DNA of 34,933 bases from assembly GCA_022565795.1 (NCBI GenBank), contig JAIUMA010000033.1:1-34933 (forward strand), written 5' to 3'. A program made the position numbers and the translations under genes. Source of the DNA: Balneolia bacterium. Its GTDB lineage: Bacteria > Bacteroidota > Rhodothermia > Balneolales > Cyclonatronaceae. The notes below the pieces were generated by a model. It was not told where the DNA came from, ran no database searches, and saw only the letters and a list, made by a program, of their open reading frames with translations. The first letter of the stretch is position 1. Every line of letters begins with the position of its first letter. This document shows positions 1 through 34,933 of the stretch, piece after piece.

Positions 1-285
1 CTTCGGTCATGCTTACAGATGGTTCGGCCGAAGGAGATTTCTCGCATGATGCTTCGTTTGGCGTTTCGGTTGTAAAACGGCGTTCTGGTTTAGAAGTTCC
101 TCTTCAAATGAGCCGCGCTCGAAATGACGGTAAGGGGGTGCGGGGTTTCGGGTTTGGCGTTTGGCGTTCGGCGTTTGGATGGTATTCGTTTTAACTCTTG
201 TGTTTTTCAAACTTCATGAATCAGCTTGTTATCAGACATCATCTCCCCTAACACCTTTGGATTTTGGCACCATAGCGTGAGAGAA
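1..285. other. Non-coding left edge with short tandem and GC-rich repeats
   Basis: No convincing gene lies here; the short open frames have no family resemblance and overlap each other on both strands. Positions 146-178 hold a 7-base tandem repeat with unit TTTGGCG (copies TTTCGGG, TTTGGCG, TTTGGCG, TTCGGCG and a partial copy). Phrases such as gagatttctcgc and gcgctcgaaatgacg resemble dispersed intergenic repeats I associate with this bacterial group; that association is from memory and untested. The 3' end of the TonB receptor gene enters at 286. Confidence 0.5.
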
Positions 286-2655
286 TCAGAAATCCAGAAT
301 AATCCCAATCGTCGGTAGTATGGACGACTCGCTGAGCTGATCCACTCTTGTGAGAACCGGCTCCCCGTTTTCGGTTTCGAGCAGGAAACTTGGTTCGGAA
401 GGTGTATTCTGGGCAAAAACATTCTGAATCTCCAGATAGAGATCAAGCGAGAAGCGGCTAAAATTCCATTTGCGGTCCACGCGTATGTCCGTAGCGCTGA
501 ACAGGCCAAGGCGCTCATCACCCAGCCTTCCATAGTCAAAGGCAAAAGCGGGATAAAGCTCGATGCTTCGCTCCTCATCAATCGGGGCAAACGGGGTTCT
601 GCCGATGAATCGTGACCTCAGGCTGAACTCCCAGCTATCACCCAAACGGTATCCCCCGGTAAATGAAAGCAGATGACGGCTGTCCCAGGCGGACGGCAGA
701 AACTCGTTCCGATCCGTCCCGGTGAACTCGCTCCAGAACAGCGTATAGGCCAGAATGGCGTAATAATTGGTTTCGAACTTCTGCTGATAAAGGAATTCGA
801 CTCCGTAGGTGCGTCCACGACCGTCTGAGGTCACCGCCTCGTTTCCGAGCACCTCAAAACCCCCACCAAGATTCGCCAGACTTACGCCTTCAGCAATTGA
901 AACGGGATAGTCATCATACAGCTTGAGGAATCCTTCAATGCCGAATTTGGTGCTGGATCTCGGGAAAAACTCCATGCCCAGCGTTAGATGATCGGAGCGA
1001 ATGTAGGATGACCCCTGATTCACAAACTCACCACCCGGCTTGAACCCCAGCAGGTTGAGCGGCGGTTTTTTAAAGTAGCGACCGGCAGAGGTATTCAGTC
1101 GCCACCGGCCCTCATCATCGAGACGAAGGCTGGCAGCAGCGCGCGGAGAGAGCGTGCGCCAGATTTCATTTCCGGTATCCGTGAAGGTGTTGCCGTCGAA
1201 GCGTACGCCAGCGGTGAGATCCACACGGCCGTCAAGCACGGGTCGCGCCCACTGCAGAAATGCTCCGTAGCTCATGAAATCCAGACGGTCGTCAAAAGCA
1301 ACATTGGTATTGTCGTCAAAAAAATCATTCTCGAATCTATTCCATCGCAGGCTTATGCCGGTGTTCCAGGTGCTTTGCTCACCAAAATAGCGCAGCTCGG
1401 TCCGGGCTGTATTTCGCCATTCGGCAGCCGTGTTCTGCGAAAAGAGCCCGTCCTGATTCTCATTGTCACGGAAGCGACGAAAATCGTTGTAGAACCAGCT
1501 TGAGCTGAGGGTCGTCAGCCAAAAGCCATTACCCTCTGAAAGCCGGCTTCTCCAGCCAATTCCCGTGGTGTTCGTCTGCTGTTTGATGACGGGCACCTGC
1601 TCGAGAATAGCCTGCTGATTCGGATCGGCATCGCTTGGTACGTTTATCCGGAAGTCGTCGATAGAGCCGACTCCGGTGAGGTAGATGTCGTTTCGGCCGT
1701 CAATCCGGTGGTTGACCTTGTACTGGTAATCCCAGTAGTCAGGCAGGAAGGGCAGATCAATAAGCTGAAACAGTAGCTGCAGGTATGAGCGGCGAACAGA
1801 TGCAATGTAGGTGGTATTTGAGGAGGAATCATCACCCTTGAACAGCGGACCTTCACTTGTGAGTGCAGCCTCGCTGGCACCGACGCGGAAGTTGGTTCGG
1901 AATTCACGGTCGTTTCCTGTTCGCTGGTTAAACTGAAGCACACCGGACAGCGCGTTGGAATATCGTGCGCCGAACGCGCTTGTGCTCAGGTCCACGCCGT
2001 CAAAGAAGGAAACATTGAGAAGGCCCGCAGGTCCGCCGGCGCTTCCCTGAGTCGAAAAGTGGTTGATAGTCGGGATCTCAATTCCGTCTATGAAGTAGAC
2101 GTTCTCGTTTGGTGCTCCTCCGCGAATGATGACATCATTCCGGAATCCGCTTACCGAGCCTGAAACGCCGGGCAGGGATTGCACGACCTTTGCAATATCG
2201 CTGTTGCCGGCCGGATAAGTAGCAATTTCCTCAGGCGACAGCCGCCTGAACGAGGTCGGGCTTTCTACAGGGGTGCGGAAAGGTTCAGAGACCGAAAAGA
2301 CGACTTCATCCAGTTCTTCACCCGTTGGCTCCAGTTCAAAATTGATATCCCTGTTTCCTGCGGATCGTACAGATACGTTGATTCTCCGCTGCGGTTCATA
2401 GCCAACATAGGTTACCACAACCGTATAATTTCCAACGGGTATATCCCGGATGGTGTACTCGCCATCCAGATTGGTGCTGGCGCCCCGGCTGGTTCCTTCC
2501 AGACCCACATTAGCACCAATCAAAGGCTCGCCTGAGCGGGCATCGGTAACGCGGCCGGAAAGCGTGCCTGTAGACTGTGCTAGCACAAATTCAGCCATCA
2601 TAAAAAACAGAACAGAAATGAGGAAGCTGGTACGAAAGATAAATTGAAACATCAT
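286..2655 (-). CDS. TonB-dependent outer-membrane receptor with N-terminal carboxypeptidase-like domain
   Basis: This 789-residue outer-membrane protein should import an unidentified ligand using TonB energy. Residues 1-26 form a signal peptide ending ...FVLAQ. Residues about 28-110 form a carboxypeptidase regulatory-like beta-sandwich (GTLSGRVTDARSGEPLIGAN, then DGEYTIRDIPVGNYTV). A plug domain follows, with DVIIRGGAPNENVYFIDGIE near residues 175-195 and the typical YSNALSGVLQFN. The remainder is beta-barrel with alternating aromatic strands, ending in an aromatic residue (ILDF). This layout is typical of Bacteroidota SusC-like or siderophore-type receptors. No SusD partner is adjacent, so a glycan role is not supported. 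A second Met at codon 2 is an equally good start. It is transcribed divergently from the porin at 2880. The substrate is unknown. Confidence 0.93.
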   Translation of the reverse strand: MMFQFIFRTSFLISVLFFMMAEFVLAQSTGTLSGRVTDARSGEPLIGANVGLEGTSRGASTNLDGEYTIRDIPVGNYTVVVTYVGYEPQRRINVSVRSAGNRDINFELEPTGEELDEVVFSVSEPFRTPVESPTSFRRLSPEEIATYPAGNSDIAKVVQSLPGVSGSVSGFRNDVIIRGGAPNENVYFIDGIEIPTINHFSTQGSAGGPAGLLNVSFFDGVDLSTSAFGARYSNALSGVLQFNQRTGNDREFRTNFRVGASEAALTSEGPLFKGDDSSSNTTYIASVRRSYLQLLFQLIDLPFLPDYWDYQYKVNHRIDGRNDIYLTGVGSIDDFRINVPSDADPNQQAILEQVPVIKQQTNTTGIGWRSRLSEGNGFWLTTLSSSWFYNDFRRFRDNENQDGLFSQNTAAEWRNTARTELRYFGEQSTWNTGISLRWNRFENDFFDDNTNVAFDDRLDFMSYGAFLQWARPVLDGRVDLTAGVRFDGNTFTDTGNEIWRTLSPRAAASLRLDDEGRWRLNTSAGRYFKKPPLNLLGFKPGGEFVNQGSSYIRSDHLTLGMEFFPRSSTKFGIEGFLKLYDDYPVSIAEGVSLANLGGGFEVLGNEAVTSDGRGRTYGVEFLYQQKFETNYYAILAYTLFWSEFTGTDRNEFLPSAWDSRHLLSFTGGYRLGDSWEFSLRSRFIGRTPFAPIDEERSIELYPAFAFDYGRLGDERLGLFSATDIRVDRKWNFSRFSLDLYLEIQNVFAQNTPSEPSFLLETENGEPVLTRVDQLSESSILPTIGIILDF

Positions 2656-2879
2656 GTGATCTTTATTGAGAAGACTTCATACAAACGGAATGCTCTCTGC
2701 ATAGTCCGGAATTTAACTTTTAGACATTCTAAATCGTTCGCGGGTAACAGGTTCACCCTGTAAAAACATATTGAATAATATAGTTCACTCCTTTAAATGA
2801 ATGGTATATATTCGATTATAGTTAGTCTATTTCAGAGGGTGATGCCGGCAAGAAGGCATCTTATTAATAAACTTAATTT
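2656..2879. promoter_or_regulatory. Divergent promoter region between TonB receptor and porin
   Basis: This 224-base AT-rich gap separates two divergent outer-membrane protein genes and must hold both promoters. A 6-bp hairpin (GATGCC at 2841-2846, GGCATC at 2855-2860, 8-base loop) lies in the presumed leader of the porin mRNA, about 20 bases before its ATG. The stretch just before the porin start is A/T-rich with no purine Shine-Dalgarno, as is usual in Bacteroidota. I could not fix a promoter with confidence. Confidence 0.45.
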
Positions 2880-3908
2880 ATGGGTATGACAAAGATCTTA
2901 CTATCCTTTTTTGTGATGGCTTTAGTAGCCGTTTCAGGCGCACAGGCGCAGCAATCAGACAACTCAGAACCGCTGGCAGATCAGCTAACCGATCGACTAA
3001 AAAGTGATGTGTTTTCGCTCGGAATTCTCTCACAATCTGTATTCACCTTTTCTTTCGAGGATGATAATTTCAACGGGGGACGGGCTTTCGACCTTGGTGC
3101 TCAGCGCGTGGATATGCGCGGCACGCTTGATGGCTCCTTCACCTATCGGATGCAGCTTGAGTTTCGAAACAATCCGGCTATTTTAGACGCACAGGTCGGC
3201 TATATCTACTCCGACAAGTTTCGCGTGGTTGCCGGAGCGTTTAAACCGTTTACGAGTATTGATCTGGATCCAAGTCCGGGCGACACCGATTTCCTGAACC
3301 GGGCCCAGCATGTCGGCGCCATGATGAACAATCGTGAAATTGGCGTAACGGCTATCGGGGACGGAGAAAACTTCAGCTACCGTATTGGTATGTATAACGG
3401 AACCCGACTCACACGCCAAAACGATAACAGATTTATGTATACTGCCCGACTTGCCTATACAACTGATCTCGAAGGCGGTATTTTTGAAGGTGGTATCAGC
3501 GCATTTCTGGACCAGACGCGCAACAGCCCGGTAGGGAACTCCGGACTTAATTCAGCCGAAGACCGCTTCCTTTATGGCGGGCACATCAAGTTCGACAGCG
3601 ATACGTTCTTCGCACGTGCCGAGTTCCTCCAAACCCGCTTTGATGCGGTACAACTGGCCGGTGAAGAAGAGACCATTACCGGATTTTTCGCCACGCTGGG
3701 CTACATCATAAATCCAAAAAATGAAGTTTTGGGCCGTTTCGACTATCTCGGCTATGACCTGCTCGACACGAACACCAACCTGTTCACTATCGGCTGGAAT
3801 CATCAGGCTACCCGAATGTTCAGCTTCGGAGTGAATCTGCTCATCGAAACCGATGACAGCGATGACACCCGTTCTGGCCTGGCCGGACAAATGCAGTTCC
3901 AGTTCTGA
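2880..3908 (+). CDS. Porin of the phosphate-selective OprO/OprP type
   Basis: A 342-residue outer-membrane beta-barrel. Residues 1-23 are a signal peptide (hydrophobic core, cleavage after AQA). The mature protein has features of the OprO/OprP porin family: RVDMRGTLDGSFTYRMQLEF near residues 76-95, then DAQVGYIYSDKFRVVAGAFKPFTSID near 103-128, which matches the family pattern of an early strand, a 'K.P..' turn and a following RAQHVG segment. It ends QMQFQF with a terminal Phe, the usual outer-membrane assembly signal. The real substrate cannot be read from sequence; phosphate or another anion is the family expectation. It is followed by a strong hairpin terminator and faces a dicarboxylate symporter, so an anion-uptake pairing is possible but is inference. 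Confidence 0.8.
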   Translation: MGMTKILLSFFVMALVAVSGAQAQQSDNSEPLADQLTDRLKSDVFSLGILSQSVFTFSFEDDNFNGGRAFDLGAQRVDMRGTLDGSFTYRMQLEFRNNPAILDAQVGYIYSDKFRVVAGAFKPFTSIDLDPSPGDTDFLNRAQHVGAMMNNREIGVTAIGDGENFSYRIGMYNGTRLTRQNDNRFMYTARLAYTTDLEGGIFEGGISAFLDQTRNSPVGNSGLNSAEDRFLYGGHIKFDSDTFFARAEFLQTRFDAVQLAGEEETITGFFATLGYIINPKNEVLGRFDYLGYDLLDTNTNLFTIGWNHQATRMFSFGVNLLIETDDSDDTRSGLAGQMQFQF

Positions 3909-3931
3909 TTGCTTAACGAACGATATCGATT

Positions 3932-3967
3932 GGAATCTGTGGCCAGGAACTTCAGGCCACAGATTCC
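3932..3967. terminator. Bidirectional hairpin between convergent genes
   Basis: A perfect 13-bp inverted repeat (GGAATCTGTGGCC at 3932-3944 and GGCCACAGATTCC at 3955-3967) with a 10-base loop lies between the stop of the porin (+) and the stop of the symporter (-). The position between convergent genes and the stem strength fit a two-way terminator, although there is no clean U-run on the plus side. Confidence 0.75.
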
Positions 3968-4004
3968 GCAATCTTAACATTCCCCACTGTTCACTGCTTA
4001 CTGA

Positions 4005-5483
4005 TCACTGATACAGGTCAACCCCAAACACGATGCCAATCAGCAGATAAATGGCGATAGTAATGACTGCTACCATAATCAGGTTGAGCGTGAACCCAGC
4101 CCGAGCCATTTGCGGAATGCTTACGAGTCCGCTTCCGTAAACAATCGCGTTTGGAGGCGTTGCTACCGGAAGCATGAACGCGCAGCTTGCACCTATAGCG
4201 GCCGGTATTGCGAGAACCATGGGGTCGTAGCCCATCATAATGGCAACCGACGCCAGAATTGGAAGGAAGGCCGCTGCAGTAGCCGTGTTGCTCGTTATCT
4301 CCGTGAGAAAAATAATGACCAGCAGCGAAACCAGAAGCAGTACAAATATCGGAATGAACTCAAGATGACTAATTGTCATCCCTATCCACTCGGCCAGCCC
4401 GGTACTCGTAATGGCAGCTGCCAGACTTAGCCCGCCCCCAAACAGGATTAATACCTCCCAGGGCAGTCGCTTCGCATCTTCCCAGTTCAGCACAAATTCG
4501 AACTTTTTGAAGTTCACCGGTAGCAGGAACATCAGAACAGCGCCGGCTATGGCAATTCCGGTATCTGAAATGTTGGGGATGGTGCCCTCAAGCAGCGGAC
4601 GTGTAATCCAAAGCGTAGCTGTTGTAACAAATACCACCGCCACCATTTTCTCTTCACGCGTCATTTTCCCGGCGCTTTCAAGCTCTTCTCGAATGACATC
4701 ATCACCGCCTGGAATCTCTTTGATTTTTATTGGATAAAGCACTTTGGTGAGCATCAGATAGACGAGGGGCAGTGCTATAATTACGATCGGAATACCGAGC
4801 ATCATCCACTGGGCAAAACCGATATCCACATCGTAATTATCGAGCATGTAACCGGCCATCAGCGCGTTTGGAGGCGTGCCAATCAGCGTGCCGATTCCAC
4901 CCACGTTACAGGCATAGGCAAGACACAGGAGCATCACCATACCAAAGTTTGTCTGAAGGTCACCTTTACTGATGTCCTTTTCGCGCTCAACCAGACGTAT
5001 AATTGACAGCGCAATCGGAAGCATCATCATCGCGGTGGCTGTATTGCTCACCCACATGCTCAAAAAGGCTGCAGACAGCATAAAACCAATAATTACCGAT
5101 GATGGCTTCGTGCCCACGAGCATCACGATGTTAAGGGCCATTCTTCTGTGCAGATTTGTTCGCTCGAGCGCCAGCGCAATAATAAATCCGCCCATGAACA
5201 GATAGATGAGCGGGTTCGCGAACGGGCTGGTCGCATCGGCCACGGAGCCTACTTCAAGGATTGGAAAAAGGATGATGGGCAACAGCGCGGTGGCAGGAAT
5301 CGGGATAGCTTCGCTTACCCACCAAATCGACATCAGCGCCGCAACGCCGGCCACATTCCAGGCTTCGGCGGTAAGGCCCTCGGGCGGAGCCGAAAAATAG
5401 ACAAGCAAGAAAACAACCGGGCCGGCAACAAGGCCGATTTTATTGAAGAGATACTGGATACGCTGCTTCTTCTCTTTGGTCAT
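4005..5483 (-). CDS. SLC13/DASS family sodium-coupled anion (dicarboxylate) symporter
   Basis: A 492-residue inner-membrane transporter with about 11-13 hydrophobic segments. Members of the DASS family take up succinate, malate, fumarate or related anions with sodium. The two family hallmarks are visible: SNTATAMMMLPIALS in the first half and EITSNTATAAAFLPIL in the second, the duplicated Ser-Asn-Thr motifs that form the sodium and substrate sites. The motif GGIGTLIGTPPNALMAGYM and its later counterpart ATPPNAIVYGSG are also typical. I chose the ATG at 5483 over the upstream GTG at 5501 because AGGGAG sits six to seven bases before the ATG. It is convergent with the porin. Sulfate or tricarboxylates remain possible substrates. 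Confidence 0.9.
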   Translation of the reverse strand: MTKEKKQRIQYLFNKIGLVAGPVVFLLVYFSAPPEGLTAEAWNVAGVAALMSIWWVSEAIPIPATALLPIILFPILEVGSVADATSPFANPLIYLFMGGFIIALALERTNLHRRMALNIVMLVGTKPSSVIIGFMLSAAFLSMWVSNTATAMMMLPIALSIIRLVEREKDISKGDLQTNFGMVMLLCLAYACNVGGIGTLIGTPPNALMAGYMLDNYDVDIGFAQWMMLGIPIVIIALPLVYLMLTKVLYPIKIKEIPGGDDVIREELESAGKMTREEKMVAVVFVTTATLWITRPLLEGTIPNISDTGIAIAGAVLMFLLPVNFKKFEFVLNWEDAKRLPWEVLILFGGGLSLAAAITSTGLAEWIGMTISHLEFIPIFVLLLVSLLVIIFLTEITSNTATAAAFLPILASVAIMMGYDPMVLAIPAAIGASCAFMLPVATPPNAIVYGSGLVSIPQMARAGFTLNLIMVAVITIAIYLLIGIVFGVDLYQ

Positions 5484-5739
5484 AACGTTCTCCCTTTGCA
5501 CGGTAAATTGGTGGCTTCACACCAGCCGGGTGCAGATTATTTTTGAAGGATATTAACCATTTTCACAACTACTCCTGCTTCTTTTCAAAAGATACAAAAC
5601 CGCCCCGTCAAATGCCCGAAATCTGTGATGATAATGGTCACGCACCGGAACGTAAATTGGCTTCAAAATGTCTGTTTTTATTATGTATACTTTCAATAGG
5701 CATGCTAGACCTTCATAAAGCATTTGTAAACTCCCAACC

Positions 5740-8334
5740 ATGACGCTTTCCTGCATAATGAGATTTTATTTTCTGCCCGCTTTACTGATTTCCACTTTGC
5801 TACTTCTGCCAGTCCATCTCTATGGCCAGCAATCCCTTCACCTTGAGGTAAACAGCCCGCTTTCGGATGGTTCCTCCCTCACACCTCAGGCCCAATTATC
5901 CTTCACCCTGCAAACCAGAGCGCTCGGAATCGACTTTGGGTTGCTTCATTCTGATGCCGTCTCAGCGGATTCGAAGCTTGATGTTTCCCTGTTCGACAAC
6001 ACATCCGTCACCTTTGAAGTAAGCCGCCTGAGTTCGCATTTAAATCAGACGCAATCTGCCATCACAAAAGCAGTGGACGGCCGATCCGTGTACATGGTTT
6101 CCGCCTGGCAGGATGAGCGCTACGCCTCGAATATTATCGACTATGAGAATGGGCGTTTCTACACCATTCGGTACAGCGATGAGCATGGAGTTCACCTGCT
6201 TAGTGAAATCAGCTACGAGCAGATGGACGTGCTTCAATGCGGGTTGGACCATTCTGCTATGGACAAGCAGCACGAGATGATGCACCTGGCCGGTGAGGGC
6301 AGACCGGTTCCATTTCCCCAAATCCCAACCGAGCTTCTGGATGAAACTACCGCAACAATCGATGTCATGCTCGTTTACACTCCCTTTGCTGCACAGTGGG
6401 CTCAGGCCAATGAAGGCGGTATCGACGTGTCGGTTTCGCTAATGATGGCGATGTCGCAGCTTGCGATGGACCTTAGCGAAATCGATCTTGAGTTCCGCCT
6501 CGTCGCCCTGAAAGAAGTGGATTATGATGAAAGAGACGAGTCAAGCCTCACCCACATCCAGCGTCTTACGGCAGGACCACATCTTGATCTTGGCGAGGAG
6601 TTTTCAGGCTACATGGAGGAAGTGCACGAATACCGGGATCAGTACGGAGCAGACCTCGTTGGAATGCTGGCAGTAATCAGTGATGTGGGCGGGCTAGCCT
6701 GGATTTTGAATAACCCTCAGGGCCTGCCCGACTTCGGCTTTTCCTTCAACCGTATACAGCAGCTCACCCGGACCTTTACCCTGGTTCATGAGTTCGGGCA
6801 TAATTTCGGGAGCAATCACAGCCGGCTGCAAAATTCGAATCCGGCACCGGAGGCAGGCGGACTTTTTGAGTACTCTACCGGCTGGCGATGGACCGGTGAT
6901 AACGGCACCAGCTACGCCTCGGTAATGGCCTACAACGAGGGCTCCATACCCGCGCCCGTATTTTCCAGTCCGGATTTGAGCTGGGGTGGCGGTCAGGCCG
7001 GCACTCTGAACGACCCGACCGGTCCGGCGGATAACGCCCGCTCCATTCAGGAAATCAGGCATGTGATAGCCGGCTACAGAGCGAACGTCACAGACCCGCC
7101 GGTGTTCAGCGTATCAGACCCGCTCATCACCATTGAGCTATTACCGGGCGAGGAGATCAGCTGGCCGTTTTTCGTCGAAAACAGCGGTGATGGCAGACTC
7201 AACTGGCGGCTCGGATTGGATTCTAATGAAGGGCAGTATGAGTCAGGCGACGTCTTCCAATCATACAATTTTACAGCTGGTGAAGGCTTTCCGCAGGGAA
7301 GCCATATGAGCCTTAACGGCTGGACCGCTATTCCGGGCAACGGCAGCTACAGCTTTGAGATCAGTGATAAAAACCCTTCTTCCGGGCAGACACATCTCAG
7401 GCTTCCGCCAGCCGAGGGTGACTGGGCCGGCATTGCCGGACCCGCACTCGAGGGCCTCAGCTCATCCTACGAAGTTTCTTTTGATGTCTACTTTCCGGAA
7501 AATCTCTTCTTTTCTATCTATATGACTGCTGAGCGGCAGAGCGTGCGTATGTTTCTGCGTTCAGGCTCCATTGATTTGGTGCACAGCACAGTCGACTTCG
7601 GAGTCACGCAGCAATCCATCCAATACAATCATAAACGGGACGCATACAGACGCGTGAACCTGGTCGTGCTCACCAATCGTAACGAAGTTATCCTGCGGTA
7701 TGATGATGAAGAGATTGCACGCTTCGTTAGCGACAACGACATCATTATGCCGGAGCGGATCATGTTTTTCACGCAGAGCGGCACCGGTCAGTTTATCGAT
7801 GCCCCGGTTGATATCGACAATCTTGTTCTGCGGGAGTTCGACCCGAACATGGAGTGGATTGCCCCTATTGGGAAGCAGGCGGGCTCACTTGCCGGAGGTG
7901 AATCTGAAATGATTGAGCTTAACATTCAGGCCAGGGATCTTGATTTTGGACTCTATCGAAAAGAGCTGGTTTTCAGCAGTGATGATTTTCGGAACCCAAC
8001 TTTTACCGTTCCGGTTGAAGTCATCATTACGGATACGCCTACTTCAGCACCGGATTATGATCAGATTCCGGACCGCATCACTCTTTCGCAAAACTATCCG
8101 AATCCCTTCAACCCTTCCACAACGATAAGCTTCACAATAAATGAAGGCACCGATGCGAGGTTGGACGTCTATACCATTCAGGGGCAGCGCGTAGCCACAA
8201 TTGCCGACGGATTTTACTCCGCGGGTACGCATAGCATCAGCTTTGACGCCTCACGTCTGGCAAGCGGGATGTACATCTATCGCCTGCGAAGCGGTGCCGA
8301 AACCCTTTCGCGCACAATGATGTTGCTAAAGTAG
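5740..8334 (+). CDS. Secreted metzincin metalloprotease with type IX secretion sorting domain
   Basis: An 864-residue exported zinc protease. An N-terminal signal peptide (best from the internal Met at 5758: MRFYFLPALLISTLLLLP) is followed by a pro-region of about 180 residues. The catalytic domain (about residues 205-450) has the metzincin zinc motif HEFGHNFGSNH at about residues 350-360 and a Met-turn VMAY near 394. Beta-sandwich modules follow: an ASH/HYDIN-like segment near 460-490, a lectin-like fold near 500-690, and a second sandwich near 720-765. The last 80 residues are a classic T9SS type A sorting domain: NYPNPFNPSTTISF, then LDVYTIQGQRV, then SGMYIYRLRSG, ending MLLK. It should be secreted or surface-attached through T9SS, whose genes are not in this window. 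The substrate is unknown. Confidence 0.9.
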   Translation: MTLSCIMRFYFLPALLISTLLLLPVHLYGQQSLHLEVNSPLSDGSSLTPQAQLSFTLQTRALGIDFGLLHSDAVSADSKLDVSLFDNTSVTFEVSRLSSHLNQTQSAITKAVDGRSVYMVSAWQDERYASNIIDYENGRFYTIRYSDEHGVHLLSEISYEQMDVLQCGLDHSAMDKQHEMMHLAGEGRPVPFPQIPTELLDETTATIDVMLVYTPFAAQWAQANEGGIDVSVSLMMAMSQLAMDLSEIDLEFRLVALKEVDYDERDESSLTHIQRLTAGPHLDLGEEFSGYMEEVHEYRDQYGADLVGMLAVISDVGGLAWILNNPQGLPDFGFSFNRIQQLTRTFTLVHEFGHNFGSNHSRLQNSNPAPEAGGLFEYSTGWRWTGDNGTSYASVMAYNEGSIPAPVFSSPDLSWGGGQAGTLNDPTGPADNARSIQEIRHVIAGYRANVTDPPVFSVSDPLITIELLPGEEISWPFFVENSGDGRLNWRLGLDSNEGQYESGDVFQSYNFTAGEGFPQGSHMSLNGWTAIPGNGSYSFEISDKNPSSGQTHLRLPPAEGDWAGIAGPALEGLSSSYEVSFDVYFPENLFFSIYMTAERQSVRMFLRSGSIDLVHSTVDFGVTQQSIQYNHKRDAYRRVNLVVLTNRNEVILRYDDEEIARFVSDNDIIMPERIMFFTQSGTGQFIDAPVDIDNLVLREFDPNMEWIAPIGKQAGSLAGGESEMIELNIQARDLDFGLYRKELVFSSDDFRNPTFTVPVEVIITDTPTSAPDYDQIPDRITLSQNYPNPFNPSTTISFTINEGTDARLDVYTIQGQRVATIADGFYSAGTHSISFDASRLASGMYIYRLRSGAETLSRTMMLLK

Positions 8335-8406
8335 ATCCGGAATCTTTTCCTTATTGAACCAAAGCCTGTATCACCAGCTGTATTAACCTTCAACCGATGT
8401 GCCTCT

Positions 8407-8928
8407 ATGCTGTCTGCAAATAGTTTTCTTACCACACTTCTTTTATCATTTTCGCTTCTTTTTCTGAGCGCCTGCGGAGGCGACACGCAGCCGGATGCCG
8501 CTGAGCCACCCGTTTTTGAGGATTCAGAGATTCCTGATGGAGTAGATTTGCCCGACCGCACCGAGGCAATTAACGACTTTACGGATCAGGCGCATCTGCT
8601 TATTTCAGGGAGTGAAGATCTTGAACCCGGTGAAATGCTTGCTATGGCCCTGCCTGAACCTGCCGGCAGGGTTTCATTCATCATACAGCGTAATAATCCG
8701 GAGGGTGACAACATCCGAAAGATAGAGGGGGCTGTAGCTGCACCGCACGGCGGTTTTTTCGAAATTGAAGTTCGGTATGGACAGCTTAGGGGCTACATTC
8801 AAACCAACAATCCGCGCACGGCTCATAATATTTATCATCAGGCGGATATGGATACCTACGAGCTCATTCCGGTAACCGACCGCGACCAAATCGACGGAGG
8901 CGCCCTGCTCGACCCGCCGGTGAATTGA
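8407..8928 (+). CDS. Small lipoprotein of unknown function
   Basis: A 173-residue predicted lipoprotein. The leader has a hydrophobic core and the lipobox LFLSAC at about residues 19-24, followed by an acidic flexible linker (GGDTQPDAAEPPVFEDSE). The remaining part is predicted to be a small beta-rich domain (GRVSFIIQRN, IEGAVAAPHGGFFEIEVRYGQLRGYIQ) rich in Asp and Asn. I do not recognise a family. It starts 72 bases after the protease stop on the same strand and could share its transcript. The hydrophobic leader gives good confidence that the gene is real. Confidence 0.75.
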   Translation: MLSANSFLTTLLLSFSLLFLSACGGDTQPDAAEPPVFEDSEIPDGVDLPDRTEAINDFTDQAHLLISGSEDLEPGEMLAMALPEPAGRVSFIIQRNNPEGDNIRKIEGAVAAPHGGFFEIEVRYGQLRGYIQTNNPRTAHNIYHQADMDTYELIPVTDRDQIDGGALLDPPVN

Positions 8929-9395
8929 TGAAAGCAAAACATCAATAACGGATATCCGAAAATTTCGAAGTCAGGCGCTCAATTAATTATAGTGTTTAGC
9001 ACAAAGACTAACTTTGCCGTCTGATTTATCAAATGTGATGAAGTGCGTCTGTGAAAACAGATCTGGCATCGCTGAGGGGCTAAAGCCCGGTTTATTTAGA
9101 TGCACAACCGTTGGCTGAAGTCAACGGCAATGTATAATTGAAAAGAAAAGCTTTTCAAAAGATGGAGCTTTCCCCACTAAACTCAGGTAATTGTCAAAAG
9201 CCGATTAATTTTCCCCTTGTACATTCCGGGATTAAGTAGAGGGTTAAGTCAAAAAATCCACCAGAGCCTGCGGCAAAATCGTGACCTGCTATTGCAATCA
9301 AAACAGCTTAAACACTAAAGCACTTGTTCTTTGAGCCACGACTTAAATTGAATATTAAGAGCATTCAAACAGCAACGCGACACCCCCGCTTGTTT
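8929..9395. repeat. Intergenic region with a tandem pair of REP-like hairpins
   Basis: No gene is seen in these 467 bases. Two hairpins lie close together: GGGCT/AGCCC with a 2-base loop at 9077-9088, and CCGTTG/CAACGG at 9108-9127, whose arms are extended by a G-T pair and CT/AG to a 2-base loop. The shared core 'GGCT(A/G)AAG' is the signature of a dispersed palindromic element family I have seen in many bacterial intergenic regions. They sit between a plus-strand gene and the 3' end of the minus-strand block, where they could also act as terminators. A palindrome GAAAAGCTTTTC follows near 9145. Confidence 0.55.
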
Positions 9396-9710
9396 CTACA
9401 CCGACGAATCGAACACTTTAATGCCAGTCCAGTATTGTTTGAAGTCGGAAATAAACTGCTGATGAAGCTCGTGTTTCTGATAGGCTTCAAGATCGGCTTC
9501 ATCCTGGAACAGCATATGAAGACTCATGCCGTAGCTGTTATCTACTACGTCACGCTCGATACCGGCGGGCGGACCAGCGAAGGTCAGCTGCACAACCGGG
9601 AGCTTGTTGTTCAGGTCGAAAATTCGCTCGCGCTGCTTTTCAAAAATATCATCCGGGGCATCTTCCGTGAAATAGAAGTAGACCGAATGCAAAATCATAG
9701 ACTGCTTCAT
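9396..9710 (-). CDS. Dabb-family (stress-responsive A/B barrel) protein
   Basis: A 104-residue cytoplasmic protein of the dimeric ferredoxin-like alpha-beta barrel fold. The start ILHSVYFYFTEDAPDDIFEKQRERI, the central GIERDVVDNSYGMSLHMLFQDEADLEAYQKHELHQQFI and the C-terminal VFD are characteristic of Dabb domains (strand beginning with His, then a helix, then the 'Y.....H' segment). The family has no single known reaction; members include small dimeric enzymes and stress proteins. An upstream TTG at 9761 opens the frame further, but the ATG at 9710, or at 9698, gives the normal family N-terminus. It is the last gene of the minus-strand run, 95 bases from the previous one. Confidence 0.8.
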   Translation of the reverse strand: MKQSMILHSVYFYFTEDAPDDIFEKQRERIFDLNNKLPVVQLTFAGPPAGIERDVVDNSYGMSLHMLFQDEADLEAYQKHELHQQFISDFKQYWTGIKVFDSSV

Positions 9711-9805
9711 CTGCGGATCTCTGTTTAGTTTGAAAGTCTCTGAAAGGCTCAATTTAGCCAAATGGCCTTAAGTTGCAAAACAGTCCCGCTGAAGTTTTTA
9801 CAGCC

Positions 9806-10069
9806 TTAGCGGTAGCCCATCCAAAGCGCAAAGAAATAGAGCGTGAGCGCCATCATAAAAACAAACAGCACGCCCACAATGATATTGGCGCCTGAGGGCC
9901 CTTTCATTTCACGTTTGATTACGCCATCGCGCACCTCAAACTTGCGCCTGTTGCCATTGATACCGTTAATGGTAATTTCGGCGTCTTTTGCATTTTCAAC
10001 CACATCTCCGGGCTTTGGATAACGGCCCTTCTGATGAATCACATATTTTCCGTAGGTATGGGCTTTCAT
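9806..10069 (-). CDS. Small C-terminally anchored membrane protein, unknown
   Basis: An 87-residue protein starting KAHTYGKYVIHQKGRYPKPGDVVENAKDAEITINGINGNRRKFEVRDG, an apparently soluble beta-rich part. It is followed by one strong transmembrane helix (IIVGVLFVFMMALTLYFFALWMG) and a short tail. The frame extends upstream to 10108, but Met at 10069 gives a more plausible non-hydrophobic N-terminus. I do not recognise a family. It lies 124 bases after the YceI gene on the same strand and may belong to the distal nos transcript. Function unknown. Confidence 0.65.
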   Translation of the reverse strand: MKAHTYGKYVIHQKGRYPKPGDVVENAKDAEITINGINGNRRKFEVRDGVIKREMKGPSGANIIVGVLFVFMMALTLYFFALWMGYR

Positions 10070-10193
10070 AAGCACAAAACTAAGTTGAAGTAATAATGAT
10101 GTTTCCAAGAAACTCTATAATATAGCACCATTATTATAATTTTGTCATTACGATATTGAACTGAATAAAAAAAATGAGCTGAGCCAGCTCTTG

Positions 10194-10772
10194 TTAGTCC
10201 TGTTTTTGCCTCAGCACCAGATTCACGTCAAGTTCAACTTCATCTCTCATTCGCACAATCAGGACCCTTGGTCTTGAAATATCATAATCTGACAATAGTG
10301 TTGTAAATCCTGCCTTGATTCGCCAGAAACCTTCGTTGCCATCGTATGTAAGAGAACCCGTAACTTCAATATCTCTGCTAATTTCTTTCAGCAGGAAGGT
10401 TCCCTGAGCCTTTACCTCATGCTCTTCTCCATTGTCAAAATCTGGAATGCTTGCCAGGCTGCCCGTAAATTCAGCATAAGGATACTCGTCTGTTTCGAGG
10501 TAGTCTTCATGCATATTCCTGTCGCGTCTGCTGTTCCCGGTATCGAGGCTCCGCAAATCTACTTTGAAATTAAATTCACCCGTCTCCAGATTCAGCGATC
10601 CCGTAACGTCTTCAGTGACTCCGCTAAAGTTCTCTATTTGAGTGCTGCCGAAGAATGTAACTTCACCAGAATCCACTTCCAGCTGCTGCCCGAACAGATC
10701 AGGACAGAGTGAAACAGTGAACAACAGAATGATGGCACTCAAGGCCAGATTATGGATTGATTTACGGAGCAT
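10194..10772 (-). CDS. YceI-family periplasmic lipid-binding-like protein
   Basis: A 192-residue protein with an N-terminal signal peptide (hydrophobic residues 10-24, ending LFGQ). YceI proteins are periplasmic lipocalin-like barrels that bind polyisoprenoid or similar lipids. The family pattern is clear: VTFFGSTQIENFSGVTEDVTGSLNLETGEFNFKVDLRSLDTGNSRRDRNMHEDYLETDEYPYAEFTGSL, with the RD..M...YLE...YP...F signature. It follows the oxidase-like gene by 48 bases on the same strand, so it may be co-transcribed with the nos genes. Whether it serves nitrous oxide respiration is unknown. Confidence 0.88.
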   Translation of the reverse strand: MLRKSIHNLALSAIILLFTVSLCPDLFGQQLEVDSGEVTFFGSTQIENFSGVTEDVTGSLNLETGEFNFKVDLRSLDTGNSRRDRNMHEDYLETDEYPYAEFTGSLASIPDFDNGEEHEVKAQGTFLLKEISRDIEVTGSLTYDGNEGFWRIKAGFTTLLSDYDISRPRVLIVRMRDEVELDVNLVLRQKQD

Positions 10773-10820
10773 ACATGATCAAACAACGGGGTCTCTCTTT
10801 AGGTTTCCCGTCCCGTGGTG

Positions 10821-12032
10821 TCAAACAGGTCTTGATGGTCTCTGTAATTTCTGATACAATACCTGAGCAACGCCAAGAATAAACACAACACCCAGCATGC
10901 CCATAATCTGCTGCCAGGGCCAGAAGAGGTAAATTCCAGACATAGCGCCGAGTGGTATCCAGAAGAGGATGACTGTAGTGCCAAGTACGCTTATTAGCAG
11001 CAGCGTGCTTACGATCGCGGATGTTTTTTTCGAACTCCGGAGCCCATCACAAATAAACCATAGCAGTAAGGGCGTTACCAAACCGAGCAGCACCATATGC
11101 AGAAAACCAACCTTCAGCAGGTGATTTTGGGTGAGGTAGATTAAATCGGGGAAATAGCTCAAGGGCTGCACCACGGCTTTGATACCGAGTAGCACAATGG
11201 CAGCGGCCGGTATGAGCTTCACGCTTCCGATCGACTCCGTCACCGTGCGGCTCAGCACCGGCAAAAGCATCAGGATACCGATTCCGTGGAGCAGGTTAAA
11301 TACAAATCCGATGCGTATCAGTCGCTCGCTTATACCCAAAGGATAGAGCATAGAGAGCAATGCCGGCAGCAGCGTGATAAACATCAGGTTGAGGGCGAAC
11401 TGCTCTCTCCTGCCCGACCGGACCGCGACTTCCGGCCGGCTGAACCAGATGGCGAGCATCATAAATATAATCCAGCCGTTGAGCAGCAGAAACAGGTAGC
11501 TGCCCAGCCAGAACATCGCCATGGTTCCGGTCATGCCGCCGGTGAAAGCCAGCGCAAATGGTCCGAATCCTGAAAGCACGTGCCACAGCCAGGCCGCTCC
11601 GGCGAAATCACGGGAGATATCGGATCGTCGTTTCTCCGGCCGCAGCAAAAACAGAACCGCCAGCCAGAGCGTTAGAAACAGATGCATGCTGGAAAAGAGG
11701 ATTGACCAGAACGCGTAACCCTGCATTGCAAACGACACCAGCATCCCCAGGTTCGATAGCTGCAGACCAACCGACATGGGCACCAGCACCCGGCCGGCCG
11801 TTTCGACCCGGATAAAGAGCTTAAGCGTGTAGCCTGCCATCACCAGATAGACCCAGCCAAGAAGCGCCGCATGCGTGTGTGCATGAATCAGGTTCGGAAT
11901 CTGAAACCACGTTTGCCACGGGCTGTGCCACTCAAAACGAATCCACGTGCCGATAGCTACTGCAATCAGAAGCCAGACGAGCGCCGGCAGAAAGTACCAG
12001 TGCCGGATTTTGTTATTAAGACTCTTATTCAT
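10821..12032 (-). CDS. Heme-copper-oxidase-like / NnrS-like polytopic membrane protein
   Basis: A 403-residue inner-membrane protein with about 11-12 hydrophobic helices. Near the N-terminus, IPNLIHAHTHAALLGWVYLVMAGYTLKLF resembles the heme-ligand helix of cbb3 oxidase or NorB subunit I and also NnrS proteins. Further His residues sit in helices (LWHVLSGFG, LLHGIGILML, NHLLKVGFLHMVLLG), but I cannot see a full set of six oxidase ligands in the canonical spacing. A role in heme, copper or NO handling next to nos genes is inference. I chose the ATG at 12032, not 12044, because it overlaps the end of the small upstream gene by 8 bases (coupled translation). True catalytic oxidase activity is doubtful. 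Confidence 0.7.
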   Translation of the reverse strand: MNKSLNNKIRHWYFLPALVWLLIAVAIGTWIRFEWHSPWQTWFQIPNLIHAHTHAALLGWVYLVMAGYTLKLFIRVETAGRVLVPMSVGLQLSNLGMLVSFAMQGYAFWSILFSSMHLFLTLWLAVLFLLRPEKRRSDISRDFAGAAWLWHVLSGFGPFALAFTGGMTGTMAMFWLGSYLFLLLNGWIIFMMLAIWFSRPEVAVRSGRREQFALNLMFITLLPALLSMLYPLGISERLIRIGFVFNLLHGIGILMLLPVLSRTVTESIGSVKLIPAAAIVLLGIKAVVQPLSYFPDLIYLTQNHLLKVGFLHMVLLGLVTPLLLWFICDGLRSSKKTSAIVSTLLLISVLGTTVILFWIPLGAMSGIYLFWPWQQIMGMLGVVFILGVAQVLYQKLQRPSRPV

Positions 12033-12138
12033 GTTTGTGTCCACGTTTTTTCACTCTTTTCAAAAGGGGAATGATGATGAACAGGCAGCCCGAAAGAAGA
12101 AGCGCGCCAAATACGAGCAGACGAGACGGTGTTGGCAT
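12025..12138 (-). CDS. 37-residue single-helix membrane peptide in the nos operon
   Basis: An overlooked small frame reads MPTPSRLLVFGALLLSGC, then LFIIIPLLKRVKKRGHKHE. It has one transmembrane helix of about 20 residues followed by a strongly basic, His-containing cytoplasmic tail (positive-inside rule). It begins 19 bases after the stop of the DUF2249 gene and its last 8 bases overlap the start of the oxidase-like gene, an arrangement typical of a real, translationally coupled gene. The layout recalls small CcoQ-like or CcoS-like oxidase accessory peptides, but I see no specific match. No clear Shine-Dalgarno is present. Confidence 0.6.
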   Translation of the reverse strand: MPTPSRLLVFGALLLSGCLFIIIPLLKRVKKRGHKHE

Positions 12139-12157
12139 GGTTCAGTTCAGCCGTAAG

Positions 12158-12466
12158 TTAATTGGGTTTCTCTTTGCCTTTCCCGTGGCGACAGCTGCAG
12201 CCCGACATCTCCTCAGCGCTTCGCTGATCTTCAGCAGGTCTGGTAATGCGCGTGATTTCAATCAGGAAGGTACCGTCAGGTCGGGCCGTCTTATCCCAGG
12301 AAAACTGACCCGGGCGCTCAAACAGAAACTGGAAATAGAGCGGCTTGGGGTCATGGTTGATTTTGAGCACAACGGCTTCGTGCACATCAGCCTTATCGAA
12401 CGTTTCGAAAATGAGGCGATGTCGGTCGGCCTGTGGCACGCTTTCAATTTCAATTTCGTGGTTCAT
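12158..12466 (-). CDS. DUF2249 domain protein
   Basis: A 102-residue soluble protein. The pattern VPQADRHRLIFETFDKADVHEAVVLKINHDPKPLYFQFLFERPGQFSWD is the DUF2249 signature (ERH..IF..F, then 'NDHDPKPLYYQF', then G.F.W). DUF2249 proteins often accompany NO- and denitrification-related genes and hemerythrin-like proteins, but have no proven reaction. The tail SGCSCRHGKG adds a Cys-x-Cys that could bind a metal. The frame continues upstream to 12505, but the ATG at 12466 gives the normal family start. It follows nosY by about 54 bases. Confidence 0.82.
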   Translation of the reverse strand: MNHEIEIESVPQADRHRLIFETFDKADVHEAVVLKINHDPKPLYFQFLFERPGQFSWDKTARPDGTFLIEITRITRPAEDQRSAEEMSGCSCRHGKGKEKPN

Positions 12467-12520
12467 AGTAGTGTAGTTGGATTTCAGTATTAGGGTCGGA
12501 TTCATGGGATTTTGCTTTAT

Positions 12521-13312
12521 CTAAAAGTCTTTGCTTACAAAGCGTCTTGCGCCCCAGGCGAGCGGAAGGCTGATCCAGAGCATCAATACACCCGCAATGG
12601 TGAGCAGACCTCCGGTGCTGCCGAGGAAACGCTGGAAAAGCGCTCCGGTGAAGCCCATTAACGTGGAGGCTTCAAACTCGATGAGCAGGGCAATTCGGGC
12701 CAGATCAAGCGGATTCAGCATCGACATCACAAGCACCGGCTGCTGAAGCGGGTAATCGGAAAACATGTAGATAACCACTAGGATGAGGCCATCATAAATC
12801 ACCGCAAAAAAGAGCCACATTACCACCGCCAGCCCGAGCCCCTTAATCTTGTCTTCGGTGAGCAGGGCTATCATAAATGCCAGTGCCGAGAAGATGGTAG
12901 TAAGGATGATGGCGGTTCCGATGAGGTAGCCAAGGGCAGCGAGATGTGATATCAGCACGCCGTTCCAGATGAACGGGAGGGCGATTCCTGCGGCTACGGT
13001 TACCGAAAGCGGCAGCATCAGGCCCGCAAAGAGGGCGCTGAACATCTCGCCGCGCTTCACGGGCTGAGAGAGCATCAGCTCGGTGTATTCGCGCGAGTTG
13101 TAGACATACATAGTACCAAGCATGATGCTCACCAGCGGAATCACCAGCAGAACGACGTTCATCAGGCTCAGGATTACGCGGTCGCCGGAGCCGCCGAAGC
13201 GGAACAGAGCGTCGGTTACCAGAATGAAGAAAGCCAGATAGAAAATCACCCAGCGGCTGCGCATCACGTCGCGAAGCTGGTATTTTATGAGTTTGAGCGT
13301 GTTGGTTTTCAT
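12521..13312 (-). CDS. nosY: NosY, ABC transporter permease for nitrous oxide reductase maturation
   Basis: A 263-residue integral membrane protein with six predicted helices, the normal size for NosY. NosY forms the membrane channel of the NosDFY complex, which supplies the sulfur or copper species needed to build the CuZ centre of NosZ. The N-terminal helix (LIKYQLRDVMRSRWVIFYLAFFILVTDALFRFGG) and the VYNSREYTELMLSQPVKRGEMF coupling-helix region fit ABC-2-type permeases of the NosY group. Its ATG overlaps the TGA stop of nosF (ATGA), so the two should be translated together. Confidence 0.92.
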   Translation of the reverse strand: MKTNTLKLIKYQLRDVMRSRWVIFYLAFFILVTDALFRFGGSGDRVILSLMNVVLLVIPLVSIMLGTMYVYNSREYTELMLSQPVKRGEMFSALFAGLMLPLSVTVAAGIALPFIWNGVLISHLAALGYLIGTAIILTTIFSALAFMIALLTEDKIKGLGLAVVMWLFFAVIYDGLILVVIYMFSDYPLQQPVLVMSMLNPLDLARIALLIEFEASTLMGFTGALFQRFLGSTGGLLTIAGVLMLWISLPLAWGARRFVSKDF

Positions 13313-14019
13313 CAGGCGGCTCCTTTCATTTTTCGGGCGATGGCGCGCTCAAGCGTGCGCTCACCGGTGGTTTCAAGCAGTTCGGTTACGGTCATCTCGA
13401 AGTGAATGAGGCCGTCGAGTATATACACGACTTTATCGGCCAGCTCCTGAATCTCACTCATAATGTGTGAGGTGAGGATGATGGTTTTTCCATTGCTCTT
13501 TTCACGGGCAATCTTGTCCTTCAGACAGCTCGATGAAACGGGGTCGAGTCCTGCCGACGGCTCATCCAGAAACACTACCGGCGGACGAAACAGAAACGCC
13601 AGCACGGCGCTTACTTTTTGCCGGTTGCCGCCGGAAAGCGTCTTAAACTTCTTGCCTAATTCCGTCTTCAGGTTAAAGGCGTGAAAAAGCTCTTCATCGG
13701 TATCTTCGGGATTCCCGCGCACATCGCGCACCATGTCGATAATTTCCTGCACGGTGAGGTTATCCGGGTAGCGGGCGTTCTGCGGCATATAGCCGATTCC
13801 GCTTCGGTAGGAAGCGTCTCCGTTTATGCGTTTGCCGTTTATGGTTATGTGGCCCGAGTCTGGTTTCACCAGGCCGAGCATACTTTTGATGAGGGTGGTT
13901 TTCCCCGCCCCGTTCGGTCCGAGCACGGCCGTAACTTCATGCGGACTGATGCTGAGATCCAGCCCGCGCAGTACGTCGAGCTTGCCGAAGGATTTGCTAA
14001 TATGTTCTATCTGAATCAT
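13312..14019 (-). CDS. nosF: NosF, ATPase subunit of the NosDFY transporter
   Basis: A 235-residue cytoplasmic ATP-binding cassette protein. Visible motifs in order: Walker A GPNGAGKTT near residues 35-43, Q-loop YMPQNARYPDNLTV near 78, signature LSGGNRQKV near 128, Walker B VVFLDEPSAGLDP near 148, and the switch His in LTSHIMSE near 181. It drives the NosDFY complex that delivers material for NosZ copper-site assembly. Both ends overlap neighbours by ATGA (nosD upstream, nosY downstream), which shows a tightly coupled nosDFY unit and makes the specific assignment secure rather than a generic ABC ATPase. Confidence 0.93.
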   Translation of the reverse strand: MIQIEHISKSFGKLDVLRGLDLSISPHEVTAVLGPNGAGKTTLIKSMLGLVKPDSGHITINGKRINGDASYRSGIGYMPQNARYPDNLTVQEIIDMVRDVRGNPEDTDEELFHAFNLKTELGKKFKTLSGGNRQKVSAVLAFLFRPPVVFLDEPSAGLDPVSSSCLKDKIAREKSNGKTIILTSHIMSEIQELADKVVYILDGLIHFEMTVTELLETTGERTLERAIARKMKGAA

Positions 14020-15263
14020 GGTAAAGGAGATTTCATGAGTGGATACTCGTCGACCAGGGTTTCCGGGGTGAGGGCCGGCATTACGCGCTCGGCCAGATCG
14101 AGTACATCAATAAAGAGGCTGCGGTGCAGAATAAGCGAAATCGGGTTTCTCTCTACAATGATGGAGTAGAGCCTCACCGGACGGTGCGGAACGTCGCCGA
14201 TGCCATCACCCTCCAGATCATACCCATCGTATCTGCTCCAGTAGTTTCGCTCGAAGGTGTTGTAGTGCTGCCGGCTGTTGGTCGCCACATCAAAGGTGTT
14301 GTCGATAAAGGCGTTATCGGTAAACACATTCCGGGTGCTGTTGGCCCAGATTTTCACGGCCCATCCGTTGCGCTCAAAAAGATTCTTTTCGATCTGCACG
14401 CCGTTTGACCCTTCCGAGTAAATCCCGATGGTATTGTTGAGAAAACGGTTATTCGAAATCAGGCTGTTGTCGATATCCTTGAGCAGAATACCGTATGAAG
14501 CGGGCCCGACATTATCGGCAAATATGTTGCCCGACATGTCTACTTCCTGCGAGTACATCACCGCCACGCCGGCGTTGTTTCTGCGGAACTCGTTTCGCGA
14601 ATATTCGGAGTCGCGCGAAAACATGTAGTGCAGACCGTAGCGGCGGTTGTCGGTGGCTATGTTGTCGGTAATGCGCACCTCTTTGGCAAATTCAAGGTAA
14701 ATTCCGTCCCGGTGGTGGTGAATCTGATTTTCTCTTACGGTGATACGCTCGGTGTCGAACAGGTGAATACCGTTGCCCGAGTTCGACTCCCGGTCGCCTC
14801 CGCCGCTGATTCTATTTCTCTCCACCAGACTGTCTTTCGCACGCGACAAGTACACGCTGAACATGCTGTCTTCAAATACGTTGTCCCGAATGATGACACC
14901 AGATGCGCTTTCAACCCTCACCGCCGATAAATCCCGAACGTGGCTCAGTCCGGTGTTGCGAATTGTGAGCCCTTCAACCTGCACGGAGTCTGCTTTAATG
15001 ACGATGATGTGCGCGCCTCCTTTCATGCCGTCGATAACAGCTCCGTCCTCTCCCCGAAGGATGATGCGCGCCGTTTCTATGGTGATGCCGCTTTCCTCGT
15101 AAACACCGGCCGGGATGATAATCACATCGCCGGGCTCAGACTGATCAATAGCCAGCTGAATGCTGCTTTCGACACGAATCTCACGATCGGATGCCAGCAG
15201 GCTTACGCTCAGCACCAGAAGCAGCGAAAGCAGAAGAAGGATGCGTTTTTTGAGGTTTTTCAT
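14016..15263 (-). CDS. nosD: NosD, periplasmic beta-helix protein for CuZ assembly
   Basis: A 415-residue exported protein. After a signal peptide (KNLKKRILLLLSLLLVLSVSLLAS), it carries about 12 right-handed parallel beta-helix rungs with repeating N.I......GI / N.F..N patterns (VEGLTIRNTG, VIIRDNVFED, SLVERNRISGG and so on), the NosD/CASH fold. The C-terminal NYWSRYDGYDLEGDGIGDVPHRP is a NosD hallmark. It acts in the periplasm with NosF and NosY in maturation of NosZ. I chose ATG 15263 over the upstream frame opening at 15320 because GAGG lies eight bases before it and it restores the signal peptide. Its stop overlaps the nosF start. Confidence 0.94.
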   Translation of the reverse strand: MKNLKKRILLLLSLLLVLSVSLLASDREIRVESSIQLAIDQSEPGDVIIIPAGVYEESGITIETARIILRGEDGAVIDGMKGGAHIIVIKADSVQVEGLTIRNTGLSHVRDLSAVRVESASGVIIRDNVFEDSMFSVYLSRAKDSLVERNRISGGGDRESNSGNGIHLFDTERITVRENQIHHHRDGIYLEFAKEVRITDNIATDNRRYGLHYMFSRDSEYSRNEFRRNNAGVAVMYSQEVDMSGNIFADNVGPASYGILLKDIDNSLISNNRFLNNTIGIYSEGSNGVQIEKNLFERNGWAVKIWANSTRNVFTDNAFIDNTFDVATNSRQHYNTFERNYWSRYDGYDLEGDGIGDVPHRPVRLYSIIVERNPISLILHRSLFIDVLDLAERVMPALTPETLVDEYPLMKSPLP

Positions 15264-15273
15264 GGTTTCAACC

Positions 15274-15762
15274 TCAGTTTGCGGCTGGAATTGTTTCGCG
15301 ACCGTCGAGCCAGGCTTCATTCACCAGCTGCATTACGCCAAGCCATGCCTTGATTTCTCCGCCGTAGCTGTTTTGATTCGCTTCGGCATGGCGGCGATTT
15401 TCATAAGCCGAAAGGTTCAGACCCATCGGGCTGCGAAGCTGATCGCTGTACAGATAGTGCGCTTCGTGCGCATTCACCCAGGTATCCGGACTTTCAAAGT
15501 CAGGAACCCAGCGGGAATGGATCCGGTCCTGCTCGAGTCCGCCGGTCAGTTCATAGGCAGCCAGACACTCAACCGAGTCAAAAAACCAGGTCTTGCCGGT
15601 TGTGCTCACCATTTGGGATCCAAAGGGTTTATCGCTGATAATCATTCTGCAGTGGGCGCATTCATCCTGGCCAATCATAATATCTTTGGGGCCGGGCTCG
15701 CAGGCCATCAGCGTGGTTAAGGCAAAAGCCAGCGTAAGAATCAGATTAACACGTGTTTTCAT
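15274..15762 (-). CDS. nosL: NosL, copper chaperone lipoprotein
   Basis: A 162-residue lipoprotein. The leader ends in the lipobox TLMAC (Cys21), placing it on the outer face of a membrane. NosL delivers Cu(I) to apo-NosZ. The metal motif DECAHCRMII (Cys35, Cys38, Met40) is intact, followed by the family segments GKTWFFDSVECLAAYE and WVNAHEAHYLYSD. The Met at 15762 was preferred over GTG 15774 because it gives a clean K/R-rich n-region. It is followed 10 bases later by nosD. A second NosL-like gene that lacks this motif lies directly upstream. Confidence 0.93.
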   Translation of the reverse strand: MKTRVNLILTLAFALTTLMACEPGPKDIMIGQDECAHCRMIISDKPFGSQMVSTTGKTWFFDSVECLAAYELTGGLEQDRIHSRWVPDFESPDTWVNAHEAHYLYSDQLRSPMGLNLSAYENRRHAEANQNSYGGEIKAWLGVMQLVNEAWLDGRETIPAAN

Positions 15763-15803
15763 AGCTTTTCTCACTTTTAAGTCGTACTAATTGCTGCGGA
15801 TTT

Positions 15804-16310
15804 TCAGGCCTCTTCGAAGAGTGCAATCATCTCATCCCAGCTTAAGTAGGCGCCGGGATAGGCTTCGTAGACGCGGTTTTTCATATGTTCGTTGGTTTTA
15901 TCGAGAGCTGAAAGATGATGCCCTCCCGGACTCGGTCGCAGTCTGCTGTGCAGGTACACCGCGTCGTGGATTCCAATGAAGCGCTTGCCGTCTATAAAGT
16001 CCACCACATAGAGCTGCAGGCTTTCCGAGGAGCGTTCACCGGCTTTCAACCAGTACACCAGGTCTTCCACGCTTCGAAAGTGCCAGGTATCGGATCCGTT
16101 AACCGCTCTGGCGCCGTAGCGCGCATTTCTAATGAGCTCCCCGCTCCAGTCGCAGTTCAGCTCGTTATACGGCATCTGGTCGTTTACAGCAGCGCCGCCA
16201 TCCGGGCTTAGGTCGCGTGGCGACTCCGACTGCCCGGCTGTGCATGCCAGCAGCAGGAAAGCTGCTGCGGAAATTATGATTGCTATGGTCAGGTTGCGTT
16301 TCATGGACAT
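15804..16310 (-). CDS. NosL-like lipoprotein lacking the copper motif
   Basis: A 168-residue lipoprotein (lipobox LLLAC, Cys23) that matches NosL in size, position and fold elements: GSDTWHFRSVEDLVYWLKAG aligns with the NosL 'GKTWFFDSVECLAAYEL' strand, and VVDFIDGKRFIGIHDAVYLHS with 'WVPDFESPDTWVNAHEAHYLYS'. The metal-binding loop is altered: NosL has CAHCRM, here CDWSGE, so the second Cys and the Met are replaced and only Cys53 remains. It may have a structural or partner role in CuZ assembly rather than copper delivery, or bind metal through other residues. It lies 14 bases after the membrane protein and 41 bases before nosL. Confidence 0.75.
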   Translation of the reverse strand: MSMKRNLTIAIIISAAAFLLLACTAGQSESPRDLSPDGGAAVNDQMPYNELNCDWSGELIRNARYGARAVNGSDTWHFRSVEDLVYWLKAGERSSESLQLYVVDFIDGKRFIGIHDAVYLHSRLRPSPGGHHLSALDKTNEHMKNRVYEAYPGAYLSWDEMIALFEEA

Positions 16311-16324
16311 TCTGTCAAAAGGCT

Positions 16325-16909
16325 TCAGTTTTGGGGACGGGCGGCTGATTTGTTCAGCCAGGCCGAGGCTGTCGCAAATCCAAAGGAGAGCGCAAGAAAT
16401 GCGGATCCCCAGTACGGGAAGGATGAAGCCCGTATGTTGAGCAGCTGCTTGGTTCCGATTAGTGGCGGCTGGTAGCTCATGCCGGGCACCTTAATCGGGG
16501 CGCGCGGATCGAGATTATGCCCGTAGTCGTAGCCCCACCACCAGTAGTCGGCAATGCCGGCCAGCGATAGAACTATGAACAGCACGACCCAGCTTATCAG
16601 AAGCTTTTGGTTGCCGGTGAGACCTACGATTAGCGCGAAGGCAATCATCGCTTTTACAATCCACGGGATGATGCGCAGCTCCGGAATTTCTTCTTTGTGA
16701 ATCTCTTTCATCCCGATATAGTGATTCAGCGTGTTGATGCTCTGCAGGTCGTGGCGATTATGCCCCTGAATATCATTGATGGAAATGTACATTCCGATTC
16801 CTTCGGGATATTGCGGGGCAGTCATGCTGATGCTCCAGAAAGGTATGTACCAAAGCGGAATCAGAATTAAGCCTGCCAGTATGATGAGGAGTCGCGCCCG
16901 GATTGACAT
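16325..16909 (-). CDS. Four-helix membrane protein of the nos cluster
   Basis: A 194-residue inner-membrane protein with hydrophobic segments near residues 8-24, 86-104, 106-124 and 166-184. Between helices 1 and 2 lies a periplasmic-looking loop with QGHNRHDLQSINTLNHYIGMKEI. The NHYIGM stretch and the HNRHD segment are rich in potential metal or heme ligands, and another Trp-rich loop (DYWWWGYDYGHNLDP) follows helix 3. I recognise the NHYIGM-type protein as a regular neighbour of clade II nosZ in Bacteroidota, without a demonstrated role. Accessory function in copper handling or electron flow is inference from location. Confidence 0.75.
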   Translation of the reverse strand: MSIRARLLIILAGLILIPLWYIPFWSISMTAPQYPEGIGMYISINDIQGHNRHDLQSINTLNHYIGMKEIHKEEIPELRIIPWIVKAMIAFALIVGLTGNQKLLISWVVLFIVLSLAGIADYWWWGYDYGHNLDPRAPIKVPGMSYQPPLIGTKQLLNIRASSFPYWGSAFLALSFGFATASAWLNKSAARPQN

Positions 16910-16946
16910 GTTGCAGTAGATTTATGAAGGAGTGTTTTTTTGTTTT

Positions 16947-17006
16947 TCAGATTCAGGGTGATGGCGCCCGTGGCCTCACGGAGACCATCACCCTTTACAA
17001 ATCTGA
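16947..17006. repeat. Large two-tier hairpin after nosZ
   Basis: Nested inverted repeats form one long stem in the 121-base gap between nosZ and the next nos gene: outer TCAGATT (16947-16953)/AATCTGA (17000-17006), middle AGGGTGATGG (16955-16964)/CCATCACCCT (16985-16994), inner CCGTG (16968-16972)/CACGG (16977-16981) with a 4-base loop. On the coding (minus) strand the hairpin is followed by A-rich sequence, not a U-run, so it is unlikely to be a full intrinsic terminator. It may stabilise the nosZ mRNA or partly attenuate downstream genes. A related hairpin occurs at 29179-29209. Confidence 0.7.
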
Positions 17007-17030
17007 TTGTTTCAGAACCTGAAGCGTCTG

Positions 17031-19004
17031 CTACAGGTCGCCTGTTCTCCAGGTGAGCTCCACATCGGAATCAGCTGCGGATACGCGCACATATCCCTGC
17101 ATTTCCTGGTGTAGGGCCGAGCAGAATGCCGTGCAGTAGAACGGGTAGATACCGGTTCGGGTAGGCGTCCACTTCAGAGTTTTGGTCTGCCCCGGCGCGA
17201 GAAGCACCTCTGCAGTATTCATTCCCTTGATGGCAAATCCGTGCACCACATCCCATTCCTGCTCGAGGTTAGTGAGGTGGAAGTAAACGGTATCACCAAG
17301 CTTAATCCCCTCGATATTATCCGGGCGGAAGTGGCTTCTGATGTTCGCCATATAGACTCGAACCACATCACCCTCGCGCTCTACACGGGCATCGGCCACG
17401 CGTTTGATGGCGTAGGGATTGTTGTTATCAGAGAGTTCATAGATGCGGCGTGCGTTCGGCATAATCTTGTCGCGGCTGATGGCCTGCGCATAGTGCGGCT
17501 CACCAATGGTCGGGAAGTCCAACAGCAGCTGCATACGATCCCCGCTGATATCATAGAGCTGGGCCGGGTGATTCTGCTTTGGTCCGGTTGGCAGGTAACG
17601 GTCTTTGGCCGTCTTAGTAAGACCAACCATGTACTTTCCGTACGGATTTACGGTGTCGCCGCCGGGGATCATCAGGTGACCAATAGAGTAGTAGGCGTCG
17701 ATACGGTCTACCACTTCGAAGGTTTCGAGCGACCACTTCACGATTTCGGAAGAAATGTAGACCGATGTATAGGCGTAGCCGTTGCCGTCGAACTCGGTAT
17801 GAAGCGGGCCAAGACCCGGATTTTCGACTTCGCCCACGATAGTGGCATCATAGTCGAGCACCGGAATGCCGTCGACTTCGTCGATAAAGCGCTCGTTTTC
17901 GATAGCATCAATCATGCGGCTGAAGCTGTGCACCGGAATAACGGTGGCCAGCTTTCCGCCGGCCACAAGGTATTCGCCGGTTGGATCTACGTCAACGCCG
18001 TGTGGTGACTTCGGTGTAGGCATGAAATAGAGAATGCCCGGCGCGTCTTTAGGATCGAGAAGCAGCACCTGATCCTTGATTTGCGAAACAGCCATTCCCT
18101 GACTCTTGTCGTAGTAATTGTGATAGTACTCGGCATCAATCATGGTAGCACGGCCATCACGAACGTATTCAGCAGCTTTTCTCCAGTTCAGCGCGGCTAC
18201 ATAATCTTTATCGTAGGCAGAAGCATTGATTTCCAGTAATGTGTGAGCTTCTTCGGTGTTGTAGGTGGTGAAGAAAATCCAGTCGGCCGATGGACCTTTA
18301 CCCGGACGAGCCAGATCGTAGTTGTACGGAGGTACGATGATCTGGAAATCCAGGCTCATTTCGCCGGTGTTCTCATCAATTTTAATAAGGCTGAATGCAC
18401 CGTTGAAGTTTTCTGAGTAGGAGTCGATTGGAACATCCAGATCGGTTTCGTAAGGAATCGAGAAGCGGGTTGCACCAACGATGTACTCGGTATTGGTGGT
18501 AACGAATGACGAAGCGTGGTTTCCGCCGGTGTTAGGCAGTTCGAGCACTTCAACCGTTTCGAAAACCTCCAGATCGATACGGGCGATACGCGGGGTGTTG
18601 TTCGCATTGATGAAAATCCAGCGCCCATCGGCTACGCCCTCTGTTTGGGAGAGGTGTGGATGGTGAGAATCATCCCACGGAATAAAGCCGTATGATGTCT
18701 CAAGCAGCGGCTTCGACTCTTCGTAATATCCGTAGCCGGTTTCCGGATCCTGACTAAATACCGGGATGTTTTTGAACATCCGGCCGGACGGAAGCCCCCA
18801 GACGCTCAGCTGACCGCTGTAGCCGCCCGAGAAGAACGCATAGAACTCATCGTATTCCCCCGGAGCCACGTAGGTCTTTTGAGCAGCATCGCCGCGGTCG
18901 AGCAAGTTACCCTGTCCCGACGGGCAGCCCGTAAGAAGCAGAGCAGCTCCAACCGCTACGGCCGTCACAACTACAATGTTTTTTAGTGTTAATAGTTTTG
19001 TCAT
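17031..19004 (-). CDS. nosZ: NosZ, clade II nitrous oxide reductase
   Basis: A 657-residue enzyme reducing N2O to N2, the last step of denitrification. The N-terminal beta-propeller holds CuZ ligands in DDSHHPHLS (near 113-121), GNHASSF, SPHGVDVDPTGEYLVAGGKL, GPLHTEFDGNGYAYTS, IGHLMI and EPHYAQAI. The C-terminal cupredoxin domain holds the CuA motif CTAFCSALHQEM (Cys624, Cys628, His632, Met635) and an upstream VVHGFA. The leader is Sec-type without twin arginines, as in clade II, and ends LLLTGC, a lipobox, so the enzyme may be membrane-anchored. Genes downstream (NosL, NosDFY) are its assembly factors and the upstream cytochrome c is the likely electron donor. Confidence 0.96.
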   Translation of the reverse strand: MTKLLTLKNIVVVTAVAVGAALLLTGCPSGQGNLLDRGDAAQKTYVAPGEYDEFYAFFSGGYSGQLSVWGLPSGRMFKNIPVFSQDPETGYGYYEESKPLLETSYGFIPWDDSHHPHLSQTEGVADGRWIFINANNTPRIARIDLEVFETVEVLELPNTGGNHASSFVTTNTEYIVGATRFSIPYETDLDVPIDSYSENFNGAFSLIKIDENTGEMSLDFQIIVPPYNYDLARPGKGPSADWIFFTTYNTEEAHTLLEINASAYDKDYVAALNWRKAAEYVRDGRATMIDAEYYHNYYDKSQGMAVSQIKDQVLLLDPKDAPGILYFMPTPKSPHGVDVDPTGEYLVAGGKLATVIPVHSFSRMIDAIENERFIDEVDGIPVLDYDATIVGEVENPGLGPLHTEFDGNGYAYTSVYISSEIVKWSLETFEVVDRIDAYYSIGHLMIPGGDTVNPYGKYMVGLTKTAKDRYLPTGPKQNHPAQLYDISGDRMQLLLDFPTIGEPHYAQAISRDKIMPNARRIYELSDNNNPYAIKRVADARVEREGDVVRVYMANIRSHFRPDNIEGIKLGDTVYFHLTNLEQEWDVVHGFAIKGMNTAEVLLAPGQTKTLKWTPTRTGIYPFYCTAFCSALHQEMQGYVRVSAADSDVELTWRTGDL

Positions 19005-19090
19005 GGTTTACTCCATTTATTGGTTATTTCGTAACCGGCCGCTAAGGCTGCCGCCGGTCGGTTATTTGTGATAGTTAGCACATACTCCTG
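19005..19090 (-). promoter_or_regulatory. Leader between cytochrome c and nosZ with small hairpins
   Basis: The 86-base gap contains a GGTTA/TAACC inverted repeat (5-base spacer, near 19022-19036) and a partly overlapping GC-rich stem ACCGGC/GCCGGT. On the coding strand these lie 20-60 bases before the nosZ start. They could process or attenuate the mRNA or protect the nosZ transcript end. No separate promoter could be identified. Confidence 0.35.
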
Positions 19091-19564
19091 CTACTGGCCT
19101 TTATCGACCTTCCTGAAATACTCGACTATTTCGCGTGCCTCTTCCTCACTCACGTTCTGAAAGGGCATCACCATCATATATTCCTGCATCATTTTTTGTC
19201 CTTCAGGATGCTTTCTGGCCATGTCGCCCGGATTCAGAATCATATTCATGAGGAACTCGGGAGAGCGTCTTTCGGTAAGCCCCACAATCGGAGGACCAAC
19301 CAGGCGGTTTTCCATCTGATGGCAGGCCGCACATTTGGATTCGAAAATATCCTGCCCCCTTTGGGCCATGTCGATATCGAAGTCGGCCATTGTCATTGGA
19401 GAAGTTATCGGGCCAATGCCGTGCTCAAGCTCGAAATCGCTCAGTCCGGCATTTTGTGAAGCCGAAGAAGCAGCATTACCTGATGAAGAGCCCTCTTCAC
19501 CATTTCCACAAGCGAACAGGAAAGCGGAAAACAGAAATGAAAGTAGAATTACAGCGAGTCTCAT
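19091..19564 (-). CDS. Mono-heme cytochrome c lipoprotein, likely electron donor to NosZ
   Basis: A 157-residue lipoprotein (lipobox LFAC, Cys19) with a Ser/Ala-rich linker to about residue 40 and a class I cytochrome c domain. The heme motif CAACH is at residues 78-82; the axial Met is probably in YMMVMPFQNVSEEEAREIVEYF, the typical C-terminal helix arrangement. It should sit on the outer side of the membrane and pass electrons from the quinol pool or a bc1/ACIII complex to the CuA site of NosZ. It is the first structural gene of the nos cluster and lies 86 bases upstream of nosZ. Confidence 0.9.
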   Translation of the reverse strand: MRLAVILLSFLFSAFLFACGNGEEGSSSGNAASSASQNAGLSDFELEHGIGPITSPMTMADFDIDMAQRGQDIFESKCAACHQMENRLVGPPIVGLTERRSPEFLMNMILNPGDMARKHPEGQKMMQEYMMVMPFQNVSEEEAREIVEYFRKVDKGQ

Positions 19565-19572
19565 AGTATCGT

Positions 19573-19615
19573 TATTAAGAGTATTTTATCTGTTATTAAT
19601 AAGTATTAAGAGTAT
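19573..19615 (-). promoter_or_regulatory. Direct repeats in the presumed nos operon promoter
   Basis: Two identical 12-base copies of TATTAAGAGTAT lie at 19573-19584 and 19604-19615, with starts 31 bases apart (about three helical turns), between the cytochrome c start (19564) and the Rrf2 stop (19643). The very AT-rich context fits a promoter. The spacing on one face of the helix suggests binding of a regulator, possibly the Rrf2 protein, but this is inference. Confidence 0.45.
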
Positions 19616-19642
19616 TGTATCTTATAATTTGACTTTAAAAAA

Positions 19643-20113
19643 TCAGACGCTCTTGATGAGGTCTTCCATGGTGAGCTCGTCAGACAAACGCAGGTTCATG
19701 CGCTTACCTTTGCTGGCAAGTTCTTCCAGACTGGTAGAATTGAACATAATCTGAATGGCTTCGCGGGTATAGGCCCACTTGTCGTGCAGCGGACAGGCCT
19801 TTTTATGGCCGCAGCCCGGCAGACCAAGCACGCACTCTGTAAAGAGCGCATCGCCATCAATAGCGGTTACAATCTCAATTAGCATAATCTCCTTTGGTGG
19901 CCGTGAAAGCGCAATGCCGCCTTTGGGACCTTTATACGACTCCATCAGCCCGGCAGCAGTAAGCTGCTGCAGAATCTTGGTAAGGAAGTGGAAAGACAGA
20001 TCCAGGCTGTCGCTCACCTCTCTTATCGGCACAAACTGACGATTCTGTTTGTGCATGGCCGCCATAAATAACGACGCCCGCATTCCGTAAATACATGCTT
20101 TTGATAGTAACAT
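19643..20113 (-). CDS. Rrf2-family Fe-S transcriptional regulator (NsrR/IscR type)
   Basis: A 156-residue DNA-binding protein. The N-terminal winged helix (SKACIYGMRASLFMA, then PIREVSDSLDLSFHFLTKILQQLTAAGLMESYKGPKGGIALSRP) is typical of Rrf2. Three Cys in ECVLGLPGCGHKKACPLHDKW (Cys94, Cys101, Cys107; CX6CX5C) match the Fe-S ligand region of NsrR and IscR, with the usual GGIALSRP wing. It probably senses NO or redox state through a cluster and controls the nos genes read in the same direction just downstream. A near-perfect palindrome directly before its start suggests autoregulation. Whether it is NsrR-like or a separate denitrification subgroup cannot be told. Confidence 0.88.
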   Translation of the reverse strand: MLLSKACIYGMRASLFMAAMHKQNRQFVPIREVSDSLDLSFHFLTKILQQLTAAGLMESYKGPKGGIALSRPPKEIMLIEIVTAIDGDALFTECVLGLPGCGHKKACPLHDKWAYTREAIQIMFNSTSLEELASKGKRMNLRLSDELTMEDLIKSV

Positions 20114-20118
20114 AATCT

Positions 20119-20142
20119 ATTTAAGACTTATTTGTCTTTAAT
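20119..20142 (-). promoter_or_regulatory. Palindrome immediately upstream of the Rrf2 gene
   Basis: Arms ATTTAAGAC (20119-20127) and GTCTTTAAT (20134-20142) flank a 6-base centre; 8 of 9 arm positions pair. It ends six bases before the start codon of the Rrf2 gene, where a self-repressing dimer would bind. The core AAGAC/GTCTT is perfect. Confidence 0.55.
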
Positions 20143-20418
20143 ATACGTGCTTCTGAAATATGTTCCAATATTTTTATTCGGGGGCACTCAAAAAATTCCT
20201 GATACCAGCTCTTTTCAGCTCTGTTTTTTATTTGAATGATGAGAGTGGCTTTATGATGAGAATCGGTTTAATTGGCTGGGCATTCAGTCAATTCCTCAAC
20301 CCTACAAATCGAGGTCGCTCTGAATTTCGGATAAACGGCTTCTAATGCCTGAATTCGAATCTGCTGAACATGGCCTGTTGTTTTTTTTATTTGGATTCGG
20401 TGATTATGAGCCTTAGTT
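20143..20418. other. Intergenic region between divergent Rrf2 and ArsR genes
   Basis: Apart from the operator palindromes at its two ends, this stretch contains no gene I can support. A 61-codon plus-strand frame (20160-20345) has no recognisable domain and no ribosome-binding site. The region should contain the promoters for both divergent genes. Confidence 0.5.
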
Positions 20419-20440
20419 TTAATCGTATTTAAACGATTAA
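20419..20440 (+). promoter_or_regulatory. ArsR-type operator upstream of arsR
   Basis: A perfect palindrome with 8-base arms TTAATCGT and ACGATTAA around a 6-base AT centre ends ten bases before the arsR start codon. Its layout (inverted repeat, 6-base spacer) is typical of ArsR/SmtB repressor sites. A second copy with a single changed arm base precedes arsD. Confidence 0.8.
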
Positions 20441-20450
20441 TAAAATCCTT

Positions 20451-20774
20451 ATGGAAGTCAAAGAGTTCTTAATCACCGATCCATCCATTCAGCGGTCAGC
20501 TGAAATTGCGAAGGCGCTCGGTCATCCTGCGCGTATTGCCATTCTAAAAATACTGGCGCAGCGCACCAACTGCTTCTGCGGCGACATTACTGAAATTCTG
20601 CCCCTGGCTCAGTCTACAGTTTCACAGCATCTTAAAGCGCTGAAGAGCGCCGGACTGATCAGCGGCACCGTTGAAGGCGTTAAAACCTGCTACTGCCTCA
20701 ATCCTGACGGCGTACGTGAGCTTCAGACCGTTCTCTCAGAGCTATCATCCGAACTTTTCAAAACCTGCTGCTAA
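20451..20774 (+). CDS. arsR: ArsR-family arsenite-responsive repressor
   Basis: A 107-residue winged-helix repressor. ALGHPARIAILKILAQ (helices 1-2), AQSTVSQHLKALKSAGLISGTVEGVKTCYCLNP (recognition helix and wing) are classic ArsR/SmtB. The metal site is probably Cys41 and Cys43 in TNCFCGDI, matching the ELCVCDL position at the start of the DNA-binding helix, possibly with Cys106-Cys107 at the extreme C-terminus. Binding of As(III) should release it from the palindromes before its own gene and before arsD. It is the first gene of an arsR-arsD-arsA unit. Confidence 0.92.
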   Translation: MEVKEFLITDPSIQRSAEIAKALGHPARIAILKILAQRTNCFCGDITEILPLAQSTVSQHLKALKSAGLISGTVEGVKTCYCLNPDGVRELQTVLSELSSELFKTCC

Positions 20775-20916
20775 GCTGTCGTGCGGAATCGCTGTTAATC
20801 CGGTTCCAATAATTGAATCCCTCCATCTCCTGATTACTGGCATTTCGAATTGCCCATTTGCCTGCCTAACGCTTCAAGTCATCAAAAAGAAAAATCAGAA
20901 TTGGAATCCCATTTTA

Positions 20917-20938
20917 TTAATCGTATTTTTACGATGAA
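20917..20938 (+). promoter_or_regulatory. Second ArsR-type operator upstream of arsD
   Basis: Arms TTAATCGT (20917-20924) and ACGATGAA (20931-20938) surround a 6-base T-rich centre; it matches the arsR operator except for one arm base. It ends 24 bases before the arsD start. Two operators in 500 bases suggest that arsR and arsD have separate, co-repressed promoters. Confidence 0.75.
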
Positions 20939-20962
20939 TCAAAAATCACAAATCTTAATACA

Positions 20963-21538
20963 ATGAAAGCTACATTAGAAATTTACGACCCGGCCATGTG
21001 CTGCAGCACCGGCGTTTGCGGAACCGACCTTGACGATACGCTTGCCGATTTTGCCAACGACCTGAAATGGCTCAAGAGTCAGGGCATTGAAATAAAACGA
21101 TTTAACCTTGGTCAGGAACCTGAAGCTTTTAAAAGCAACCCACACGTTTTAAGCAGACTTCAGAAAGAAGGCTCGGCCATTCTTCCCGTTATCCTTGTTA
21201 ATAGCGAAGTGGCTTCCGAAGGCGGGTATCCGGTTCGAAGTCAGCTTTGTGAGTGGCTTGGTATAGGAGCCGACAGCGGGCAGACAGCAGGGTCAGGTGA
21301 GGCGCAGGCCGCTTTGCTTCAGAACCTCAGGGAGTCGGTTATGAGCGGAAACAGTGCCGCTATGGAAGCCTTCTTCAAATCCGGCAAAGAAGCCGGAGCA
21401 GGCGTACAGGATATGGTTGAAGCTATGCAGGCCGGTCTTAACGAGCGTCAGAACATCACGCAGCAGGTAGTTACGAAAGCGAACGAACTGCTTGGCGTTC
21501 AGCAGAATGGATGCACTCCTGGCGGAGGATGCTGCTAA
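20963..21538 (+). CDS. arsD: ArsD arsenite metallochaperone with C-terminal extension
   Basis: A 191-residue protein. Residues 1-115 are ArsD: LEIYDPAMCCSTGVCG carries Cys13, Cys14 and Cys19, the triad that binds As(III), followed by the FNLGQEPEAFKSNPHVL segment and ILPVILVNSEVASEGGYP. ArsD passes arsenite to the ArsA ATPase. Typical ArsD is about 110-125 residues; here a helical Gln/Ala-rich extension of about 70 residues ends GCTPGGGCC, adding further paired cysteines that might be a second metal site. It starts 188 bases after arsR behind its own operator and is followed 52 bases later by arsA. Confidence 0.92.
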   Translation: MKATLEIYDPAMCCSTGVCGTDLDDTLADFANDLKWLKSQGIEIKRFNLGQEPEAFKSNPHVLSRLQKEGSAILPVILVNSEVASEGGYPVRSQLCEWLGIGADSGQTAGSGEAQAALLQNLRESVMSGNSAAMEAFFKSGKEAGAGVQDMVEAMQAGLNERQNITQQVVTKANELLGVQQNGCTPGGGCC

Positions 21539-21590
21539 CAGTAGCTTCGCAACAGAGCAGACCAGAATTTACATTTTAAAGAGACAAACC

Positions 21591-23263
21591 ATGAACATTT
21601 CAGACGCAACACCATTCATCTTTTTCACCGGTAAAGGCGGGGTTGGCAAAACATCTCTGGCAAGCGCGACCGCGATCCGGCTGGCCGAAAGCGGCATGTG
21701 GTAAATATCGACCCGGAAAAATCGGCTGAAGCGTACAGACAACGGGTGATTTCACCCCTTCAGGATATCTTGCCTGAACACGAGATTGAGCGCATCCGTG
21801 AAGAGCTCTCCGGCGGTTGTACTACCGAGATTGCGGCTTTCGACGAATTCGCACGCTATATCGCAGGTGATGGTGATCAGACCCCATATGATGTCATCAT
21901 TTTTGATACGGCGCCAACCGGGCACACGCTCCGGCTTCTGGAGCTGCCCGCAGCCTGGAGTGAGTTCATTGACGACAACCCGGACGGAGCATCATGCCTT
22001 GGACCATCATCCGCACTAAAAACCAATCAGGAGCGATATGAGAAAGTAGTCAATCGTCTCAAAGACGCTAATACTACTACTATATACCTGGTTACCCGTC
22101 CCGAAAAAACGGCCCTGCGTGAGGCCGACCGTTCCGGAAATGAGCTGCTAGAGATGGGACTTGCCAATCAGGAACTACTTATAAATGGTATGTTTGAACC
22201 GATTGATGAATCTGATCCGTTTGCAATAAAGCTGGCAGAAAAGATGCAGCAGACGCTTGAAGAGATGCCGGAACGCCTCAAAAAGCTAAAGCATCACACT
22301 TTTCCGCTCCGTCCGTGGAATCTGCTCGGAATTGAGAAGCTGAGAAAAGTCTTTGAGCCGCTTGATGCCGCTGAAGCCGAGCAGGAGAGTAAAAAAATTG
22401 CATACGACGATACCACGGTCGAATTGCCTGATTTGAATCAGCTTGTTGCTGATCTGTCGAAGGACAAAGACCACGGCTTGGTAATGACCATGGGCAAAGG
22501 CGGCGTTGGCAAGACGGTGATTGCCGCATCCATTGCGCTCAAGCTGGCCCAAAACGGATTTCCGGTTCATTTAACCACAACGGATCCCGCGGCCCATCTC
22601 ACAGATTATCTGGATGGAATTTCACTGCCCGACAACCTTGAAGTGAACCGGATTGATCCCCGTGCCGAAAAGCAGGCGTATATCGAAAAAGTACTGAGAC
22701 AAAAAGGGAAGGATAAAACCGAAGATGAGCTTCGACTCCTTAAGGAAGACCTGGAGTCTCCGTGTACCGAGGAAGTTGCCGTATTTCATGCATTTTCCAA
22801 GGCCATCCAACAGGCCAAACGAAAGTTCGTAGTGGTGGACACGGCCCCAACCGGGCACACGCTGCTTCTGCTGGATACCACCGGAAGCTATCATCGGGAA
22901 GTGATGCGAAACAGTAATCTGGACACCGGCAAACTGAAAACGCCGATGATCTATCTACAGGATTCTGATTTCACTAAGCTTCTGCTGGTCACTCTTCCGG
23001 AGACCACCCCAGTCCTGGAAGCATCCAAGCTGCAGGATGATCTTCGGCGGTCAGGAATTGAGCCTTTTGCCTGGATCGCAAATCAAAGCATGGCCGCTGT
23101 GAAGATGACCGACCCGGTGCTTAAACTCCGGGCCGCAGCTGAGAAGCCGCTGCTTAAACGCGTTCAAAATGAAGAAGCACGCAGACTCTACAGCATTCCG
23201 TTTATGGTAGAAAACCGCCTGCCCGGAATCGAGGAAAGCGAATTAGCTGAAGCGGGCCTTTGA
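21591..23263 (+). pseudogene. arsA: arsA, arsenite-transporting ATPase, with internal deletion and frameshift
   Basis: ArsA is the cytoplasmic ATPase that powers arsenite efflux through ArsB or Acr3. The frame opens at 21591 with the A1 P-loop GKGGVGKTS but stops at 21702-21704, after LAESGMW. The family sequence resumes in another frame from about 21701 with NIDPEKSAEAYRQRV. Compared with the plasmid R773 ArsA, about 38 residues are lost, including the switch I segment STDPASN. Everything after is intact: GCTTEIAAFDEF, DTAPTGH, GASCLGP, the second P-loop GKGGVGKTV, TTTDPAAH, SPCTEEVAVF and the second DTAPTGH, so all three metal-binding Cys positions remain. A GTG at 21698 could start the second part alone. 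No pump gene lies nearby. A sequencing or assembly error cannot be excluded. Confidence 0.85.
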
Positions 23264-23274
23264 TTATCGAAACC

Positions 23275-23308
23275 CCTGAAGGGTTTTGCGTGAGCAGAAC
23301 CCTTCAGG
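23275..23308 (+). terminator. Hairpin terminator after arsA
   Basis: A perfect 11-bp inverted repeat, CCTGAAGGGTT (23275-23285) and AACCCTTCAGG (23298-23308), with a 12-base loop, begins 12 bases after the arsA stop. There is no strong U-run, but the stem and position fit the end of the ars transcript. Confidence 0.7.
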
Positions 23309-23466
23309 AATTCGCCAGAGAGGTAATCTTTCATATCGCGTAATCACCTAATCCTGTCCTGCATCAGGAAAAAGAAATCAACATCTAACCCAATTCAGGG
23401 ATCGGTACAAACAACACTCAACACCAGGAGCGAAGCGACTCCCTCATCTGGCTTATTATCCCGAAT

Positions 23467-23499
23467 TAGCGTAACTTTAGGTAGCGTAATTACTCGCTA
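23467..23499 (+). promoter_or_regulatory. Repeated motif before the 49-codon small ORF
   Basis: The 8-base TAGCGTAA occurs at 23467-23474 and 23482-23489. The second copy starts an inverted repeat TAGCG/CGCTA (23482-23499, 8-base centre, with GTAATTAC inside). It lies 31 bases before the start codon of a small ORF and could be an operator or part of its promoter. Confidence 0.4.
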
Positions 23500-23529
23500 A
23501 AAATCCTTCCCCATTATGGAGGTATCACC

Positions 23530-23679
23530 ATGAAAAAGCGCAATCAAAGCCCGTCTTCTCGCATTTTCAACGCTGTAATGACCGTCTTCGCCAAAACGGT
23601 TGTGGGTCTCAGCCAGGCCATTCTTAAGTTGATCAAAACCGTTACAGGCACGAAAGACAAAAAGCACTTTGCCCACTGA
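23530..23679 (+). CDS. 49-residue basic amphipathic peptide, unknown
   Basis: The frame begins KKRNQSPSSRIFNAVMTV, then FAKTVVGLSQAILKLIK, and ends TVTGTKDKKHFAH. A perfect GGAGGT lies six bases before the ATG (23518-23523), far stronger than other starts in this window, where weak sites are the rule. The peptide is highly basic with a central hydrophobic-amphipathic helix, which could associate with membranes. No family is recognised. It is flanked by long non-coding stretches and preceded by a repeated motif that could be its control site. A small regulatory, toxin-like or membrane-active peptide is possible; none is demonstrated. Confidence 0.6.
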   Translation: MKKRNQSPSSRIFNAVMTVFAKTVVGLSQAILKLIKTVTGTKDKKHFAH

Positions 23680-23932
23680 GATTTCAGTATGATGGAATCA
23701 AGGTGAAGACTTTTGCTAAACGATAGTTCACCTCGCGAACTGGTAAGGATATTGTATATCCAAATACTGGAAATCAGATAAACCGCCCGAATGCATTTCA
23801 GTATTCTGGTGAGGATATCATGTGCATTTTCAACACCTTGCCGCAGCCAATGTTCTTTTAAAGGCATTGCTTTTAATAGAATATTGGCTATTATGAACAA
23901 CGTCGGTATCCATTCCTTTACCCTTGAGCGCT

Positions 23933-24466
23933 ATGCACAAAACCAGCTATTACTCTTTCAAACAGATTCTTTCTGCTCTGCTGCTGTTATCGTTCATGTA
24001 TGGGTGCAACCTCGTAAACAGCAAAACGTCTATAGACATGGAAGACTTTGGCTTATACAGCAAAGGGTTCAGCATGAGTAAATCCACGGTAAATGCCGGA
24101 GATACCTTCACCGTAACAGCCAGTGTTAAAAACGAAACTATTGCGCCGCTGATACTAACGAGCAGCTGCACGTCTTTCCAATTCGATCCGGACATCTACA
24201 AAGACGGCGAACGTCTTCCCACCGCTTCATCTAATGGCGGCTGTTTCCGTGCTCTTACAGATCACAGGCTGGATTCGGGCACTGACTACACAAGAATAGT
24301 AACGCTTCGTGCGGCTACCAGAGAACTGGATCCTGAAACTGAACAGTTTGTAAATGTTCCTCTCGAACCGGGCGAATACACCATCCGCCTGAAAAGCAAT
24401 ATTATCAGAATAAACGGTGAAGAGGCTACCACCGAAATAGTTGAAAAGACCTTCAGAGTGAGATAA
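23933..24466 (+). CDS. Lipoprotein with BsuPI-like immunoglobulin-type domain
   Basis: A 177-residue lipoprotein: signal peptide with lipobox SFMYGC near residue 25, then a beta-sandwich. The pattern STVNAGDTFTVTASVKNETIAPLILTSS, CTSFQFDPDIYKDGERL and EPGEYTIRLKSNI resembles BsuPI/intracellular proteinase-inhibitor or similar Ig-like modules, in which 'G..F.....V.N....pl.l' precedes a short loop and a 'L.PGeYt...' strand. A Cys pair (SSC..., GGC...) may form a disulfide. I chose ATG 23933 over the TTG at 23924. No neighbours suggest a process, and the inhibitor role is uncertain. Confidence 0.7.
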   Translation: MHKTSYYSFKQILSALLLLSFMYGCNLVNSKTSIDMEDFGLYSKGFSMSKSTVNAGDTFTVTASVKNETIAPLILTSSCTSFQFDPDIYKDGERLPTASSNGGCFRALTDHRLDSGTDYTRIVTLRAATRELDPETEQFVNVPLEPGEYTIRLKSNIIRINGEEATTEIVEKTFRVR

Positions 24467-24609
24467 TCAATCACGTTAAGCTAAACCGATTGCCCGGTAT
24501 CAGCCACTGGCCCGGCGGTGCCGTTAAAAAGCCTGTAGTTCTGATTTCACTATTATCAATATCCCTTTGCGCAAATCTGCGTTATAATCCGCGCAATCTG
24601 CGTCCTCCA
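24467..24609. other. Intergenic region with short ATCTGCG repeats and a CRISPR-repeat-like stretch
   Basis: No gene is seen between the lipoprotein stop and the ctaA stop (convergent). It holds tandem-like phrases AAATCTGCG, ATCCGCG and ATCTGCG at about 24574-24602, a common intergenic junk pattern. At 24533-24549 it reads CTGTAGTT, one extra C, then TGATTTCA, matching the first half of the CRISPR repeat apart from one inserted base. Confidence 0.45.
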
Positions 24610-25641
24610 CTACCGGTCGTACCGCCGCGCGTACCAGAGCACAATCAGCGCCCCGAACAGCAGCATGGCCCAGGCCTGATGCCATACGCCCAGCCAGACG
24701 GGCACGCGCCACAAAAGCGTAAACACGCCCGTGAGGTACTGTACGGCCAGAAGCAACACGGTGACATTCATCCATTTTCTAATGCTGCGGGACAGACTCA
24801 CCTTACTGAACCAGGTCTTCCAGAGCATCATCCCGGCTGCCACCAGCAGCAGCGTGCCAAGCAGGCGGTGCATGAACTGCACCATGGCAATGTTATCGAA
24901 AAAGTTGATGATAAACGGATCCATGCGCCAGGCTTCGGGCGGAATCCAGTTGTCGTACATTTTCGGGAAGGTGTTGTAGATGTAGCCCGCCTTATGACCT
25001 GCAACCAATGCGCCCCAGAAAATCTGAAGCCACAGCACGACTGAAAATCCGGCCAGCCATTTGTTCAACGAACTGCCGTCAAAAAGGGGCCTTAAATTAC
25101 GGTTGCGCACGTCGAGGGCGAACCACACGCAGGCGCCGAATATCACGAAGGCGAGCATCAGGTGCATGCCGAGCCGGTACGGACTCACGTAGGGGACGTC
25201 GTTCAGGCCGCTCATCACCATAAACCAGCCCATGAATCCCTGCAGAAAACCAAGACCAAACAGGACAAACGCCCGGTTTTTATTCACCCGGTCGAGCTTT
25301 CCCTTGGCCCAGAACCAGATGAAAGGCACGATAAAAACGATGCCGATCAGGCGAGCAAAAACGCGGTGGATGTACTCCCAGAAGTAGATAAACTTGAAAT
25401 CCTCCAGGCTCATCCCCTTGTTGATCTGCTGATACTCAGGCGATGCCCGGTATTTGTCGAACTCCGACATCCAGTCGCTTTCCGACAAAGGCGGGATTAC
25501 GCCCATAACGGGATTCCATTCGGTTATCGACAGCCCGGACTGCGTAAGCCGGGTGATTCCGCCAACGATCAGAATAAGGAATACCAAAAACGCTCCGCTC
25601 AGATACCAGATGCGAAGCTGCCTCTCCGTACTTGCTGTCAC
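24610..25641 (-). CDS. ctaA: Heme A synthase (CtaA/COX15 family)
   Basis: A 343-residue inner-membrane protein with eight predicted helices, converting heme O to heme A for aa3-type oxidases. The N-terminal IVGGITRLTQSGLSITEWNPVMGVIPPLSE is the COX15 signature. The four conserved His are visible in WEYIHRVFARLIG, LGMHLMLAFVIF, FMHRLLGTLLLV and GVWHQAWAMLLFG. The start is GTG at 25641, overlapping the stop of the 603-residue gene (GTGA); no internal ATG lies early enough. CtaB and oxidase genes are not in the window. Confidence 0.92.
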   Translation of the reverse strand: MTASTERQLRIWYLSGAFLVFLILIVGGITRLTQSGLSITEWNPVMGVIPPLSESDWMSEFDKYRASPEYQQINKGMSLEDFKFIYFWEYIHRVFARLIGIVFIVPFIWFWAKGKLDRVNKNRAFVLFGLGFLQGFMGWFMVMSGLNDVPYVSPYRLGMHLMLAFVIFGACVWFALDVRNRNLRPLFDGSSLNKWLAGFSVVLWLQIFWGALVAGHKAGYIYNTFPKMYDNWIPPEAWRMDPFIINFFDNIAMVQFMHRLLGTLLLVAAGMMLWKTWFSKVSLSRSIRKWMNVTVLLLAVQYLTGVFTLLWRVPVWLGVWHQAWAMLLFGALIVLWYARRYDR

Positions 25642-27449
25642 GCCTCCGCTCCGGCCTCCTGCTGAAAGAGTTCATCTAAACGCTTGCGCTGCTCGTAAAC
25701 GATGCGGCCAAGCGATTCAAGATTCTCACCCGGATAAGGCTCTTTTTGCGAGAGCTCATAGCAGCGGTCCATGCCCTGCTCCAGGTTCGCCTTCATTTTA
25801 GTTAGCTTACGACGCTCTTTGGGATCGTCGCCGGTCTGTGCCATCATCTTTTCCAGATACTCCACATACATGCTCATTTCCTTGGCGAACATATGCGGAC
25901 GCTCAGGCTGCTCAAGCTCGGTCGTTCTGCCGTAGATATGATCCACCATTTCCTCCATAGAGTAGGTGCGGTCGAACCACGCCAAATTCGGACCCGGGCA
26001 AATGGCCTGCTTCCCATGCGTTTCAGGCACGATTCCGAGACGAATGAGCGCAGAAAAACCAAGGTTGTTGCACAGACAGTCTTTATCGAGAATCTCGTTT
26101 ATCTGCTGTTCCAGCTTCTCCTCATCGGTCATATTGCTTTTGAGCTGATCAATTTTCAGAATCTGATACTGAGCCGATGCGGTACAAATCGGATTTTCGG
26201 TAAACTCGGTATTCGTTGAAAGGAAACCCTTCGGACATTTAGAGCCCGGCTTCCCTTTTTCAATGAGCTCCAGCTTATTTTTTTCAGAACCGTTTCCGCG
26301 AACGTTGTTGAACGGAACGCCGAGCGGAGAGACGTTACTCAGGTAAAAGTCGTTTTCACCCGCATCACCAAGCAGGGTCATAGTTTCGTGATCCACGCAG
26401 GTGGCTTCGGGCACGAGCAGGAACGGACTTCCCCAGCCTGTACTGTCCACACCGTAGTAATCGAGCAGTCGCTGCATTTCGCCGTTGTTTCCAATGCCGC
26501 CCTGTACGGTTACGGCAGGCGTTCTTTCCTCAAACGTCATTTCCGGGAAGCTCCAGCCCTGCTCTTCGTAATAGCTTTGGATCAGCGGATCGAAGGTTGC
26601 AACCAGCTCATGCTTCTTTTCTGCAAATTCCTCGAGGACGGTCGGGAGCATTACACCCTCGGAGGCAAACGCGTGTCCGCCGCAGTTGATGCCGGACTCA
26701 ATGCGAAACTCAGCAATCTCAATTCCTTTTTTAGCCAGAAACTTGCCCTGTATCAGCGCAGAGCGATAATCGCTTACTTTCAGGATGATGCGCTTCTTTG
26801 GCTGCTTTCCGCTCAGGCGGTAGAAATCACCGAACTCAGCCAGATAGCCATACAGACGCGGGTTGAAGCCGGCTGAAAGCACAAGAGAGCCATCCACGTC
26901 GCTTTCTGCAAATCCTTTTAGGGCGGTGTTTGCATCGCTGTGCTCGGGCGACAGCGGTATACCGTCATCTCCGGTGCGAAGTAAGTCTACTTTCGACATA
27001 ATATTGACCTGAATTTCTCCGGGCTTCATCATGGCGGTAAGGGCATCACCCAGCTTTTCACGCAAGGCTCCGTCGGCCATAAAGTAGAGCTCTTTATACT
27101 TCTTCTTCATGTCGCTACCTGATGGCAGCAGATCGAAATAGCGGTCTTTTTCGCTCTCGGTAAAGAAAGACTGCGATTTCACCGCATCAAACTTCTCCGA
27201 TACGATTTGGTTCATCATGCTGAGGAACTCCTTCACCCTGCGCGTCCGGCCGTTTTCGGCTGTGCGCCCGATACTTTTGTACGGTATCTGATGAAGCTCG
27301 CTGTAGTGCCTGCGTATTTTTTCCAGAAGCAGATCATCTACTACAGAAACAACGGAATTGATTCCCAGGTGGGCAACGCGGATCGGGCTGTCTATGGTAA
27401 AGCCCAGTCCCATCACGGGAATGTGAAAAGAATGCGGAGAGGTGTTCAT
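25638..27449 (-). CDS. 603-residue conserved protein of unknown function, coupled to ctaA
   Basis: A large soluble protein. The N-terminal IPVMGLGFTIDSPIRVAHLGINSVVSVVDD resembles the start of TIM-barrel flavoenzymes of the nitronate monooxygenase/FabK type, and GGIGNNGEMQRLLDYYGVDSTGWGSPFLLVPEATCVD would fit later barrel strands. A cysteine-rich C-terminal half (GSKCPKG, NPICTAS, KDCLCNN, AICPGPNLAW) suggests an iron-sulfur cluster or zinc. RIESGINCGGHAFASEG is another conserved-looking block. I recall close relatives in Bacteroidota annotated only as hypothetical. Its stop overlaps the ctaA GTG, and it is divergent from a U32 protein and ferredoxin; a redox enzyme is plausible but not shown. 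Confidence 0.85.
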   Translation of the reverse strand: MNTSPHSFHIPVMGLGFTIDSPIRVAHLGINSVVSVVDDLLLEKIRRHYSELHQIPYKSIGRTAENGRTRRVKEFLSMMNQIVSEKFDAVKSQSFFTESEKDRYFDLLPSGSDMKKKYKELYFMADGALREKLGDALTAMMKPGEIQVNIMSKVDLLRTGDDGIPLSPEHSDANTALKGFAESDVDGSLVLSAGFNPRLYGYLAEFGDFYRLSGKQPKKRIILKVSDYRSALIQGKFLAKKGIEIAEFRIESGINCGGHAFASEGVMLPTVLEEFAEKKHELVATFDPLIQSYYEEQGWSFPEMTFEERTPAVTVQGGIGNNGEMQRLLDYYGVDSTGWGSPFLLVPEATCVDHETMTLLGDAGENDFYLSNVSPLGVPFNNVRGNGSEKNKLELIEKGKPGSKCPKGFLSTNTEFTENPICTASAQYQILKIDQLKSNMTDEEKLEQQINEILDKDCLCNNLGFSALIRLGIVPETHGKQAICPGPNLAWFDRTYSMEEMVDHIYGRTTELEQPERPHMFAKEMSMYVEYLEKMMAQTGDDPKERRKLTKMKANLEQGMDRCYELSQKEPYPGENLESLGRIVYEQRKRLDELFQQEAGAEA

Positions 27450-27680
27450 ATCGGTTTGGCTATTGTGTTACAGCTATTCGTTCAGGCGGGCTGCTCCGGA
27501 GTCGGAACATCACCCATAGCAATTTTGACTAACAAAGTTAATAACTGCCAAATTATAATATTATTATTAGAATACATAGTAAAGATTTATTAAATTTGAG
27601 TTTCCGCGCTTCAGCGCCTGAACTGACCGATTTCATCCACCCTCAACTGCGGGTTCTAATCAGATATTCCCAAAAATTTT
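27450..27680. promoter_or_regulatory. Divergent promoter region, 603-residue gene and U32 gene
   Basis: A 231-base gap, very AT-rich at 27530-27600 (ACTAACAAAGTTAATAAC and the following TTATAATATTATTATTAG), that must hold promoters for both divergent genes. No palindrome strong enough to call an operator was found, and the short open frames here overlap without family resemblance. Confidence 0.4.
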
Positions 27681-28916
27681 ATGCAACAAGCCGTAGAAAT
27701 TATGGCTCCGGTAGGATCTCCGGAGTCGCTTACCGCAGCGCTGAATGCCGGCTGCAACTCCATTTATTTTGGCATCGAACAGCTTAACATGAGGGCCCGC
27801 TCCTCAACCAATTTCACTCTCGATGACCTTCGCTCAATCGCTGAACGATGCTCGGCGGCCGGGGTAAAGACCTACATCACCCTTAACACCATTCTGTACG
27901 ATCACGATATGCGCATGATGCGACGGATTGTGGATACGGCAAAAGAGAGCGGTATTTCTGCGGTGATTGCATCCGACCATGCGGCTATGGCCTATGCGAA
28001 GGGAGCCGGCATGCCGGTTCATATTTCGACTCAGGCGAACGTCACCAATATTGAGACTGTCTCCTTCTACTCGGCCTTTGCCGACGTGATGGTGCTTTCC
28101 CGCGAGCTCAGCCTTAGTCAGGTGAAGCACATCACACGGGAAATCGAGCGCCGGCAGATCAAGGGTCCGTCCGGAAGTCTGGTGAACATTGAAATTTTTG
28201 CGCACGGCGCACTCTGCATGGCGGTTTCCGGCAAATGCTACCTCAGCCTGCACTCCAACAACTCCTCGGCCAATCGTGGTGCCTGTATCCAAAACTGCAG
28301 GCACAAATACATTGTGACCGACAAGGAAGAGGGCAATGAGCTGGAAATCGACAACGAATACATCATGAGCGCCAAAGACCTGTGCACCATCGACTTTCTG
28401 GATCAGGTGATAGACGCCGGCGTGCGCATTCTCAAAATTGAGGGTCGCGGACGCTCGGCCGACTACGTGCACGAAACGGTCTCCTGCTACCGCGAGGCAG
28501 CCGACTCCGTTACTGAAGGCACCTTTTCGCCCGAACGAGTTGAAGCATGGAAAGCGCGCCTTTCCACCGTGTTTAACCGCGGCTTCTGGGACGGCTACTA
28601 CCTCGGTCGCAAAATGGGCGAGTGGAGCAACACCTACGGCTCAAAAGCTACGGAGCGAAAAGTCTTTATCGGTCGGGGCGTGAAATATTTCAGCAGGGCG
28701 GGCGCGGGCGAGTTTCATCTGGAAACGGGCGAGCTTTCCACCGGCGATATCATTATGATAACCGGTCCGAGTACTGGCGTTCTCAGGATGACGGTATCCG
28801 AGCTTCGCAAGGCCGATTCTGCGGTAGATTCGGTGAAGAAGGGCAGCTCATTTTCCATTCCGGTCGAAGAGAAGATTCGCCCGTCGGATAAGCTCTACAA
28901 AATTGTTCCCGCCTGA
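27681..28916 (+). CDS. Peptidase U32-family protein (TrhP/YegQ-like)
   Basis: A 411-residue protein. EIMAPVGSPESLTAALNAGCNSIYFGIEQLNMRA and EIFAHGALCMAVSGKCYLSLHSNNSSANRGACIQNCRHKY are the U32 signature regions; LKIEGRGRSADYVHETVSCYREA is the third. Known members (TrhP, RlhA) are Fe-S proteins that hydroxylate tRNA or rRNA with prephenate rather than acting as peptidases. Four or more conserved Cys (GALC, GKC, GAC, NC) fit an iron-sulfur site. A ferredoxin gene starts two bases after its stop, suggesting a shared role. Whether it acts on tRNA uridine-34 or 23S rRNA cannot be decided here. Confidence 0.9.
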   Translation: MQQAVEIMAPVGSPESLTAALNAGCNSIYFGIEQLNMRARSSTNFTLDDLRSIAERCSAAGVKTYITLNTILYDHDMRMMRRIVDTAKESGISAVIASDHAAMAYAKGAGMPVHISTQANVTNIETVSFYSAFADVMVLSRELSLSQVKHITREIERRQIKGPSGSLVNIEIFAHGALCMAVSGKCYLSLHSNNSSANRGACIQNCRHKYIVTDKEEGNELEIDNEYIMSAKDLCTIDFLDQVIDAGVRILKIEGRGRSADYVHETVSCYREAADSVTEGTFSPERVEAWKARLSTVFNRGFWDGYYLGRKMGEWSNTYGSKATERKVFIGRGVKYFSRAGAGEFHLETGELSTGDIIMITGPSTGVLRMTVSELRKADSAVDSVKKGSSFSIPVEEKIRPSDKLYKIVPA

Positions 28917-28918
28917 TT

Positions 28919-29143
28919 ATGGTCCGCATCATCTTTCACAGAAATAAGTGTATCGGCTGCAACGCCTGCGTGGAGGCGGCCCCCTGGCGCTGGCGGGTTT
29001 CTCATAAGGACGGCCGCTGTAATCTGGTTGATGCCGTGCAGAAAAAACAGGTTCACATAGCAGAAGTAAGCTACGACGAGCTCTCCGCCAACGAAGAGGC
29101 CGCCCGAAACTGTCCGGCGGGCATCATCCGGGTCGAGGCCTGA
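28919..29143 (+). CDS. Small [4Fe-4S]/[3Fe-4S] ferredoxin
   Basis: A 74-residue protein with KCIGCNACVEAAPWRW near the N-terminus and ARNCPAGIIRVE at the C-terminus, giving four Cys (CxxCxxC...CP) for one cluster in the single-cluster ferredoxin fold. The Trp-rich motif following the first Cys set is typical of Bacteroidota ferredoxins. Its ATG lies two bases after the U32 stop, so the two are a translational unit; it likely supplies electrons or builds the Fe-S cluster of the U32 enzyme (inference). Confidence 0.9.
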   Translation: MVRIIFHRNKCIGCNACVEAAPWRWRVSHKDGRCNLVDAVQKKQVHIAEVSYDELSANEEAARNCPAGIIRVEA

Positions 29144-29178
29144 ATTCCGGGCGAATTGAAAAGCAGATTTCAGCGTTT

Positions 29179-29209
29179 AGGGTGATGCGCATCCAAATCC
29201 CATCACCCT
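29179..29209. repeat. Hairpin related to the one following nosZ
   Basis: A 9-bp inverted repeat AGGGTGATG (29179-29187) and CATCACCCT (29201-29209) with a 13-base loop, starting 36 bases after the ferredoxin stop and preceded by CAGATTT. The stem sequence and its CAGATT neighbour are the same as in the hairpin at 16947-17006, so the two are probably copies of one dispersed palindromic element or share a terminator role. Confidence 0.65.
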
Positions 29210-29226
29210 GTATAACAGACCGAACC

Positions 29227-29688
29227 ATGACCATGTTGATTTCTGCACTAATGTTTTCGCTTACCGCATTTATGGCTCCAGCCGTAGAGGTAAACGCATC
29301 AAAAAACGATCCTGTAGAAATTTCGCTGAGCGACTTACGCTGGGAAAACCGCGTGCTTCTGATATTTACCGATAATCTTGACGGGTCGGCATTTACCGAA
29401 CAAATACGGATTCTGGACGAGGCATCAGACGGACTTGAGGTGCGCAAGCTGGTACGCTTCGTGCTGATTGATGATGGCGAATCCACCTATGAGGGGCAGC
29501 CGCTGGGCCGGGAAAGCGCAGAGCGCATCAAAAGCCGCTACGCAGACAGTGAGCCATTCACCCTAATTCTGATCGGCAAAGACGGAGGCGAAAAGCTCAG
29601 ATCCCACGAGCCGGTCACCACCGGGGAGCTTTTTCCCTTTATAGATCGCATGCCGATGCGGGAGAGGGAGATCCGAGAGGGACAGTAG
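29227..29688 (+). CDS. DUF4174-domain exported protein
   Basis: A 153-residue protein with a short N-terminal hydrophobic leader (TMLISALMFSLTAFMAPAVEVNA), then the DUF4174 domain: ISLSDLRWENRVLLIFTDNLDGSAFTEQIRIL, RFVLIDDGES, FTLILIGKDGGEKLRSHEPVTTGELFPFIDRMPMREREI. DUF4174 is a thioredoxin-fold-like family whose members end IDxMPMRRxE; no catalytic Cys pair is seen here. The start at 29227 (or 29233) gives the leader; the frame extends upstream to 29182 but that part overlaps the hairpin. Function unknown. Confidence 0.8.
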   Translation: MTMLISALMFSLTAFMAPAVEVNASKNDPVEISLSDLRWENRVLLIFTDNLDGSAFTEQIRILDEASDGLEVRKLVRFVLIDDGESTYEGQPLGRESAERIKSRYADSEPFTLILIGKDGGEKLRSHEPVTTGELFPFIDRMPMREREIREGQ

Positions 29689-29767
29689 ACAGTGAACAGT
29701 GGAATCAAAAATAATCCGTACAAATTCTATGGAGAAGAAATCATCACACGTGCACAAACAGTACAGC

Positions 29768-30396
29768 GCTGTAGTTTGATTTCAAGATGGTAAAACCGAT
29801 ATTTTCTGGCAATGTAACCCTTGTTTATTCTGGGCTGTAGTTTGATTTCAAGATGGTAAAACCGATATTTTCTGGCAATGTAACCCTTGTTTATTCTGGG
29901 CTGTAGTTTGATTTCAAGATGGTAAAACCGATATTACAGCGCGCTTTTTATGGTGACTTCAACCCGCTGTAGTTTGATTTCAAGATGGTAAAACCGATAT
30001 TGCAATGTCGTCCTCATCAGCGCGCTCAATCGCTGTAGTTTGATTTCAAGATGGTAAAACCGATATTCCTTCGCACGTTCAGGGCATTGTAACTGCGCTG
30101 TAGTTTGATTTCAAGATGGTAAAACCGATATTTTCACAGTGTTCTCGCGACGCTCCCAGATGGCTGTAGTTTGATTTCAAGATGGTAAAACCGATATTGA
30201 TCTGTTCCAAATTGATGAAAGCATAGCGGCTGTAGTTTGATTTCAAGATGGTAAAACCGATATTAAATACTTCCCGTTTTGATGCTCGGGTCGTGCTGTA
30301 GTTTGATTTCAAGATGGTAAAACCGATATTCTGCCGTGGTATCTCGAACACCTGCCCTTCGCTGTAGTTTGATTTCAAGATGGTAAAACCGATATT
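29768..30396 (+). CRISPR. Type II-C CRISPR array, 10 repeats and 9 spacers
   Basis: Ten identical 36-base repeats, starting GCTGTAGTTTGATTTC and ending AAAACCGATATT, at 29768, 29834, 29900, 29966, 30032, 30097, 30163, 30229, 30295 and 30361. Spacers are 30 bases except spacer 5 (29). Spacers 1 and 2 are identical. The GYTGTAG start matches the crRNA-side of other type II-C repeats, so I infer transcription on the plus strand, convergent with the cas genes, as in Neisseria. No degenerate terminal repeat marks the trailer. No spacer visibly matches the window. The array ends 101 bases before cas2. Confidence 0.98.
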
Positions 30397-30497
30397 AGTT
30401 GGTCACATAACCTTCTGGTACGGAGTATCTTACTGGGTTTTTAGGAGCAATTAAATGCCATGCTAATTCAAGCAGGTATTTTCTTCGGCGCGTTTTT
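30397..30497. other. Gap between CRISPR array and cas2
   Basis: A short AT-rich sequence without a gene. I looked here for a tracrRNA anti-repeat and saw no stretch complementary to the CRISPR repeat. It could serve as leader or trailer. Confidence 0.45.
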
Positions 30498-30836
30498 CTA
30501 AAATAATTCCATTTGCGGGGGCGCCGGCTCGGTGGGCGCTGTACGCCTGCCCCAAAAATTTGTAATAAGGCTGTATTGTTTATCCGTGATGCGCATAATG
30601 CTTACGTGCCCTTCCGGCGGAATCAGGTTTTCAATCCTTTTTGTATGTACGTCGGCGCTTTCTTTACTGGCGCAGTGCCGGGCATAAACCGAATACTGCA
30701 TCATGGTAAACCCGTCGGCCAGGAGATCCTTTCTGAAGCCTGATGCTCGTCTTTTTTGAGTTGCTGTGGTTACCGGCAGGTCAAAAAGTACAATCAGCCA
30801 CATAATCCGATAGGCATTTATTCGTGAATAGGTCAT
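30498..30836 (-). CDS. cas2: Cas2, CRISPR adaptation protein
   Basis: A 112-residue ferredoxin-fold protein. RIMWLIVLFDLPVTTATQKRRASGFRKDLLADGFTMMQYSVYARHC carries the family's first strand with Asp in FDLPV and the 'F.MMQYSVY.R' helix-strand. The tail ends MELF. Cas2 forms the adaptation complex with Cas1. The start at 30836 overlaps the cas1 stop as ATGA; an upstream Met at 30878 would lie inside cas1 and give an unusual N-terminus. Confidence 0.93.
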   Translation of the reverse strand: MTYSRINAYRIMWLIVLFDLPVTTATQKRRASGFRKDLLADGFTMMQYSVYARHCASKESADVHTKRIENLIPPEGHVSIMRITDKQYSLITNFWGRRTAPTEPAPPQMELF

Positions 30837-31720
30837 AATACGGGATAGGCAATCTTTTTCTGCTCCCCTGTGAAGCATCGGCTCAGAGAGGCCGTGGTTT
30901 CAGACAGAGCCATCATAAGCGGTCTGGTTTTACCCGAAATGGATACATCGGAAGTCAACAATTGCAGCAGTTCTTTTTTGTGCTCTATAGTCAGCTCATC
31001 GGCATGCAGCCCGCTGTCGTGCAGTTCAGAAACATGCAGATCCACAAAGGGACGATAAGGCTCCATGATGTCATCGGCCAGACAAAACGCGTTATATTTA
31101 TTTTTGTGATGAATCCCGAGGGCAGGAAGCAGACCCGAGCCCATTAATGCCCTTGCCGTAGCCGCCCGCAATATGGCGTAGCCATAATTAAGCATGTGGT
31201 TGGGCGGCGACCCAAACCGCTGTCGCCTGAATGCTAATCCAAAAAGGCTGGGCCAGTAGGTCCGGGCACCCCGTGCCTCACAGTTCGTGCTGTCCCCGCT
31301 TTTCACCTTTTTTGCCAGATAGCGCAGTGGTTCTCCCTGCTGTCCGCTCACATCGAGCACGCCTCCCTGATTCCGGAGTTTTTGCTTGATGGTCTGCTTC
31401 CACAGCTTTTTCTTAAGCGGCAGCCCCGCAGCAGCCTGCACCTGATAAAGCCTTGACTGCGTCTGATGGGTTTCCAGATGCATCATCATGGAAGCCGGAT
31501 GATGCCGGGCATCACAAAAAATAACGGCCGTGTTGTTCATCGCAAAGTGCTGCATTACCGCCATACTAAACGTAATCTGATGATGATCAAGCACAACAAA
31601 TCCCAAATCTTCAGCTGGACGCTGAACTACCTCGCCGGTTTCTTTCAGCGAAATAACAAGCTGGTTCAGCTTAATCGACAAATGGCACGGATTCTGAAAG
31701 AAGAGCGTCTTTTTGATCAC
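30833..31720 (-). CDS. cas1: Cas1, CRISPR integrase
   Basis: A 295-residue type II Cas1. Family regions: the N-terminal beta domain with VISLKETGEVVQRPAEDLGFVVLDHHQITFSMAVM, then CEARGARTYWPSLFG with the conserved Glu, and LLPALGIHHKNKYNAFCLADDIMEPYRPFVD with the metal-binding His and Asp. It integrates new spacers together with Cas2. The start is GTG at 31720, overlapping the cas9 stop by GTGA; its stop overlaps cas2, so the three genes are one operon. All catalytic residues appear intact, so adaptation could still work if Cas9 is not required. Confidence 0.94.
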   Translation of the reverse strand: MIKKTLFFQNPCHLSIKLNQLVISLKETGEVVQRPAEDLGFVVLDHHQITFSMAVMQHFAMNNTAVIFCDARHHPASMMMHLETHQTQSRLYQVQAAAGLPLKKKLWKQTIKQKLRNQGGVLDVSGQQGEPLRYLAKKVKSGDSTNCEARGARTYWPSLFGLAFRRQRFGSPPNHMLNYGYAILRAATARALMGSGLLPALGIHHKNKYNAFCLADDIMEPYRPFVDLHVSELHDSGLHADELTIEHKKELLQLLTSDVSISGKTRPLMMALSETTASLSRCFTGEQKKIAYPVL

Positions 31721-34700
31721 GGAACAAGCCTCAGAAAACCGGACGGACTAATTTCTACCTTAACCGGACGCTCTGTTTGCCATTTTTTAAAGCTGCTTAT
31801 TCGAATTTCTTCTGCTTTGTTAACAATTGTACTTGCAGTGTGTATTCTAAAAGAATAATCACCATCTGACACTTTTTGCACCCGATAAATGTATCCTGAG
31901 ATAACTTGGGGGTCGATTCTACTCCCCGACACAAGCTCTTCCGGATAACCCACAATGAACATATCATTAATTTCAAGACTGGCTACTACCTTCGTGCCAT
32001 TATATGGGAGCTGTATTACAGGGTCCCCCTGCTTTCGGCGTTCCGCTGCTGTCCAAAGCGTAACTGCCTGCTCCTGCATCTCTCCGTTTTCATCTTCATA
32101 AATCAGCACGTGGTGGTTATTACGTGGGTTTACGTGCTGGTTAGTTTCCCGAAGCTGTTCCGCTTTATTCAGATTTTCGCGCATACGCACTTTACGTACG
32201 GGAACATTGTCTCCGTTTTTATTGGGCAGAAAAACTTCAGGATATTTATATCCGGCCTCATCCGTTCGGAAAAAAGCCCCATCCGGCACTTTGCCTGATT
32301 TGTAGCCACCGCACTCCTCAATACGCTGTTCAATAATCCGTCGAATAGCCGGGTCGACAATTTTCTGCACCTGTTTTTCAGTAGTAATTGACTCCAGCGG
32401 CTTTCGAATATGATATGCGGCAACTCCTTCCGGACTCGTTCTTTTGCCATAAACCGATTCTTTATGCAATTGACCGCGTACGGCCATGGAATCGTTGATA
32501 AACGTTCTGCCATTTTTCCTGGTCCGCACCCGCCTTTTGGTAACCGCCCTGTTTCGTTTTTGATGCGAAACCAGAATGGCGTTTATCGAATCAATTGCCT
32601 GCTCCCGGAAGCCCTCCCATGGCAGAGGAAAATCTTTAACATCGTAACTGCGGTTATAACGATTCCATCGGCTCAATTCCTGCAGGTAAGCCGTTTTCAT
32701 ACATGCCATAACAAGCGCATCAATAGCGTGGTGTCGATGGTCGTCACGGGTTTTGACGTCACCATCCGTAACAAGAATACTGTTTAATCCCCATTTTGAA
32801 CGCAGATTTGAGGTAAGCTGCCCGGGAGAAACACGTATGGAGCCGCAAATTCTGCTTAAGTAGCTCTTAGCCTCCCGGCTGATGTATCGGGTATCATTTA
32901 AATGCTTACTTGTGAAGTCGCTGTCTATCTCTTTTTTCACGAAGTTCTTGAACTTCATGTAGGCGTTGGGATAATTCTTTTTATTGGTAAAACAGGTAAG
33001 CGCCTGACTCTTTACTTTATCCCATTTTTCTTCAGACTGCTCCAGGCAGTAAAACTCGTATGGCAGCCGGTTGCCCTTGGCCCTGTTTTCATCTGCATAG
33101 CACAGGGTTTTGTTCATAAAGCTGTCGTTCAAGGAGCGGCTCCAGGGATGTATATGCTCAATTTGTACACGGCCCGTAAACAAATCATTTATACCAATCT
33201 GCTCTCCAGTAAACGGGCAGGTTTGGTTACACTCTTCCCAAAGCTTGTACTTTAGAATATTTTCATGTGAAATAACCTGACCAATTTTGTCTAATTCACT
33301 CTTAACCCGATCATTCTCCCGCTCAAGGCGCTGCTGCTCCCTTCGAATATCGTTTCTCTTGTCTTTGGAAACCTTCAGATCCCGGGCCAGCTCAATATTA
33401 ATTTGATCTGGCTTACCATAATGATCGATTAGTTCATTCACCACTTTACGGAGTTCAAACAAAGCGGTAATAACTATTGGATTTCGGATTTTCTGTATCT
33501 CGATATCGGCTTCCCTCCCGACTGGAAGCTTCTCGAGGATGTGCGTTTTTTCTATGCTTGTGCTGTGATGGTAAAGCCGGGAAAGTTGTTTCTCATTCAA
33601 GCCGAACTCTCTGCCCAGAAAATCTTTAAGCGTGTTAATGTATCCGCCTTCGGTTTTGGTTCTGATAATATCAAATATATTATCAGAGATAAGCTGTCTT
33701 TGTTCTTCTTCAAGATCTTCCCAGGCATCACCAAACGCGTTCCTGATTCCACCGAGTGTAACGGCCACATCATACTGAAAACCAGCTTTGAGAAACGGCA
33801 AGATCCGACCAATAGCCTTGCGACTTAGCTGGCTGTAACCTTCTCTGAGACGAAATTCAACAAACTCATCTGCAGCTTTATCCGATAGTTTCCATTTCCT
33901 TATCGCTTTCTCACGGAGCAGCTCTTTATCTTCGTAGAAATACAGATCGTGCCAGATTTCATCCTGCTGCTCATCCGAAAAACTACTCCAACTGTTGCCA
34001 AACATATTTTTAGCGGACAGAAACGCTATAGTATGGGAACCAAGGATTTTGTCGTCGTCTTTATAATTAAACTGGTAATGGCTTTCAGCTTTGTTTATGA
34101 CTTTTCGAAGCTGCTTAAACGTGAGCTTTTCTTTAGACAGTAATTTTTCCACCAGCATATGGCGATCTTCGCTTGAAAGCCTTTCATTGTTGCACTCTAC
34201 CGTGTTAACCCATTGATAAATCCTGAATAGCTCAAATGGAATTGCGCTTTTGGGACATTTAGGCTTATTGGGCTCAAACGTACACTTTCCAATCAAATGC
34301 TTTTGAGATTTCAGAGGTCTCTGGAAAAAGAGCACACCATCATCGCTGTAACCATCTTTCTTCCGGCCGCCAATTGCGGTTTTAAGTTTGTCATCTAAGA
34401 AATCGTGGTATACAGACTGCACTTCCCAAATGGCCTCAAACTCATCTATATACATCTTTCGGGTGGTATATCGGTTACGAACCCTCTCTTCGCTATACGT
34501 GTACGGCTCATTTTCTTCCGGTCTTACGGTATTCAGATATGCACCGAGGGTATCATCACGAATCTGCGCCCTGGTTTCCATTATACCTATTTTACCATCA
34601 GCAGGTTTCCCGTCAAAAATAGCGCCTTCATCTTCTTTAACCGTCCTGCTGTTACTTTGGAATCCTCTACGTTGAATCATATGATAAAAAATCCTGCCAA

Positions 34701-34857
34701 GATCATGCGGGCTAACCTTTGTCTGAACTGCATTATCTCTTAGCTCATATGGATTCAGTCTGATCCAGTTTTTAAAAGCATCATTTTCCAGAACATTCGA
34801 AATACTCCACGTCTGCAAATCTGAAGCTTTTACCGGAGCCATACCATTTTCAGCCAA
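31717..34857 (-). CDS. cas9: Cas9, type II-C, 5' truncated
   Basis: The 1046-residue frame covers most of a II-C Cas9 effector nuclease: the recognition lobe beginning TWSISNVLENDAFKNWIRLNPYELR, then LGRIFYHMIQRRGFQSNSR; RuvC-II INIELARDL (about 33390-33410); HNH QIEHIHPWSRSLNDSFMNKTL with the Asn region ENRAKGN (about 33080-33165); RuvC-III DDHRHHAIDALVMA (about 32715-32745); and a C-terminal PAM-interacting domain. The normal N-terminal RuvC-I (the D10 segment, LGLDLGTNSIG type) and most of the Arg-rich bridge helix are absent. The frame reads KNLLLKLL just upstream, then meets a TGA at 34882-34884. As it stands, the protein could not cut the non-target strand. It starts the cas9-cas1-cas2 operon. 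Confidence 0.92.
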   Translation of the reverse strand: MAENGMAPVKASDLQTWSISNVLENDAFKNWIRLNPYELRDNAVQTKVSPHDLGRIFYHMIQRRGFQSNSRTVKEDEGAIFDGKPADGKIGIMETRAQIRDDTLGAYLNTVRPEENEPYTYSEERVRNRYTTRKMYIDEFEAIWEVQSVYHDFLDDKLKTAIGGRKKDGYSDDGVLFFQRPLKSQKHLIGKCTFEPNKPKCPKSAIPFELFRIYQWVNTVECNNERLSSEDRHMLVEKLLSKEKLTFKQLRKVINKAESHYQFNYKDDDKILGSHTIAFLSAKNMFGNSWSSFSDEQQDEIWHDLYFYEDKELLREKAIRKWKLSDKAADEFVEFRLREGYSQLSRKAIGRILPFLKAGFQYDVAVTLGGIRNAFGDAWEDLEEEQRQLISDNIFDIIRTKTEGGYINTLKDFLGREFGLNEKQLSRLYHHSTSIEKTHILEKLPVGREADIEIQKIRNPIVITALFELRKVVNELIDHYGKPDQINIELARDLKVSKDKRNDIRREQQRLERENDRVKSELDKIGQVISHENILKYKLWEECNQTCPFTGEQIGINDLFTGRVQIEHIHPWSRSLNDSFMNKTLCYADENRAKGNRLPYEFYCLEQSEEKWDKVKSQALTCFTNKKNYPNAYMKFKNFVKKEIDSDFTSKHLNDTRYISREAKSYLSRICGSIRVSPGQLTSNLRSKWGLNSILVTDGDVKTRDDHRHHAIDALVMACMKTAYLQELSRWNRYNRSYDVKDFPLPWEGFREQAIDSINAILVSHQKRNRAVTKRRVRTRKNGRTFINDSMAVRGQLHKESVYGKRTSPEGVAAYHIRKPLESITTEKQVQKIVDPAIRRIIEQRIEECGGYKSGKVPDGAFFRTDEAGYKYPEVFLPNKNGDNVPVRKVRMRENLNKAEQLRETNQHVNPRNNHHVLIYEDENGEMQEQAVTLWTAAERRKQGDPVIQLPYNGTKVVASLEINDMFIVGYPEELVSGSRIDPQVISGYIYRVQKVSDGDYSFRIHTASTIVNKAEEIRISSFKKWQTERPVKVEISPSGFLRLVP

Positions 34858-34879
34858 AAGTTTTAATAGGAGATTTTTG

Positions 34880-34933
34880 GGTCAGGTAAAATAGTTGGGG
34901 AGCGGATCTGAATTGGCCTTATTTTAGGAGCAT
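34880..34933. mobile_element. Possible insertion-sequence end interrupting cas9
   Basis: The last ~54 bases do not encode Cas9 in any frame (all frames have stops or unrelated residues), although Cas9 homology runs up to about 34879. The plus-strand sequence begins GGGTCAGGTAAAATAGTTGG and finishes TTAGGAGCAT, which resembles the terminal inverted repeat and leader of an insertion sequence with a ribosome-binding site at the very edge. No transposase is visible within the window; family unknown. Confidence 0.4.

Follow-up and report, generated by a model that had tools for sequence, protein, structure and literature searches.

The window, by which we mean the whole 34,933-nucleotide stretch of DNA that was analysed, carries on its minus strand a clade II nos cluster in which the genes for a cytochrome c, NosZ, a NosB-type membrane protein, a second NosL-family protein (here called NosL2), NosL, NosD, NosF, NosY and a DUF2249 protein follow one another. 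The features used in this study are given below in the order of the cluster, with the evidence for each.

19091..19564, minus strand: cytochrome c upstream of nosZ (Pfam Cytochrom_C)
17031..19004, minus strand: NosZ, clade II (Sec-dependent) nitrous-oxide reductase (TIGR04246, 897 bits)
17100..17138, minus strand: CuA loop of NosZ, YCTAFCSALHQEM, with Ala626 (column counts and pattern scans)
16325..16909, minus strand: membrane protein of the NosB type, encoded immediately upstream of NosL2; relatives hold the same place
15804..16310, minus strand: NosL2, a NosL paralogue and predicted lipoprotein of 168 amino acids (open reading frame; neighbouring NosL at BLASTP E 1e-11; 40 relatives)
16137..16154, minus strand: CDWSGE, residues 53-58 of NosL2, in register with CxxCxM of NosL; the reverse complement reads C-D-W-S-G-E
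15921..15932, minus strand: SPGG, residues 127-130 of NosL2; the NosL counterpart is SPMG
15274..15774, minus strand: canonical NosL, with SPMG (Pfam NosL, 46.4 bits, E 6.5e-12)
15643-15660, minus strand: CAHCRM of NosL; the reverse complement reads C-A-H-C-R-M
14016..15320, minus strand: NosD (TIGR04247, 424 bits)
13312..14019, minus strand: NosF, ABC ATPase (Pfam ABC_tran; gene order)
12521..13312, minus strand: NosY, ABC permease (Pfam ABC2_membrane_2; gene order)

The NosB-type frame contains LNHYIGM and YGHN, NosB motifs described in PMC9697520. NosD probably starts at its second Met, at 15263, and with this start the genes for NosB, NosL2, NosL and NosD are consecutive with gaps of about 10-30 bases. 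Downstream of nosY lie the genes for the DUF2249 protein (12158-12505) and for a membrane protein of 407 amino acids (10821-12044), relatives of which also follow nosY in loci L063, L064, L072 and L081. Beside the nos cluster, at 20451-23263, are open reading frames that we take to resemble ArsR, ArsD and ArsA; in the ArsA-like frame the first P-loop is seemingly absent, perhaps owing to a frameshift or a late start.

Homology to NosL and loss of the copper ligands

NosL2 shares 26% identity with the NosL of the window (BLASTP, E 1e-11). Profile-profile alignment with hhalign (39 NosL2 against 40 NosL sequences) gave a probability of 99.9% and an E value of 9.9e-34 with both motifs in register, and this agrees with an earlier note on this DNA, which had set CAHCRM of NosL against CDWSGE and had claimed that the surrounding fold segments and the lipobox were kept. 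The lipobox Cys is present in all NosL2 rows (39/39) and all NosL rows (40/40), making both families predicted lipoproteins, and the lipid Cys is separated from the first Cys of the motif by 24-61 residues in NosL2 (median 27, 39 rows) as against 14-15 in NosL (40 rows). The Pfam NosL model (PF05573) scores NosL2 at 12.3 bits (E 0.22), below its curated cut-off of 24 bits, so a scan at that cut-off misses it.

Structure models were made as single chains from the window and L032 sequences. The NosL model is the better one (pLDDT 78, pTM 0.72), and in VIA it matched solved NosL chains with Z values of 15.2-16.5. For NosL2 the model is weak (pLDDT 65, pTM 0.58); its best five Foldseek rows were all NosL chains, at E values of 0.005-0.07 and none below 0.001, and its VIA Z values against NosL chains were 5.9-6.3 over 108-118 residues, in the range under 8 where VIA advises caution. 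By its sequence, NosL2 is predicted to be an exported, lipidated protein of the NosL fold.

Two more distant likenesses were seen. MerB, the organomercurial lyase, resembles both models in fold (highest VIA Z, 4.7 with NosL2 and 7.8 with NosL), but identity is at most 12% among the matches listed, and size and context differ. In the NosL model, the N-terminal domain is similar to the zinc-finger domain of eL24 (Foldseek probability 0.93, rmsd 1.5, 41 columns), which we take to be TRASH-like; eL24 was also the best match of the NosL2 profile among PDB sequences, at a non-significant E of 0.32. In this type of finger, CxxC and a second Cys pair bind zinc, whereas NosL2 has neither and keeps only C53 invariant. 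The likeness to eL24 suggests that the copper loop of NosL may have a zinc-finger-like ancestry.

Residues were counted in 40 NosL2 and 79 NosL sequences, the latter comprising the 40 partners of NosL2 and 39 proteins from single-NosL clusters (21, 9 and 9 loci, a part of all hits from the available genomes); second loci of one genome and identical rows were omitted. According to PMC6530538, the Cu(I) motif conserved in NosL is C-x-M, one further Met is invariant, and a first Cys, as in CxxCxM, typifies the NosL of clade II; from our alignments, we read the further Met as that of SPM. The CxM Met is found in 0/40 NosL2 and 79/79 NosL sequences, the CxM Cys (the second of the motif) in 2/40 and 79/79, the SPM Met in 0/40 and 78/79, and the SxEC Cys in 21/40 and 79/79. 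The loss of the copper motif reported in the earlier note is accordingly not a chance event of a single genome. With the CxM Cys and Met and the SPM Met lost, NosL2 is without the expected sulfur ligands, and its sequence indicates that it cannot hold Cu(I) in the manner of NosL. Two NosL2 proteins (L058 and L059) still have CDWCHK, which looks like an intermediate state.

The first Cys of the motif, C53 in NosL2, is present in 40/40 NosL2 and 76/79 NosL sequences. Three canonical NosL proteins that keep CxM are without it (L007, 2308-2817; L021, 1456-1986; L087, 4029-4682), so the first Cys is inessential to NosL in these lineages. The invariance of C53 in NosL2 was absent from the earlier note, as was the altered NosZ linked to NosL2 that is described below. 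Further invariant residues of NosL2 are R64, G66, E82, P126-S127-P128, G153, W158 and E160, of which E82, S127 and P128 are common to NosL too. NosL2 thus resembles NosL, the Cu(I) chaperone for CuZ, in its homology over the whole mature protein, its lipobox and its place in the nos cluster, and differs from it in lacking CxM and the SPM Met, in its score under the Pfam cut-off, in its longer tether and in having invariants of its own.

The lone Cys invites the explanation that NosL2 relays metal or sulfur. C53 would then either bind Cu(I) transiently together with NosL or NosD, across the interface between the two proteins, or, more speculatively, carry persulfide to supply CuZ with its sulfides. 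That this Cys has been kept in every sequence after the loss of its partners suggests that it is used, and C83, on the C-terminal side, is also retained in 21/39 NosL2 rows. However, NosL2 offers no other conserved side chain of the thiol, imidazole or thioether kind: leaving aside the lipobox Cys and C53, none of its Cys, His and Met residues occurs in more than 28 of the 39 rows (the maximum being M143). A relay site must consequently be completed by another protein. We regard a relay through C53 as rather unlikely.

Distribution and the linked nos lineage

A search of the order (128 genomes, nine NosL2 queries) gave matches in 68 genomes, and a search of the class (244 genomes, 39 query sequences) gave NosL-family matches in 109. 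Two such matches were found in 40 of the 109. Of these 40, 39 are among the 72 Balneolales genomes that had a match, and the remaining one, G519, belongs to another order. Broken down by family code, the pair occurs in 7/7 genomes of f1, 11/11 of f56, 1/1 of f3, 0/1 of f4 and 20/52 of f2, three of the f2 genomes without it being cut at contig ends. The other 33 of the 72 Balneolales genomes have one NosL-family gene, 3 of them with the locus cut at a contig end. In a sample of the phylum (394 genomes), 116 had a match at 1e-6 and nine had two, all of them Balneolales. Beyond the phylum, NosL2 was sought by one single-sequence contig scan and a plasmid search; the scan returned one relative, on JAIULZ010000132.1 of Balneolales bacterium isolate PBR18_bin03A, of the same genus, and the plasmids gave no tblastn match at E 0.01. 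The nos clusters of Gemmatirosa, Tunicatimonas and Thermomicrobium have one CxxCxM NosL each and no second, and that of Deinococcus has no NosL in the stretch read.

The arrangement is stable. Each of the 39 distinct tandem loci of Balneolales has NosL2 next to NosL; NosB lies directly upstream of NosL2 in 37 (in the remaining two, the contig start falls inside NosL2 or immediately ahead of it), and NosD is seen directly downstream of NosL in 35; the 40th pair, in G519, has the same gene order. A rearranged NosB/NosL pair is likewise found in the NosB-NosL fusions already known in Bacteroidota, as reported in PMC9697520, but these carry a normal NosL, whereas NosL2 is a second NosL without ligands. 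We observed NosB and NosL as one open frame in L011, L019, L025-L027, L081, L086, L088 and L090, all Bacteroidota.

A tree was computed from NosB and the C-terminal part of NosZ with a simple model and a short search, omitting L071 and L072, which have no NosB. One fully supported branch separates 38 tandem from 39 single-NosL clusters, and the single-NosL clusters of Balneolales group with those of other Bacteroidota. G519 joins G465, a Balneolales tandem cluster (99), and this grouping suggests that the whole nos cluster may have been transferred. On this tree, NosL2 is inherited with one nos-cluster lineage of Bacteroidota. Two broader distributions were considered and rejected: NosL2 does not characterise clade II as a whole (9/116 in the 394-genome sample, and no second NosL in the outside clusters read), nor a trait of all Balneolales (33/72 have a single gene, and the 11 of these that were fetched fall on the opposite side of the tree).

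The NosZ of this lineage is altered as well. Residue 626, between the two CuA cysteines, is Ala in 36/36 tandem and Asp in 36/36 single-NosL clusters. Sequence encoding YCTAFC, then S, T or the product of another WSN codon, then ALHQEM was sought as a DNA pattern and was found in 44 of the 244 genomes of the class, including 39 of the 40 with NosL2; in the remaining one (G466) the contig starts within NosL2, and in all five CTAFC genomes beyond the NosL2 set the contig ends before the NosL2 position. In the phylum sample the pattern occurs in 9/394 genomes, identical to the nine with the pair. The pairing of NosL2 with CTAFC is thus without exception where contigs allow the check. In the four clusters read from other organisms, the loop is CTDFC twice, and CTEFC or CTNFC in the remaining ones. 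The partner NosL is also marked, with P91 in 37/40 tandem and 0/39 single-NosL sequences.

Other differences accompany these. Many NosZ positions (27 rows listed) are fixed differently in tandem and single clusters, some of them outside CuA. NosZ of the NosL2 lineage has Val for Pro before a His on the CuA side (587) and is without Met at position 603, both fixed or nearly fixed (36 versus 36). Residue 233, His in single and Arg in tandem clusters, was considered as a CuZ ligand and rejected, since no His stands at this position in the clade I alignment. NosD, NosB and NosY also differ between the two groups, with NosD cut short in many loci. Because all the linked traits lie on one branch, they show co-inheritance and not cause.

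It could nevertheless be that the two proteins serve different sites, NosL2 the CuA of the lineage NosZ with its Ala626 loop and NosL the CuZ. The pairing with CTAFC, without exception where contigs allow the check, would fit such an arrangement. PMC11573801 reports that in clade I the residue at the 626 position gives its backbone carbonyl to CuA and touches a potassium site with its Trp side chain, and in PMC6530538 NosL was shown to be specific for CuZ. On the other hand, Ala can still give a backbone carbonyl, and the pairing comes from one lineage with many fixed NosZ differences, some of them away from CuA, which could make the link incidental. We consider a CuA-specific NosL2 quite unlikely.

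Selective constraint and the proposed role

Among 13 close pairs of NosL2 tried, 12 were computable, and 11 of these gave dN/dS values of 0.05-0.28; the twelfth gave 0.70 at a dS of only 0.056. NosL2 is, judging by these ratios, under purifying selection. The NosL2 sequences form one clade (98) in a tree of NosL and NosL2. This tree is unrooted and long-branched, and on it neither a clade of NosL2 with all Balneolales NosL (p 0.535) nor a clade of NosL2 with its partner NosL (p 0.342) is rejected.

NosL2 might still be redundant, or a modulator such as a competitor restricting the docking of NosL, and in either case matter little for the loading of NosZ, given that related clusters manage without it and that it is more divergent in sequence than NosL; its constraint and its fixed place across four families speak against this, and we judge such a copy very unlikely. 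That NosL2 is merely a decaying duplicate of NosL, as the lost metal motif and the single high ratio might suggest, is extremely improbable, and a pseudogene was rejected, since the gene is intact in 39 Balneolales genomes and one of another order, the remaining ratios are low and NosL2 has invariant residues of its own.

The explanation that we tentatively prefer, with confidence somewhat short of even, is that NosL2 is a functional, long-kept NosL paralogue that would act as a copper-ligand-less partner in NosZ maturation rather than as a second copper carrier. It draws together the homology and fold, the loss of the copper ligands, the fixed place, the purifying selection, the single clade and the co-inheritance with the NosB and NosZ lineage, with the Ala of the CuA loop and with P91 of the partner NosL. 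NosL2 would dock, through the surface it shares with NosL, on NosL itself (as a hetero-oligomer), on the NosD of NosDFY or on apo-NosZ, and once docked it would position or gate the transfer while NosL carries the copper. Contacts between NosL molecules do exist, since the NosL of P. denitrificans was observed as a mixture of monomer and dimer (PMC6530538). The longer lipid tether and the linked NosZ changes would fit a role facing the machinery or the client, and not copper storage.

Several points weigh against the partner role. Co-inheritance on one branch may be hitchhiking, a pure scaffold leaves the invariant C53 unexplained, related clusters including those of single-NosL Balneolales do without NosL2, and confidence in the structure model of NosL2 is low (pLDDT 65). 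The split of work that the earlier note proposed for the tandem genes is thus plausible within this lineage, where order and adjacency are conserved, selection is purifying and the conserved Cu(I)-site Cys and Met are lost except for the first Cys, and relatives do share the paralogue (40 genomes, including 39 of the 72 Balneolales with a match); as a general property of clade II nos operons it does not stand, the pair being confined to 9 of 116 phylum-sample genomes with a match, all of one nos-cluster lineage.

A bolder proposal, which we hold to be rather doubtful, is that Balneolales possess a distinct clade II subtype in which a CTAFC NosZ goes with an obligate module of NosL as carrier and NosL2, with its lone Cys, for docking or site-specific assembly. 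If true, this would be a two-subunit copper-delivery device, and a search of open-access literature (titles and abstract openings) found no account of one for any nos system. The same search found no description of such a NosL paralogue.

The known biological sink of N2O depends on nitrous-oxide reductase, and the way in which the copper sites of this enzyme are loaded is understood only in part. A naturally occurring NosL, long kept although devoid of copper ligands, would separate docking from copper carrying, and NosL2 may therefore serve as a genetic probe of the NosL step. Together with the altered CuA-loop NosZ, NosL2 defines a searchable subtype of nos cluster, for which predictions on the loading of CuA and CuZ can be tested.
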